Positions 1 to 64,000 of a stretch of 64,000 nucleotides of DNA are shown here, one piece after another. Made by a program: the position numbers and the translations under genes. The notes under the pieces were generated by a model. It worked only from the letters and a program-made list of their open reading frames with translations, searched no databases and was not told where the DNA came from. Source of the stretch: an uncultured Agromyces sp. (GTDB taxonomy: Bacteria; Actinomycetota; Actinomycetes; Actinomycetales; Microbacteriaceae); the NCBI GenBank assembly GCA_913053875.1, contig CAJXGN010000009.1:1-64000 (forward strand), read 5' to 3'. Each line of letters opens with the position of its first letter. The stretch's first letter is position 1.

Positions 1-26
1 CCCGGCCGCAGGTTCCTGCGGCCGGG
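1..26 (-). terminator. Intrinsic terminator hairpin downstream of the 57-689 gene
   Basis: A perfect 12-bp inverted repeat (CCCGGCCGCAGG, positions 1-12, pairs with 15-26) has a two-base nominal loop and lies 31 bases past the stop codon of the minus-strand gene. There is no clear U-tract, as is common for actinobacterial terminators. Confidence 0.75.
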
Positions 27-56
27 CGCGCCCGTCGTCGTACGTCATCGCGGACG

Positions 57-689
57 TCAGTAGTAGTACTCGAACGGGGCGGCCGCGATGAGCGCGATCC
101 ATCCGATGATCGAGATCAGGCCGATCGCGATGCCCACGAATCCGGTGATGATGCCGGCGAGCGCCATGCCCTTGCCCTTCGGCTCCTTCTTCCGCCCGAG
201 GAAGCCGAGCACGACCGCGGCGGCCGGGATGAACAGCTGCAGGATGCCGCCGACGATCGGGATCCACACCACGGCCAGCGAGCCCACGATGCCGATGATG
301 CCCGCGACCAGCGAGATGATCGACAGCACGGGCGCCGACTCGCCCGACGCGGGCGCCGGGGTCTGCGACGGGCCGTACGACGCCTGGCCCGCGGGCGGCC
401 CGTAGGCCGGGGGCGCGGGAGGCGGTGGCGTCGACGCGGCCGCCTGCGGAGCGACCGGCGGTGCGGTCGGCTCGGGTGCGGGCGGGGAGGGCGGCGCCGT
501 CGGCGTCTCGGGCTGGGCGGGCACGTCCGGCTCGGCCGGGGTCGGCGCGAGCGGCTCGTCCGGTGCCGGGGGCGCCGGCTCCGCGGGAGTCGGCACCGTC
601 GGCTCGGCGGGCGCCGGCGTGTCGGGCTCGGTCGGCGCCGGGGTCTCCGGCTCCTCGGGCTTCTCGGACGGGGTGTTCGGGTCGGTCAT
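57..689 (-). CDS. Proline-rich membrane protein with DUF4190-like C-terminus
   Basis: A 210-residue protein of unknown function. Residues 1-120 are a low-complexity Pro/Ala/Glu/Thr-rich tail with repeated PAEP units, probably disordered. Hydrophobic segments follow at about 121-141, 145-165 and 175-203, separated by a basic GRKKEPKGKG loop. The layout (disordered tail, helices around a small basic loop) resembles DUF4190 proteins. The N-terminus MTDPNTP matches that of the next gene upstream (736-1059), so the two look like diverged tandem duplicates. The gene starts with ATG and is the last of its transcript, followed by a strong hairpin. The function is not known; a membrane-anchored envelope role is only inferred. 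Confidence 0.85.
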   Translation of the reverse strand: MTDPNTPSEKPEEPETPAPTEPDTPAPAEPTVPTPAEPAPPAPDEPLAPTPAEPDVPAQPETPTAPPSPPAPEPTAPPVAPQAAASTPPPPAPPAYGPPAGQASYGPSQTPAPASGESAPVLSIISLVAGIIGIVGSLAVVWIPIVGGILQLFIPAAAVVLGFLGRKKEPKGKGMALAGIITGFVGIAIGLISIIGWIALIAAAPFEYYY

Positions 690-735
690 GGCGTGTCCCT
701 CGTGCGTGTGCGGCCCGGTCGCCCGGGCCCCGGGG

Positions 736-1059
736 TCAGTAGGTCAGGCTGCCGCTGCTCGCTGCCAGGCCGAGCACCGCGAACCAGATGATGATGAAGA
801 TGAGGCCGACCACCAGGCCGATGTAGCCGATGACGAGGCCGGCGATCGCGAGGCCGCGGCCCTGCTCGCCCGTCTTCTTGATCTGGCTGAGGGCGATGTG
901 GCCGGTGATGACCGCGGCGAGCGAGATGAAGAACGCCGACACGAGCGAGATGATCGCGAGGACGTTGGTCTTCTGCGCGTTCGGCGCGGCTGCGTACTGG
1001 CCCGAGGGCGCGGGCGCGGCGGAGTAGTCGGGCTGCTGCGGGGTGTTGGGGTCGGTCAC
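736..1059 (-). CDS. Small DUF4190-family membrane protein
   Basis: A 107-residue protein. The start is taken at GTG 1059 because AGGAGAG lies just upstream and the N-terminus VTDPNTP then matches the neighbouring paralogue; an ATG further out (1116) lacks support. Residues 1-30 are polar and proline-rich. Two long hydrophobic stretches (about 31-57 and 69-100) flank the loop KKTGEQGRG, the usual DUF4190 layout. It shares an apparent transcript with 57-689, with a gap of 46 bases. No catalytic motif is visible and the function is unknown. Confidence 0.85.
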   Translation of the reverse strand: MTDPNTPQQPDYSAAPAPSGQYAAAPNAQKTNVLAIISLVSAFFISLAAVITGHIALSQIKKTGEQGRGLAIAGLVIGYIGLVVGLIFIIIWFAVLGLAASSGSLTY

Positions 1060-1151
1060 GATGAACTCTCCTCGGAACGGGACGGTGCAGGACGACGGAT
1101 GCCGCGTCGCGCGCACACCCGGGCGCCACTGCTGAGCGGCGCTCGTACCTC

Positions 1152-1180
1152 ACCATAGCGGTGCGCCTCGCCCGACCGCA
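1152..1180 (-). promoter_or_regulatory. Candidate promoter for the DUF4190 pair
   Basis: On the minus strand a TATGGT hexamer (1157-1152) is preceded, after 17 bases, by TGCGGT (1180-1175). The -10 fits the actinobacterial TANNNT pattern and the -35 is weak. It lies in the gap between tsaD and the pair. Confidence 0.3.
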
Positions 1181-1212
1181 GGAGGGTTAACCCGAAGATG
1201 TCGCGGCGCGTC

Positions 1213-2265
1213 TCAGGACTGGATCGTCGTGACCGGCAGCGTCGAGTCGGCGCCGAAGTCGAGGGTCGACGGTGCGTGCCCGGCCATGATGCGCTGGGCG
1301 CCGAGCGCGGCGATCATCGCGCCGTTGTCGGTGCACAGCGACAGGGGCGGGATGCGCAGGGCGATTCCCGCCGCATCCGCCCGCTCCTCGGCCAGGCCTC
1401 GCAGGCGCGCGTTGGCCACCACGCCGCCGCCCAGCAGCAGCCGAGGCACTCCGAGGTCGACGCACGCGGCGATCGCCTTGCCGACCAGCACGTCGGCGAC
1501 CGCCTCGCGGAAGCTCGCCGCCACGTCGCCGACCGGCACCGGCTCGCCCGCGTCCTCCCGCTGCTCGACCCAGCGCGCGACCGCGGTCTTCAGGCCCGAG
1601 AAGCTGAAGTCGTAGCGGTGCCGGTCGAGGTCCTTGGGCTTGGTGAGCCCGCGCGGGAAGCGGATCGCGCGCGGGTCTCCGTCGACCGCTGCGGCGTCGA
1701 TGCGCGGCCCGCCGGGGTAGGCGAGCCCGAGCACGCGGGCGACCTTGTCGAAGGCCTCGCCCGCCGCATCGTCGATCGTCTCGCCGAGCAGCTCGACGTC
1801 GCTCGTGAGGTCACGCACGAGCAGCAGCGACGTGTGCCCGCCCGAGACCAGCAGCGCCACGGTCGGGTACTCGAACGGCTCGTCTTCGGCGAGGATGTCG
1901 GCGCCGACGTGGCCGACGAGGTGGTTGACGGCGTAGATCGGCACGTCCAGCGACAGGGCGAGCGCCTTCGCCGCCCCGACGCCGACCATGAGCGCGCCGG
2001 CGAGGCCGGGGCCGTTCGTCACCGCGATCGCGTCGACCTCGTCGAGCGTCACGCCCGCGCGGTCGACCGCCTCGCGCAGCGTGGGGCCGAGCGCCTCGAG
2101 GTGGGCGCGCGCGGCGACCTCGGGCACGACGCCCCCGTAGCGCGCGTGCTCCTCCATCGACGAGGCGATGACGTTGGCGAGCAGGGTCGATCCGCGCACG
2201 ATGCCGACGCCGGTCTCGTCGCAGCTCGTCTCGATCCCGAGCACGAGGGGGTCGGCGCGGTTCAC
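1213..2265 (-). CDS. tsaD: tRNA N6-adenosine threonylcarbamoyltransferase TsaD
   Basis: Transfers the threonylcarbamoyl group from TC-AMP to A37 of ANN-decoding tRNAs (t6A), together with TsaB and TsaE. The protein has 350 residues, the normal bacterial length. It begins with the ASKHA-type [11 protein letters not shown] segment (residues 9-19). The metal-binding NHLVGH motif gives His115 and His119, and the C-terminal metal ligand is Asp313 in CTDNGA. The start is GTG 2265, whose codon overlaps the rimI stop as GTGA; a longer reading to 2688 would only be a frame extension through rimI. It is the last gene of the alr-tsaE-tsaB-rimI-tsaD overlap chain, so translational coupling is likely. Confidence 0.97.
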
Positions 2266-2771
2266 TCGGCCACCTCCGAGACGACGGATGCCGCGGGGCC
2301 GGTGACCGGCGCGGTCAGCTGTGCGCGCATGACGAGCGCGTCCACGCCGTCGGGCTGGTAGTAGCCGCGGCGCCGGCCGAGCTCGGCGAAGCCGAGGGAG
2401 CGGTAGAGCGCCTGTCCGACCGGATTGTCGTCGCGCACCTCGAGGAACACGTCGCGCGCGCCGCGCCGCCACGCCTCGGCGAGCAGCGCCTGCATGAGTG
2501 CGCGGCCGAGGCCGCCCGAGCGCGCGTCGGGCGCCACCGCGATGGTCTGCACGTCGCCCTGGCCGGAACCGCGCGGCGCGAGGAGGCCCGCGTACGCGAC
2601 CACCGCATCGGGCTCGTCGGCCGGCGTCGCGACGAGGTAATAGCCGTGCTCGTCGACCAGTTCGCGGGCCATCGAGTCGGCCGACCACGCGTCGGAGGTG
2701 AAGACCGACCGCTCGATCGCCATGATCGCGTCGAGGTCGTCGGCCGCGGCTCGCCGCAGCATCCAGCTCAT
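2262..2771 (-). CDS. rimI: Ribosomal-protein-alanine N-acetyltransferase RimI
   Basis: A GNAT-family enzyme of 169 residues expected to acetylate the N-terminal alanine of ribosomal protein S18, with acetyl-CoA as donor. The acetyl-CoA pyrophosphate loop is visible as [10 protein letters not shown], and the typical C-terminal strand-helix [13 protein letters not shown] follows. ATG 2771 overlaps the tsaB stop as ATGA. Its position between tsaB and tsaD is the common bacterial arrangement. Actinobacterial RimI often has wider substrates, so the S18 assignment rests on family and context. Confidence 0.92.
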
Positions 2772-3394
2772 GCGCTCACCCGCTTCGGCCCCGCCGACGG
2801 CGTCACGTCGGGCGTGCGGAGGTAGAGCGGCTCGTCGGGCGCGAACGCCAGGCCGCCGGCGAGGATGCGAGCCGCGAGCGTGCCGAGCGCCGCGGCGGAG
2901 ACGACGTGGGCGTCGAACCGCTCCCCGGCGGGCGCCGGCAGTGCGTCGGGCTTGGCGAGCCCGGGGCCGTCCACGCGGATCGGCACGCCGTTCGCGTCGA
3001 GTCCGTCGTAGGCGCTCCAGTACCGCTCGCGACGGCGCGCGTCGGTCACGACGAGCAGCGGCCCATCCCCTCCCGCGAGGTACCGCTCGAGCGCGATCGC
3101 GTCGTGGCTGACCACGGGCAGCACGGGGCATCCGGCTCCGAACGCGAAGGCGTGCGCGGCGGCGATGCCCACCCGTAAGCCGGTGAAGGGGCCGGGCCCC
3201 ATGCCCGCGACCACGCCGGTCACGTCGCGCGCGGCGACGCCGGACTCGTCGAGCGTCCGCGCGATGAGCGAGCCGATCGCCTCCGCATGGCGCATGGTGT
3301 CGTCGGTGGCGCGCTCGGCGCGCACGCGGCCCGACTCGTCGACCACGGCGACACCGGTGCCCGCCGAGGTGTCGATCGCGAGCAGCATGCTCAC
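2768..3394 (-). CDS. tsaB: t6A biosynthesis protein TsaB
   Basis: Non-catalytic paralogue and partner of TsaD in the threonylcarbamoyl transfer complex. The protein has 208 residues if the GTG at 3394 is used, or 206 from the ATG at 3388 (MLLAIDTS); the sequence does not settle this. The N-terminal [14 protein letters not shown] segment is the ASKHA phosphate-1 strand, and [13 protein letters not shown] is the conserved TsaB loop. The C-terminal part is short and lacks the TsaD metal motif, as expected. The gene overlaps rimI by 4 bases and starts 4 bases after tsaE ends. Confidence 0.95.
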
Positions 3395-3397
3395 AGC

Positions 3398-3904
3398 CTA
3401 CGTCGGGTCGGCGTAGCGGCCGCCCGCCCAGCGCGGCCCGCGACCGATGACGCGCAGGGTGCGCGGCTCGTCGTCGTCGAGGTCGCCGGATGCCTCGGGC
3501 ACGGCCACGCCCTCGGCTGCGCCGGTCGGGCGCGCGATCTCCACCTCGAGCCACGAGTCGGCCACCCCGTCGAGCATGCCCGCGCCCCACTCGACCACCA
3601 CGACCGACCCGGCGAAGTCGATGTCGAGGTCGTCGAGCTCCATGGCGCTGCCCAGCCGGTACGCGTCGACGTGCACGAGCGGCGGGCCGTCGACCAGGCT
3701 CGGGTGCGTGCGCGCGAGCACGAAGGTCGGGCTCTGCACCGGTCCGCGGACGCCGAGGCCCGCGCCGATGCCGCGCGTGAGCGTGGTCTTGCCCGCCCCG
3801 AGCGGCCCGGTGAGCACGACGAGGTCACCGCGTCGCAGGTCGGCGGCGAGCGCGCGCCCGGCGTGCTCCATGGCGTCGGCGGTGGGCACCTCGTGTACGA
3901 TCAC
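3398..3904 (-). CDS. tsaE: t6A biosynthesis ATPase TsaE
   Basis: P-loop ATPase that regulates the TsaB-TsaD complex during t6A formation. The chosen start, GTG 3904, gives 168 residues; its codon overlaps the alr stop (GTGA). The Walker A motif GPLGAGKTT is near residue 34, QSPTFVL is the switch segment after it, and VVVEWGAG is the conserved region near the C-terminus. A poorly conserved acidic tail follows. A longer reading in the same frame to 4783 runs antiparallel to alr coding sense and is not protein-like. Confidence 0.95.
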   Translation of the reverse strand: MIVHEVPTADAMEHAGRALAADLRRGDLVVLTGPLGAGKTTLTRGIGAGLGVRGPVQSPTFVLARTHPSLVDGPPLVHVDAYRLGSAMELDDLDIDFAGSVVVVEWGAGMLDGVADSWLEVEIARPTGAAEGVAVPEASGDLDDDEPRTLRVIGRGPRWAGGRYADPT

Positions 3905-5037
3905 GGCGCGCCCCGGTACCTGCGCGGCACGCGCGGCCCGATGCGCGTGACGATCTCGTAGCCGATCGTGCCCGTGGCATCCGCCCACTCGTCGGCCGTC
4001 GGCGCACCGGTCGACGGGTCGCCGAACAGCACCACCTCGTCGCCGGTCTCGACCGGGACGTCGCCGGCGTCGACGAGGAACTGGTCCATCGCGACGCGTC
4101 CCACGATCGGTCGCACGGCGCCGCCGAGCAGCACGCTGCCGCGCCCCGACGCGTGCCGGGTCACGCCGTCGGCGTAGCCGAGCGGCACGAGGGCGAGCGT
4201 GGTCGGTGCGCTCGCGCGCCAGGTGAGGTCGTACGACACGCCCGCGCCCGCGCCGACGCGACGCACCGCCGCCACTCGACCGCGCAGGGTCATGGCGGGC
4301 ACCAGGCCGAGGTCCGCGCCCGTGGTGCCGTCGCCGTAGGGGGTGAGCCCGTACATGCCGATGCCCACGCGCACGAGGTCGAAGCGCGCATCGGGTCGAC
4401 GCAGCGCGGCCGCCGTCGAGGCGAGGTGGCGGTGGGTCGGGCGCAGGCCCGCGGCATCCGCCGCCTCGAGCGCCGCCGCGAAGGCGGCGAGCTGCGCGTC
4501 GTCGTCGGCGTCGGAGGCGTTCGCGAGGTGGCTGAACACTCCGTCGACGGTGAGGGTGCCGGATGCCTCGAGCTCGCGGGCGCGCTCCACCACCGTGTCC
4601 CACCGGGCGGGCTCGACGCCGTTGCGGCTCAGCCCCGTGTCGACCTTCAGGTGCACGGTCGCCGGGACGGCGCCGCGCGCGACGGCGCCCGCGACCTGCT
4701 CGAGCTGGCTCGCGGAGGAGACGCCGATGGCGATGCCCGCGTCGAGCGCCGGCGCGAAGTCGAGGCCGGGGTCGTGCAGCCACGCGAGGATCGGCGCGTC
4801 GATGCCCGCGGCACGGAGCGCGAGCGCCTCGTCGACGTCGGCGACCCCGAGCATGCCCGCCCCGCCCTCGAGCGCAGCGCGGGCGACCGGCAGTGCGCCG
4901 TGCCCGTACGCGTCGGCCTTCACGACCGCCATGACGGCGGCGGGCGCCACGACGTCGGCGATGCGCGCGACGTTGGCGCGGATCGCGTCGAGGTCGACGA
5001 CCGCCTCGCGGAACGGGCCGGGAGCGACGGGGCTCAC
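3901..5037 (-). CDS. alr: Alanine racemase
   Basis: PLP enzyme that interconverts L- and D-alanine, supplying D-Ala for peptidoglycan. The 378-residue protein has the PLP lysine at Lys40 in VVKADAYGHG. The second catalytic base region is the tyrosine in GVSYDLTW. The C-terminal half (about 245-378) is the beta domain. The start is GTG 5037, overlapping the acpS stop as GTGA. It is coupled downstream to tsaE by another GTGA overlap. Length and motifs are complete. Confidence 0.97.
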   Translation of the reverse strand: MSPVAPGPFREAVVDLDAIRANVARIADVVAPAAVMAVVKADAYGHGALPVARAALEGGAGMLGVADVDEALALRAAGIDAPILAWLHDPGLDFAPALDAGIAIGVSSASQLEQVAGAVARGAVPATVHLKVDTGLSRNGVEPARWDTVVERARELEASGTLTVDGVFSHLANASDADDDAQLAAFAAALEAADAAGLRPTHRHLASTAAALRRPDARFDLVRVGIGMYGLTPYGDGTTGADLGLVPAMTLRGRVAAVRRVGAGAGVSYDLTWRASAPTTLALVPLGYADGVTRHASGRGSVLLGGAVRPIVGRVAMDQFLVDAGDVPVETGDEVVLFGDPSTGAPTADEWADATGTIGYEIVTRIGPRVPRRYRGAP

Positions 5038-5390
5038 GACGCCCCCTCGAGCACGACGAACGCCGTCGCGACCCCCGCGTCGTGGCTCATCGACACGTGC
5101 ACGTGCGCGATACCGCGCTCGCGCACGTGCGCGTCGAGCGCGCCGTGCAGCACGAAGTCGGGGTTGCCCTCGGGATCGTTCACGAGCTCCATGTCGTGCC
5201 AGCGCATCACGTCGGGCCCGCCGAGGGCCTTGATGAGCGCCTCCTTCGCCGCGAACCGCGCCGCGAGCGAACGGGCCGGCCGGTCGCGCTCGCCGGCCGT
5301 GAAGAGCCTCTCGCGCAGGCCCGGGGTGCGCGTGATGGCGCGCTCGAAGCGCGCCACGTCCACGACGTCCACCCCGATCCCGGCGATCAC
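5034..5390 (-). CDS. acpS: Holo-[acyl-carrier-protein] synthase AcpS
   Basis: Transfers 4'-phosphopantetheine from CoA to the serine of acyl carrier protein. The protein has 118 residues. GIGVDVVDVARF (residues 4-15) holds the Mg-binding Asp, and RFAAKEALIKALGG is the second signature with its Glu and Lys. The start is GTG 5390 (VIAGIGVD), 16 bases after glmS ends. The GTGA overlap with alr ties ACP activation to the downstream chain. coaA, which makes the CoA precursor, is about 2 kb away and divergent. Confidence 0.95.
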   Translation of the reverse strand: MIAGIGVDVVDVARFERAITRTPGLRERLFTAGERDRPARSLAARFAAKEALIKALGGPDVMRWHDMELVNDPEGNPDFVLHGALDAHVRERGIAHVHVSMSHDAGVATAFVVLEGAS

Positions 5391-5406
5391 GTGCCCGCTC
5401 CCCCGG

Positions 5407-7257
5407 CTACTCGACCGTGACCGACTTGGCGAGGTTGCGCGGCTGGTCGACGTCGAGGCCCTTGGCCGCGGAGAGCTCCATCGCGAAGATCTGCAGCGGC
5501 ACGACAGCCAGCAGCGGCTCGAAGAGCGGGCCCGCCAGCGGGATGGGCAGCACCTCGTCTGCGAACGGCAGCACCGCGGCATCCCCCGCCTCGGCGATCG
5601 CGATGACGCGCGCGCCGCGGGCGCGGATCTCCTGGATGTTCGAGACCACCTTCGGGTGCAGCGACCCGGAGTTGCGGGGGCTCGGCACCACGACGAAGAC
5701 CGGCTGGCCGGGCTCGATGAGCGCGATCGGCCCGTGCTTCAGCTCGCCCGCGGCGAAGCCCTCGGCGTGGATGTACGCGAGCTCCTTCAGCTTCAGCGCG
5801 CCCTCGAGCGCGATCGGGTAGCCCACGTGCCGGCCGAGGAAGAGCACCGAGCGCGTGTCGGCCATCCAGTGCGCGAGCTGGGCGATGCGCTCGCCCTGCT
5901 CCAGCACCGTGGCGAGCTTGCCCGGCACCTGCTCGAGCTCGTGCGCCGCGGTCTCGAGCTCCGCCGGCGACGCCGTGCCGAGCACGCGTGCCAGGTGCAG
6001 GCCGAACAGGTAGAGCGCCGCGATCTGGGCGACGAACGCCTTCGTCGACGCGACCGCGACCTCCGGACCGGCGTGCGTGTAGATCGCCGCGTCCGACTCG
6101 CGCGGAATGGTCGCGCCCTGCGTGTTGCAGACCGCGATCGTGCGCGCGCCCGCCTCGCGGGCGTACTTCACGGCCATGAGCGTGTCCATGGTCTCGCCCG
6201 ACTGGCTCACCGAGATCACGAGCGTGTCGGGCCCGATGACCGGCTCCCGGTAGCGGAACTCGTGGCTGAGCTCCACGTCGACCGGTACGCGCGCCCACTT
6301 CTCGATCGCGTACTTCGCGACCATGCCCGCGTAGGCGGCCGTGCCGCACGCGATGACGGTGATGCGGCGGATGCCTCGGAGCACGTCGTCGCCCAATTCC
6401 TCGAGCTCGCCCACCACGACGGTGCCGTCGACCAGCCGGCCGCGGAGCGTGTTCGCGACCGCATCGGGCTGCTCGCTGACCTCCTTCTGCATGAAGCTCG
6501 ACCAGCCGCCCTTGTCGGCGGCGTCCGCGTTCCAGGCGACCTCGAAGGGCTCGACCGTCACGGCGCCGCCGTCGAAGTCGGTCACGACGACCTCGTCGGC
6601 GGTGATCGCCACGATCTGGTCCTGGCCGATGGCGAGCGCGTTGCGGGTGTGCTCGACGAAGGCCGCGACATCCGACCCCAGGAAGTTCTCGCCCTCGCCC
6701 AGGCCGATCACGAGCGGCGAGTTGCGCCGGGCGCCGACGACGAGCCCGGGGGCGTCCCGGTGCAGCGCGAGCAGCGTGAACGCGCCCTCGAGCCGCACGA
6801 CCGTGCGGCGGAACGCCTCGACGAGATCGCCCGTCGCGCGGTACTCCCGGCCGAGCAGCACGGCCGCGACCTCGGTGTCGGTCTCGCTGGCGAACTCCGC
6901 GCCGTCGGCGAGCAGCTCGTCGCGCAGCGCGGCGAAGTTCTCGATGATGCCGTTGTGGATCACGGCGAGGCGCCCCTCGTCGGCCAGGTGCGGGTGCGCG
7001 TTGCGGTCGGTCGGGCCTCCGTGGGTCGCCCACCGGGTGTGGCCGATGCCGGTGCCGCCGCGGGGCACCGGGTGCTCGGCGAGCTCGTCGACGAGCGTCT
7101 GGAGCTTGCCCGCCCGCTTGCTCGTGCCGAGGTTGCCCTCGTCATCGATGACGGCGACTCCGGCCGAGTCGTAGCCGCGGTATTCGAGGCGACGCAGGCC
7201 TCCGAGAAGGACGTCCAGGCTGTTGGCCGGCCCGACGTACCCGACGATTCCACACAT
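5407..7257 (-). CDS. glmS: Glutamine-fructose-6-phosphate aminotransferase (isomerizing)
   Basis: Makes glucosamine-6-phosphate from fructose-6-phosphate and glutamine, the first step to UDP-GlcNAc and the wall. The start at ATG 7257 places the nucleophile Cys2 (MCGIVGYVG) at the N-terminus, which fixes the start; a frame extension to 7401 is not used. The 616 residues divide into the glutaminase domain (1 to about 225) and two SIS sugar-binding domains (about 290-430 and 460-605; CGTAAYAG and SQSGETMDT are in the first). A TACAAT hexamer lies 7 bases before the ATG, so the mRNA may be leaderless. glmM, the next enzyme of the pathway, lies nearby. Confidence 0.97.
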
Positions 7258-7264
7258 GGGGGCG

Positions 7265-7270
7265 ATTGTA
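7265..7270 (-). promoter_or_regulatory. -10 element of glmS, probable leaderless promoter
   Basis: The minus-strand hexamer TACAAT (7270-7265) is separated from the glmS ATG by 7 bases, the normal -10 to +1 distance, so transcription should begin at or next to the A of ATG. There is no Shine-Dalgarno sequence between them. No good -35 is seen. Confidence 0.6.
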
Positions 7271-7347
7271 TCCGCGCCGGCCGGTGCACCGGCTGCACGC
7301 GACGGCACCGCCCGTGCACAGCCGCGGGCGGTGGACCGACGCGCGAC

Positions 7348-7353
7348 TAGACT
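7348..7353 (+). promoter_or_regulatory. -10 element of coaA, probable leaderless promoter
   Basis: TAGACT (7348-7353) is followed by 7 bases and then the coaA ATG at 7361, mirroring the divergent glmS promoter. No Shine-Dalgarno sequence is present. No clear -35 was found. Confidence 0.55.
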
Positions 7354-7360
7354 GTCCGGG

Positions 7361-8317
7361 ATGTCCGATCCGACGACCGCACCCGTCGCGACGCAGCACA
7401 TCTCCCCCTTCGTCGAACTCGACCGGGCGGATTGGGCCGCGCTCGCGCCGTCGATGCCGCTCCCGCTCAGCGAGATCGAACTGGTGCAGCTGCGCGGCCT
7501 CGGCGAGCCGCTCGACCACGACGAGGTCGCCGAGGTGTACCTGCCGCTCAGCCGGCTGCTGAACCTCTACGTCGGCGGCATGACCCACCTGCACCGCCTG
7601 ACCAGTGACTTCCTCGGCGAGCGCGCCGAGCGCACGCCGTTCGTGATCGGCGTGGCCGGGTCGGTCGCGGTGGGCAAGTCGACCATCGCACGGCTGCTGC
7701 GCGAGCTGCTGTCGCGGTGGGAGCACACCCCTCGCGTCGAGCTCGTCACGACCGACGGGTTCCTGCTGCCCAACGCCGAGCTCGAGCGCCGCGGCCTGAT
7801 GAGCCGCAAGGGCTTCCCCGAGTCGTACGACCGGCGGGCGCTGCTCCGCTTCGTGAGCGACGTGAAGGCAGGCGCACCCGAGGTGCGCGCGCCGTTCTAC
7901 TCGCACCTCAGCTACGACATCGTGCCCGATGCGCAGATCACGGTGCGCCAGCCCGACGTGCTCATCGTCGAGGGCCTGAACGTGCTGCAGCCGCCCGCAC
8001 CGGGCCACCGGCTCGCGGTCAGCGACCTGTTCGACTTCACCATCTACGTCGACGCGCGCACGCAGGACATCGCCCGCTGGTACGAGGAGCGGTTCCTCAG
8101 ACTGCAGCGGGGCGCGTTCACCAACCCGAACTCCTACTTCCACCGGTACGCCGAGCTCACCGAGGAGCAGGCGCGCGCCCGGGCACGCGAGATCTGGAGC
8201 TCGATCAACGAGCCGAACCTCGAGCAGAACGTGCGACCCACGCGCTCGCGCGCATCGCTCGTGCTGCGCAAGGACTCCGACCACGCCGTGTCGAGCGTGC
8301 TGCTGCGGAAGATCTGA
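7361..8317 (+). CDS. coaA: Type I pantothenate kinase
   Basis: Phosphorylates pantothenate, the committed step of CoA synthesis. The protein has 318 residues, the usual type I length. The Walker A motif [12 protein letters not shown] is near residue 99, and the substrate region contains [10 protein letters not shown] and KGFPESYD. The start ATG 7361 (MSDPTTAP) follows a TAGACT hexamer at leaderless distance; a frame extension upstream to 7223 overlaps glmS and is rejected. It is the only plus-strand gene in the first 24 kb and is convergent with glmM. Confidence 0.96.
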
Positions 8318-8332
8318 GCCCCTCTGCCACGT

Positions 8333-8346
8333 GCGCCGAGCGGCGC
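8333..8346. terminator. Weak hairpin between convergent coaA and glmM
   Basis: A short GC-rich stem (GCGCC, loop GAGC, GGCGC) in the 36-base convergent gap could serve both genes. Only five pairs and no T-tract are present. Confidence 0.3.
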
Positions 8347-8353
8347 GGGAGCG

Positions 8354-9715
8354 TCAGACGGCGAGCTCGGCGCGCACGACCTCGGCGAGCGCCTCGGCGT
8401 GCTGCTGGGCGACGTCCTGGTCGGCCGCCTCGACCATGACCCGGACCATCGGCTCGGTGCCCGACGGGCGCAGCAGCACCCGCCCGGACTCGCCGAGCTC
8501 GGCCTCCGCGTCGCGGGTGGCGGCGTCGATGGCCTCGTTGCCCGCCAGCGCGTCGCGGTCCACGCCGCGCACGTTCAGCAGGACCTGGGGGTAGACGGTC
8601 ATGACGTCCGCCAGGTCGGCGAGCGACCGGCCCGTGCGCGCGACCTCGGCCGCGAGGTGCAGGCCGGTGAGCACGCCGTCGCCGGTCGTGGCGAACTCCG
8701 TCATGATGACGTGGCCGCTCTGCTCGCCCCCGAGCGCGAGCCCGTCGGCGGCGAGCGCCTCGAGCACGTAGCGGTCGCCGACCTTGGTCTGCACGACGCG
8801 GATGCCGTGCTCGTCCATGGCGCGGCGCAGGCCGAGGTTGCTCATGACCGTGGTCACGAGGGTGTCGTCGGTCAGGCTGCCGCGCTGCTGCATCGCGATC
8901 GCGAGGATCGCCATGATGCGGTCGCCGTCGACCACCTGTCCGCGGTGGTCGACCGCGAGGCAGCGGTCGGCGTCGCCGTCGTGCGCGATGCCCAGGTCGG
9001 CACCGTGCTCGACGACCGCGGCCTGCAGCACCTCGAGGTGCGTCGAGCCGACGCCGTCGTTGATGTTGAGCCCGTCGGGGTCGGCGCCGATCACGGTCAC
9101 CTTCGCCCCGGCGAGCGCGAACGCCTCGGGCGAGACGCCGGCCGCGGCGCCGTGCGCGCAGTCGATGACGACGTGCAGGCCGTCGAGCCGGTTCGGCAGG
9201 GTGCCAACGAGGTGGAGCACGTACCGGTCCTCGGCGTCGGCGAAGCGTCGGATGCGACCCACGTCGCCACCGATCGGGGTGAGCTTCTCGCCGCCGAGCC
9301 GCGCCTCGATGCGGTCCTCGACCTCGTCGGGCAGCTTCGTGCCGCCGAACGAGAAGAACTTGATGCCGTTGTCGGGCGCCGGGTTGTGCGAGGCGGAGAT
9401 CATCACGCCGAAGTCGGCGTGCTCACTCGCGATGAGGTACGCGGTCGCCGGGGTCGGCAGCACGCCGGCGTCGAGCACGTCGATGCCGGAGCTCGCGAGG
9501 CCCGCGACGACCGCCGAGGTGAGGAACTCACCGGAGATGCGCGGGTCGCGCGCGACGACGGCCACGGGCTTCCGGCCCGCGGCGCGGATCGAGTCCGCGT
9601 GGCGGCCCTGCGTGAGCACGAGGGCAGCCGCCTGGGCGAGTTCGAGGGCCAGCACAGCCGAGAGTTCCCGGTTGGCCAGCCCCCGAACGCCGTCCGTGCC
9701 GAAGAGGCGGGGCAT
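8354..9715 (-). CDS. glmM: Phosphoglucosamine mutase
   Basis: Interconverts glucosamine-6-phosphate and glucosamine-1-phosphate on the UDP-GlcNAc pathway. The 453-residue protein carries the phosphoserine loop SASHNP (Ser109) and the Mg loop DGDADR near residue 250. The sugar-binding GGEQSGH and the C-terminal phosphate-binding [12 protein letters not shown] are also present. It follows rpsI by 14 bases, so it is probably transcribed with rplM-rpsI, an arrangement common in Gram-positive bacteria. The product of glmS is its substrate. Confidence 0.97.
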
Positions 9716-9729
9716 GGAGCCGTCGCGTC

Positions 9730-10215
9730 TCAGCGCTTGGAGAACTGCGGAGCCTTGCGGGCCTTCTTGAGACCGGCCTTCTTGCGCTCGATCACGCGCG
9801 CGTCGCGGGTGAGGAAGCCGGCCTTCTTGAGGGTCGGGCGGTTGTGCTCGCGGTCGATCTCGTTCAGCGCACGGGCGATCGCGAGGCGCAGCGCGCCGGC
9901 CTGACCCGAGGGGCCGCCGCCGGTGATGCGTGCGATCACGTCGTAGCTGCCGCGCAGGTCGAGCACGGTGAACGGGTCGGTGATGAGCTGCTGGTGGAGC
10001 TTGTTCGGGAAGTAGTCCGCGAACTCACGGCCGTTGACCGTGATGGAGCCGGCGCCGGGCACGACGCGCACGCGCGCGATGGCCTGCTTGCGGCGGCCGA
10101 CGGCTGCGCCGGACACGTTGAGGATGACGCGCTCCGAGGCCGGGGTCTCGGTCGGCGCGCTCTCGGTGGTGTAGCTCTCGGGAGCCTGGTCGATCTGGTC
10201 TGCGATCTTCGCCAC
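9730..10215 (-). CDS. rpsI: 30S ribosomal protein S9
   Basis: Small-subunit protein whose basic C-terminal tail reaches the P-site tRNA. The protein has 161 residues. The first 35 are an acidic, poorly conserved extension; the core starts near [34 protein letters not shown] is the family signature, and the protein ends in the canonical SKR. It follows rplM by 44 bases in the standard rplM-rpsI pair. A short N-terminal extension is common in actinobacteria. Confidence 0.97.
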
Positions 10216-10259
10216 GATGAATGAATCCTTTGGTCTTGTACGTCGAGAAGGGAGCGCCG

Positions 10260-10706
10260 TTACTGGGCGATCTGGGTGAGGGTGTACGCCTTCGGCTGCT
10301 GCGCGGCGTGCGGGTGCTCCGGGCCTGCGTAGACCTTCAGCTTCTTGATCTGGGCGCGACCGAGCGAGTTCTTCGGGAGCATGCCGCGAACCGCCTTCTC
10401 GACGGCGCGGACGGGGTTCTTCTCGAGGAGCTCGGCGTAGCCGACGGCCGAGAGGCCGCCCGGGTAGCCCGAGTGGCGGTAGGCCTTCTTCTGCTCGAGC
10501 TTCTGGCCCGTGAGGGCCACCTTCTCGGCGTTGACGATGATCACGAAGTCGCCGGTGTCGACGTGGTTCGCGAAGATCGCCTTGTGCTTGCCGCGCAGCA
10601 GGGCTGCGGTGTGGCTGGCGAGGCGGCCGAGCACGATGTCGGTCGCGTCGATGACGACCCAGTCGCGCTGGATCTCATTCGGCTTGGGGGTGTAGGTGCG
10701 CGTCAC
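10260..10706 (-). CDS. rplM: 50S ribosomal protein L13
   Basis: Early-assembling large-subunit protein of 148 residues. It shows the complete conserved core with [35 protein letters not shown] and the [18 protein letters not shown] block near the C-terminus. It is the first gene of rplM-rpsI-glmM. Upstream is a leader of about 125 bases with a small hairpin and a promoter inside the end of truA. Confidence 0.98.
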
Positions 10707-10805
10707 GGAAGTGCTGCTTTCTGATCGAGAGAGGGGTTCGTGAATCCCGCTCCGTGGGAGTTCGCCCGCGATGCGGTCGAACGCCCGGTGGAGGGCTCAT
10801 CTTCG

Positions 10806-10829
10806 GGTGCCGACGCAGGTGGCGGCACC
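10806..10829 (-). other. Leader hairpin upstream of rplM
   Basis: A perfect 7-bp inverted repeat (GGTGCCG at 10806-10812, CGGCACC at 10823-10829) with a 10-base loop lies in the rplM leader, 100-123 bases before the ATG. Several bacterial L13 leaders are autoregulatory, so it may be one; that is inference. Confidence 0.35.
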
Positions 10830-10837
10830 AAAGAGAC

Positions 10838-10867
10838 AGCTTAGCCCACGACCCCGTCGGCGTGCAA
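10838..10867 (-). promoter_or_regulatory. Candidate promoter of rplM-rpsI-glmM
   Basis: On the minus strand, TTGCAC (10867-10862), an 18-base spacer and TAAGCT (10843-10838) make a plausible promoter inside the last codons of truA, giving a leader of roughly 125 bases. Confidence 0.5.
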
Positions 10868-11785
10868 TTCGCGCCGTGCCCGCGTCTGGCGGGCGCGGGC
10901 CGCGAGCTCCGCGTCGTCGGGGTAGCCGACCTCGGTGAGCACGAGCCCCTTCGCCGGCATGACGCGGAACGCGCTCGTGCGCTCGCCCGCCCGCATGAGC
11001 GCGAGCGGCTCGTCGACCCCGAGCTTGCCCTGCCCGACCGCGACGCACGCCCCGACCAGCGCGCGCACCATCGAGTGGCAGAACGCGTCGGCCTGGAGCG
11101 CCGCGACGAGCACGCCGTCCGCCTCGCGGCGCCACGTGAACGCCTGCAGCGTGCGGATCGTGGTCGCGCCCTCGCGCGGACGGCAGAACGCGGCGAAGTC
11201 GCCGAGCCCCAGCAGCGAGCCCGCCGCCCGGTCCATCGCCGCCACCTCGAGGGGCGCCGGATGCCACACGGTGTGCGCCCGTGCGAGCGGGTCGCGCGTC
11301 GCGGACGCATCCGCCACCCGGTACTCGTAGCGGCGCCACACGGCCGAGAAGCGTGCGTCGAACCCGTCGGGCGCGATCGTCGCCGCATGCACGACGACGT
11401 CGGCGTCGTGCGCGCCGAGGATGCCGGTGAGTCGCCGCAGCAGCACCCCGGCCGGATCGGTCGCGCGGCCCGAGGCCGGGTCGCCGCGCCGCGGACGCGT
11501 GACCTCCTCGAGCGCGTCGGGCTGCACGTCGAGGTGCGCGACCTGGCCGCGCGCGTGCACGCCGGAGTCGGTGCGCCCGGCGACCGTCAGCCGCGGGGCC
11601 GTTCCCGTCCGGCGGAACAGCGTCGCGAGCGCCTGCTCGAGCACGCCCTGCACCGTGCGCTGCCCCGGCTGCGCGCTCCAACCGTTGAACGCCGTGCCGT
11701 CGTAGGCGAGGTCGAGGCGGATGCGGGTGGGCGAGGCGTCCGCGGGCGCGCGTTCGCCCGCGGCATCCGTCTGCTCGTCGCTCAC
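10841..11785 (-). CDS. truA: tRNA pseudouridine(38-40) synthase TruA
   Basis: Isomerises uridines 38-40 of the tRNA anticodon arm. The 314-residue protein has the catalytic Asp73 in AGRTDSGVHARGQ, and LAYDGTAFNGWSAQP near the N-terminus. FCHSMVRALVG is a typical C-terminal segment. It starts at GTG 11785. A TAGGCT hexamer lies six bases before the start, so a leaderless message is possible. Truncation or frameshift is not seen. It follows the usual ribosomal order, although two enzymes are inserted between it and rplQ. Confidence 0.96.
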   Translation of the reverse strand: MSDEQTDAAGERAPADASPTRIRLDLAYDGTAFNGWSAQPGQRTVQGVLEQALATLFRRTGTAPRLTVAGRTDSGVHARGQVAHLDVQPDALEEVTRPRRGDPASGRATDPAGVLLRRLTGILGAHDADVVVHAATIAPDGFDARFSAVWRRYEYRVADASATRDPLARAHTVWHPAPLEVAAMDRAAGSLLGLGDFAAFCRPREGATTIRTLQAFTWRREADGVLVAALQADAFCHSMVRALVGACVAVGQGKLGVDEPLALMRAGERTSAFRVMPAKGLVLTEVGYPDDAELAARARQTRARRELHADGVVG

Positions 11786-11831
11786 GATCCCAGCCTACGG
11801 TTCGGCGCGCGACCGCCCGTGCGGCCCACCG

Positions 11832-13787
11832 TCAGGGCAGGCGCCCGAACGCGGCGGCGAGCGCGTCGGCGTAGAGCGCGCCGCCCGGCGCGAGCGGATG
11901 CGTTCCGTCGCTCGCGAGCGCCTCGGGGTGCGGTGCGACCGCCGCCCGCCACCCGCTCACGGTGGCCGTCGCGTTGGCGCCCGAGACCCGCGCCAGCCGG
12001 TCGTTCACCGTCGCCGTCCAGCTCATCGGGCCCGCCACGTCGACGAACACCACCCGACGGTCGGGGCCGGCGATGTCGATGATCTGCTCGTAGACCGAAT
12101 CGGGCCCGTCGCCGTTGGTGCCGAGGCCGACGACCACGTAGCTGCGGAGCCGGCCCGCGGCGGCGAGCGCGGCCACCACGGCCGGGCCCTCGCGCATCTG
12201 GCGCGACACGGACGCGTCGATCGCGATGCCCGGGAACCGGCGCTGCAGCTCCGGGGCCGCGGCGAGCATCACCGAGTCGCCGATCGCGCTGATGCGGTCG
12301 CCCGCCGGGATCGCGGCCGCCGCGATGGGCTCGGGTTCCGGCTCGGGTGCGGGGGCGGGCTCGGGCTCCGGGGCGGGCTCGGGCTCGGGCGCTGGCTCCG
12401 GCTCCGGCGAGGCCGCCGGCTCCGGCTCGGGGCCGCCCGCGGGCTCCGCGTCGACGGGCGCGGGCGCCTCGGCCGCCGGCGCCGGCCCTCCCGTGGCATC
12501 CGCCCCCACCGCCGCCGCACCGCGCTCGATCGCCGCCGCGGCGCTCGACCGCTCCGGCGCCGCCGCCACGCCGACCACTGCCGTGGCCATCAGCGCGGCC
12601 GCGGCCGCCGTCGCGACCATCGCCGACGCCGTCCGCACCGGCGCACCGCGGCGCACCGCGGCGGCCACCGCCCCCGCCGCGCCCCGGAAGCCGAGGCGTC
12701 GCACCGGCGTCTCGACCCAGCGGAACGACGCGGTCGCGGCGACGACCGTGAGCAGCACTGCCACCGACGCGGCGAGGGGCCCCGGGGCGGCGACCGTCCC
12801 CGAACCGAGCACCGCCGTCACGAGCACCAGCACGGGCCAGTGCCACAGGTAGAGGCCGTACGAGCGCACGCCGATCCACCGCATCGGGCCGGCGTCGAGC
12901 ACGCGACCCACCGCCGGCTCGGCGACCACGACGCGGATCAGCCCCGCCGTCGCCAGGCTCGCGGCCAGCATGCCGCCGTTGTACGCGAGCCCGGCGGCCG
13001 GATCGAGCACCAGCACCAGCCCGACGATCACCCCGAGCAGCAGCGCGGCCGCCACCCCGCGGGTCGCCGGGCGGCTCGCGGGAGGTCGCCCGCCCGCCTC
13101 CGGCCGCCGCCCCAGGTGTAGCGCGAGGATCGCGCCGATCAGCAGCCCGAACGCGTGCGTGCCCGTGCCGTAGTACGCCGCCGTCGGGTCGTCCGCGGCG
13201 ACCACGACCATCGCGACCGACGACAGCGCCGCCGCGTAGCCCACCGCCCAGAGCCGCACCACCGGCGCGAACGCGCGCAGCAGCAGCACCAGCAGCAGCG
13301 GCCAGGCGAGGTAGAACTGCTCCTCGATCGCCAGCGACCACAGGTTGCGGAACAGCTCGGGCGACGTCGCGCCGAGGTAGTCGGCCTGCGCGGCGATGGC
13401 GAGCCAGTTGAAGCTGAACGTCGCACCGCCCACGAGCTGCCAGCCGATGCCGACCAGCACGTCGCCGCCGACCAGCGCGCCCGCCGCCGTGCACACCAGC
13501 AGCACGATCGCCAGTGCGGGCAGCAGCCGACGCGCCCGCCGCGCCCAGAACCTCCGGAACGAGATGCGGCCGTTCGCTGCGCGCTCGCGCAGCAGCAGGG
13601 TCGTGATCAGGAAGCCGCTGATGACGAAGAAGACGTCCACGCCGATGAACCCGCCGGGCAGCAGCCCGCCCGTGACGTGGAACAGCACCACGGCCACGAC
13701 CGCGATCGCGCGCAACCCGTCCAGCCCGGCGACGCGGCCCGGCGCGGTGGGTGCGGGCGGCACGCGCTCGGTCGTCGCTGCATCCAC
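11832..13787 (-). CDS. Membrane acyltransferase (acyltransferase-3 family) with C-terminal SGNH domain
   Basis: A 651-residue OafA-like enzyme that probably moves an acyl (often acetyl) group across the membrane onto a surface polysaccharide. The acyltransferase-3 domain (about residues 20-390) has LDGLRAIAVVAVVLFHV with the catalytic-type His, GVDVFFVISGFLI and about ten membrane helices. A 110-residue Ala-rich then PEPEP-repeat linker follows. The SGNH domain has Ser505 in GDSV, a GTNG block near 555 and the Asp627/His630 pair in DGTHP. ATG 13787 is preceded by GGGAGGGGG. The acceptor is unknown; no glycan cluster is nearby. Confidence 0.88.
   Translation of the reverse strand: MDAATTERVPPAPTAPGRVAGLDGLRAIAVVAVVLFHVTGGLLPGGFIGVDVFFVISGFLITTLLLRERAANGRISFRRFWARRARRLLPALAIVLLVCTAAGALVGGDVLVGIGWQLVGGATFSFNWLAIAAQADYLGATSPELFRNLWSLAIEEQFYLAWPLLLVLLLRAFAPVVRLWAVGYAAALSSVAMVVVAADDPTAAYYGTGTHAFGLLIGAILALHLGRRPEAGGRPPASRPATRGVAAALLLGVIVGLVLVLDPAAGLAYNGGMLAASLATAGLIRVVVAEPAVGRVLDAGPMRWIGVRSYGLYLWHWPVLVLVTAVLGSGTVAAPGPLAASVAVLLTVVAATASFRWVETPVRRLGFRGAAGAVAAAVRRGAPVRTASAMVATAAAAALMATAVVGVAAAPERSSAAAAIERGAAAVGADATGGPAPAAEAPAPVDAEPAGGPEPEPAASPEPEPAPEPEPAPEPEPAPAPEPEPEPIAAAAIPAGDRISAIGDSVMLAAAPELQRRFPGIAIDASVSRQMREGPAVVAALAAAGRLRSYVVVGLGTNGDGPDSVYEQIIDIAGPDRRVVFVDVAGPMSWTATVNDRLARVSGANATATVSGWRAAVAPHPEALASDGTHPLAPGGALYADALAAAFGRLP
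12320..12450 (-). repeat. PEPEPA-encoding low-complexity linker repeat
   Basis: Tandem GGCTCGGGC/GGCTCCGGC-type units encode the Pro-Glu-Pro-Ala linker between the membrane and SGNH domains of the acyltransferase. It is the sort of tract that changes length by slippage. Confidence 0.75.
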
Positions 13788-13845
13788 CGGGCCCCCTCCC
13801 GTCGTCCACCGCTCCGGCGCGGCGTGCTCAGCTCAGGGTACGACC

Positions 13846-14898
13846 TCAGAACTCCAGCGAATACGCCAGCTCGCGGTGGTGCTCGCGATAGCCCATCGAC
13901 TCGTACAGGGCGTTCGCGCCCGTGGGGCTGTCGGCGTCGACCTCGAGCACGCTCGACGCGAAGCCGGCCGCCGCGGCCGCGTGCAGGTGCCCGGCGAGCA
14001 GCCGCCTGGCGATGCCGCGCCCGCGGCCCTCGCGCCGGACCCCCACGTACTCGACGTAGATGCCCGCCTCGCCCTCGTGCTCGTCGGTCGCCTCGTACTC
14101 GCTCGCGAGCAGGAACCCGACCACCCGGTCGCCGTCGACCGATACCAGCGACAGGTCCCCGCGGAACCCCTCGCCTCCCACCAGGTGCCCCCACTGCTCG
14201 GGGCTCATGACGTCGCTGCCCCAGTGGTCGCGGAACGCGTCGTTGCGGGCGTGCCGCACCGCCTCGGCGTCGTCGTCGCGATACGGCCGCACCGTGGCGT
14301 CCGCCTCGGGCAGCTCGGGCAGCGGCTCGCGCAGGTCGCGGGAGAACTTCAGGAAGTAGCGCTTGACCGCCATGCCCGAGCGCTCGAAGAGCCGGCCGTT
14401 CGCGGGCGTGCGCTCCTGCGCGTAGCCGAACACCACGCCGGGCAGCAGCGAGTCGCTGTCCGCGAACTGCTCGACCGCGCGCGCGAGCTCCCAGTCGAGC
14501 AGGACGCGGCCGATGCCGCGCCCGCGGAAGTCGGGGTGGATGCCGCCGAACAGGAAGCTGCGCACCATGAACTCGGCGCCCTCCGGGCGCAGCACGATGC
14601 CGTGCGCCGCCAGGCGTCCGTCGGCTGCGAAGCCGAGCACCGTGTCCTGCCCGAGGTCGAGCTCGCTGCGACCGAGCATGTCCGCGACCTCCTCGCGCCC
14701 CGAGCGCCACTCGGGGTGGTCCGCCGCCGCGAGCGCGTGCTCGAACGCGGTGATCAGGTCCACGTCGTCGCGGGTCGCCGGGCGCCACGAGGCGATGTCG
14801 TCGTGCGCGAGCGTCGCGGTGCGTCGGGCCGATGCGACGCGGTCGCGCAGCGGTTCCTGGCGGGGTTCGGGGTGGAGGGACTCGGTCATGGTGCGCAT
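13846..14898 (-). CDS. Tandem GNAT-domain acetyltransferase
   Basis: A 350-residue protein with two GNAT folds, one per half. The first holds FRGRGIGRVLLDWELARAV and the second REGRGRGIARRLLAGHL, both acetyl-CoA binding loops. Such tandem proteins include mycothiol synthase relatives and many N-acetyltransferases; the substrate cannot be told from sequence. The end (ANALYESMGYREHHRELAYS) is typical for the fold. A start inside, at MTESLHPEP, is also possible. It lies after the rplQ terminator and before the acyltransferase, perhaps in one transcript with it. Confidence 0.85.
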   Translation of the reverse strand: MRTMTESLHPEPRQEPLRDRVASARRTATLAHDDIASWRPATRDDVDLITAFEHALAAADHPEWRSGREEVADMLGRSELDLGQDTVLGFAADGRLAAHGIVLRPEGAEFMVRSFLFGGIHPDFRGRGIGRVLLDWELARAVEQFADSDSLLPGVVFGYAQERTPANGRLFERSGMAVKRYFLKFSRDLREPLPELPEADATVRPYRDDDAEAVRHARNDAFRDHWGSDVMSPEQWGHLVGGEGFRGDLSLVSVDGDRVVGFLLASEYEATDEHEGEAGIYVEYVGVRREGRGRGIARRLLAGHLHAAAAAGFASSVLEVDADSPTGANALYESMGYREHHRELAYSLEF

Positions 14899-14932
14899 CC
14901 TCTCGGGGCTCGGGGTGTGCTGCGGTGACGAC

Positions 14933-14964
14933 GAACGCCCCGGGCACGGGTGCCCGGGGCGTTC
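14933..14964 (-). terminator. Terminator of the alpha operon
   Basis: A perfect 14-bp stem (GAACGCCCCGGGCA with TGCCCGGGGCGTTC) and a CGGG loop lie 21 bases past the rplQ stop on the minus strand. It separates the ribosomal operon from the GNAT gene. Confidence 0.85.
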
Positions 14965-14984
14965 AGACGTGGTGGACGCGAGAC

Positions 14985-15515
14985 CTACTTGGCCTCGGCG
15001 TCGGCCTCCTCGGCGGCGGCCGACTCGGCGGTCTCGTCGGCGGCGGTCTCGTCGGCGGCGGGTGCCTCCTCGGCCACGGCCTCCTCGGCGGCGGGCTCCT
15101 CGGCGACCGGCTCCTCGGCGGCGGGTGCGGCCTTCGCCGGCTTCGCCTTCGGGGTGACGGGCTCGAGCACGAGCTCGATCACGGCCATGGGGGCGTTGTC
15201 GCCCTTGCGGTTGCCGATCTTCGTGATGCGGGTGTAGCCGCCCTCGCGGTCGGCCACCTGCGGCGCGATCTCGGTGAACAGCTCGTGCACGACGCTCTTG
15301 TCGCCGATGACCGAGAGGACGCGACGACGGGCGTGCAGGTCACCACGCTTGGCGAAGGTGACCAGGCGCTCGGCGAACGGACGCAGGCGCTTGGCCTTGG
15401 TCTCGGTCGTCGTGATGCGCTTGTGCGTGAACAGGCTGCTGGCGAGGTTCGCGAGCATGAGACGCTCGTGCGCGGGTCCGCCTCCGAGGCGGGGGCCCTT
15501 GGTGGGCTTGGGCAT
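14985..15515 (-). CDS. rplQ: 50S ribosomal protein L17 with acidic C-terminal tail
   Basis: Large-subunit protein near the exit tunnel. The core (residues 1-122) has [14 protein letters not shown] and [14 protein letters not shown]. The protein has 176 residues; beyond the core a 55-residue tail is almost only Ala, Glu, Asp and Pro, with repeats such as [14 protein letters not shown]. Such tails occur in actinobacterial L17, though this one is long and strongly acidic. It is the last gene of the alpha operon, 52 bases after rpoA, followed by a strong terminator. Confidence 0.97.
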
Positions 15516-15567
15516 TGTTCTGTATCTCCAGTGGTGGGGGTGTGCGAGGCGCGCGAGGCGCTCTCAG

Positions 15568-16554
15568 CTAGTTCTCTTCGTCGAACCCGGTGTAGAAGTG
15601 CGCGCCGTCGAAGCCGGGGACCGAGTCCTTCAGCGACAGGCCCATCTCGGTGAGCTTGTCCTTGACCTCGTCGACCGACTTCTGGCCGAAGTTGCGGATG
15701 TTCATCAGCTGGGTCTCGCTCAGTGCGACGAGCTCCGAGACCGTGTTGATGCCCTCGCGCTTCAGGCAGTTGTACGAACGCACCGACAGGTCGAGGTCCT
15801 CGATCGGGATCGAGAGCTCGCTCGAGAGCACGGCGTCGACCGGCGCGGGGCCGATCTCGATGCCCTCGGCTGCGTTGTTCAGTTCGCGGGCGAGGCCGAA
15901 CAGCTCGGTGAGCGTGCGGCCGGCCGACGCGATGGCGTCGCGCGGGCTGATGGCGGCCTTGGTCTCGACGTCGACCACGAGGCGGTCGAAGTCGGTGCGC
16001 TCACCGGCACGCGTCGCCTCGACGCGGTAGGTGACCTTGAGCACGGGCGAGTAGATCGAGTCGACCGGGATCTGGCCGGCCTCGGAGAACTCGCTGCGGT
16101 TCTGGCTGGCCGAGACGTAGCCGCGGCCGCGCTCGATGGTGAGCTCGAGCTCGAACTTCGCGGTGTCGTTCAGGGTCGCGATGACGAGCTCGGGGTTGTG
16201 CACCTCGACGCCGGCCGGGGCCGAGATGTCGGCAGCGGTGACCTCACCGGAGCCCTGCTTGCGCAGGTAGGCGGTGATGGGCTCGTCGTGCTCGCTGGAG
16301 ACGACCAGGTTCTTGATGTTGAGGATGATCTCGGTGACATCCTCCTTCACGCCCGGCACGGTGGAGAACTCGTGCAGCACGCCGTCGATGCGGATGCTCG
16401 TGACGGCGGCACCGGGGATCGACGAGAGGAGGGTGCGGCGAAGCGAGTTGCCGAGGGTGTAACCGAAGCCCGGCTCGAGGGGCTCGATCACGAAACGCGA
16501 ACGGAACTCCGAGATGTTCTCTTCCGTGAGCGTGGGACGCTGTGCGATCAGCAC
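15568..16554 (-). CDS. rpoA: DNA-directed RNA polymerase subunit alpha
   Basis: Scaffold subunit of RNA polymerase; the N-terminal domain dimerises and the C-terminal domain binds UP elements and activators. The 328 residues comprise the N-terminal domain (about 1-228, with [20 protein letters not shown]) and the C-terminal domain (about 250-310, with [17 protein letters not shown] and RNFGQKS). The tail is acidic. Its position between rpsK and rplQ is standard, but rpsD, often found just before it, is missing. Confidence 0.98.
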
Positions 16555-16726
16555 TATGGATTCCTTTCGGCTCAGTGCCCGCTATATGACACTTTGCGAT
16601 GGAGGCCGGGTGGCTGGCCCGGCCGGATATGGAGTTGTGAGAGAACGGATGCGCCGGTCGGGGCGCTGGCGGTGGCGCGACGGACCACGGGTCCGGCCGA
16701 TCCGCCGGCGCCCGACCGGCGGAGCG

Positions 16727-17125
16727 TCAGACGCGGCGGCGCTTCGGGGGACGGCAGCCGTTGTGCGCCTGCGGCGTCACGTCGTTGATGCTGCCGACCT
16801 CGAGGCCGGCGGCCTGGAGCGAGCGGATCGCGGTCTCGCGGCCCGAGCCCGGGCCCTTCACGAAGACGTCGACCTTCTTCATGCCGTGCTCCTGCGCCTG
16901 GCGGGCGGCCGACTCGGCGGCCAGCTGCGCGGCGAACGGGGTCGACTTGCGCGAGCCCTTGAAGCCGACGCCGCCCGAGGAGGCCCAGCTGATGACCGCG
17001 CCGGTCGTGTCGGTGATCGAGACGATCGTGTTGTTGAAGGTCGACTTGATGTGGGCCTGGCCCACGGCGACGTTCTTCTTGTCCTTCTTGCGGGGCTTGC
17101 GAGCCGCCGACTTGGGTGCTGCCAT
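16727..17125 (-). CDS. rpsK: 30S ribosomal protein S11
   Basis: Platform protein of the small subunit, next to the E-site mRNA. The 132-residue protein has [38 protein letters not shown] and the ending [13 protein letters not shown]-like block (here [14 protein letters not shown]). It lies 33 bases after rpsM and 172 bases before rpoA; that gap carries no other gene. Confidence 0.98.
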
Positions 17126-17158
17126 GACTTCTCCTGAATCCTCGTCGCTGGCCGGGGG

Positions 17159-17533
17159 CTAGCGAGCCTTCTTCTTGCCGGCGACGGTGCGCTTCGGACC
17201 CTTGCGGGTGCGCGCGTTGGTCTTGGTGCGCTGGCCGCGGACCGGGAGGCCGCGACGGTGGCGGATGCCCTCGTAGGAGCCGATCTCGACCTTGCGGCGG
17301 ATGTCGGCGGCCACCTCGCGGCGGAGGTCGCCCTCGACCTTGTAGGTGCCCTCGATGTGGTCGCGGAGGGCGACGAGCTGGTCGTCGGTGAGGTCCTTCA
17401 CGCGGATGTCGCCGGAGATCCCGGTCTCCGCGAGGGTGGCGAGCGCGCGGGTGCGGCCCACGCCGTAGATGTACGTCAGTGCGATCTCCACGCGCTTCTC
17501 GCGCGGGATGTCGACGCCTGCCAGACGTGCCAT
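17159..17533 (-). CDS. rpsM: 30S ribosomal protein S13
   Basis: Head protein of the small subunit, contacting L5/L31 bridges and the P-site tRNA. The 124-residue protein begins [21 protein letters not shown], has the helix-two-turn-helix YGVGRTRAL, and ends in the basic block [18 protein letters not shown]. It lies in the alpha operon between rpmJ and rpsK. Confidence 0.98.
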
Positions 17534-17569
17534 GTTGGCTTCTCCTGAATGGTGTTCGAGAGGTGTGGA

Positions 17570-17634
17570 GCAACGCCGGTGCCCGGGCCTCTCTCCCGAG
17601 GTGTCATCCGCGCGAAGCGGAATCCTGGCGTTGC
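17570..17634 (-). other. Long-range hairpin between rpmJ and rpsM
   Basis: GCAACGCC (17570-17577) can pair with GGCGTTGC (17627-17634), enclosing the small hairpin TCCGCGCGAAGCGGA. It fills the 151-base gap before rpsM and could be a processing site or an r-protein feedback element; this is speculative. Confidence 0.3.
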
Positions 17635-17684
17635 CGTGTCGTATTCAGTTGTGGTGCTCGTCGTGCCGCGCGGGGCGGCGCAGG

Positions 17685-17801
17685 TCAGCCCTGGCGCTGC
17701 TTGTGGCGCGGGTTCGACTTGCAGATGACCATGACGCGACCGTTGCGGCGGATGACCTTGCAGTGGTCGCAGATGGGCTTGACGGAGGGGTTGACCTTCA
17801 T
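17685..17801 (-). CDS. rpmJ: 50S ribosomal protein L36 (zinc-binding form)
   Basis: A 38-residue protein read directly from the sequence: it begins [20 protein letters not shown] and ends [11 protein letters not shown]. The zinc ligands C-x2-C, a later Cys and a His are all present, so this is the zinc-containing C+ form. It binds 23S rRNA near the peptidyl transferase region. It sits in its usual place between infA and rpsM. Confidence 0.97.
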
Positions 17802-17872
17802 GTGGGGGTTCCTTGTTGCATCGCTGTCTTCGTACCCGTGGGGTGCCGCGGGCCGTTACTTACAGCAGAGAC

Positions 17873-18094
17873 CTACTTGTAGCGGTAGACGATGCGGCCG
17901 CGGGTCAGATCGTAGGGGCTCAGCTCCACGATCACGCGGTCCTCGGGGAGGATGCGGATGTAGTGCTGACGCATCTTGCCCGAGATGTGGGCGAGCACCT
18001 TGTGCCCGTTCGTCAGCTCGACCCGGAACATGGCGTTCGGGAGAGCCTCGACGACCGAACCTTCGATCTCGATGACACCGTCTTTCTTGGCCAT
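17873..18094 (-). CDS. infA: Translation initiation factor IF-1
   Basis: Binds the ribosomal A site during initiation. ATG 18094 gives 73 residues, exactly the family length: [20 protein letters not shown] at the start, an OB fold with [20 protein letters not shown], and [11 protein letters not shown] at the end. A longer reading in frame to 18196 is not used. It is the first gene of the alpha operon here; its usual upstream partner map lies 8 kb away because of the mannitol insertion, and it has its own promoter. Confidence 0.97.
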
Positions 18095-18173
18095 AGCCTC
18101 ACTATCGCTAGGGTTGGAATCTGCTGGTCGTGCGATCGTCTCGCGCCCCGCTCGCCCCGCTCGGTGGCATGGC

Positions 18174-18203
18174 GGTATCGAGGCGCGAAACACCAAGGGT
18201 CAA
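18174..18203 (-). promoter_or_regulatory. Promoter of the infA-rpmJ-rpsM-rpsK-rpoA-rplQ operon
   Basis: TTGACC (18203-18198), an 18-base spacer and GATACC (18179-18174) on the minus strand give a leader of about 70 bases before infA. This promoter would free the operon from dependence on the distant spc transcript. Confidence 0.55.
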
Positions 18204-18272
18204 CATTACGCCATCCGGCGCGGTTTCGCCAATCGGATGCCCGTGGGCCGGCGGTTGCCGAGGTCGCGCGCG

Positions 18273-19421
18273 TCAGGCGCGCTGACGTTCCCGCACGCGC
18301 TCGACGAACGGCGCGAACAGGGCGTGGGTCTGCGTCAGGCCCGTGACCCCGGCGACGAAGGCCTCGGCGTCCTGCTCGCGGAGCATCCGCTGCAATTCGA
18401 CGCTCTGCTCGTCGGCGGGTACGTCGAACCGCAGCGCGGCGGCCATCGCGTCGAGCAGGGCCCGCGGGGCGATGCCGCGGTCGGCGAGCTCGGCCGCCGG
18501 GCCGACGAAGCGCTCGTGTCGGCTGAGCTTGCGCAGCGGCTGCCGGCCGACCCGCTCGACGGTGTCGGGCAGCGCCGCGTTGCGGAACCGCTCGAGGATG
18601 GTCTCGCGGTACCGCGTCTGCGCCTCCTCGGCGAACTCGTGCTTCGCCACCAGCAGCGCGGAGGTCTCCTCCAGCACCCCGGTCACCGCTGCTTCGACCA
18701 GCGGGTCGACCAGGGCGTCGGCGATCGACACGTGCCCGCCGATGAAGCCGAAGTAGGCGATCGAGGCGTGCCCCGTGTTCACGGTGAAGAGCTTGCGCTC
18801 GATGTACGGCGCGAGGTCGTCGACGAAGTGCGCGCCCGGGATCGCGGGGGCCGCCTCGCCGAACGGCCGGCGCTCGATGGCCCACTCGAAGAACGTCTCC
18901 ACGGTCACGTCGAGGCCCGCGTCCGGGTCCTGGCCCGGCACGATGCGGTCGACCGCGGTGTTCGCGAACACCGCCCGGCCGGCGATCGACGCCCATTCCT
19001 CGGCCGAGCAGAGCGCCGCGGTCTCGTCGCGCAGCAGGTCGGTCGCGTTGATGGCGTTCTCGCAGGCCATCACCTGCAGCGGCGGCGCCTCGTCGGCGCG
19101 GGCCCGGAGCCCCGCGAGCACGTGCGGGGCGATGAAGCGCAGGATGGTCGGGCCGACCGCGGTCGTGAGCACGTCGGCCGTGGCGATCTCGTCGGCGACC
19201 CGGTCGGCGTCGGTGGCGCTGTTCAGCGCGCGGAAGCCGTCGACCCGCGTGGTCGACGACTCGCGCCCGACCGCGTGCACGAGGTAGGCGTCCGCCGCGG
19301 CGAGCGCGTCGATGAGCTCCGCGTTCACGTCGGCGAACACCACCTCGTACCCGGCTTCGTGGAGCAGCAGCCCCACGAAGCCGCGGCCGATGTTCCCGGC
19401 GCCGAAGTGGACGGCCTTCAT
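18273..19421 (-). CDS. mtlD: Mannitol-1-phosphate 5-dehydrogenase
   Basis: Oxidises mannitol-1-phosphate to fructose-6-phosphate with NAD+, the step after PTS uptake. The 382-residue protein begins with the Rossmann motif [12 protein letters not shown] (residues 6-17). The catalytic lysine lies in [14 protein letters not shown]. It belongs to the polyol-specific long-chain dehydrogenases. ATG 19421 overlaps the EIIA stop by one base (TGATG), so it is coupled. It is last in the mannitol operon; the infA promoter begins 70 bases beyond it. Confidence 0.95.
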
Positions 19422-19858
19422 CAGCCGTTGACCTCGCCGAGCGCCGCGTAGAGCTCGTCGGCGTCGCCGACGGCGAGCAGGCGCTCGACCTCGTCCTCGT
19501 CGGAGAAGACGAGCGCGATGCGGGAGAGGATCTCGAGGTGCTCGTCGCCGATCCCCGCGATGCCGACGACGAACCGCACCTGCTCGCCGCCCCAGTCGAT
19601 CGGCTGGTCGTACCGCGTGATCGACAGCGCCGAGCGCAGGATCGCGTCCTTCGACTCGTTCGTGCCGTGCGGGATGGCCAGCAGGTTCCCCATGTACGTC
19701 GACACCGACTGCTCGCGCTCGAGCATCGCGTCGACGTACGCCGGGGTGACCGCGCCGGCCTCGACGAGGATGCCGCCCGCTGCGCGGATGGCCTCCTCGC
19801 GAGCGGCCGGCGCGGCGGCGAGACGGACGTTCCCGGGTGACAGTACCTGATCGCTCAT
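19421..19858 (-). CDS. mtlF: PTS mannitol-type EIIA protein
   Basis: Soluble EIIA that takes phosphate from HPr and passes it to the EIIB domain of MtlA. From ATG 19858 the protein has 145 residues; AAGGGA nine bases upstream supports this start over ATG 19867 or 19876. The phosphorylated histidine is His64 in [12 protein letters not shown]. It belongs to the mannitol/fructose EIIA family. It is encoded directly after mtlA, which lacks a fused EIIA domain, so the two complete each other. Confidence 0.93.
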
Positions 19859-19897
19859 GTCATCCATTCCCTTCATTCCCGCCGCCGCGCCCTGCGG

Positions 19898-21436
19898 TCA
19901 GCGAACCCCTTCGGACTGCAGCATGTGCACGACCTCGTCGTACTTCGGGGAGTTCATGAAGTTCTCCACCGAGACGTGCAGTGCGCTGGGCGACTGCAGC
20001 TTCGCGCGGTCGGTCAGGTCCTGGTGCGTGATCACCAGGTCGACGTCGTCCTTCAGGTTGGCGATCGACTGGTTCGTCACGGTGACGCTGTCGATGCCGG
20101 CCTTCTTGATCTTGTTGCGGAGCACCGTGGCGCCCATGGCGCTCGAGCCCATGCCGGCGTCGCACGCGAACACGATCGAGTGGATCGGCTTGTGCTCGAA
20201 CGCGGCCTGCTCGCCCTCCTCGACGAGCCCACCGCCCGCCGCGACGCCCTCGGCCTGCAGGCCGCCGAGCACCGAGCTCTCCTTGCCCTTGTTGGCCTGC
20301 GTCTGCGCGATCGCGTCGCTCAGGTCGCCGGCGTTCTCGCGTTCGAGGTCGCGCTTGCGACTCGCCCGCAGGATGATCGAGGCGATGACGAACGAGACCG
20401 CCGCGGACAGCACCACCGAGAGGATGACGCCGAGGTAGCTGTCGTTCGCGGTCTGGATGAGCACCGCGATGATGCTGCCCGGTGCCGCCGGCGCTCGAAG
20501 GCCCGAGTCGAACAGCACGTTCGTGGCGACGCCGGTCATGCCGCCGGCGATCACGGCCAGCACCGTGAGCGGCTTCATGAGCACGTACGGGAAGTAGATC
20601 TCGTGGATGCCGCCGAAGAACTGGATGATGATCGCGCCGGGAGCGCTCGCCCGTGCCATGCCGACGCCGAAGATCGCGAACGCGAGCAGCAGGCCGAGGC
20701 CCGGGCCGGGGTTCGCCTCGATCAGGAACAGGATCGACTTGCCCTCCTCGGCCGCCTGCTGCGTGCCGAGCGGGGTGAACACGCCGTGGTTGATGGCGTT
20801 GTTCAGGAAGAGGATCTTGCCCGGCTCGACGAGGATCGACACGAGCGGCAGCAGCGACACCGAGATCAGCCAGTCCACCCCGGTCTCGAGGAGGTTGCTG
20901 ATCCACTCCACCGCCGGGCCGAACGCGAAGTAGCCGACGATCGCCAGGATGCCGGCGAGGATGCCGGCGGAGAAGTTGTTGACGAGCATCTCGAAGCCCG
21001 CCTTGATCTTCCCCTCCCAGATGCGGTCGACCTGCTTCATGAGGTACGCGGCGAGCGGGCCCATGATCATCGCGCCGAGGAACATCGGGATGTCGGTGCC
21101 GACGATCACGCCGACCGTCGCGATCGTGCCGACCACGCCGCCTCGGGTGTCGTAGACGAGTCGACCGCCCATGTTCGCCAGCAGCAGCGGGAGCAGGTAG
21201 ATGATCATCGGCCCGACGAGGCCGGTGTACTCGTTGCCCGCCGCATCGGGGAACCCGCCGAGCTGCGGCACGGGCGTCCACCCGGTCTCGATGAAGAACG
21301 CGGTGATGAGTCCCCAGGCGATGAACGCCGCGATGTTCGGCATGACCATGCCGCTCAGGAACGCGCCGAAGCGCTGGATCCCGACGCGCGCGCCGCCCTT
21401 GGGCTTCGTGGCGTCGGGGGATGACGTCGTCGTCAT
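19898..21436 (-). CDS. mtlA: PTS mannitol-specific transporter EIICB
   Basis: Membrane permease that imports and phosphorylates mannitol. ATG 21436 with AGGAGAGG upstream gives 512 residues. The EIIC domain (about 15-350) has several membrane helices and the GIHEIYFPYVLMKP motif with the key Glu of the GIxE loop. After a linker comes EIIB (about 415-512) with the phosphorylated Cys425 in FACDAGMGSSAMG. No EIIA domain is fused; it is the separate downstream gene. Substrate assignment rests on the family and the adjacent mtlD. Confidence 0.94.
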   Translation of the reverse strand: MTTTSSPDATKPKGGARVGIQRFGAFLSGMVMPNIAAFIAWGLITAFFIETGWTPVPQLGGFPDAAGNEYTGLVGPMIIYLLPLLLANMGGRLVYDTRGGVVGTIATVGVIVGTDIPMFLGAMIMGPLAAYLMKQVDRIWEGKIKAGFEMLVNNFSAGILAGILAIVGYFAFGPAVEWISNLLETGVDWLISVSLLPLVSILVEPGKILFLNNAINHGVFTPLGTQQAAEEGKSILFLIEANPGPGLGLLLAFAIFGVGMARASAPGAIIIQFFGGIHEIYFPYVLMKPLTVLAVIAGGMTGVATNVLFDSGLRAPAAPGSIIAVLIQTANDSYLGVILSVVLSAAVSFVIASIILRASRKRDLERENAGDLSDAIAQTQANKGKESSVLGGLQAEGVAAGGGLVEEGEQAAFEHKPIHSIVFACDAGMGSSAMGATVLRNKIKKAGIDSVTVTNQSIANLKDDVDLVITHQDLTDRAKLQSPSALHVSVENFMNSPKYDEVVHMLQSEGVR

Positions 21437-21449
21437 GATGGTGCCTCTC

Positions 21450-23138
21450 CTATGACTGGGGCGCGGACACGTCGTGCCCGGCCGTGACGGAGCCTGCGGC
21501 GTCCTTCGCCGCCTGCTGGGCTTCGGCCGCACCCTCGGCGGCCAGTGCTGCGCGGGCGATCGCGATCGCGTCGTCCTTCGTGTACCGCGCCAGGGACGCG
21601 CGGACGTCTGCGAGTGCCGACGGTGACATCGACAGGGTGGTCGCGCCGAGGCCGACGAGCACCACGGCGAGCATCGGGTCGGCCGCGGCCTCGCCGCAGA
21701 TGCCGACCGGGCGGCCGAGCTCCCGGCCCGCCTCCCCCACGGAGGCGACCAGCGAGAGCACCGCCGGGTGCCACGGGTTCTGGAACGTCGCGACCGTGCC
21801 GAGCATGCGGTCGGCCGCCATCGTGTACTGCGTGAGGTCGTTGGTGCCGATCGACGCGAAGTCGGTGGCCGCCAGCAGCCGGTCGGCGAGCAGCGCCGCG
21901 CTCGGCACCTCGATCATCACGCCGGCCGTGCGGATGCCGAGCTCCTTGGCGAGCGCGGTGAAGTAGCGCGCCTCCTCGACGTTGGCCACCATGGGCGCCA
22001 TGACCCAGAGGTCGGCGTCGGTCGCCGCATCCGCCGCCGCCAGCGCCGTGAGCTGCTCGCGCAGGATCGCCTCCGACTCTCGGAGGGCGCGGATGCCGCG
22101 CAGGCCCAGCGCGGGGTTCTCCTCGTCGGCGTCGTTGAGGAAGGACAGCGGCTTGTCGGCGCCTGCGTCGAGCACGCGCACGACGACCTTCTTCCCGGCG
22201 AAGGCGTTCAGGAGTCGGGTGTACTGCTCCTGCTGCTCGCGCACGGTCGGCGCCTGCTGCGCGTCGAGGAAGAGGAACTCGGTGCGGAACAGCCCCACGC
22301 CCTCGGCGCCCAGTTCGACCGCTGCGGCGGCGCCGTCGGCCGAGCCGAGGTTCGCGAGCAGCGGTACCGGGGTGCCGTCGGCGAGCGCGCCGGGCGTCAC
22401 CGGTGCGGCCGCGCGCGCCTTGCGCTCGGCGATGCGCTCCTGGGCCGCGGCGGCCTGGTCGGGGCTCGGGCCGACGATCACGAGGTCGTTCTCGGCGTCG
22501 ACGATGACCTGGTCGCCCGAGTCGAGCTGCCCGGCGCCGGTGGCACCCACGACCGCGACGATCGACTTCTCGCGGGCGAGGATCGCGGTGTGCGAGGTGG
22601 GGCCGCCGTCGATGGTGACGAGCCCGAGCACCTGGTCGAGGTCGAGCGTCGCGGTGTCGGCGGGCGCGAGGTCGCGCGCCACCAGCACGAACGGATGCCC
22701 CGGATTCGGCACGCCCGGCGCGGGGAGCTTCAGCAGGTTGGCGATCACGCGCTGCGACACGTCGTCGAGGTCGGCGGCGCGCTCGGCCATGTAGCCGCCC
22801 ATGCCGGCGAGCATCTCGCGGAACGACGCGAACGCCTCGAACACCGCGCGCTCGGCCGTCTTGCCGTCGGCCAGGCGCTTCACGATGTCGTCCATGAGCG
22901 TCGGGTCCTCGGCCATCATGGCCTGCGCCTCGAGCACGTCCTGCGCCGAGCCGCCGGCCTTGGCCCCGCGACCCTGCAGCTCGGCCGCGACGACCGCGAG
23001 CGACCCGCGAGCGCGCTCGGCCTCCCTGTCGGGGTCGAGGTGGCTGGGCCGGTCGACCGGCTCCGGCAACGGCTCGGCCATCCGGACCACCGGCCCGAGT
23101 GCGACGCCCAGGCCGATTCCGGTTCCCTGCAGTTCCAT
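21450..23138 (-). CDS. ptsI: Phosphoenolpyruvate-protein phosphotransferase (Enzyme I)
   Basis: Takes phosphate from PEP and passes it to HPr, the first PTS step for all sugars. ATG 23138 gives 562 residues; GGGAGA is six bases from the preceding codon, and a GTG at 23141 is an alternative. The active histidine is His183 in GGPTSHTAILAR. The PEP-binding C-terminal barrel has TNDLTQY and the GICGEAAADP block with the active-site cysteine. It follows ptsH by 42 bases. Its presence inside the mannitol operon suggests the general PTS proteins are here controlled with mannitol. Confidence 0.96.
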   Translation of the reverse strand: MELQGTGIGLGVALGPVVRMAEPLPEPVDRPSHLDPDREAERARGSLAVVAAELQGRGAKAGGSAQDVLEAQAMMAEDPTLMDDIVKRLADGKTAERAVFEAFASFREMLAGMGGYMAERAADLDDVSQRVIANLLKLPAPGVPNPGHPFVLVARDLAPADTATLDLDQVLGLVTIDGGPTSHTAILAREKSIVAVVGATGAGQLDSGDQVIVDAENDLVIVGPSPDQAAAAQERIAERKARAAAPVTPGALADGTPVPLLANLGSADGAAAAVELGAEGVGLFRTEFLFLDAQQAPTVREQQEQYTRLLNAFAGKKVVVRVLDAGADKPLSFLNDADEENPALGLRGIRALRESEAILREQLTALAAADAATDADLWVMAPMVANVEEARYFTALAKELGIRTAGVMIEVPSAALLADRLLAATDFASIGTNDLTQYTMAADRMLGTVATFQNPWHPAVLSLVASVGEAGRELGRPVGICGEAAADPMLAVVLVGLGATTLSMSPSALADVRASLARYTKDDAIAIARAALAAEGAAEAQQAAKDAAGSVTAGHDVSAPQS

Positions 23139-23180
23139 CACGCGTCTCCCATCCTGTTCGCGAACGGGAGCGGGCGCCCG

Positions 23181-23447
23181 CTATCCGTCGTGGTCGGTGC
23201 TGAGCAGCTCCACGAGCCGCTCGAGCACGGCGTCCTCGTCTCCCCCGTCGACCGTGAGGGTGACGGTGTCGCCGTGGTCGATCCCCTGCGAGATGACGGC
23301 CAGGATGCTCGCGGCGTTGACGGGCGAACCGCCATCCTTCGCGATCGTGACCTGGGCTCCCGACTCGGCAGCTGCCTGGGTGAAGAGCTTCGCCGGCCTG
23401 GCGTGCAGTCCGTGGCTCGATCCGATCTGGACAGTGCGTTCCACCAT
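23181..23447 (-). CDS. ptsH: Phosphocarrier protein HPr
   Basis: An 88-residue phosphocarrier between Enzyme I and EIIA proteins. His15 in SSHGLHARPAK is the phosphorylated residue. The regulatory serine region is NAASILAVISQG (Ser47), which differs from the classical KSIMGVMSL; whether an HPr kinase acts on it is unknown. The tail is acidic. It is transcribed with ptsI and lies downstream of a free EIIB-like gene. Confidence 0.95.
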   Translation of the reverse strand: MVERTVQIGSSHGLHARPAKLFTQAAAESGAQVTIAKDGGSPVNAASILAVISQGIDHGDTVTLTVDGGDEDAVLERLVELLSTDHDG

Positions 23448-23535
23448 GATTCCGGCCTCCGTCGTTGGCGTCCGTTCCCGTTCTCACCATAGACCCGGCT
23501 CGCGCGCACGGGAACGGCGACGCGCGCTCGCGGGT

Positions 23536-23859
23536 TCACGATCGCTCCCCTGCCGCGGCGAGGGCGAGATCGAGGGCTTCCTCCCCGTCGCGCGCCGCGA
23601 AGACGCGCTCGGGCATGACGGCGACGGCGACGGATGCCTCGGAGGCGCGTTCGCGCACCGCATCGGCCAGCGTGCCCACGTGCGCGCCGAGCAGCACGAC
23701 GTCGACCGCGTCGAGCCCGGCGTCGAGTCGCGTCGACCCCGCCGCCTCGACCGTGCAGTCGAGCCCGCGGTCGCGGGCGCTGCGACGCACGCGCTGCGCG
23801 ACGAACGTGCTGGACGCCCCCGCGCCGCAGACCACCAGGATCCTCATCGATCCGCTCAC
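23536..23859 (-). CDS. PTS EIIB-like protein (lactose/cellobiose type)
   Basis: A 107-residue protein starting at GTG 23859, or 103 residues from ATG 23847 (MRILVV). The loop VVCGAGASSTFVAQRVR has the phosphorylatable Cys11 in the arrangement typical of the Lac/Cel EIIB family, and the fold pattern (strand, P-loop, helix, strands) fits. No matching EIIC or EIIA is in the window, so its partner is unclear. It is the first gene of the mannitol-PTS operon and divergent from the PRD regulator, so a role in phospho-signalling to that regulator is possible. Confidence 0.82.
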   Translation of the reverse strand: MSGSMRILVVCGAGASSTFVAQRVRRSARDRGLDCTVEAAGSTRLDAGLDAVDVVLLGAHVGTLADAVRERASEASVAVAVMPERVFAARDGEEALDLALAAAGERS

Positions 23860-23908
23860 CGCTTCCGTGCCGTTGCAAAGTCGTGCCGACCCCCCGACGA
23901 GCCGGCGC

Positions 23909-23930
23909 CCCCGCCGAAGTTCCGGCGGGG
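23909..23930 (-). promoter_or_regulatory. Leader hairpin of the PTS operon
   Basis: CCCCGCCG (23909-23916) and CGGCGGGG (23923-23930) form a perfect 8-bp stem with a six-base loop in the divergent gap, 50 bases before the EIIB-like gene. It may be an attenuator or an operator for the divergent regulator. Confidence 0.35.
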
Positions 23931-23977
23931 CACGTCACCAGTGTGGCCAGCGGAGGCCTCCCGTCACCACCAGACCT

Positions 23978-24040
23978 GTTTCCGCACCCCCGGAAAAGCG
24001 TGCGTTCCGGGCCCCGCCGGTCGGCCGGAGGTGGTTGACT
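23978..24040. promoter_or_regulatory. Divergent control region of the mannitol locus
   Basis: Repeated TTCCG/CGGAA half-sites occur at about 23980-24010 in the 233-base gap between the operon and its regulator. A TTGACT hexamer (24035-24040) may be the -35 of the regulator gene, though no clear -10 was found. The half-sites are candidate operator sequences; nothing proves binding. Confidence 0.35.
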
Positions 24041-24092
24041 CTGGATCGGGACGTGCGACGCCGCAGGGCCGTCGCGCCCGGGAGGAGGCGCC

Positions 24093-25991
24093 GTGGTCGA
24101 GCGACAGGAGCGCATGCTGGCGCTGCTGGAGCGCAGCGGCACGCTCACCGCGGGCGAGATCGCCGACCGGCTCGGGGTGACGCCCCGCACGGTGCGCAAC
24201 TACGTCGCGGCGACGAACGGCGGTGCGGATGCCCCGGTGATCGTGTCCGGCCCGAGCGGCTACCGCGTCGACCCTGCGGCGCTCGCCCGCTACCGCGAGC
24301 TCGAGCGCGACCCGGCCGACTCCCCGCGGGCGCGCCGCGGGCGCGTGCTGCGCCGCCTCGTCGACGCACACGACCCGGTGGGCGTGCACGACCTGGCCGC
24401 GAGCCTCTACGTCAGCGAGTCGACCATCGAGGCCGACCTCGCGCACGCCCGCGCCCGCCTGCAGGGGTCGGGTCTCCGCCTCGAGCGGCAGGGCGACGCC
24501 GTGCGCGTGGCCGGCACGGAGGCGGCGCGCCGGCGCATGCTCGGTGCGCTGTTCCGCGAGGAGTCGAGCCGCGGCATGCTCGAGGTCGAGCACCTGCAGG
24601 AGGCGTTCGCGACCGATCGCCTGGCCGAGTTCAAGACCGCCCTGCTCGAACGGCTGACCGAGTCGGGCTACCTCGTCAACGACTACGGGCTGAGCAACGT
24701 GCTGCTGCACGTCGCCGTCGCGGTCGACCGCATCACGCGCGACCACGTGCTCTCGGAACCGGACGTGCCGGAGACCGCGGAGACCGCACCGCTCGCCGGC
24801 ATCCTCCGGGAGCTCGTGCCCGAGCACTTCGGCATCGACCTCGGCGAGGCGGACGTGCGCTACCTCGCCTCCCTCATCGCCACCCGAGCGGCGACGCCGG
24901 TCGCGGGGCCCGCCGCCGACCTCGAGCGCTTCGTCGACCCGGCGCGCCTCGAGTCGGTGCGGCGGATCGTGCTCGAGGCGACCCGGCGCTACCTCGTGGA
25001 CCTCGACGACGAGGAGTTCCTCGGCCGGCTCGCGATGCACGTGCAGCACCTCGTCGCGCGCGCGGGCGAGCAGTCGTACGCCCGGAACCCGATCGCGGGG
25101 TCGCTCAAGTCGTCGTACCCGATGATCTACGAGCTCGCCGTCTTCATCGCGGGCGAGCTCCAGCGCGAGGAGGGCATCGACGTCAACGAGGACGAGATCG
25201 CCTACATCGCCATGCACGTGGGCGCCCGGCTCGAGGACGCCACGGCCGGCAGCGACCGCATCGACGTCTCGGTCGTGGTGCCGGCCTACCAGGACCTCCA
25301 CCTGGTCGCGCTGCGGCGCATCCGCGAGGTGCTCGCCTCGGACGCGCGCATCGTCGACGTGATCACCCGCAGCGACGTCGACTGGTCGGCGCTCGGGGGC
25401 GAGGTCGTGGTCACGACCGTGCCCGAGCGCCGGCACGACGACCGCGCGATCGTGGTGACCCCCTTCGTGGGCGACGACGACCTCGCCCGGGTGCGCTCGG
25501 GCATCGCGCAGGCGCGGCGGACCAGGCGACGGGGACGGCTCGCGGAGGAGCTGCTGGAGTACTTCGACCCGGAGCTGTTCCGGCGCAGCGTGCCCGACGT
25601 CGGTGCGGAGGGCGTCATCCGGGAGCTGGGTCGCGAGATGGTCGGGCGGGGCATCATCGACGACGCCTACGTCGAGGGCGCGCTCGAGCGCGAGCGACTG
25701 TCGTCCACGGCGTTCACCGAGCACCTCGCGGTGCCGCACGCCATGGCGATGACCGCGCGGCGCACCGCGATCTCCATCGTGGTGAGCCCCAGCCCGCTGC
25801 GGTGGGGCGACGAGGCGGTGCAGGTGGTCGCGCTGATCGCGTTCAGCGAGGAGGGCCGGGCGGCGTTCCAGCGCGTGTTCGACCAGTTCGTCGAGGTGTT
25901 CTCCGAGCCCGACCACGTGCGCGAGCTCGTCGCGGCCTCGACCGACTTCCCGTCGTTCATCGACGCGCTGTCGCACGTCATGGAGTCCTGA
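24093..25991 (+). CDS. mtlR: PRD-domain transcriptional regulator of the mannitol operon (MtlR-like)
   Basis: A 632-residue regulator. Residues 1-60 are a DeoR-type helix-turn-helix (TAGEIADRLGVTPRTVRNY) and about 85-150 a second, Mga-like one. Two PTS regulation domains follow; the second has LAMHVQHL and IAYIAMHVG histidines. An EIIB-like domain (about 405-495) has no cysteine in its P-loop (VVPAYQDLHLVALRRI). The EIIA domain (about 505-632) has His549 in LAVPHAM. GTG 24093 is preceded by GGGAGGAGG. It is divergent from the operon and most likely activates it depending on phosphorylation. The missing cysteine differs from Bacillus-type MtlR. Confidence 0.87.
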   Translation: MVERQERMLALLERSGTLTAGEIADRLGVTPRTVRNYVAATNGGADAPVIVSGPSGYRVDPAALARYRELERDPADSPRARRGRVLRRLVDAHDPVGVHDLAASLYVSESTIEADLAHARARLQGSGLRLERQGDAVRVAGTEAARRRMLGALFREESSRGMLEVEHLQEAFATDRLAEFKTALLERLTESGYLVNDYGLSNVLLHVAVAVDRITRDHVLSEPDVPETAETAPLAGILRELVPEHFGIDLGEADVRYLASLIATRAATPVAGPAADLERFVDPARLESVRRIVLEATRRYLVDLDDEEFLGRLAMHVQHLVARAGEQSYARNPIAGSLKSSYPMIYELAVFIAGELQREEGIDVNEDEIAYIAMHVGARLEDATAGSDRIDVSVVVPAYQDLHLVALRRIREVLASDARIVDVITRSDVDWSALGGEVVVTTVPERRHDDRAIVVTPFVGDDDLARVRSGIAQARRTRRRGRLAEELLEYFDPELFRRSVPDVGAEGVIRELGREMVGRGIIDDAYVEGALERERLSSTAFTEHLAVPHAMAMTARRTAISIVVSPSPLRWGDEAVQVVALIAFSEEGRAAFQRVFDQFVEVFSEPDHVRELVAASTDFPSFIDALSHVMES

Positions 25992-26036
25992 GCCGCCCGC
26001 ACCGGGGCATCCGCTCGACTCGTGGCCGCCGCCCGA

Positions 26037-26864
26037 TCAGCGCGGCGGCACCGGCACGATGCCGTGCGACGCGAGCGCAGCTGCGCCGCCGTCGGGCGCC
26101 GTGAGCACCCACACGCCGTCCGCGTGCACGGCGATCGAGTGCTCCCAGTGCGCCGCATCGGCGCCGTCGGCGGTCGCGACCGTCCAGTCGTCGTCGCGCA
26201 CGACCGTGTCGATCGACCCCGCGACGATCATCGGCTCGATCGCGACGACGAGGCCGGGTCGCACCTCCGGGCCCTTGGGCCGCACCCGGTAGTTGAACAC
26301 CGGCGGCTCCTCGTGCATGGTGCGACCGATGCCGTGGCCGACGTAATCGGTGAGGATGCCCCACCGCCCGCGCGACTCGACGTGCTCCTGGATCGCCTCG
26401 CCCACCTCGTTCAGGTGCCGGGCGCCCGCGAGCGCGGCGACGCCACGCCAGAGCGCGGACTCCGTGACCTCGGAGAGCTCGCGGCGGGCCGCGACGAGCT
26501 CGGGCCGCTCCGGGTCGTCGATCACCACGGTGAACGCCGAGTCGCCGTTCCAGCCCCCGACCTGCGCACCCCCGTCGACCGACACGATGTCACCGGGCGC
26601 GAACGGGCGCTCCCCCGGGATGCCATGCACGACCTCGTCGTTCACCGAGACGCAGAGCGTGTGCCGGTAACCGGGCACGAGCTTGAAGTTCGACTCGCCG
26701 CCGTGCTCGAGGATCACCGACTCGGCGATGCGATCCAGCTCGATCGGGGTGACGCCCGGGCGGATCGCCGCCCGGGCCGCCGCGAGCGCCGCAGCCGTCG
26801 CCTCGCCCGGTGCACGCATGGCGCGCAGCTGCTCGGGCCTCTTGTAGATCGAGCGCTTGAACAC
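26037..26864 (-). CDS. map: Type I methionine aminopeptidase
   Basis: Removes the initiator methionine from nascent proteins. The 275-residue protein contains VSVDGGAQVGGWNGDSAF (metal-binding aspartates), GHGIGRTMHEEPPV (His), VVAIEPM (Glu) and the final Glu near HWEHSIAVH. The N-terminus is short, with no SH3-binding or zinc-finger extension. It starts five bases after adk ends, so it is the tail of the secY-adk-map transcript. It is convergent with the regulator gene; infA, usually next, is 8 kb away. Confidence 0.96.
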   Translation of the reverse strand: MFKRSIYKRPEQLRAMRAPGEATAAALAAARAAIRPGVTPIELDRIAESVILEHGGESNFKLVPGYRHTLCVSVNDEVVHGIPGERPFAPGDIVSVDGGAQVGGWNGDSAFTVVIDDPERPELVAARRELSEVTESALWRGVAALAGARHLNEVGEAIQEHVESRGRWGILTDYVGHGIGRTMHEEPPVFNYRVRPKGPEVRPGLVVAIEPMIVAGSIDTVVRDDDWTVATADGADAAHWEHSIAVHADGVWVLTAPDGGAAALASHGIVPVPPR

Positions 26865-26869
26865 GCGGG

Positions 26870-27468
26870 TCAGGCGTCGTCGACGGATGCCACCGCGCGC
26901 AGCCCGCGCGCAGCCATCGCGTCCAGGATCCGCTCCGTGACCTCCTCGACCGGGCCCAGGCCGTCGATCTCGACGACCAGGCCGCGCTCGCCGTAGACCT
27001 CCACGAGCGGAGCGGTCTGCTCGGCGTAGAGCGCCATGCGGTGGCGGATCACGTCCTCCGTGTCATCCGACCGTCCCTGCTCGGCGGCGCGCTTCAGCAG
27101 GCGCGCGACGACCTCGTCGGTGTCGGCCACGAGCTGGACGACCGCGTCGAGCGCGGTGCCGTCCTCCTCGAGGATGCGGTCGAGCTCGTGCACCTGCTCG
27201 ATCGTGCGCGGGTAGCCGTCGAGGAGGAACCCGGTGGTCGCGTCCGCCTCCTGCAGGCGGTCGTGCACGATCGCGTTGGTGAGCGAGTCGGGCACGTACT
27301 CGCCGCGGTCCATGTACGCCTTCGCCTCGAGGCCGAGCGTGGTGCCGCCCTGCACGTTGGCGCGGAAGATGTCGCCGGTCGACACGGCGGGGACGTCGTA
27401 GGCCTGCGCGAGGCGCGCGGCCTGCGTGCCCTTGCCCGCACCGGGCGGGCCGATCAGGAGGAGGCGGG

Positions 27469-27472
<4 letters not shown>
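26870..27472 (-). CDS. adk: Adenylate kinase
   Basis: Interconverts ATP + AMP and 2 ADP. ATG 27472 gives 200 residues; its codon overlaps the secY stop as ATGA. The Walker A loop is [11 protein letters not shown] (residues 7-17), DGYPRT binds AMP, and the lid is short ([16 protein letters not shown]), without the zinc-type insert, which is the actinobacterial form. A frame extension upstream through secY is not a real protein. Confidence 0.97.
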
Positions 27473-28791
<1,319 letters not shown>

Positions 28792-28836
28792 CTGTCCTCC
28801 TGTTGCTCCCTCTGCGGAGCAGGTCGTTGTTGCGGC

Positions 28837-28887
28837 TCGAGCCTGTCAGGGCCCCCGTAATACTACGCGAGGCCCCGACAGGCTCGA
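28837..28887 (-). repeat. Long intergenic hairpin with TCGAGCCTGTC arms
   Basis: A 17-base arm (28837-28853) pairs with 28871-28887 with one mismatch, closing a 17-base loop. The outer 11 bp (TCGAGCCTGTC/GACAGGCTCGA) recur in the S10 leader. It sits between rplO and secY and may be an attenuator, a processing site or a dispersed repeat. Confidence 0.65.
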
Positions 28888-28909
28888 CAACCGTGCTGCT
28901 GTGCGGGTG

Positions 28910-29656
28910 TTACTTGACGGATCCGCCGGCCGCCACGATCTTCTGCTCCGCGGAACCGGAGACCTTGTCGACCGCGACGTTGAGCTTGACCGCGATGTCG
29001 CCGTCGCCCAGCACCTTGACCTTCTCGTTCTTGCGCACCGCGCCCTTGGCCACGAGGTCGGAGACGGTCACGTCCCCGCCCTTCGGGTAGAGCTCGGCGA
29101 GCTTGGCGAGGTTGACCACCTGGTACTCGACGCGGAACGGGTTCTTGAACCCGCGCAGCTTCGGCGCACGCATGTGGTAGGGCAGCTGGCCGCCCTCGAA
29201 GCCGACGCGCACCGTGTTGCGGGCCTTGGTGCCCTTGGTGCCGCGACCCGCGGTCTTACCCTTCGAGCCTTCACCGCGACCCACGCGGGTCTTCGCCTTC
29301 TTGGCGCCGGGCGCCGGGCGGAGGTGGTGGACCTTCAGGACCTGCTCGCGCTCGGCCGACTCCTCCTGCTTGGCGGCGGCCTTGGCGGCCGGCGCCTTCT
29401 TGGCGGGAGCCTTCGCAGCCGGAGCCTTCTCGGCCGGAGCCTTCTCGGCAGCAGCCTTGGCGGGAGCCTTCTTGGCCGGCGCCTTCTTGGCCGGAGCCTT
29501 CTCGGCGGCCGGCTTGTCGGCCGCAGCCTTCGCCGGTGCCTTCTTCGCGGGCGCCTTCTCGGCCGGAGCCTTCTCGGCAGCCGCCTTCGCGGGAGCCTTC
29601 TTGGCCGGGGCCTTCTTCGGGGCCTCCGCCGCGGCGTCCTTCTTCTCTTCTGCCAT
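28910..29656 (-). CDS. rplO: 50S ribosomal protein L15 with long Lys/Ala/Pro-rich N-terminal extension
   Basis: Late-assembling large-subunit protein. The ordinary core starts near residue 106 ([20 protein letters not shown]) and includes [10 protein letters not shown] and [16 protein letters not shown]. Before it lies a 105-residue tail of repeated KKAPAK, EKAPA and AKAAA units, basic and histone H1-like; the protein is 248 residues instead of about 147. ATG 29656 overlaps the rpmD stop (TAATG) and the tail is in frame without a break, so it is probably translated. An internal start before the core cannot be excluded. Confidence 0.95.
29380..29640 (-). repeat. Tandem repeats encoding the KKAPAK tail of L15
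   Basis: Degenerate units of about 12-30 bases built from GCCGGAGCCTTCTCGG and GCCTTCTTGGCCGG encode the Lys/Ala/Pro tail. Length is likely to vary between strains by recombination. Confidence 0.8.
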
Positions 29657-29841
29657 TAGTCGATCTCCTCAACCTTGACGAGGTGAGCGACGGTGTTGAC
29701 GTACCCGCGGTTCTGCGGGGTGTCCTCGCGGACCACGACGTCACCGATGCGCTTGAGTCCGAGACTGCGCAGCGTGTCGCGCTGGTACTGCTTCTCGCTC
29801 ACCTTGGACTTGATCTGGGTCACCTTGAGCCGACCGGCCAT
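29656..29841 (-). CDS. rpmD: 50S ribosomal protein L30
   Basis: A 61-residue protein starting at ATG 29841 ([20 protein letters not shown]). The L30 signature spans [17 protein letters not shown]. It overlaps rpsE by one base on one side and rplO on the other, so the three are coupled. A frame extension upstream is not used. Confidence 0.97.
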
Positions 29842-30542
29842 CAGGCACCTGCCTTCGCTGCAGCGGCAGCCTCGGCTGCCTGGGCCTCGGCACGCAGCAG
29901 ACGGGCCGGAGCGACCTCGTCGTAGTCGAGGCCGCGGCGAGCTGCGACGGCACGGGGCTCCTCGAGCTGCTGCAGCGCCTCGACCGTGGCGTGCACGATG
30001 TTGAGGGTGTTCGACGAACCGAGCGACTTGCTCAGCACGTCGTGGATGCCGGCGCACTCGAGCACGGCACGCACCGGACCACCGGCGATGACACCGGTAC
30101 CGGGGGCGGCCGGGCGCAGGAGCACGACGCCTGCTGCGGCCTCGCCCTGCACCGGGTGCGGGATGGTCGCGGCGACGCGCGGGACGCGGAAGAAGTTCTT
30201 CTTCGCCTCCTCGACGCCCTTCGAGATCGCGGTCGGCACCTCGCGGGCCTTGCCGTAGCCGACGCCGACCATGCCGTTGCCGTCGCCCACGACGACGAGC
30301 GCCGTGAAGCTGAAGCGGCGACCGCCCTTGACGACCTTCGAGACGCGGTTGATGGTCACCACGCGCTCGAGGAACTGGCTCTTCTCGTCGCGGTCGCGGC
30401 CGCGGCCCTGGTTGCGGTCGCGACCGCCGCCACGACGACCCTCACGGCCGCCGCCGGCGTTCTTGGCGGACTCGCTCGACGCAGCCGTCTCGACGGGCGT
30501 CTCGGAGACCACGTCCGGCTCCTTGTTGTTGTTCTCGGTCAC
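29841..30542 (-). CDS. rpsE: 30S ribosomal protein S5
   Basis: Small-subunit protein important for decoding accuracy and mRNA unwinding. The start is GTG 30542, overlapping the L18 stop (GTGA). The first 65 residues are a polar extension ending in Gly/Arg-rich [19 protein letters not shown]. The core follows with [35 protein letters not shown] and [13 protein letters not shown]. The total is 233 residues against about 165 in E. coli. An Ala-rich end completes it. Confidence 0.97.
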
Positions 30543-30898
30543 AGGTTCAGCCCTGCCTCTCGCGCTCCATCGGCGATCGCTGCGACACGACCGGCGTACT
30601 TGTTGCCACCGCGGTCGAAGATCACGGCCTCGACACCGGCGCTCTTCGCGCGCTCGGCGACGAGCTCGCCGACCTTGCGCGCCTTGGCGGTCTTGTCACC
30701 GTCGAACGCACGGAGGTCGGCCTCCATGGTGGACGCCGAGGCGACCGTGTGGCCCTTGCTGTCGTCGACCACCTGGACGAAGACGTGGCGGGCCGAGCGC
30801 GTCACGACGAGACGCGGACGCAGCTCGGTGCCGACGACCTTCTTGCGCAGGCGGGCGTGGCGGCGCGAACGCGCAGCCGACTTGCTCTTGACGGCCAT
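30539..30898 (-). CDS. rplR: 50S ribosomal protein L18
   Basis: Binds 5S rRNA in the central protuberance with L5 and L25. The 119-residue protein has the basic N-terminus [19 protein letters not shown], then [20 protein letters not shown] and [20 protein letters not shown]. It overlaps rpsE by four bases and follows rplF by two. Confidence 0.97.
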
Positions 30899-30900
30899 GA

Positions 30901-31437
30901 TTACTTACCAGCCTTTCCGGCCTTGCGGCGAACGACCTCACCGGCGTAGCGGATGCCCTTGCCCTTGTAGGGCTCCGGCTTCTTGATCTTGCGGATGTTC
31001 GCTGCGGTCTCGCCGACGGCCTGCTTGTCGATGCCGGCGACGGTCAGCTTGTTGTTGCCCTCGACCGTGAACGTGATGCCGGCCGGCGGCTCGACCGTGA
31101 CCGGGTGCGAGAAGCCGAGGGCGAACTCGACCGAGCTGCCCTTCTGCTGCACGCGGTACCCGGTACCGACGATCTCGAGGGCCTTCGAGTAGCCCTGCGT
31201 CACGCCGACGATCTGGTTGTTGATGAGCGAACGGGTGAGGCCGTGGAGCGAACGCGACTCGCGCTCGTCGTCGGGACGGGTGACCAGCACCTGGCCGTCC
31301 TCGACCTTGGCCTCGATGGGAGCCGCGACGACGAGCGAGAGCTCGCCCTTCGGGCCCTTCACGGTGACCTGACGGCCGTCGACCGAGACGGTGACGCCGG
31401 CAGGGATGTCGATGGGGAGACGTCCGATTCGTGACAT
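30901..31437 (-). CDS. rplF: 50S ribosomal protein L6
   Basis: A 178-residue two-domain large-subunit protein near the sarcin-ricin loop. It begins [20 protein letters not shown] and ends with the conserved [21 protein letters not shown]-type block ([14 protein letters not shown]). It lies between rpsH and rplR in the spc operon. Confidence 0.97.
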
Positions 31438-31443
31438 GTCGGG

Positions 31444-31842
31444 TTACCACACGTAGGCGAGGACTTCCCCACCCACGCCCTTCTTCTCGGCCTGGCGGTC
31501 GGTGAGCAGACCGCTGGAGGTGGACAGGATCGCGACGCCGAGGCCGCCGAGCACCTTGGGGAGCTCGGTCGACTTCGCGTACACGCGGAGTCCGGGCTTC
31601 GAGACCCGCTTGATGCCCGCGATCGAACGCTCGCGGTTGGGGCCGAACTTCAGCTGCAGCGTCAGCGTGGTGCCGACGCGCGCGTCGGAGACCTCGAAGT
31701 CGGCGATGTAGCCCTCGTTCTTCAGGATCTCGGCGATGTGCGCCTTGAGCTTCGAGTTCGGCATGGACACGCTGTCGTGGTGCGCGGAGTTGGCGTTGCG
31801 CAGCCGGGTCAGCATGTCAGCGACCGGATCGGTCATCGTCAT
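31444..31842 (-). CDS. rpsH: 30S ribosomal protein S8
   Basis: Binds helix 21 of 16S rRNA and, in E. coli, represses the spc operon. The 132-residue protein has [19 protein letters not shown] and the C-terminal [19 protein letters not shown]. The start is ATG 31842 (MTMTDP) or the next ATG two codons later. In many bacteria rpsN comes directly before rpsH; here a 125-base gap with a strong hairpin replaces it. Confidence 0.97.
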
Positions 31843-31930
31843 GATGTGTTTCCTTCGTTCACCAGGTTTCGAGGCCCGTTACACGGGAACCGACCTGTGG
31901 TGGTGATCCGGACGGTTGCCCGGATCGGGT

Positions 31931-31961
31931 GCGGATGCCGCGCGATGGGCGCGGCATCCGC
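31931..31961 (-). repeat. Intergenic hairpin of the GCGGATGCCGC type between rplE and rpsH
   Basis: A perfect 13-bp stem (GCGGATGCCGCGC at 31931-31943 and its complement at 31949-31961) with a five-base loop lies six bases past the rplE stop. The same core recurs at 44288-44327 and 56830-56864. It may act as an attenuator or mRNA stabiliser. Confidence 0.7.
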
Positions 31962-31967
31962 GGGGTC

Positions 31968-32555
31968 CTACTGCGCGTTCGAGCCGGCCGAGTAGGGGAA
32001 GCCGAGCGCGGTCAGCAGCGCGCGGCCCTCCTCGTCGGTGGTCGCGGTGGTCACCACGGTGATGTCCATGCCGCGGACGCGGTCGATCTTGTCCTGGTCG
32101 ATCTCGTGGAACACGGACTGCTCCGTGAGACCGAAGGTGTAGTTGCCGTGACCGTCGAACTGGCGGTCGGAGAGGCCGCGGAAGTCCCGGATGCGGGGCA
32201 GCGCGAGCGAGAGCAGGCGGTCGAGGAACTCCCACATGCGGTCGCCACGGAGCGTGACGTGCGCGCCGATGGGCTGGCCCTCGCGCAGCTTGAACTGCGC
32301 GATCGACTTGCGTGCCTTGGTCACCTGGGGCTTCTGGCCGGTGATCTTGGTGAGGTCGGCGATCGCGCCGTCGATGACCTTGCCATCGCGTGCGGCCTCG
32401 CCGACACCCATGTTCACGACGATCTTCGTGAGGCCGGGCACCTGGTGCACGTTGGTGTAGCCGTGCTCCTCGGTCAGCTTCGCGATGATCTCGCCCTGGT
32501 ACTTCTGCTTGAGACGGGGCTGGATTTTGCCAGTTCCCACTGCAGTGTCGGTCAT
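31968..32555 (-). CDS. rplE: 50S ribosomal protein L5
   Basis: 5S rRNA-binding protein of the central protuberance that contacts S13 across the subunits. The 195-residue protein has [38 protein letters not shown] and [20 protein letters not shown]. It lies between rplX and rpsH; the gap after it holds a hairpin in place of rpsN. Confidence 0.97.
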
Positions 32556-32557
32556 TG

Positions 32558-32917
32558 CTACAGGTCCTTACCTGACTTCTTGGCGTAACGAACGCGGACC
32601 GTCTTCTCGACGCCGTCCTTCGTCACGGTCTCGGTGCGGAAGCCGACGCGCGTCGGCTTCTTGGTCTCGGGGTCGACGATCGCGACGTTCGAGACGTGGA
32701 TGGGCGCCTCGTGGGTCTCGATGCCGCCCGTCTTCGACCCGCGCTGGGTCTGGCCGACCCGCACGTGCTTGGTGACGTAGTTGACGCCCTCGACGACGAC
32801 ACGGTCGTCGTTCGGGAACACCTCGATGACACGACCCTGCTTGCCGCGGTCTCCGCCGCGGTCCTGGCTCTTGCCCGAGATGACCTCGACGAGGTCGCCC
32901 TTCTTGATCTTCGCCAT
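32558..32917 (-). CDS. rplX: 50S ribosomal protein L24
   Basis: Assembly initiator at the tunnel exit, with a KOW motif. The 119-residue protein begins [20 protein letters not shown] and contains [22 protein letters not shown] and the [17 protein letters not shown] block. It is two bases from rplE and three from rplN. Confidence 0.97.
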
Positions 32918-32920
32918 GAC

Positions 32921-33289
32921 TTAGATGACCTCCGGCGCCAGCGAGATGATCTTCATGAACTTCTTGTCGCGCAGCTCGCGGCCGACCGGGCCGAAGATGC
33001 GGGTGCCACGGGGGTCACCGTCGTTCTTGAGGATCACTGCGGCGTTCTCGTCGAACTTGATGTACGAGCCGTCGGGACGACGGGTCTGCTTGACCGTGCG
33101 GACGATGACCGCCTTGACGACGTCGCCCTTCTTCACGTTGCCACCGGGGATCGCGTCCTTGACGGTCGCGACGATGGTGTCGCCGAGGCCGGCGTAGCGC
33201 CGGCTCGACCCGCCGAGCACGCGGATGGTGAGCAGCTCCTTGGCGCCGGTGTTGTCGGCGACCTTGAGCCGGGATTCCTGCTGAATCAC
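32921..33289 (-). CDS. rplN: 50S ribosomal protein L14
   Basis: Large-subunit protein at the bridge to 16S rRNA and docking site of silencing factors. The 122-residue protein starts at GTG 33289 ([20 protein letters not shown]) and contains [20 protein letters not shown] and [20 protein letters not shown]. It is the first gene of the spc operon in the classical sense, 34 bases after rpsQ. Confidence 0.98.
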
Positions 33290-33323
33290 TGTGTACTCCT
33301 TCTACGAAGCAAGCCCGCGGGGC

Positions 33324-33626
33324 TTACTTGGCCTTCTCGAGGATCTCGACAAGGCGCCAGCGCTTGGTAGCGCTCAGGGGCCGGGTCTCACTGATGACGA
33401 CCAGGTCGCCGATGCCGGCGGTGTTCTGCTCGTCGTGCGCCTTCACCTTGGAGGTGCGGCGGATGACCTTGCCGTAGAGCGGGTGCTTCACGCGGTCCTC
33501 GACCTCGACGACGATGGTCTTCTCCATCTTGTCGCTGACGACGTAGCCGCGGCGCACCTTGCGGTACGGGCGGACGAGCTCGGCCTTCTCGGCGACCTCG
33601 GCCGCAGCCTTCTTGGTCTCAGCCAT
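33324..33626 (-). CDS. rpsQ: 30S ribosomal protein S17
   Basis: Primary 16S rRNA binder with an OB fold. The 100-residue protein has a short Ala/Lys-rich lead, then [20 protein letters not shown] and [21 protein letters not shown]. It follows rpmC by one base. Confidence 0.97.
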
Positions 33627-33627
33627 G

Positions 33628-33948
33628 TCAGGCCTCCTTCGTCTCGGCGTCGGCCTCGGCGGCCGCTGCCTTCTTGGTCTTCTTCGCGGGCTTCTCGGCC
33701 TTCGCGGGCACCTCGACCGGGGCCGGGGTGGCGCGGATGCCGAGCTCGCGCTCGCGGATCACGGTGTAGATGCGAGCGATGTCGCGCTTGACGGCCTTCA
33801 GGCGGCCGTGGCTCTCGAGCTGACCGGTGGCGGCCTGGAAGCGCAGGTTGAACAGCTCTTCCTTGGCCTTCTTCAGCTCGTCGACGAGTCGCTCGTCTTC
33901 GAAGGTGTCGAGCTCGGCGGGGGCGAGCTCCTTGGATCCGACGGCCAT
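33628..33948 (-). CDS. rpmC: 50S ribosomal protein L29
   Basis: Tunnel-exit protein next to L23, part of the platform for signal recognition particle and trigger factor. ATG 33948 overlaps the rplP stop (TAATG). The core (residues 1-75) is a helical hairpin with [26 protein letters not shown] 30-residue Lys/Ala/Glu tail ([19 protein letters not shown]) lengthens it to 106 residues. The frame extension upstream is not used. Confidence 0.96.
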
Positions 33949-34367
33949 TATGCGTCGCCCTCCTCGCGCTTGATGATGCGTGCCTTCAGGGGCAGCTTGT
34001 GGATTGCACGGGTCAGCGCCTCGCGTGCGAGCTCCTCGGAGACACCCGAGATCTCGAACATGACGCGGCCCGGCTTGACGTTGGCGACCCACCACTCGGG
34101 CGAACCCTTACCGGAACCCATGCGGGTCTCGGCCGGCTTCTTCGTGAGCGGACGGTCGGGGTAGATGTTGATCCACACCTTGCCGCCGCGCTTGATGTGA
34201 CGGGTCACCGCGATACGAGCGGACTCGATCTGGCGGTTGGTCACGTAGGCGGGCGTCAGGGCCTGGATGCCGTACTCGCCGAACGACACCTTGGTGCCGC
34301 CGGTGGCCTGGCCACGGCGACCCGGGTGGTGCTGCTTGCGGTACTTGACTCGACGGGGAATCAACAT
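33948..34367 (-). CDS. rplP: 50S ribosomal protein L16
   Basis: Organises the A-site region of 23S rRNA. The 139-residue protein begins [19 protein letters not shown] and includes [19 protein letters not shown] and [20 protein letters not shown]. It overlaps rpmC by one base and follows rpsC by two. Confidence 0.98.
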
Positions 34368-34369
34368 GG

Positions 34370-35119
34370 TTATGCCTCAACTCCTGCTGCGACCGGCTCC
34401 TGCGACTTGGGCGCACGACGACGGTCTCCGCGCTCGGGGCGCGACGACTTCTGGTTGGCCTGCTCGCGGGCGAGCTCCTTGTTGGTGATGTCGCCCTTGT
34501 AGATCCAGACCTTCACGCCGATGCGGCCGAAGGTGGTCTTCGCCTCGTAGAAGCCGTAGTCGATGTTCGCGCGGAGGGTGTGCAGCGGCACGCGACCCTC
34601 GCGGTAGAACTCCGAACGGCTCATCTCGGCGCCGCCGAGGCGGCCGGAGACCTGGATGCGGACGCCCTTGGCGCCGGCGCGCTGCGCGCCCTGCAGGCCC
34701 TTGCGCATCGCGCGGCGGAAGGCCACGCGGGCGGAGAGCTGCTCGGCGATGCCCTGCGCGACGAGCTGGGCGTCGGCCTCGGGGTTCTTCACCTCGAGGA
34801 TGTTGAGCTGGATCTGCTTGCCGGTGAGCTTCTCGAGGTCGGCGCGGATGCGCTCGGCCTCGGCGCCGCGGCGACCGATCACGATGCCCGGGCGGGCGGT
34901 GTGGATGTCGACGCGGACGCGGTCACGCGTGCGCTCGATCTCGATGCGCGAGACACCCGCGCGGTCGAGCGAGGTCTGCAGCAGGCGACGGATGCGGACG
35001 TCCTCTGCGAGGTAGTCCGAGTAGCGCTGGCCGGGCTTGTTCGAGTCGGAGAACCACCGCGACACGTGGTCGGTGGTCACGCCGAGACGGAAGCCGTACG
35101 GGTTTACCTTCTGACCCAT
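34370..35119 (-). CDS. rpsC: 30S ribosomal protein S3
   Basis: Head protein at the mRNA entry, with a KH domain. ATG 35119 gives 249 residues and overlaps the rplV stop (TAATG). It begins [20 protein letters not shown]; the KH loop is [15 protein letters not shown]; the C-terminal domain includes [27 protein letters not shown] short Ala/Glu tail ends it. Confidence 0.98.
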
Positions 35120-35484
35120 TACTTCGTACCCTCCTCGGGAGTGGCGAGCACAACAGTGATGTGGCTGGTGCGCTTGTTGATGCGGAACGCACGACCCTGG
35201 GCACGCGGCTGGAATCGCTTGAGGGTGACGCCCTCGTCGACGAATGCGCGCGACACGTAGAGGTCCTGCTCGTCCAGGTAGGTGTTCGAGGCATCGGCCT
35301 TGACGCGAGCGTTCGCGATGGCCGAGGCGACGAGCTTGTACACCGGCTCGCTCGCACCCTGGGGGGCGAACTTCAGGATGGCCAGGGCCTCCTGAGCCTG
35401 CTTGCCGCGGATCATGTTGACGACGCGGCGGGCCTTCATGGGGGTCACGCGGATGTGACGCACGCGTGCGATCGACTCCACCAT
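35119..35484 (-). CDS. rplV: 50S ribosomal protein L22
   Basis: Lines the exit tunnel with a long beta hairpin and, with L4, forms the constriction where macrolides bind. The 121-residue protein begins [20 protein letters not shown] and has the hairpin region [21 protein letters not shown]. It overlaps rpsC by one base. Confidence 0.98.
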
Positions 35485-35509
35485 TTCTCTCCTCCTTCAC
35501 GCCACCGCG

Positions 35510-35791
35510 TCAGCGGCGGCGGCCCTTCTTGTCGTCCTTCACGTGTCCACGGAAGGTGCGGGTGGGCGCGAACTCGCCGAGCTTGTGGCCCACCATGGTC
35601 TCGGTGACGAACACCGGGATGTGCTTGCGGCCGTCGTGCACGGCGATCGTGTGACCCAGCATTGCGGGGACGATCATCGAGCGACGCGACCACGTCTTGA
35701 TGACGTTCTTGGAACCGGCCTCGTTCTGCGTGACGACCTTGCGAAGCAGGTGCTCGTCGACGAAGGGGCCCTTCTTGAGACTGCGCGGCAT
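35510..35791 (-). CDS. rpsS: 30S ribosomal protein S19
   Basis: Head protein forming a heterodimer with S13. The 93-residue protein begins [16 protein letters not shown] and has [22 protein letters not shown] and [15 protein letters not shown]. It lies between rplB (12 bases) and rplV (25 bases). Confidence 0.98.
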
Positions 35792-35803
35792 CTTCTCTTA
35801 CTC

Positions 35804-36643
35804 CTACTTGCGCTTCTTGCCGACGGTGCGACGACGGACGATGAGCTTGTCGCTCTCCTTGTTGGGGCGACGGGTGCGACCCTCGGCCTGACCCCAGGGG
35901 CTGACCGGGTGGCGGCCACCGGAGGTCTTGCCCTCACCACCACCGTGCGGGTGGTCGATCGGGTTCATGGCGACACCGCGCACGGTCGGGCGGACGCCCT
36001 TCCAGCGCTTGCGGCCGGCCTTGCCCCAGTTGATGTTCGACTGCTCGGCGTTGCCGACCTCGCCGACGGTCGCGCGGCAGCGCGCGTCGACGTTGCGGAT
36101 CTCGCCCGACGGCAGGCGGAGCTGCGCGTAGGGGCCGTCCTTGGCGACGAGGCGCACCGAGGCGCCCGCCGAGCGGGCCATCTTGGCGCCGCCGCCGGGG
36201 CGGAGCTCGATGGCGTGCACGACGGTACCGGTCGGGATGTTGCGCAGCGGCAGGTTGTTGCCCGGCTTGATGTCGGCCGAGGGACCCGACTCGACGAGGT
36301 CGCCCTGCGAGAGGCGGCTCGGCGCCAGGATGTAGCGCTTGGTGCCGTCGACGAAGTGCAGCAGCGCGATGCGCGCGGTGCGGTTCGGGTCGTACTCGAT
36401 GTGCGCGACCTTGGCGGGCACGCCGTCCTTGTCATTGCGACGGAAGTCGATGACGCGGTACTGGCGCTTGTGCCCACCGCCGATGTGGCGGGTGGTGATG
36501 CGGCCCTGGTTGTTGCGCCCGCCCGACTTGGACAGGGGCTTCAGCAGCGACTTCTCCGGCGTCGACCGGGTGATCTCCGCGAAGTCGGCGACGGACGAAC
36601 CGCGACGACCCGGGGTCGTGGGCTTGTACTTGCGAATAGCCAT
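35804..36643 (-). CDS. rplB: 50S ribosomal protein L2
   Basis: Core protein needed for peptidyl transferase and subunit joining. ATG 36643 gives 279 residues ([20 protein letters not shown]). The family signature [21 protein letters not shown], with the conserved histidine, is near the C-terminus. Longer upstream reading in the same frame overlaps rplW and is not used. Confidence 0.98.
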
Positions 36644-36657
36644 TTCTCGGTTGCTCC

Positions 36658-36960
36658 TTAGCCGACAGCCGTGAAGATGTCGATCGAGCCCGACTTCAGC
36701 GTGATGATGGCGCGCTTGGTGTCCTTGCGCTTGCCCATGCCGAAGCGGGTGCGGCGGGTCTTGCCCTGACGGTTGAGGGTGTTCACCTGCGCGACCTCGA
36801 CCTTGAAGATCTGCTCGATGGCGAGCTTGATCTCGGTCTTGTTGGCGCGGGGGTCCACGATGAACGTGTACTTGCCCTCGTCGATCAGGTTGTAGCTCTT
36901 CTCGGAGACCACCGGCGCGATGATGATCTCGCGGGGGTCCTTGTTCCATGCGGCGCTCAT
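36658..36960 (-). CDS. rplW: 50S ribosomal protein L23
   Basis: Tunnel-exit docking protein for trigger factor and the signal recognition particle. The 100-residue protein has [20 protein letters not shown] and the signature [20 protein letters not shown] 36960 overlaps the rplD stop as ATGA. Confidence 0.97.
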
Positions 36961-37607
36961 GCGGAGACCTCTTCCTTCGTGGCCTTCGAGGCGATGAAGC
37001 CCTCGAGCGCGGCCTTGGTGAAGACGATGTCGTCGGAGACGAGCACGTCGTAGGCGTTCAGCTGGTCGAACGGCAGCACGTGCACGGTCGGGATGTTGCG
37101 GACGGCGCGCTCGTTGAGCTCGTCGTCGCGGGTGAGCACCACCAGGACGTGCTTCGACGCGGCCACGGAGTCGAGCAGCTCGATCGCGGCCTTCGTCTTC
37201 GGCGTCTCGCCGGCGAAGAGACCCTCGACGGCGTGCACGCGGCTGCCGCGGGCACGGTCGGAGAGCGCGCCGAGCAGTGCTGCGGCGATCATCTTCTTGG
37301 GCGTGCGCTGCGAGTAGTCGCGCGGCGTCGGGCCGTGGACGACGCCACCGCCGGTCATGTGCGGCGCGCGGATCGAACCCTGGCGGGCGCGACCGGTGCC
37401 CTTCTGCTTGAAGGGCTTGCGGCCGGCGCCGGAGACCTCACCGCGGTTCTTGGTCTTGTGCGTGCCCTGGCGCGCGGCGGCGAGCTGGGCGACGACGACC
37501 TGGTGGATCAGCGGGACGTTGGTCTGCACGTCGAAGAGCTCGGCGGGCAGCTCGATCGAGCCGGCCTTCTTGCCCTTGACGTCGACGATGTCGAGTGAGG
37601 TAGCCAT
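36957..37607 (-). CDS. rplD: 50S ribosomal protein L4
   Basis: Tunnel-wall protein; in gammaproteobacteria it also represses the S10 operon. The 216-residue protein has [20 protein letters not shown] and the extended loop [21 protein letters not shown] that reaches the tunnel. It lies between rplC (three bases) and rplW. Confidence 0.97.
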
Positions 37608-37610
37608 GGA

Positions 37611-38270
37611 CTACGCTCCCTTCACTGCGTTGCGGACGAAAACGAGGCGGCCACGAGCGCCGGGGACGGCGCCCTTGACGAGCAGCAGGCCCTTCTCGGC
37701 GTCGACCGAGTGCACCTTGAGGTTCAGCACGGTCACGCGCTCGCCGCCCATGCGGCCGGCCATGCGCATGCCCTTGAAGACGCGGCTCGGGGTCGACGAG
37801 GCGCCGATCGAACCGGGCTTGCGGTGGTTGCGGTGGGCACCGTGCGATGCGGAGACGCCCTTGAAGTTGTGGCGCTTCATGACACCGGCGAAGCCCTTGC
37901 CCTTCGAGGTGCCGACGACGTCGACCAGCTGGCCGGCCTCGAAGGTCTCCTCGACGGTGAGCTCCTGGCCCAGCGAGTAGTCGGCGGCGTCGGCCGTGCG
38001 GACCTCGGCGAGGTGGCGACGCGGGGTGACGCCCGCGGCCTCGAAGTGGCCGGCGGCCGGCTTCAGCACCTTGCGGGGGTCGATCTGGCCCGCGGCGATC
38101 TGGACGGCGCTGTAGCCGTCCTTCTCGGGGGTGCGGAGCTGGGTGACGACGTTGGGGGCGATCTCGATGACGGTCACCGGAATGACGCGGTTCTGGTCGT
38201 CCCACACCTGGGTCATGCCGAGCTTGGTGCCCAGGAGACCCTTGACGGTCTTGGTAGCAGTCGTGGACAT
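37611..38270 (-). CDS. rplC: 50S ribosomal protein L3
   Basis: Early assembly protein near the peptidyl transferase centre. The 219-residue protein has [20 protein letters not shown] and [19 protein letters not shown]; the tip loop [20 protein letters not shown] follows. It starts eight bases after rpsJ. Confidence 0.98.
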
Positions 38271-38278
38271 GGGTTACC

Positions 38279-38587
38279 TCAGAGCTTGATCTCGATGTTG
38301 ACGTCGGCCGGAAGGTCGAGGCGCATGAGCGAGTCGACCGCCTTGGGGGTCGGGTCGACGATGTCGATCAGGCGCTTGTGGGTGCGCATCTCGAAGTGCT
38401 CGCGGCTGTCCTTGTACTTGTGGGGCGAGCGGATGACGCACACCACGTTCTTCTCCGTGGGGAGCGGCACCGGGCCGACCACGGTCGCACCCGCGCGGGT
38501 CACCGTGTCGACGATCTTGCGCGCCGAGGTGTCGATGACCTCGTGGTCGTACGACTTCAGTCGAATGCGGATCTTCTGTCCCGCCAT
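38279..38587 (-). CDS. rpsJ: 30S ribosomal protein S10
   Basis: Head protein also known as NusE, partner of NusB/NusG in antitermination. ATG 38587 gives 102 residues: [20 protein letters not shown] and then [23 protein letters not shown]-rich Shine-Dalgarno (GAGAGAGAG) is upstream. It is the first gene of the S10 operon, preceded by a structured region of 477 bases. Confidence 0.98.
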
Positions 38588-38691
38588 GGCTGACTCTCTC
38601 TCTGTCAAGGCGTCGTACAGCTCGCGCTGCATTGGACGCCGTCGTAGCACTCCGTGTGGTGCACCACTGTTCTTCTGTCAACGGCTCGTGA

Positions 38692-38749
38692 TCGAGCCTG
38701 TCGAGACCACCGCGAATCCTCGCGGATCCGATCGCCTCGACACGCTCGA
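38692..38749 (-). other. Nested leader hairpin upstream of rpsJ
   Basis: TCGAGCCTGTCGAGAC (38692-38707) pairs with 38734-38749 at 14 of 16 positions. Inside it CCGCGA (38710-38715) and TCGCGG (38720-38725) form a second perfect hairpin. It is about 105-160 bases before the rpsJ ATG. Its outer arm shares TCGAGCCTGTC with the rplO-secY hairpin. Confidence 0.6.
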
Positions 38750-38895
38750 CCGTCGAACCTGTCACCGACTCGTGCGCGCGGGCGCGAACCCGCTCGCGGA
38801 CATGGCTGCGCCGCATCCTGCATTCGTCGGTTGAGTCGTGTTCTGCTGCCCGCGGCCTAACCTGACCCCCGTGAGCATCGCCCGAGGTGGTTATG

Positions 38896-38910
38896 CACTG
38901 CCTGGCAGTG
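38896..38910. promoter_or_regulatory. Perfect palindrome, possible operator
   Basis: CACTGCC-T-GGCAGTG is a perfect 7-1-7 inverted repeat. On the minus strand it lies directly before a CATAAC hexamer, so it could be a repressor site in the S10 promoter spacer. Confidence 0.3.
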
Positions 38911-39064
38911 ATCCGAAATGCGCGCACGTTCGCCACGCGTTCGAAATGTTGAACTCAACGAGTTTGCCACATCGCACGTCGTTCGTGCAACCCGGGCGTG
39001 TCGCGATCGGCGTGTCGCCCAGCGGACTCCCAGCGGGGAGCATCCGGTGGCCCCGATCAGCGCG

Positions 39065-40618
39065 TCAGCGCGCCTGCCAGCCCTGCTCACGCAGCGCCTG
39101 GCGCGCCTGCTCGCGAGCCGAGTACGCCGTCTTCACGCCGCGGATCTCGCGGTAGTTCTGGTGACCCGGTCCCGCCCAGAGGATCGAGTCCTCTGCGGAG
39201 CAGAGCGAGACCGCGAGCCGGATCGCACGAGGGGGCGGCGACACCACGTGCAACTCCGCGTCGGGTCGCGCCGCGAGCGCGCCCTCCGCGAGCGTGCGGC
39301 GGATCGACGCGGCATCCTCGAAGCGCGGGTGATGGTCGGTGACGACCAGGATGTCGCTGCGCCGCACGGCCTCGGCGGCCATGTCGTGCCGCTTCGTCGT
39401 GTCGCGGTCGCCGTCCGCGCCGAAGACCATGATCACCTTGCCGGTGGTCACCGCGCGCACCGCGTCGAGGGTCTTCGCGAACGCGTCCGCGCTGTGGCCG
39501 AAGTCGACGTAGATCGCCGGCGAGCCCGGCGCCGCGACGTTCTCGGTGCGACCGGGGATCGGCGGGATAGCGCCGTCGTGTGCGAGCGCGTCGCGCACGA
39601 CGTCGAACGAGCGCCCGCCCGCGATCAGCATGACGATGGCGAGGCCCGCGTTCGCCGCATGGTGCTCGCCGATCGCGGGGATCATCGCCTCGAGTCGCTC
39701 GCCGTCGGGGCTCTCCAGCGCGAAGCGGGTGCCCTCGCGCGAGACCGCCGTGGTGCGCACGCGCCAGTCGGCCTCGACGTCGTCGCGCGAGGTGATCGTC
39801 TGGACGGGGATGCCGGAGCGCTCCACGACCCGCGCACCCCACGGGGTGTCGAGCGAGACCACGCCGGTCTCGGCCCGGTCGGGCTGGAACAGCGCCACCT
39901 TCTGGTCGAAGTACTCCTCCATCGACGCGTAGTCGTCGAGGTGGTCGTGGCTGAGGTTGGTGAACGCGGCGACCTGGAAGCGCACGCCGTCGATGCGGTG
40001 CCGCGTGAGTGCCTGCGCCGAGACCTCGATCGCGGCGGTCGCGACGCCGCGCTCGCGCATCGTCGCGATGAGGGAGTGCATGTCGCTCGACTCGGGCGTG
40101 GTGAGCCCGGCGACCACGACCTCGCCGGCGACCCGCCGCTCCGCGGTCGAGCTGAGCCCGGCGACCTCGCCGAGCGCGCCGATCATGCCCTCGAGCAGGT
40201 GCACGGTGCTCGTCTTGCCGTTCGTGCCGGTCACGCCGAGCAGCTGGGGCGAGCCCTCGGTGTAGTCGTAGAGGCGCGCCGCGACGGCGCCCAGCACCTC
40301 GCGCGGCGCGGGAACGACCAGCACGGGCAGAGCGGATGCCTCGGCCAGCGCCGCCCCCTCGGCGTCGGTCAGCAGGGCCACGGCGCCCGCCTCGGCGGCC
40401 TGGCCGGCGAACTGCGCGCCGTGCGCGTTCGCGCCGCGGATGCCCACGTAGAGGTCGCCCGGGCGCACCTGACCCGAAGCGAACGTCACGCCGGTGACCT
40501 GCACGTCCGCCGCGTCGGGCGCCACCTCGGCACCTGCTGCGGCCGCGACCTCGCCGAGCGCCACCGGCTCGGTGCGTTCGGGGCGCAGGGTGATCGGCGC
40601 GGGGGCGATCTCGGTCAA
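39065..40618 (-). CDS. MurE-like Mur ligase of uncertain amino-acid specificity
   Basis: An ATP-dependent ligase of 517 residues in the UDP-MurNAc-peptide ligase family. The P-loop GTNGKTS is at 131-137, TTPESSDM near 173-180, NLSHDHLDDY at 221-230 and the lysine expected to be carbamoylated is Lys240 in YFDQK. VDFGHSADA and VFGADGDRDTTKR match MurE. The MurE substrate motif DNPR is replaced by HHPR (429-432). The start is TTG 40618 with AGAGGAG six bases upstream. It lies alone between tuf and rpsJ with its own promoter. It may be the MurE of a peptidoglycan without diaminopimelate, or a paralogue. Confidence 0.85.
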   Translation of the reverse strand: MTEIAPAPITLRPERTEPVALGEVAAAAGAEVAPDAADVQVTGVTFASGQVRPGDLYVGIRGANAHGAQFAGQAAEAGAVALLTDAEGAALAEASALPVLVVPAPREVLGAVAARLYDYTEGSPQLLGVTGTNGKTSTVHLLEGMIGALGEVAGLSSTAERRVAGEVVVAGLTTPESSDMHSLIATMRERGVATAAIEVSAQALTRHRIDGVRFQVAAFTNLSHDHLDDYASMEEYFDQKVALFQPDRAETGVVSLDTPWGARVVERSGIPVQTITSRDDVEADWRVRTTAVSREGTRFALESPDGERLEAMIPAIGEHHAANAGLAIVMLIAGGRSFDVVRDALAHDGAIPPIPGRTENVAAPGSPAIYVDFGHSADAFAKTLDAVRAVTTGKVIMVFGADGDRDTTKRHDMAAEAVRRSDILVVTDHHPRFEDAASIRRTLAEGALAARPDAELHVVSPPPRAIRLAVSLCSAEDSILWAGPGHQNYREIRGVKTAYSAREQARQALREQGWQAR

Positions 40619-40727
40619 CGAAGGCTCCTCTCGAGGCCGCAGGCGGCCACGGCGTCAATCGCGTCGGCCACCGGCTCGTGACCGGCACCGTCGCGCGGGC
40701 GGGTCACCCGCGCATGCGTCCCCAGCG

Positions 40728-40733
40728 ATTCTA
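40728..40733 (-). promoter_or_regulatory. -10 element of the Mur ligase gene
   Basis: TAGAAT (40733-40728 on the minus strand) lies just after the tuf terminator and about 110 bases before the TTG start. The -35 region is poor. Confidence 0.4.
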
Positions 40734-40764
40734 GGCGAGCGGGTGGCGCCTGCGGGAACGACGA

Positions 40765-40792
40765 AGGGGCCGGGCCCGCAGGCCCGACCCCT
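40765..40792 (-). terminator. Terminator of the str operon after tuf
   Basis: AGGGGCCGGGCC (40765-40776) and GGCCCGACCCCT (40781-40792) form a 12-bp stem with one mismatch and a CGCA loop, 33 bases past the tuf stop. Confidence 0.8.
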
Positions 40793-40824
40793 GTCGGTCG
40801 CGATGCTCCTCGTGGAGCGGTTCG

Positions 40825-42018
40825 CTACTTGATGATCTTCGTCACCGTACCGGCGCCGACGGTGCGACCACCCTCGCGGATGGCGAAGCCGAGGCCCTCC
40901 TCCATGGCGATCGGCTGGATCAGGTCGACCGTCATGTCGGTGGTGTCGCCGGGCATGACCATCTCGGTGCCCTCGGGCAGCGTGATGACGCCGGTGACGT
41001 CGGTGGTGCGGAAGTAGAACTGCGGACGGTAGTTCGCGTAGAACGGGTTGTGGCGGCCACCCTCGTCCTTGGACAGGATGTACGCGGTGCCCTCGAACTC
41101 GGTGTGCGGCGTGACGGAACCCGGAGCGACGACGACCTGGCCGCGCTCGACCTCCTCGCGCTTGAGACCGCGGAGCAGGAGACCGCAGTTCTCGCCGGCC
41201 CACGCCTCGTCGAGCTGCTTGTGGAACATCTCGATACCGGTGACCGTGGTCTTCTGCGTCGGGCGGATGCCGACGATCTCGACCTCGGAGTTGATCTTCA
41301 GGGTGCCGCGCTCCGCACGGCCGGTGACGACGGTTCCACGACCGGTGATCGTGAAGACGTCCTCGATCGGCATGAGGAACGGCTTGTCCTTGTCGCGCAC
41401 GGGGTCCGGGATCGAGTCGTCCACGGCCTCCATGAGCTCGAGCACCGAGTTGACCCACTGCTCGTCGCCCTCGAGGGCCTTGAGGCCCGAGACACGCACG
41501 ACCGGAGCGTCGTCGCCCGGGAAGCCCTGGCTCGAGAGGAGCTCGCGGACCTCGAGCTCGACGAGCTCCAGGATCTCCTCGTCGTCGACCATGTCGGCCT
41601 TGTTCAGCGCGACGAGCAGGTACGGCACGCCGACCTGCTTGGCGAGCAGCACGTGCTCACGCGTCTGCGCCATGGGACCGTCGGTCGCCGCGACCACGAG
41701 GATCGCGCCGTCCATCTGGGCCGCACCGGTGATCATGTTCTTGATGTAGTCGGCGTGACCCGGGGCGTCGACGTGCGCGTAGTGGCGCTTCGGCGTCTCG
41801 TACTCGACGTGCGAGATGTTGATCGTGATGCCGCGCTGGCGCTCCTCGGGAGCGGAGTCGATCGAAGCGAAGTCGCGCAGCACGTTGACGTCCGACGGGT
41901 ACTTCTCGGCGAGCACCTTCGAGATGGCAGCGGTGAGCGTGGTCTTGCCGTGGTCGACGTGACCGATCGTTCCGATGTTGACGTGCGGCTTGGTCCGCTC
42001 GAACTTGGCCTTAGCCAC
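40825..42018 (-). CDS. tuf: Elongation factor Tu
   Basis: GTPase that brings aminoacyl-tRNA to the ribosome. The 397-residue protein starts at GTG 42018 with AGGAGG upstream. GTP-binding motifs are [21 protein letters not shown] and NKAD. Domain 2 and 3 are complete, with YFRTTDVTG and the end [13 protein letters not shown]. It is last in the str operon. A TAACAT hexamer in the gap to fusA suggests an additional promoter of its own. Confidence 0.98.
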
Positions 42019-42096
42019 TGTGGGTCCTCCTCAGGACTTACGTGTAGAAGCGCCGGGCGCCGGATTGCGCTCGGTGATCTACGGGGTGTGTTGGGT

Positions 42097-42102
42097 ATGT
42101 TA
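42097..42102 (-). promoter_or_regulatory. Candidate internal promoter (-10) for tuf
   Basis: TAACAT (42102-42097), identical to the -10 of the str promoter, lies in the 116-base fusA-tuf gap and would give a leader of about 70 bases. No good -35 is visible. Confidence 0.4.
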
Positions 42103-42134
42103 CGCGAACCGGCTGGTTGCGCGCTGTGCGAGGG

Positions 42135-44249
42135 CTACTCGCCCTTGTTCTTCTGGACGATCTCGTCGGCGACCGCCTTCGGGACCTCCGCGTAGCTCTC
42201 GAAGGTCATCGAGTACACCGCACGGCCCGAGGTCTTCGACCGCAGGTCGCCGATGTAACCGAACATCTCCGACAGCGGGACGTTGGCGCGAATCACCTTC
42301 ACACCACTGGCGTCCTCCATCGACTGGATCTGCCCGCGACGCGAGTTCAGGTCGCCGATGACGTCGCCCATGTACTCCTCGGGCGTACGCACCTCGACGG
42401 CCATCAGCGGCTCGAGCAGAACCGGGTTCGCCTTCCGAGCGGCTTCCTTGAAGCCCATCGAGCCGGCGATCTTGAACGCCATCTCCGAGGAGTCGACGTC
42501 GTGCGAGGCACCGTCCAGCAGCGTCGCCTTGACACCCACCATGGGGTATCCGGCGAGGATGCCGTACTGCATCGCGTCCTGGAAGCCGGCGTCGACCGAG
42601 GGGATGTACTCCCGCGGGATGCGACCACCGGTGACCTTGTTGTCGAACTCGTAGGTCGTCTCCGCGGTGACCTCGAGCGGCTCGATCGAGAACTGGATCT
42701 TCGCGAACTGGCCCGACCCACCGGTCTGCTTCTTGTGGGTGTAGTCGTGCTTCTCGACCTTGCGCTTGAGGGTCTCGCGGTACGCGACCTGCGGCTTGCC
42801 GACGTTCGCCTCGACCTTGAACTCCCGCTTCATGCGGTCGACCAGGATGTCGAGGTGGAGCTCGCCCATGCCCTTGATGACGGTCTGGCCGGTCTCCGCG
42901 ACCTGCTCCGTGCGGAAGGTCGGGTCCTCCTCGGCGAGCTTCTGGATCGCCGTGCCGAGCTTCTCCTGGTCGGCCTTGGTCTTCGGCTCGATCGCGACCT
43001 CGATCACGGGGTCGGGGAACGTCATCGACTCGAGGATGACCTGCTCGTTCGGGTCGGACAGGGTGTCACCGGTGGTGGTGTCCTTCAGGCCGATGACCGC
43101 GTAGATGTGACCGGCGGTGACGAAGTCGACCGGGTTCTCCTTGTTGGCGTGCATCTGGAAGATCTTCCCGATGCGCTCCTTCTTGCCCTTGGCCGTGTTG
43201 ATGACCTGGCCGCCCGAGTCAAGACGACCCGAGTAGACGCGGATGTAGGTCAGGCGACCGAAGAACGGGTGCGTCATGATCTTGAACGCGAGCGCGGCGA
43301 ACGGCTCGTCGGCGTCGGCGTGACGCGGGACGATGGTCTCCTCGTCGCGGGCGTCGTGCGCCTCGATGGCCGGCATGTCCAGCGGCGACGGCAGGTAGTC
43401 CACGACCGCGTCGAGCATGGGCTGCACGCCGCGGTTCTTGAACGCGGAGCCGCAGAGCACCGGGTAGATCTCGCTGTTGATCGTGAGCTTGCGGATCGCG
43501 CCCTTGATCTCGGCGACCGTGAGCTCCTCGCCGCCGAAGTACTTCTCGAGCAGCGCGTCGTCGGTCTCGGCGACGGTCTCGAGCAGCGTCTGGCGGTACT
43601 CGTCGGCCTTGTCCTGCAGGTCGGCCGGGATCTCCTGGACCTCGTACTTCGCGCCGAGCGTCACGTCGCCCTTCGCGTCGCCGGGCCACACGAGCGCGCG
43701 CATCTCGATCAGGTCGATGACGCCGACGAAGTCGTTCTCGGCGCCGATCGGCAGCTGCAGCACGAGCGGCTTCGCGCCCAGGCGGCTGACGATGGTGTCG
43801 ACGGTGAAGTAGAAGTCCGCACCGAGCTTGTCCATCTTGTTGACGAAGCAGATGCGCGGCACGTTGTACTTGTCGGCCTGGCGCCAGACGGTCTCGGACT
43901 GGGGCTCGACGCCCTCCTTGCCGTCGAACACGGCGACCGCGCCGTCGAGCACGCGGAGGTTGCGCTCCACCTCGACGGTGAAGTCGACGTGGCCGGGCGT
44001 GTCGATGATGTTCAGCTGGATGTTGTTCCAGAAGCACGTCGTCGCGGCCGACGTGATGGTGATGCCGCGCTCCTGCTCCTGCGCCATCCAGTCCATCGTG
44101 GCGGCGCCGTCGTGCACCTCGCCGATCTTGTGCGTGATGCCCGTGTAGAACAGGATGCGCTCGGTCGTGGTGGTCTTGCCGGCATCGATGTGCGCCATGA
44201 TGCCGAAGTTGCGGACCTTGGTCAGGTCGGTGAGCACATCCTGTGCCAC
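42135..44249 (-). CDS. fusA: Elongation factor G
   Basis: GTPase that drives translocation. GTG 44249 ([20 protein letters not shown]), with GGAGG five bases upstream, gives 704 residues. The G motifs are [17 protein letters not shown] and NKMD. Domains II to V follow, with [19 protein letters not shown] near the C-terminus. A frame extension to 44321 runs through the intergenic hairpin and is not used. Confidence 0.98.
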
Positions 44250-44287
44250 AGGTTCCTCCGGGGGATTTCGTGGATGGGTTGGGTGGT

Positions 44288-44327
44288 GAGCGGATGCCGC
44301 GGGGCCGATGCCGCGCGGCATCCGCTC
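44288..44327 (-). repeat. Intergenic hairpin of the GCGGATGCCGC type between rpsG and fusA
   Basis: GAGCGGATGCCGCG (44288-44301) pairs perfectly with 44314-44327 across a 12-base loop. It lies seven bases past the rpsG stop and 39 before fusA and shares its core with 31931-31961 and 56830-56864. Confidence 0.7.
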
Positions 44328-44333
44328 AGCCGG

Positions 44334-44804
44334 TTACCAGCGGTAGTGGGCGAAGGCGCGGTTCGACTCGGCCATCTTGTGGGTGTCCTCGCGGCGCTTG
44401 ACCGCGGCACCGAGGCCGTTCGAGGCGTCGAGGATCTCGTTGGTGAGACGCTCGGTCATGGTCTTCTCGCGGCGGGCCTTGGCGTAGCTGGTGAGCCAGC
44501 GCAGCGCCAGGGTGTTCGCACGGTGCGGCTTGACCTCGACGGGGACCTGGTAGGTCGAGCCGCCGACGCGACGCGAGCGGACCTCGAGGGTCGGGCGCAC
44601 GTTGTCGAGGGCCTTCTTGAGGGTCACGACGGCGTCCTGGCCGGACTTCGAGGCGACGTTCTCGAGCGCGTCGTAGACGATGCGCTGCGCGAGGTCCTTC
44701 TTGCCGTCGACGAGGATCTTGTTGACGAGCTGGCTGACGACGGGCGAACCGTAGACCGGGTCGGCGACGACGGGGCGCTTCGGAGCGGGTCCCTTGCGAG
44801 GCAT
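44334..44804 (-). CDS. rpsG: 30S ribosomal protein S7
   Basis: Primary assembly protein of the small-subunit head. The 156-residue protein begins [20 protein letters not shown] and has the signature [21 protein letters not shown]-type segment, then [18 protein letters not shown] and the end [19 protein letters not shown] 44804 overlaps the rpsL stop (TAATG). Confidence 0.98.
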
Positions 44805-45178
44805 TACTTCTTCTCCATCTTCGCGCCGTAGCGGCTGCGCGACTGCTTGCGGTTCTTGACCGCCTGCGTGTCGAGCGCGCCGCGGATGATCTTGTAGCGG
44901 ACGCCGGGGAGGTCCTTCACACGACCGCCGCGGACGAGCACCATCGAGTGCTCCTGCAGGTTGTGGCCCTCGCCGGGGATGTAGGCGGTCACCTCGGTGC
45001 CGTTGGAGAGCTTCACGCGGGCGACCTTGCGCAGCGCCGAGTTCGGCTTCTTCGGGGTGGTGGTGTAGACGCGCGTGCAGACGCCGCGCTGCTGGGGGTT
45101 GGCCTTCAGGGCCGGGGCCTTGGTCTTGTCGACCTTCGGCGAGCGGCCCTTGCGGACCAGCTGCTGAATGGTGGGCAC
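44804..45178 (-). CDS. rpsL: 30S ribosomal protein S12
   Basis: Decoding-centre protein. GTG 45178 with AAGGAG upstream gives 124 residues ([20 protein letters not shown]). The two lysines whose mutation gives streptomycin resistance are wild type, in [12 protein letters not shown] and [10 protein letters not shown]. An upstream frame extension is not used. It is the first gene of the str operon. Confidence 0.98.
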
Positions 45179-45388
45179 TCGTTCTCCTTGTTCATGCTGC
45201 ACGGTGACAGCGGTGATGGATTGTGTCGCATCATGACCCACCGGCACCGCAGAGCTGCAGTGCCTTCGTATGGTGGGTATGCCGTGGGGGTAACTCATCC
45301 AGAGTTCCCTTGGAGTGTGGATCCGATCGCTACCCGGTGCATGCCCGGGGGCACGCTGCAGGCGCGCGGCGAAGCGCACACCAGATCA

Positions 45389-45417
45389 ATGTTACCCGGG
45401 GCCTCGGAGGTGGTCAA
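45389..45417 (-). promoter_or_regulatory. Strong promoter of the str operon
   Basis: TTGACC (45417-45412), exactly 17 bases and TAACAT (45394-45389) form the best consensus promoter in the window. Transcription would start near 45382 and give a leader of about 200 bases before rpsL. Confidence 0.8.
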
Positions 45418-45456
45418 ATGGCGGCGCGAGACCCCGGCGTCTGCTCGGGGACCGGC

Positions 45457-46107
45457 TCAGGGCCCCGGCCACATCGGCGAGTCGAGCTCCCGGTCGAGGT
45501 CGGCCAGCAGTTCGGCGACCTGTGGCTCGACGACGCCGGCGATCCCCTCCGCGATGCGCGCGCGGTGGTCGCGCAGCGCGGCGCAGATGCGGCGCCCGAT
45601 CTGCTTCGCGAACTCGTCGGCCAGCCGGACCTCCTCGCGGATGGCGGCCTTCTCCTCGGCCGAGAGGGGGCGCGGATGCTCCGCCTCGGCGCCCTCCGCC
45701 GCGTCGCGCTCGAGCCCGCCGATCGTGAACAGGAACGGCTGGTCGGGTGACGGGTCGGGGTCGAGCTCGAGCCCGCGGTACTCGGGGTCGAGCCCATCGC
45801 CCGGACGGTAGGGCCGACGCGCCTTGCGCTCCTCGGCCTGCCGCAGCTCGCGGTGCAGCAGCGGGAGGTTGCGGTCGGTGTAGTCGTCGACCGCGACGTC
45901 GATGATGCCCTTCATGCGCATCGACAGGGCGTGCTGCACGCCGTGCGGCACGTCGACCTCGAGGCCGGCCGCGGCGAGGATCGGCGAGCCGAAGCAGCGT
46001 CGGCAGAGCCGCACCCGGGCACGTGCGGTGCCGGGGCGCCACCGCGGGAGCCAGCGGAGCCAGTTGTCGACCTCGTGGCTGACCCGAGCCTCGATCGACC
46101 CGTCCAT
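45457..46107 (-). CDS. Conserved hypothetical protein with a CxxC motif
   Basis: A 216-residue protein I do not recognise. The N-terminal 60 residues contain WLRWLPRWRPGTARARVRLCRRCFGSP, with a Cys-x2-Cys pair; the middle is charged (LHRELRQAEERKARRPYRPG), a proline/aspartate-rich linker follows, and the C-terminal 90 residues look helical. No signal peptide or membrane helix is seen. It lies between the str promoter and the secretion locus. A TAGCGT hexamer eight bases before the ATG suggests an almost leaderless mRNA. Confidence 0.75.
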   Translation of the reverse strand: MDGSIEARVSHEVDNWLRWLPRWRPGTARARVRLCRRCFGSPILAAAGLEVDVPHGVQHALSMRMKGIIDVAVDDYTDRNLPLLHRELRQAEERKARRPYRPGDGLDPEYRGLELDPDPSPDQPFLFTIGGLERDAAEGAEAEHPRPLSAEEKAAIREEVRLADEFAKQIGRRICAALRDHRARIAEGIAGVVEPQVAELLADLDRELDSPMWPGP

Positions 46108-46166
46108 CGCGGTTCACGCTAGCGCGTGCACGCCTCCGATGCACCGCGCGGCGGACGCACGGCGCG

Positions 46167-46643
46167 TCACGTGCGCTCCTCCCAGGGCCAGCGCGGCGGC
46201 CCGGCGCTGCGGCCGCGCCGCCGGACGAGGGCGATGTCGGCCCACGTGACCGCCGCCGCGAAGAGCCCCACGATCGACGTGAACGGGCTCAGCACGAGGG
46301 TGACGGCGAAGTCGAGCGAGTCGACCGCGCCGCCGTAGGCGACCACCCCGGTCAGGACGTACCCGGCCCACGCGGCCACGCCCGTCCAGATGCCGAACCA
46401 GGTGGAGGCGGCCTGGTCGCGGAACAGGCGACCCGGCACCGCGAACAGCAGCATGGCCAGCAGCACCAGCACCGAGACCCCGACCATCGCGGGCCCGAGC
46501 AGCAGGCTCGCGTCGGGCAGCGTGATCGGGTCGCCGCCGAACAGCAGGGCGAGGAAGCCGAACGCGCAGACCAGGGCCGCGAGGTACGTCGCGGTCGCGA
46601 ACGGGGCGAGCGCCCGGGCGTAGTTCCGCTGGTCGGCGTCCAT
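46167..46643 (-). CDS. Four-helix membrane protein of unknown function
   Basis: A 158-residue protein with about four membrane helices (around residues 15-35, 45-68, 82-103 and 112-138) and a basic Arg/Pro C-terminus (RRRGRSAGPPRWPWEERT). No family motif is seen. A TAGGCT hexamer lies six bases before the ATG (46655-46650) and no Shine-Dalgarno, so it is probably leaderless. It is separated from the WXG100 gene upstream by a strong terminator, so it is its own unit. Confidence 0.75.
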   Translation of the reverse strand: MDADQRNYARALAPFATATYLAALVCAFGFLALLFGGDPITLPDASLLLGPAMVGVSVLVLLAMLLFAVPGRLFRDQAASTWFGIWTGVAAWAGYVLTGVVAYGGAVDSLDFAVTLVLSPFTSIVGLFAAAVTWADIALVRRRGRSAGPPRWPWEERT

Positions 46644-46680
46644 CGTCCGAGCCTACGCCGCGCACCGGGCCCGGACGCGC

Positions 46681-46708
46681 CGAGGGGGAGGCTCGCGCCT
46701 CCCCCTCG
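46681..46708 (-). terminator. Terminator at the end of the secretion locus
   Basis: A perfect 12-bp stem (CGAGGGGGAGGC with GCCTCCCCCTCG, loop TCGC) begins 19 bases past the stop of the WXG100 gene on the minus strand. Confidence 0.85.
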
Positions 46709-46726
46709 TTCCGCGTCTTCCGCCGA

Positions 46727-47014
46727 TCAGCCGCCCGCGAGCTGCTGGTCGAGGTCCTGGATCGCGTGCATCATCGCGCGCAGCGACTCGCCCATCTCGC
46801 CGATGCCGTCCACGGCCGACTTGAGGCCCGTCGTCAGCTCCTCGTAGCCCTGCCCGAACCGGCCGGACGCGTGCTGGGTGCGGAAGTCCTCGCCCAGCAG
46901 GTTGTCCACCGACGCCTTCAGCTGGTCGAGCTGCGCCTGGATGTCGTCCCGCGCGTCGCCGAGCTTCGCCGCCATGGCCTCCATCTCGCCGTACGACGCT
47001 CCGAAGTCCGCCAT
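46727..47014 (-). CDS. WXG100-family (ESAT-6-like) small helical protein
   Basis: A 95-residue protein, the WXG100 length. ATG 47014 (MADFGASYGEM) is chosen because AAGGTGG is five bases upstream. Two amphipathic helices are separated near residues 40-52 by NLLGEDFRTQHA, where the classical Trp-x-Gly turn is replaced by a Gly-x-x-Phe turn. It ends with QDLDQQLAGG. Such proteins are secreted as helical hairpin dimers by type VII systems. It has its own weak promoter-like TAGCGT (47074-47069) and ends at a terminator, so it may be made in excess over the rest. Confidence 0.78.
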   Translation of the reverse strand: MADFGASYGEMEAMAAKLGDARDDIQAQLDQLKASVDNLLGEDFRTQHASGRFGQGYEELTTGLKSAVDGIGEMGESLRAMMHAIQDLDQQLAGG

Positions 47015-47132
47015 GAGTTCCACCTTCCCGATCGTCTCCACCGGTCCCTCGCGGACCGAACGACACCTACGCTAACCCGGCCCGCACCGTCGGGCGATGG
47101 GCAGCGCTCCCCACCCGTGGACGGACGCCGGC

Positions 47133-48083
47133 TCACGCCGGGCCCGGTGCTCCCGACGGCAGGAACGGCGCGTCAGCCGCGTCGAGGAGCAGGGCGCCGA
47201 CGGGATCCGCCGCGATCGCGCGCACCCGTCGCGGGGGAAGCAGGCCGCGCCGCGACAGTCGATCGAGCGCGGCCGCGCGTGCCGCCTCCATCGCCGCTCG
47301 TTCATCGTCCGACAGCACCGCGAGCGCCCCGTCGACTCCGTCGACCGCGCGCAGCCGCGCGTCGGCGACGTCGGCGAGGAACGGGTCGGCGATCTCCCGG
47401 TCGTCGGCCGTGTCGGCCACCAGCGCTGCGCGCATCCGCACCCGACGCACCGAATCCACGATCGCGAGCACCAGCATCGGGAGGACCGACGCCACGATGA
47501 CCGGCAGCCAGCCGTCGGCCGAGCCCGCGTTCAGCGGGTCGTCCGCGACCCGATGGAGCGCGAGGCCGGCGGTCACCACACCCACCGCGCCGGTGCCGAT
47601 CGCGACCCGCGGCAGGGGCTGCAGCAGCCGTGGCGCGGCCAGCGCGGCGACGAGCAGCACGAGCGCGGCGACGCCGGAGACCGCCGCGAGCACGCCGCCG
47701 ACCGTGAGGGCGTCGGCCAGCCCGATCGCGCCGCGCGCGACGAGGAGCGCGAAGGCTGCCGTGACCGGCAGCAGGAGCGCTCCGGTGAGCAGCAGCGAGG
47801 CGCACCCGGCACGGGGATGGTCGGACCCGGCACGTGCCGCGATGCGCCGGATCGCGGCGGCGCCGCCATGCGCGCGGTCGGCCGCCGCCACCTCCTCGCC
47901 GTATGCGCGGGCCTCGCGCTCGACGGCGGCCAGCACGTCCGGCGCGGAGGCGAGCAGCCGACGGTCGAGGTCGGCGAGCTCGGCGGGGCCGGCGACGCGC
48001 AGGGAACGGGCCCAGTCGGCGGCGGCATGGGCCCGGGGCATCCGCTCGCCATCGACCGGCTCGGGAGCCGCCGGTTCAGCCAT
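47133..48083 (-). CDS. Multi-helix membrane protein of the secretion-like locus
   Basis: A 316-residue protein with a soluble N-terminal part (1-90, helical), about four membrane helices (around 93-115, 122-148, 155-175 and 187-210) and a soluble C-terminal helical part. It has no match I recognise; it is not clearly EccD, EccB or EsaA. Its start overlaps the preceding gene by eight bases, so it is cotranslated. As the second membrane protein of the locus it is a possible stand-in for a channel component; that is inference only. Confidence 0.75.
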   Translation of the reverse strand: MAEPAAPEPVDGERMPRAHAAADWARSLRVAGPAELADLDRRLLASAPDVLAAVEREARAYGEEVAAADRAHGGAAAIRRIAARAGSDHPRAGCASLLLTGALLLPVTAAFALLVARGAIGLADALTVGGVLAAVSGVAALVLLVAALAAPRLLQPLPRVAIGTGAVGVVTAGLALHRVADDPLNAGSADGWLPVIVASVLPMLVLAIVDSVRRVRMRAALVADTADDREIADPFLADVADARLRAVDGVDGALAVLSDDERAAMEAARAAALDRLSRRGLLPPRRVRAIAADPVGALLLDAADAPFLPSGAPGPA

Positions 48084-48657
48084 GGGACGGCAGGATGCGC
48101 AGGGTCTGCACGATCTGCTCGAGCTGCTCCTCGAGCAGGCCGAGCACGGTCGGCCGCGTGGGCGAGGTCAGCACGTGCACCGCGAACCCGTCGGCCGCGA
48201 ACGCGTAGCTGATGCCGCCGACCGGGTGCCCCGCCGCATCCGGTGCCGCCGCGACGAAGGTCGACCGGCGCCCGGCACCGAGGCCCGCCGCGGTCACGTC
48301 CTCGACAACGGGCGGGATCGCGAGCGGCAGGTCGGGCGTGAGCGCGTGGCGCAGCCCCGCCTCGACGTCGTCGCCCTCGGCGATCGCGGCGACGCGCACG
48401 TGCACGACCGCGGTGACCGGCACCGAGTACGGGCGGAAGAGCAGGGTGAGCGCGTCGTCGGGGGCGACCTGCGCGCGCACCTCGTCGAGCATCACGCGGA
48501 GCGCCATGCGCTGCTCGTCGCCGAACCCGTCGCGCCCGACGGCGTAGCCGGCCTCGAGCTCGGACGTGAACGCGTCCCACCGCTCGGCCGGCGCCTCGCG
48601 CGGCACGACGCTCCACGAGGCATCCGGCACCTGCAGGTCGAGCTCCATCGCGTTCAC
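48076..48657 (-). CDS. Small conserved protein of the secretion-like locus, possible PsbP/Mog1-like fold (second copy)
   Basis: A 193-residue soluble protein without signal peptide. GTG 48657 overlaps the previous stop (GTGA); ATG 48648 is an alternative. It ends in LEEQLEQIVQTLRILP. Alternating hydrophobic strands in the middle (LTLLFRPYSVPVTAVVHVRV) and a final helix resemble the DUF1795/PsbP/Mog1 fold, and the neighbouring gene looks similar. The assignment is weak. Coupled translation suggests both act together. Confidence 0.65.
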   Translation of the reverse strand: MNAMELDLQVPDASWSVVPREAPAERWDAFTSELEAGYAVGRDGFGDEQRMALRVMLDEVRAQVAPDDALTLLFRPYSVPVTAVVHVRVAAIAEGDDVEAGLRHALTPDLPLAIPPVVEDVTAAGLGAGRRSTFVAAAPDAAGHPVGGISYAFAADGFAVHVLTSPTRPTVLGLLEEQLEQIVQTLRILPSHG

Positions 48658-49277
48658 CGTGCGTCCTCCGTCCGGGGCATCCAGGCGAAGGTGCCCATGA
48701 TCGCGTCGGCGGTGTAGATGAAGCCGGCGAGCGGATGCTCCGAGGGGGCCGTGCCCACGGGGTGCGCGATGACCGCGGCGAAGCGCAGGGCGCTGCGACG
48801 ACGCGTCCCGGGGATGGGCGTGAGGTACGACACCGTGTGCGAGCCGATGCGGTCGCCGTTCACCTCGTGCGTGCCCGAGCGCTCCCAGCGGATCATGGCG
48901 CGGTCCTCGTTCAGGGCGCGTGCGCCGTGGCTGCGGATGAGCTCGGACACCTGCGCGTCGAGCGTGCCGCCGTCGGGCGCGGTCATGCGCGTCGCGGTGA
49001 TCGACATGGGCATGATCGCATCGTCGGGCGCGGAGTCCTGCACGAAGTACGCGACCGCGTCGAGGCGGCGGAGGTCGGCGAACGCCTGGCGGGCCAGGGT
49101 GCGCAGCTGGGCGTTCAGGTCGGGCCGGTGCTGGCGACGCAGGCGATCGGATGCCCGTGCGAGCATCGCCTGCTCCCCCGCCTGATCGGGTGCGTGCTCG
49201 ACCCACCCCGGCGGGAGGATGAGCTGGAACGGGGGGACCTCGGGGCGGGTGCCGAGGAGCTCGTCTCTCAGTGACAT
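48654..49277 (-). CDS. Small conserved protein of the secretion-like locus, possible PsbP/Mog1-like fold (first copy)
   Basis: A 207-residue soluble protein. The N-terminal FQLILPPGW is typical of PsbP/Mog1-like proteins, and the C-terminus YTADAIMGTFAWMP fits the last strand and helix of that fold. No catalytic motif is visible. The overlap with the next gene (GTGA) couples them. Similar small proteins occur next to secretion ATPases in actinobacteria and may be chaperones or assembly factors, which here is inference. Confidence 0.65.
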   Translation of the reverse strand: MSLRDELLGTRPEVPPFQLILPPGWVEHAPDQAGEQAMLARASDRLRRQHRPDLNAQLRTLARQAFADLRRLDAVAYFVQDSAPDDAIMPMSITATRMTAPDGGTLDAQVSELIRSHGARALNEDRAMIRWERSGTHEVNGDRIGSHTVSYLTPIPGTRRRSALRFAAVIAHPVGTAPSEHPLAGFIYTADAIMGTFAWMPRTEDAR

Positions 49278-49335
49278 CCGTCACATCCTCGCGCGTCCGC
49301 GGGGCGCACGCGAACCGACGGCCTCGCCGTGCAGG

Positions 49336-50556
49336 TCACGAGGTCGCGGCCAGCTGCTCGCGCCAGGTGTCGACCGGCGGCTCCGGCGGCGTCTCGGCGC
49401 CGAACACGCCCACGACGTTCGAGATCGTGGTCTTGATGTTGACGTCCATGTGGCCCGCCACGAGGTGCGCCGCGTTGACCCCGTTGTCGGTGGCCGCCTG
49501 GAGGGCGACGTTGTCGGCGACGCCCATGTACCGCGCGAAGATGTCGGCTCCGCCGCCGATCTCGCCGGAGATCTCGGTGAACAGCGAGCGCCCGGCGCCG
49601 GCCAGCCCGGGCACCCCGCTTCCGGCCGCAGTGAAGCCGGTCCGCACGGCGGTCCAGCCGCTGCGGACCTGGCCGATCGCGGGGCCGAACTCGTCGGCCG
49701 CGACGAACCCCTTCAGTAACGCCTTCGTGCCCGCCTCGCCGCCCTCGGCGAATGCGCCGAGCTTGCCGATGGGGATCACGCCGACGATCGCCCACGCGAC
49801 GTCGCTCCACGACGCGCGCCCGTAGAACTTCATGTACACCGTCAGCGCAAGCGCGAGGATCCCGGCGATGGTGCCGAGCACCGCGATGAGCGGCCCGCCG
49901 ATGACGATCGCGAGCACCGCGAGCACGATGCCGACCACCTGGAGCACCTTGAGCGCGGTGTCGGCGAATCCTGCGAGGTCGTCGGTCCACGAGTCCTCGA
50001 TGCCGCCGTCGGTCGCCGTGCCGATCGCGTCGGTCGCGCGCTCGAACGCCTCCTCCCACGTGTCGTAGCGCGCGTCGTAGTCGTCGGCGAGCAGCTCCCA
50101 GGCGTCGTGCGCCTGCTCGCGCGCGATCCGAGCGTTCTCCCGGGTCGTGTCGTCGGCCACGCCGGTGTCGGGGTCGGGCATGGGCAGCGGCATGGTCGCG
50201 TACTCCATGTGCCGCGACGTGTAGGTGATCCACGCCTGCTCGCAGTCGTCGAGGAGCGTGCGGAGACCGGTCTGGACCTCCTCGAGCGAACCCGCGTAGG
50301 CCTTCAGCGCCAGCCCCGTGGGCGAGTAGCGCTCGCCCGCGAGCCGCAGCTCCTCGTGCACGTCGCCGACGACCTCGCGGAGCGCGTCGACGCTCAGGCC
50401 CTCCATGCCCTCCGCGCCCTCGGCGATCGCCTTGAGCAGCCCGGCCGACTCGCGCATCTGCATGCCGAGGTCGACGATCTCGTCGCCGCGGCGCGTGATG
50501 TCGCCGGGGTGGCCCTCGATCCACTCGATCTCGCGGCCCAGGCGGGTGGGATCCAT
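49336..50556 (-). CDS. Candidate type VII secretion substrate with WXG-like N-terminus
   Basis: A 406-residue protein. Residues 1-130 are helical and resemble the WXG/LXG-type N-terminal modules of secreted proteins; 130-200 is charged; 205-250 is strongly hydrophobic (VVGIVLAVLAIVIGG, then ALALTVYMKFYG). The rest is Gly/Ala-rich and ends HMDVNIKTTISNVVGVFGAE with a Pro-rich tail. No toxin or enzyme domain can be named. The arrangement (helical head, hydrophobic hairpin, tail) is that of many polymorphic secreted proteins. It lies between two small helical genes and could be substrate or membrane component. Confidence 0.65.
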   Translation of the reverse strand: MDPTRLGREIEWIEGHPGDITRRGDEIVDLGMQMRESAGLLKAIAEGAEGMEGLSVDALREVVGDVHEELRLAGERYSPTGLALKAYAGSLEEVQTGLRTLLDDCEQAWITYTSRHMEYATMPLPMPDPDTGVADDTTRENARIAREQAHDAWELLADDYDARYDTWEEAFERATDAIGTATDGGIEDSWTDDLAGFADTALKVLQVVGIVLAVLAIVIGGPLIAVLGTIAGILALALTVYMKFYGRASWSDVAWAIVGVIPIGKLGAFAEGGEAGTKALLKGFVAADEFGPAIGQVRSGWTAVRTGFTAAGSGVPGLAGAGRSLFTEISGEIGGGADIFARYMGVADNVALQAATDNGVNAAHLVAGHMDVNIKTTISNVVGVFGAETPPEPPVDTWREQLAATS

Positions 50557-50593
50557 GCGTGTCGCTCCTCGTCGTGAGTCGGAAGGTGGTCGC

Positions 50594-50920
50594 TCAGCCG
50601 CGCGGCAGATCGCGGGTCTCGCCGGCGTCGACGCTCAGGGACTTCGACGCCTCGACGTCCCAGTCCTCCCACGCGGCGCCGGTCTCCTCGACGTGCTGCT
50701 GCACCTTGGCGATGTCCTCGCGGAGGAACCGCCTGCGGTCGTCCCAGCCCGACTCGAAGCTGCTCGCCTTCGAGCGCAGCTCGCCGCGCCCGCACGGCGT
50801 GCCGATCGCCTCCTCGAGCTGGTCCGACCGGTTCGAGGCCTCGTCGAGCTCGACCAGGATCTGCTTGAGCGAGCCGTTGAGCTCGTTCAGCACCGAGTAG
50901 CTGATCAGCACGTCCGACAT
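50594..50920 (-). CDS. WXG100-like small helical protein
   Basis: A 108-residue protein predicted to form a helical hairpin: helix 1 around LNELNGSLKQILVELDEASN, a turn near GTPCGRGEL, then FESGWDDRRRFLREDIAKVQQHV with a Trp and helix 2. It resembles ESAT-6-like partner proteins, though the Trp is late. It lies just downstream of the EssC-type ATPase, and ends before the candidate substrate gene, as expected for a pair or adaptor. Confidence 0.65.
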   Translation of the reverse strand: MSDVLISYSVLNELNGSLKQILVELDEASNRSDQLEEAIGTPCGRGELRSKASSFESGWDDRRRFLREDIAKVQQHVEETGAAWEDWDVEASKSLSVDAGETRDLPRG

Positions 50921-51026
50921 GTTGCGCCTCCTCGGGTCTCCGCCGGTTCGCTGCCGGCGATGGCGAGCCTATTGCCGGCCCGGGCGTCGGGAACATGGGG
51001 ACCGATCCCCATCGGCGGCATCCGTG

Positions 51027-54000
51027 TCATGACAGCGGCAGCTGCACCGTCTGGATGCGGCCGTTCTGCACGAAGATGCCACGACCCTCGGGGAAGTCCG
51101 CGCGCTTGACCTTGGGGAACGGCACCTTGAACACCGAGTCGCCGTCGTACGCGTCGGGCCGCAGCGCCACGCCGCGCCGCCCGGCCTTGAAGTCGCCGAT
51201 GAAGCCGAACCCGCTCGACAGCAGCGACACGTCGGCGTCGCCCACGAGGAAGTGGTCGCTGCGGTTGACGGCCTGGAAGAGCTCCTTGAGCGGGCGCTCG
51301 GCCTCCGTGTCGGCGAACTGGGTGACCTGCTCGACCACCACCATGATGCGGTGACCGATCGACTCGTCGGGGATGAGCTCGACGAGCTCCTTCGCCAGGG
51401 CCTTCGCGTCGGCCACGTTCGTGGCGCTGCGGGTCCACGGCGCGTGGTCGCCGAGCTGTGCGCGACGACCGGCGAAGTGGAAGAGGCGCACGTCGGGGTC
51501 GAACCGCCGCATCGCGTCGACGAGGCCGCGCAGCGCCTGCGACTTGCCGCTCTGGGGCGGGCCCGTCACCGCGAACGTGCCGACCGGCTCGAAGCCGATC
51601 GGGCCGAGCGTCTCGTCGGCGAGGCCGAGCACGGGCTCGCCGGCGACCTGCTCGGGCAGGTGCTCCGCGGGGAACGCGACGGGCAGTGCGCCGATGCCCG
51701 GCGCCTCGGGTGCGCCCTCCCGGCGGAGCCGCGCCGCGAGCGCCTCGAGCGCCGTGGTCTGCATCGCGACGTTCGTCGAGCCGCCGAGCACCGCGACCTG
51801 CGCCTCGGCGCCGTCGACGATCGCGCGCCCCGGTGCGGAGCGCTCGTCGAGCACGTCCTTCGGCACGCCCAGCACCTGGTAGGCGGTCTCCTCGGAGAGG
51901 CGCAGCACGATGCGCTTGGTGATGTTCGCCGCGACCGCGGTGGGCACCGCGCCGGCACGGTCGGCCGTGGCGACCACGTGCACGCCGAGCGGCCGGCCCT
52001 CACCGAGGATGCGCATGAACGCGTTGTAGAACGGCGCGCGGACCGCGGCGCCGTCCCACTCCGCACGGAACTGCGCGAACCCGTCGACGAGCACGAACAC
52101 GCGCGGCTCGCTGCGTCCGGTCAGCTCGCGGTACTCGGTCAGGCTCGCCGCGTTGACCGCGCTGAACTCGCGGCCGCGACGGTCGAGCAGGTCGCCGACG
52201 GTGCGCAGCAGCCGCTGGATCCGCTCGGGGTCGTCGCCCGGGACGACCGCGCCGACGTGCGGCAGCGCCTCGAGCGACCGCAGCGAACCCGAGCCGAAGT
52301 CGAGGCCGTACACCTGCGCCACGCCGGCATCGGGGCGCATGCCGGCCGCGATGGCGACCGTGCGCAGCGCGGTCGACTTGCCAGCGCCGCTCGTGCCGTA
52401 GACGAGCATCGACCCGTCGCGGTCGGGCACGAAGTGCACCGGCTCCTGCAGCTGCCGCTCCGGACGGTCGGCGAGTCCGACGACCACCTGCGCGTCACCC
52501 GCGACCGGCAGGTCGACGAGGTCGACCGCCGGGGCGAGGTCGTCGAGCCAGGGCCGGCGCGGCGTGGGGATCGACGCCAGGGTCGCCGCCTCCACGAAGC
52601 TGCGCACCATGCGCTTCTGGTCGTTCGGACCGGGATCCGCACCGAGGTCGGCGGCCTCCGGCTCGGCGTCGGCCTCCCAGAGCACCACGCCGCCGAACCG
52701 CAGCTCGGCGACGCGCACCTCGGCCTCGGTCTGCTCGTCGGCGCTCCAGCCGCCCGCGTACGCCGCCTGGAACGACACCAGTCGGCCCGGCCCCGTCTTC
52801 GCGATCGCGCGCCCGGGCAGCGACGGGTCGAAGCCCGCCGCGACGGCGTCGCCGACCACGTCGCGGGAGTCGGACTCGTCGGCCATGCGCAACGCGACCC
52901 GCAGGTTCGTGTTCGCACGCAGGTTGTCCTTGATGACGCCGGCCGGCCGCTGCGTCGCCATGATCAGGTGGATGCCGAGCGAGCGCCCGCGCTGTGCGAT
53001 GTCGACGACGCCGTCGACGAACTCGGGCACCTCGTTCGCGAGCGCCGCGAACTCGTCGATCACGAGCACGAGCGCCGGCGGGCACTCGGGGTCGCGCCGC
53101 CGCTCGAGCTCGAGCAGGTCCTTCGCCTTCTTGCGGTTGAACAGGCGCTCGCGGTGGTGCAGCTCGGCCCGCAGGCTCGTGAGCGCGCGCCGCACGAGGT
53201 GCGGGCTCAGGTCGGTCACGAGGCCCACGCAGTGCGGCAGGTCGACGCAGTCGGCGAACGCCGACCCGCCCTTGTAGTCGACGAACAGGAACGTCACGCG
53301 GTCGGGGCTGTATTCGGCCGCCATGCCGAGCACCCACGCCTGGAGGAACTCCGACTTGCCCGAGCCCGTCGTGCCGCCGACCAGCGCATGCGGGCCCTGG
53401 CTGCGCAGGTCGAGGGTCATCGCGTCGGGGCTCGACTGGCCCACGAACGCCTTGAGCGTGCCGGCGCGCTTCAGGCGGGGCAGGGGCGCACCGGACCGGT
53501 CGGCGACCGAGTCGTTCTGCCGCCAGCGCTCCACCACGCTCGACGCCTGGTCGGCGAGGTCGTGGCCGATGAGCCCGAGCATCGACGCCGAACGCGGCAG
53601 GTCGCTCGAGTCGGCCACCACGGTGCTCGCGTCGACGACGGGCGCGAGGCGCTTCGCGAACACGTCCGCGTAGGCGGCCGAGACGCCCTCGACGCGCACC
53701 TGCTCGTAGGTGCGGCCGGCGCGGACGAGTCCGACCGTGGCATCCTCGAGCCCCCGGGACGCATCGATGTACGACCGGCACGCGGCGGGCAGCGACTCGA
53801 CGCTCGACCCCAGGAAGATCGTGTAGATGCCCGCGTCGGCACCCCGCTCGATGACCTGGGTGAGGCGCGGCCGGTCCACCGGGGCATCCGCCGACACGAA
53901 CAGCACGAGCGCCATGTCGCCCTCGACCTCGCCGCCCTGCTCGATCGCCTCGCCGATCTGCGCCCCGAGCTCCATCGCGGTGTCGGCGTCGCGGAGCGGG

Positions 54001-55502
54001 CCGCGGCGCGTGGCCGTGCCCGACAGGCGCTGCAGGATCGTCTCCTCGAGCGCGTTCAGCAGTGCGGTGCCCGTGGCCTGGCTGTCGGCCAGCGCGAACT
54101 GCGCGAACGGCGAGCGCGGACTCGTGGTGTGCGGCATCCACTTCAGCCACTCCAGCTCGCGCGCCCAGCCGGGATCGACGATCGCGGCCGTGATGATCTC
54201 GTTCGGCGCGTGCAGGCCGAACAGCTGCACGCCGAGGCCGCGCACGACGTCGGCGGCGACGCCGCGGGGGCCGGCCACGCCCAGCGCACCGGCGCTCGGC
54301 AGCAGCTCCACGACGGGGACGTCGTCGATGCTGGCGAAGCGCTCCCGCAGGTCCTCCACCCGAGCGGCGTACTCCGGGATGCCGCCCCCGCCGGGCGACG
54401 GGGCGATCGAGTTGCGGCTCGCCGCACGACCCGTGCCGAGCCGGAACGACAGGAAGTTCCAGTGCTCGGGGCGCCGGGTCCAGAGCATCGGGCCGAGGCG
54501 CATGGCCTGCTCGTAGACCGTCGCGACCGCGGGCGCCTCGCCCTGCCGGCGGTCGAACTCGACCTCGACCTCCGCGGTCAGGCGCTCCTCGAGCGCCTCG
54601 GCCTGGAGCTCGAACGTCTCGATCTCCTGGCGGACCTTCCGGCTCGTGAAGCTCCGCTGGCCGAACCAGTTCGCGAGCAGCATGAGCGGTGCCATCGCGA
54701 CGATGACCAGCGAGAGCACGCGCTGGGTCAGCGCGTAGATCGAGAGCCCCATGATCACAGGCGCGACGATCATCGGCCACGGGAACATGCGCGGCGTCGC
54801 CTCGGTGGGCAGGTCGGGGTGCGGGTACTCGGTGCCCGGATAGCGCGGCTCCACGCGCGGCGACCGGTTGAACATCAGGGCGCCGCCCCGTTCGAGCACC
54901 GGGTCGTGCTCCACCTCGGCCGATGCGACGGGCGTGATCGCCACCTCGGTGTCGCCCAGTACGACGGCCTGGCCGGGGATCACGGTGAGGCGGGGCACGA
55001 GCCCGCCGTCGACGAGGATGCCGTTGGCCGAGTTCAGGTCGACGAGCTCGATGCCGTGGCCGACGTCGATGCGCGCGTGGCGCTTCGACACGAGCGGGTC
55101 GGCGAGCACGACGTCGGCGTCGCCGCCGCGACCGATGACGCTGTGCCCCTCGGGCAGGTCGATGCGACGGCCCGCCTCGGGGCCACTGCGCACCTCGAGC
55201 ACCGCGGCGGGGCCCGTGCGCCGCCCGCCCTGGCGCGCGCCCGCATCGGGCACGACCGCCGCGCGGAAGCCCGACCCGATCGCCGCGTCGGCGAACAGCG
55301 CACTCGACGCGAGCGTGGTGGCCTCGCGGGCGGTCGGGGCCGCGACGGCGAGGGTCAGCGGCACGCCCGCCGTGCCGGTGCCGCGCGGGTCGCTGCCGGC
55401 GATCGCACGCGCGACGTCGCCCACCGTCGCGGTCGCATCGGAGGTGACCACGATGTCGACATCGTCGCCGCCGGGGCGCCGGTAGGAGAGCTTGACCTTC
55501 AT
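51027..55502 (-). CDS. FHA-containing EssC/EccC-type secretion ATPase
   Basis: A 1491-residue FtsK/SpoIIIE-family motor of a type VII-like secretion system. Residues 1-90 are a beta-rich head; an FHA domain follows at about 100-190 (GRGGDADVVL, SKRH, NSANG). Two membrane helices lie at 242-281. Three ATPase domains follow: D1 with Walker A GGTTGSGKS (709-717) and Walker B LVLVIDEF (811-818); D2 with GTSGAGKST (1036-1044) but VLVDGF instead of DE; D3 with GPPQSGKSQ (1314-1322) and VVVEQ. Only D1 looks fully active. ATG 55502 overlaps the RDD-FHA stop as ATGA; a frame extension beyond it overlaps that gene and is rejected. Confidence 0.9.
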   Translation of the reverse strand: MKVKLSYRRPGGDDVDIVVTSDATATVGDVARAIAGSDPRGTGTAGVPLTLAVAAPTAREATTLASSALFADAAIGSGFRAAVVPDAGARQGGRRTGPAAVLEVRSGPEAGRRIDLPEGHSVIGRGGDADVVLADPLVSKRHARIDVGHGIELVDLNSANGILVDGGLVPRLTVIPGQAVVLGDTEVAITPVASAEVEHDPVLERGGALMFNRSPRVEPRYPGTEYPHPDLPTEATPRMFPWPMIVAPVIMGLSIYALTQRVLSLVIVAMAPLMLLANWFGQRSFTSRKVRQEIETFELQAEALEERLTAEVEVEFDRRQGEAPAVATVYEQAMRLGPMLWTRRPEHWNFLSFRLGTGRAASRNSIAPSPGGGGIPEYAARVEDLRERFASIDDVPVVELLPSAGALGVAGPRGVAADVVRGLGVQLFGLHAPNEIITAAIVDPGWARELEWLKWMPHTTSPRSPFAQFALADSQATGTALLNALEETILQRLSGTATRRGPLRDADTAMELGAQIGEAIEQGGEVEGDMALVLFVSADAPVDRPRLTQVIERGADAGIYTIFLGSSVESLPAACRSYIDASRGLEDATVGLVRAGRTYEQVRVEGVSAAYADVFAKRLAPVVDASTVVADSSDLPRSASMLGLIGHDLADQASSVVERWRQNDSVADRSGAPLPRLKRAGTLKAFVGQSSPDAMTLDLRSQGPHALVGGTTGSGKSEFLQAWVLGMAAEYSPDRVTFLFVDYKGGSAFADCVDLPHCVGLVTDLSPHLVRRALTSLRAELHHRERLFNRKKAKDLLELERRRDPECPPALVLVIDEFAALANEVPEFVDGVVDIAQRGRSLGIHLIMATQRPAGVIKDNLRANTNLRVALRMADESDSRDVVGDAVAAGFDPSLPGRAIAKTGPGRLVSFQAAYAGGWSADEQTEAEVRVAELRFGGVVLWEADAEPEAADLGADPGPNDQKRMVRSFVEAATLASIPTPRRPWLDDLAPAVDLVDLPVAGDAQVVVGLADRPERQLQEPVHFVPDRDGSMLVYGTSGAGKSTALRTVAIAAGMRPDAGVAQVYGLDFGSGSLRSLEALPHVGAVVPGDDPERIQRLLRTVGDLLDRRGREFSAVNAASLTEYRELTGRSEPRVFVLVDGFAQFRAEWDGAAVRAPFYNAFMRILGEGRPLGVHVVATADRAGAVPTAVAANITKRIVLRLSEETAYQVLGVPKDVLDERSAPGRAIVDGAEAQVAVLGGSTNVAMQTTALEALAARLRREGAPEAPGIGALPVAFPAEHLPEQVAGEPVLGLADETLGPIGFEPVGTFAVTGPPQSGKSQALRGLVDAMRRFDPDVRLFHFAGRRAQLGDHAPWTRSATNVADAKALAKELVELIPDESIGHRIMVVVEQVTQFADTEAERPLKELFQAVNRSDHFLVGDADVSLLSSGFGFIGDFKAGRRGVALRPDAYDGDSVFKVPFPKVKRADFPEGRGIFVQNGRIQTVQLPLS

Positions 55503-56653
55503 GCGCCGACCTCCGCGCGCTCGACCGTGAACGACCTGCCGCCGACCTCGACCCGGGCGCCCCAGGCGAGCGACGTGCGCTCCCCGGCGGTCAGCGTCAC
55601 GGGCTCGCCGTCCGGCCCGCGCACCTCGGTGCCGTTGGTCGAGCCGCGGTCGGCGATCCAGAACCCCGACTCGTCGACGCCGAACGCGGCGTGCGTCTTC
55701 GAAATCTCCATGCGCGGGTCGTCGAGCGGCAGCAGCTGCCCCACCCGTTCGCCGGCCCTCGGCTCGGGCGCCCTGCCGAGCAGTCCGTCGCCGGTCACGT
55801 CGATGCGGCTGCCGTCGTCGAGCACGAGCACCGCGCCGATGCGGCCGTCTCCCGCCGGCCGGCCGTCTCCCGCAGGCGCGCCACCGAGCGCGGGCGGCAC
55901 CCACGCCTCGTCGGCGGCGGGCGCGGCGACCACACCCGAGGCGGACCTCGCCGCGGGGATGAACGCGGCCGAGCCCGGGGCATCCGTCGCCAGTGACGGC
56001 AGCGACTCGCGTCGGGTCGACGGCGCCGGGACGAGCGCGCGCCGCGCCTGCCGCACGGCCTTCGCGTCGGCGAGGTCGAGCGCGTGCCGCGCGTCGACCA
56101 GCCAGACCGAGCCGAGCCGGTCGAGCCAGCTCCGCCCGCGACGGGCCGGGTCCCAGAGGCCCGACGCGAACAGCAGCGCCGGCCCCAGCAGCGGCAGCAA
56201 CGACCACGACAGCCAGAGCACCGTGGCGCGCCAGGTGATGCGCCAGAAGCCCGGGCGGCCGAAGGTGACCACGCTCACGCTGCGCAGCCCCGCGCTCGCC
56301 TTGCCCGCGGTCACGCCGCGCCGCCCGTGCAGGATGAGCTGCACCAGCCCGAACACCGCGAGCAGCACCTGGCTGACGAGCACGAGCACGAACGGCAGCA
56401 CCAGGTCGGACGGGGCGGCAGCGGATGCCTCGCCCAGCGCGACCGGCAGCAGCACGCGCAACAGCAGCACCGCCCCGACGACTCCCGGGGCGGCGAGCAC
56501 CGACCAGATCGTCGCGTCGAGCGCGAACGCGAGCACGCGACGGCCGGTGGGCGCCGACCGCACGCCGAGCACGTCGGCGTCGTGGAGGTCCGCGATGCCG
56601 CCGGCGCTCGTGCCGGGCTCGCGGACGACTGCGGCCTGTGGGGTGACGCTCAC
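55499..56653 (-). CDS. RDD-family membrane protein with C-terminal FHA domain
   Basis: A 384-residue protein from GTG 56653, which has AGGAAGGA six bases upstream; ATG 56716 would add 21 residues with a poor ribosome site. An RDD domain lies near the N-terminus (GRRVLAFALDATI, then RRGVTAGKASAGLRSV), with four membrane helices. A 100-residue polar linker leads to an FHA domain (about 285-384: LLGRAPEPR, ISKTHAAF, STNGTEV) that binds phosphothreonine. It is coupled to the ATPase by ATGA, and both carry FHA domains, pointing to control by a Ser/Thr kinase encoded elsewhere. Confidence 0.88.
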   Translation of the reverse strand: MSVTPQAAVVREPGTSAGGIADLHDADVLGVRSAPTGRRVLAFALDATIWSVLAAPGVVGAVLLLRVLLPVALGEASAAAPSDLVLPFVLVLVSQVLLAVFGLVQLILHGRRGVTAGKASAGLRSVSVVTFGRPGFWRITWRATVLWLSWSLLPLLGPALLFASGLWDPARRGRSWLDRLGSVWLVDARHALDLADAKAVRQARRALVPAPSTRRESLPSLATDAPGSAAFIPAARSASGVVAAPAADEAWVPPALGGAPAGDGRPAGDGRIGAVLVLDDGSRIDVTGDGLLGRAPEPRAGERVGQLLPLDDPRMEISKTHAAFGVDESGFWIADRGSTNGTEVRGPDGEPVTLTAGERTSLAWGARVEVGGRSFTVERAEVGA

Positions 56654-56774
56654 GCCGGTTCCTTCCTCGTCGGCGCGGTCGCGCACCTCGATCGGGCGGC
56701 GCGCACGCACCTGCATCCGAGGAGAACACCTCGCGGGCTCGCCGTCGATGGGGAGCGGTCACCACCGGACTCCC

Positions 56775-56780
56775 ACCCTA
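56775..56780 (-). promoter_or_regulatory. Possible -10 of the secretion locus
   Basis: TAGGGT (56780-56775) on the minus strand fits TANNNT and lies about 120 bases before the RDD-FHA start. No -35 match supports it. Confidence 0.25.
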
Positions 56781-56829
56781 CGTGCGACGGAGCCCCTCGG
56801 CTGCGCGACCGCGACGCGCCGTGGACAGA

Positions 56830-56864
56830 CGGATGCCGCGGGCGGCGGCCGCCCGCGGCATCCG
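56830..56864 (-). terminator. Terminator-like hairpin of the GCGGATGCCGC type
   Basis: A perfect 17-bp stem (CGGATGCCGCGGGCGGC at 56830-56846 with 56848-56864) around a single base lies 10 bases past the stop of the 56875-57855 gene. It may end that transcript, and it shares its core with the hairpins at 31931 and 44288. Confidence 0.7.
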
Positions 56865-56874
56865 GAACCTGCGC

Positions 56875-57855
56875 TCAGGGACGCGTGAGCTGCGGCCCCG
56901 CCGCGAGCTGGCGGTCGTACTCCTCGTACGCCGCCCGGTTGCGCGCGGTGACGGTGCGGCCGCGCGCGGCCACCCACGCACCGAACCAGAGCGTCACCTC
57001 GCGCGCGAAGACGCCCGCGAGAATGGCGCGCGGGTCGAGCCAGCGCGCCGCGACGAAGTCGCCCACCTCGGCAGAGGTGAGGTTCCAGGCCTCGCCGAGC
57101 AGCGCGCCGCCGACGTACGAGAAGTACACGACGATGCCGACCAGCAGGCCGAAGACCGCGTACGCCCACCAGCCGTTCCGGTTGACGATCGCCGCGAGCA
57201 GGATGAACGAGAGGAAGAAGACGAGCACGGGCACCCAGAACGCCGGGTGGCCGAGGAACTGCAGGAACGCGTCGATCGGCGCCGCCGTCGAGCCCTGCAC
57301 GAAGACCAGCAGGTAGCCGGCGAGCGCGTACAGCGCGGCGAACGCGACCGTCGCGATGAGGCCGACGAGCACGCCGAAGCCGCGGTTGCCCCGCGGACGC
57401 GGCGGAGTGGGCGCCTGCACGTAGATCGCCCGCTGCTCGGGCTCGGCCGGCGGCGCCGGGGCTGCCGGAGCCACGGGTGCGGGGGGCTCGGTCGTGGGCG
57501 CCTCGTCGGCGGCCGGGACCTGCTCGGTCGAGGTCTCCGGCTCGACGGGCGCGGGTTCGGGCGCGGGTTCGGGCTCGTCGGCGGTGGCGCCGTCGGAGAC
57601 CGGCTCGTCCGCGGTGGCGGCATCGGGCGCCGGGTGCTCGGCCTGCGCCCGCTGCACGGCTGCGTCGAGCTCCGACGTGTCGGACTCCTGCGCGGTGTCG
57701 GCGGGCGGAGCCGGGGGCGCGGGCTGCTCCGACGTCGGTGCGGCGTCGGCTGGCGGGGCATCCGCACCCGTCGTCGTGTCGGTCTCACCGGTGTCGGCCT
57801 GCGGCGTGCTCGTGGGCTCGTCCTCGGGTCGAGATCCGGGCGTCGTGTCGCTCAT
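56875..57855 (-). CDS. Membrane protein with long acidic proline-rich N-terminus
   Basis: A 326-residue protein of unknown function. Residues 1-160 are low complexity (Pro, Ala, Glu, Thr, Asp; for example EPEPAPEPAPVEPETS) and must be cytosolic or disordered. Membrane helices follow at about 165-187, 205-228, 232-255 and possibly one more, then a basic C-terminus (RGRTVTARNRAAYEEYDRQ). ATG 57855 is preceded by GGAAGGGG and, further up, a TAGAGT -10-like hexamer (57902-57897). Terminator-like hairpins on both sides suggest a single-gene unit, so membership of the secretion locus is uncertain. Confidence 0.8.
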   Translation of the reverse strand: MSDTTPGSRPEDEPTSTPQADTGETDTTTGADAPPADAAPTSEQPAPPAPPADTAQESDTSELDAAVQRAQAEHPAPDAATADEPVSDGATADEPEPAPEPAPVEPETSTEQVPAADEAPTTEPPAPVAPAAPAPPAEPEQRAIYVQAPTPPRPRGNRGFGVLVGLIATVAFAALYALAGYLLVFVQGSTAAPIDAFLQFLGHPAFWVPVLVFFLSFILLAAIVNRNGWWAYAVFGLLVGIVVYFSYVGGALLGEAWNLTSAEVGDFVAARWLDPRAILAGVFAREVTLWFGAWVAARGRTVTARNRAAYEEYDRQLAAGPQLTRP

Positions 57856-57970
57856 GTGGCACCCCTTCCGGGCGCGCCGAGCGCCCCGTCGCGGTCACTC
57901 TAGCAACGCGAGCCGCCCTCAGCCGGACGGCGCGCACGGGTGTCGCGGGGCCGCTGGCCCGGCCCCGCCA

Positions 57971-58016
57971 GACACGACGAGGGCCCCGGATCGCTCCGGG
58001 GCCCTCGTCTCGTGTC
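57971..58016 (-). terminator. Terminator of rpoBC
   Basis: A long stem (CGAGGGCCCCGGA, loop TCGC, TCCGGGGCCCTCG), extended outward by GACACGA/TCGTGTC with a two-base bulge, begins eight bases past the rpoC stop on the minus strand. Confidence 0.85.
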
Positions 58017-58023
58017 GGCGTGA

Positions 58024-61920
<3,897 letters not shown>

Positions 61921-61963
61921 TTTCTCTCCTAGAGATTTCCTGAGGTTCTTCTATCGGCCTGGT

Positions 61964-64000
<2,037 letters not shown>

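What the first reader, a model, noticed from the sequence alone, without database searches (positions are those of the whole stretch)
46727..56653. Compact type VII secretion-like locus without the known channel genes
Seven or eight minus-strand genes encode an FHA-bearing EssC/EccC-type ATPase, an RDD-FHA membrane protein, two small WXG100-like helical proteins, a 406-residue candidate substrate with a hydrophobic hairpin, two soluble small proteins and a multi-helix membrane protein. Overlaps (ATGA, GTGA, 8 bases) make most of them one unit. I see no EccB, EccD, EccE, EsaA, EssB or mycosin. Either the 316-residue membrane protein and the RDD protein form the membrane part, or the rest is elsewhere. 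It sits between rpoC and rpsL, where accessory genes are unexpected.
Basis: partly seen in the sequence, partly recalled or inferred. Interest (0 to 1): 0.7.

Follow-up and report, generated by a model that had tools for sequence, protein, structure and literature searches.

The report
Split type VII secretion locus, effector cassette
This is half of a little-studied bacterial protein-export machine, sitting with a probable toxin, its chaperones and its antidote between two housekeeping genes; the other half seems to lie elsewhere in the same genome, and the ubiquitin-like part that such machines usually carry separately seems to be fused to the motor.

Summary
The locus is real. It is a type VII secretion (T7SS) locus of the T7SSd-like sort (Garrett 2024), not ESX and not T7SSb: no EccB, EccD, YukD or EssB match in this assembly.

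The missing kinase, phosphatase and large Ig-repeat protein are in a "PFNA"-type cluster on contig C5. In the nearest relative (G082) the orthologous genes lie directly upstream of the same ATPase.

Three things look new. (1) The ATPase starts with a probable ubiquitin-like (YukD-like) domain ahead of its FHA domain, which would replace the separate TsxB protein. (2) The 406-aa protein is probably a polymorphic effector: conserved half with a hydrophobic hairpin, variable end. It travels with WXG1 and with P207/P193, which have the Mog1/PsbP fold of T6SS Eag chaperones that wrap effector membrane helices; the 316-aa protein is probably the immunity protein. (3) PFNA-type genes, described in bifidobacteria as immune-sensing, are genomically tied to a T7SS ATPase.

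The ATPase does not group with Bifidobacterium T7SSd, so I file it as a sister variant. Secretion, chaperone and immunity roles are inferred, not shown.

The parts
55499..56716 (-). RDD membrane domain + C-terminal FHA domain protein (405 aa)
   Evidence: Pfam RDD 1.2e-11 and FHA 5.6e-6; 44.8% identical to the gene upstream of the ATPase in G082
51027..55502 (-). TsxC/EccC-EssC type ATPase, 1491 aa: ubiquitin-like residues ~1-91, FHA ~96-194, two hydrophobic segments ~240-280, FtsK/SpoIIIE-type ATPase domains after
   Evidence: TIGR03928 EssC 507 bits (cut-off 778), EccCa 323, EccCb 322 bits; FHA model Z 17; N-terminal profile hits ubiquitin-fold PDB chains; hydropathy
50594..50920 (-). WXG1, 108-aa WXG-like partner (Lap-like) of the effector
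   Evidence: no Pfam match over cut-off; a WXG1-type gene within two genes upstream of 42 of 44 effectors
49336..50556 (-). candidate effector, 406 aa: conserved ~1-280 with hydrophobic hairpin ~194-240, variable C-terminus ~281-406
   Evidence: 14 of 27 family members match PF21725 T7SS_signal at E<=0.1, best 2.2e-11; the window protein itself does not; conservation profile; hairpin in 43 of 44
48654..49277 (-). P207, Mog1/PsbP-fold protein, candidate chaperone of the hairpin
   Evidence: AlphaFold pLDDT 91.7; Foldseek MTC28, LpqN, Mog1; VIA Z 9.3 to SciW bound to an effector membrane domain
48076..48657 (-). P193, distant paralogue of P207, candidate second chaperone subunit
   Evidence: hhalign P207 vs P193 families: probability 85.6%, E 5.6e-6, 186 columns
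47133..48083 (-). M316, polytopic membrane protein, candidate immunity protein
   Evidence: four hydrophobic segments; a polytopic gene within four genes downstream of 33 of 44 effectors; lower identity than the effector's N-terminal half in 13 of 15 pairs
46727..47014 (-). WXG2, 95-aa WXG100 protein (TsxA-like core component)
   Evidence: PF06013 2e-10 over cut-off; 63-97% identical in 10 compared pairs; its profile hits the Bifidobacterium TsdA-position gene at 1.7e-27
56875..57855 (-). P326, conserved neighbour next to rpoC (site marker, not part of the system)
   Evidence: relatives in 12 other stretches

Best explanation
The window holds the motor and effector half of a T7SSd-like type VII secretion system. 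SHOWN BY SEQUENCE: the ATPase family and its FHA domain, the WXG100 core protein, the recurring cassette WXG1-effector-P207-P193-membrane protein, the orthologous PFNA-type cluster on contig C5. INFERRED: (1) the ATPase is the membrane motor; its N-terminal ubiquitin-like domain does the job of the separate TsxB/YukD protein. (2) The C5 kinase phosphorylates threonines on partner proteins, which the FHA domains of the ATPase and of the RDD protein read, so secretion is switched by kinase and PP2C phosphatase; the 1772-aa Ig/fn3 protein reaches into the envelope. (3) The 406-aa protein is a membrane-acting or membrane-crossing antibacterial effector: WXG1 pairs with its helical N-terminus as export signal, P207 and P193 clasp its hydrophobic hairpin in the cytosol before export, as Eag chaperones do in T6SS, and the 316-aa membrane protein protects the producer.
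For: ATPase. Ub-like N-terminus: AlphaFold order E2-8 E14-20 H27-37 E49-54 E80-85; the five best PDB profile hits are two designed ubiquitins and three SAMP1 (E 2e-4 to 8e-3); Pfam YukD in 6 of 34 members, best 2.8e-4; no hit at the N-terminus in 7 of 7 T7SSa EccC; no YukD match in the genome. PFNA link: 25 of 64 stretches of this ATPase clade carry at least 3 PFNA-type genes, 0 of 7 T7SSa stretches; one unbroken run in G119; C5 orthology; the second PFNA cluster (C1) has its own 938-aa FtsK-type ATPase beside it, so the C5 cluster and the window ATPase are left as partners. Cassette in named Bifidobacterium next to TsdA-D-H-I-C-like genes. P207 fold. Hairpin and P207 together in 41 of 44; the one hairpin-less effector has no P207. 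Polymorphism: L040/L046 ATPase 85%, WXG2 97%, effector N-half 63%, C-part 24%, M 33%.
Against: No secretion, toxicity or binding was tested. Only one effector lacks the hairpin, so the hairpin-P207 association is barely tested. P207 matches immunity proteins (Tsi3 Z 9.2, TplEi 9.1) and LpqN (9.8) as well as SciW (9.3), all within 1 Z, and Foldseek TM-scores are low (0.35-0.41). The effector C-terminus has no recognised toxin domain. In 5 of 15 pairs its C-part is not clearly more divergent than the N-half. 11 of 44 effectors have no polytopic gene within four downstream by my rule, and 39 of 75 non-T7SSa ATPase stretches have no full effector gene. 39 of 64 clade stretches, all 7 other distant ones and all 6 Bifidobacterium entries do not reach 3 PFNA genes. 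The window's own N-terminus hits no ubiquitin family, and residues 1-91 were never fold-searched alone (one search covers the FHA part).
Confidence: 0.6

Rival explanations
1. P207 and P193 are immunity proteins against the effector, not chaperones; M316 is an export or anchoring component.
For: The same fold occurs in T6SS immunity proteins: Tsi3 Z 9.2, TplEi 9.1, Tli4 8.2.
Against: P207 and P193 have no hydrophobic segment, so they look cytosolic. Where effector C-termini differ most P207 is better conserved than M (L040/L046 52% vs 33%; B. mellis/choladohabitans 99% vs 48%). In Bifidobacterium P207 precedes the effector and a polytopic gene follows it, in L183 as a tandem pair.
Confidence: 0.25
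2. The 406-aa protein is not a toxin but a conserved secreted or membrane component of the apparatus, with M316 and the RDD protein as its membrane partners.
For: No toxin domain found; the hairpin half is conserved in relatives.
Against: Some loci have ATPase, WXG2 and RDD-FHA without it (L045) or RDD-FHA and ATPase alone (L163); eight of 36 stretches hold two effector genes; the C-terminus varies.
Confidence: 0.2
3. The ATPase is a housekeeping FtsK-like or signalling platform tied to cell-wall growth through the PFNA kinase arm, and does not secrete.
For: PFNA-type genes (kinase, PP2C, transglutaminase, MoxR-type AAA) suggest envelope physiology; a 938-aa FtsK-type ATPase sits beside another PFNA cluster in this genome; 11 of 64 clade stretches have no WXG gene by my labels, e.g. 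L163, L173.
Against: A WXG-type gene in 53 of 64 clade stretches; T7SS_signal proteins beside the ATPase; patchy presence within the genus (3 of the 5 other genomes drawn), unlike a housekeeping gene.
Confidence: 0.12

Closest known systems
T7SSd (Garrett, Higginson & Palmer 2024, PMC11217815; parts 1-5 of 7 read, the main text)
   Same: FHA-bearing ATPase, core WXG100 protein, kinase and large Ig-repeat protein linked to the ATPase in relatives, no separate ubiquitin-like gene, Actinomycetota; same kind of effector cassette (WXG-like gene, P207, effector, polytopic gene) in Bifidobacterium asteroides-group genomes
   Different: kinase/Ig part is on another contig; Ig protein has no detectable similarity to the Bifidobacterium one and no C-terminal hydrophobic segment; no TsdH seen; extra PP2C, MoxR-type AAA, DUF58, transglutaminase, RDD; ATPase falls in a separate clade
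PFNA operon of bifidobacteria (PMC8430577; abstract start and term passages seen)
   Same: kinase, fn3/Ig protein, AAA ATPase, DUF58, transglutaminase, PP2C, FHA
   Different: described as host-signal recognition; the paper has no occurrence of 'secretion system', 'type VII', 'FtsK' or 'WXG'; here such a cluster is linked to a T7SS ATPase in relatives
T7SSb (EssC/EsxA/LXG toxins with Laps)
   Same: EssC is the best-scoring NCBIfam model for the ATPase (below cut-off); effector with small helical partner
   Different: no EssB and no separate YukD
T7SSa (ESX)
   Same: EccC-type ATPase, WXG100
   Different: no EccB or EccD in the genome; seven EccC from genomes with EccB nearby form a separate group without a hit to the window's FHA or ubiquitin-like N-terminus
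Eag (DUF1795) chaperones of T6SS (PMC7773334; abstract and term passages seen)
   Same: Mog1/PsbP fold, gene next to an effector with membrane helices and a putative immunity gene
   Different: different secretion machine; no DUF1795 match among the Pfam hits; prePAAR/PAAR were not looked for beyond Pfam

Membership tests
T7SSd | TsdC ATPase with FHA domain and conserved phosphothreonine-type residues | tested here: met
   FHA 7e-12; R125, S139, H142, N160 in at least 90% and G124, G161 invariant in 35 sequences; that these are phosphothreonine-binding positions is recalled. The window FHA as query does not hit the Bifidobacterium N-termini
T7SSd | core WXG100 protein TsdA | tested here: met
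   WXG2 PF06013 2e-10; profile hits the Bifidobacterium TsdA-position gene 1.7e-27
T7SSd | no separate ubiquitin-like TsxB | tested here: met
   PF08817 0 matches in the genome at E<=1
T7SSd | membrane kinase TsdD encoded at the locus | tested here: not met
   absent from the window locus; the two best of seven kinase matches are in the C1 and C5 clusters, each with one hydrophobic segment; adjacent to the ATPase in relatives such as G119
T7SSd | TsdI: signal peptide, Ig-like repeats, C-terminal TM | tested here: not met
   not at the locus; C5 1772-aa protein has 8 Big_9 stretches and fn3, an N-terminal hydrophobic segment but no C-terminal one, and no similarity to the Bifidobacterium TsdI-like protein
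T7SSd | TsdH single-TM protein | tested here: inconclusive
   none recognised at the window locus or C5, but a short gene could be missed
T7SSd | ATPase clusters with TsdC | tested here: inconclusive
   separate clade from Bifidobacterium ATPases; deep supports 0.28-0.5; no Olsenella sequence in hand
T7SSa | EccB and EccD | tested here: not met
   no match in the genome; 12 of 120 family genomes do have EccB
T7SSb | EssB and separate YukD | tested here: not met
   EsaA and EssA not searched
Eag chaperone (DUF1795) | Mog1/PsbP fold | tested here: met
   Foldseek probability 0.99-1.00 to MTC28, LpqN, Mog1, TM-score 0.35-0.39; VIA Z 9.3, rmsd 4.4, 119 aligned to SciW
Eag chaperone (DUF1795) | DUF1795 sequence family | tested here: not met
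   not among the 9 Pfam families matched at E<=1 by the 25 members of the P207 alignment
Eag chaperone (DUF1795) | binds effector transmembrane helices | not testable with these tools
   needs co-structure or co-purification
PFNA cluster | kinase, fn3, AAA ATPase, DUF58, transglutaminase together | tested here: met
   for the contig C5 cluster by Pfam, for C1 by similarity to it and G119; not for the window itself

The most novel reading that the evidence does not exclude
A whole branch of actinobacterial T7SSs, so far hardly described, exports effectors with membrane-helix hairpins by using Mog1/PsbP-fold chaperones convergent with the Eag chaperones of T6SS; its ubiquitin-like subunit is fused to the ATPase, which would explain why T7SSd seems to lack one; and the PFNA operon is its phosphorylation and envelope arm rather than a stand-alone immune sensor.
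Probability: 0.4. Interest if true: 0.8.

Novelty: new variant of a known kind. Interest (0 to 1): 0.62.

Why it matters
It ties together three subjects that the texts searched treat apart: T7SSd, the PFNA operon and Eag-type chaperones (term checks). It makes a stated puzzle, the missing ubiquitin-like protein of T7SSd, testable by one structure. It offers a T7SS answer to the problem of exporting a protein that would otherwise insert into the producer's own membrane. The ATPase type is common: some relative at E <= 1e-60 in 131 of 198 genomes of the order, more distant types included.

Tried and rejected
Rejected: ESX/T7SSa (no EccB or EccD), T7SSb (no EssB, no separate YukD), and the idea that the site is abnormal. 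The 316-aa protein as EccE/EccB-like: no family match. Profile searches of P207, P193 and effector families against PDB sequences gave nothing useful: de novo, centriole and coiled-coil chains. NCBIfam on the effectors gave mainly coiled-coil hits, WXG100 in 2 of 27 at 0.02. EspG and EsaE were not among the rows shown; this does not exclude a relation. Rfam: no match; promoter/terminator scan: one weak promoter-like site at 45417-45389, outside the operon, no terminator-like site. A lone WXG100 gene on contig C7 has no secretion genes around it that I recognised. Rows dropped or chosen: effector-like proteins under 300 aa (e.g. L038, L060, L061, L170) are not in the 44; searches counted 46 because two Bifidobacterium genomes were held twice (L176=L181, L177=L182), mended; two membrane proteins were left out of the P193 alignment; ATPases under 1,450 aa and L043 were left out of the first N-terminal alignment by the script and L065 by me; the 34 rows of the second N-terminal alignment were chosen by hand. 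Papers: no paper holds both 'PFNA' and 'type VII secretion'; 'T7SSd' occurs in one paper; 'type VII secretion' with 'Microbacteriaceae' in two (listing only); of 100 papers with at least 3 of six Eag/chaperone/T7SS terms, 15 were listed and none joins Eag to T7SS by title or abstract start, full texts not read for this; of 40 papers with at least 2 of type VII/LpqN/Mog1/PsbP/DUF1795, 12 were listed. Zhang 2012 (PMC3482391, passages) speaks of Mog1/PsbP-like proteins as T6SS adaptors; [quoted passage not shown] the passages shown do not mention fusion to the ATPase. bioRxiv and most subscription papers are not covered.


Full report
OBSERVATION. A codon-usage gene caller trained on window genes, five of them from this locus, returns the same genes with other start choices for two, and the translations match. 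Pfam and NCBIfam recognise RDD-FHA, the FHA/FtsK-type ATPase and one WXG100 protein; the 108-aa protein, the 406-aa protein, P207, P193 and the 316-aa protein have no match over a curated cut-off. The ATPase scores 507 bits against EssC (cut-off 778), 323 against EccCa and 322 against EccCb, all below cut-off.

DISTRIBUTION. In 120 genomes of the same family, 42 have an ATPase at least 40% identical over at least 500 residues (my count from the table). Of the five other genomes of the genus drawn, three have it at 67-69% and two have only distant ATPases. In the order, 131 of 198 genomes have some relative at E <= 1e-60; in the phylum, 36 of 246. Neighbourhoods of 64 stretches from this ATPase clade were mapped: 15 contain rpoC or rpsL, a lower bound because stretches are about 20 kb or less. 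So the site is a habit of these genomes, not an oddity. The gene caller is home-made and hydrophobic segments were called by a simple hydropathy window; loci are related, so counts are not independent events.

MODULES. Some loci keep only ATPase + WXG2 + RDD-FHA (L045) or RDD-FHA + ATPase (L163). Others add the cassette WXG1 - effector - P207/P193 - membrane protein; eight of 36 stretches hold two effector genes. Others add a PFNA-type set: kinase, PP2C, FHA proteins, Ig/fn3 protein, MoxR-type AAA, DUF58, transglutaminase. At least 3 of these occur in 25 of 64 clade stretches, in 0 of 7 T7SSa stretches, in 0 of 7 stretches with other distant ATPases and in 0 of 6 Bifidobacterium entries. In G119 all of it lies in one run from rpoC to rpsL: P326-like gene (33% identity), 2014-aa fn3/Ig protein, MoxR-type AAA, DUF58, transglutaminase, RDD, PP2C, FHA, kinase, FHA, ATPase, WXG2, WXG1, effector, P193-like, P207, membrane protein (Pfam).

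WHERE THE REST IS. The window's genome has two PFNA clusters. The genes on C5 are the closer orthologues of those directly upstream of the ATPase in G082, its sister in the tree (support 0.96): MoxR-type AAA 73.6% against 56.3% for C1, DUF58 58.9% against 36.4%, transglutaminase 48.6% against 33.8%. The C1 cluster is followed at once by its own 938-aa FtsK-type ATPase. So the C5 cluster has no ATPase beside it and the window ATPase has no PFNA cluster; the simplest reading is one system that was split. Two same-genus genomes (L161, L162) also show no PFNA genes between rpoC and the ATPase. No EccB, EccD, YukD or EssB match exists in the assembly (99.98% complete).

A FUSED UBIQUITIN-LIKE DOMAIN. 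Residues 1-91 of the ATPase, before the FHA domain, are modelled with high confidence in an order of strands and helix typical of a beta-grasp. A profile of 34 such N-termini finds, as its five best PDB hits, two designed ubiquitins and three SAMP1 chains (E 2e-4 to 8e-3; that SAMP1 has the ubiquitin fold is recalled). Pfam's YukD model hits 6 of 34 members, best 2.8e-4, below its cut-off; the window sequence alone hits nothing. Seven of seven EccC from genomes with EccB within about 20 kb show no hit at the N-terminus. Garrett 2024 reports that T7SSd surprisingly lacks the ubiquitin-like protein. Here the likely reason is fusion. For Bifidobacterium T7SSd itself this is not shown: 3 of 3 N-termini give no ubiquitin-family match and only weak partial profile hits (E 0.05-0.11), and the window FHA does not hit them either. 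The fold search with this model covered only the FHA part.

THE EFFECTOR. Relatives of the 406-aa protein keep about 280 N-terminal residues including the hairpin, and vary after that. 14 of 27 match PF21725 T7SS_signal at E <= 0.1. In 44 distinct cases, 43 have a hydrophobic pair at 130-300, 42 have WXG1 within two genes upstream, 41 have P207 close by, 35 have P207 next to a second soluble partner and 33 have a polytopic gene within four downstream. The one without a hairpin (L051, 566 aa) has no P207 of its own, while its neighbour with a hairpin has one. Against this, two hairpin effectors have no P207 close by: a second copy in L041, next to genes that I read as a transposase, and L070, where P207 lies on the other strand beyond the ATPase. 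The effector end and the membrane protein tend to change fastest: in L040/L046 ATPase 85%, WXG2 97%, effector N-half 63%, C-part 24%, membrane protein 33%; in B. mellis/choladohabitans ATPase 99%, N-half 99%, C-part 75%, membrane protein 48%. The C-part is at least 10 points lower than the N-half in 10 of 15 pairs and the membrane protein lower than the N-half in 13 of 15; some pairs may compare non-orthologous cassettes.

THE CHAPERONES. P207 was modelled at pLDDT 91.7. Foldseek gives MTC28, a Jonesia protein, LpqN and Mog1 at probability 0.99-1.00 with low TM-scores of 0.35-0.41; VIA-align gives 3lyd Z 10.9, LpqN 9.8, PsbP 9.5, SciW with the Rhs1 membrane domain 9.3, Tsi3 9.2, EagT6 8.8. The fold is therefore Mog1/PsbP-like; the fold alone cannot separate chaperone from immunity protein. 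P193 is a distant paralogue. In Bifidobacterium only P207 was recognised, before the effector; the P207 profile finds it at 9e-11 to 2.5e-4 among 1338 proteins. Eag chaperones are domain-swapped dimers that grip effector membrane helices in a claw (PMC7773334, passages), and the eag-effector-immunity gene grouping there resembles the grouping here.

ANCHOR TO KNOWN SYSTEMS. A genome scan with the distant ATPase of L176 returned four Bifidobacterium records (B. mellis, B. choladohabitans, B. asteroides, B. sp. 7101). In the three printed gene by gene (L181, L183, L184) the order is WXG100 - kinase with one hydrophobic segment - 140-aa protein with one - 1781/1782-aa protein with N- and C-terminal ones - ATPase - FHA (not called in L184) - WXG-like gene - P207 - effector - polytopic gene; Pfam on L181 confirms kinase, Ig-like and FHA domains. 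This fits the published T7SSd components A, D, H, I, C. The cassette seen in the window thus also occurs with T7SSd. But the window ATPase lies in a different clade, with weak deep support (0.28-0.5), the Ig proteins are not detectably similar and the kinase is not at the locus. I therefore file it as a T7SSd-like sister variant, not as T7SSd.

MECHANISM, with what is inferred. The kinase on C5 phosphorylates a partner; FHA domains of the ATPase and RDD protein bind it; PP2C reverses it; the motor with its built-in ubiquitin-like domain exports WXG2 and the WXG1-effector pair; P207/P193 keep the hairpin soluble until hand-over; M316 protects the producer. All of these steps are inference from family knowledge and gene order.

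Noticed in passing
G000 contig C1 193.3-209 kb (L076, L188): A second PFNA cluster is followed directly by a 938-aa FtsK-type ATPase; many family genomes show a hit to a similar ~900-1,050-aa ATPase. It may be a second, separate T7SS-like system.
   Followed up: partly
L066 (G079, same genus): Near rpoC and the P326 gene this genome has a different, 33%-identical ATPase with several WXG-like genes and a 1993-aa protein, instead of the window type.
   Followed up: partly
window 56875-57855 and 46167-46643: P326 (no family over cut-off) and a DUF6121 membrane protein recur as neighbours of this site in relatives.
   Followed up: no
G000 contig C7:72222-72473 (L082): A lone WXG100 gene beside what look like two-component regulator genes, with no secretion genes recognised near it.
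   Followed up: partly
L183:17566-19115: In B. asteroides the effector is followed by a tandem pair of similar polytopic genes, as immunity arrays would be.
   Followed up: partly
window 45457-46107: A 216-aa gene between rpsL and the DUF6121 gene without relatives in the sampled stretches.
   Followed up: no
L043 (G055): The ATPase is inverted relative to the effector cassette and its neighbours, with the cassette order kept.
   Followed up: no
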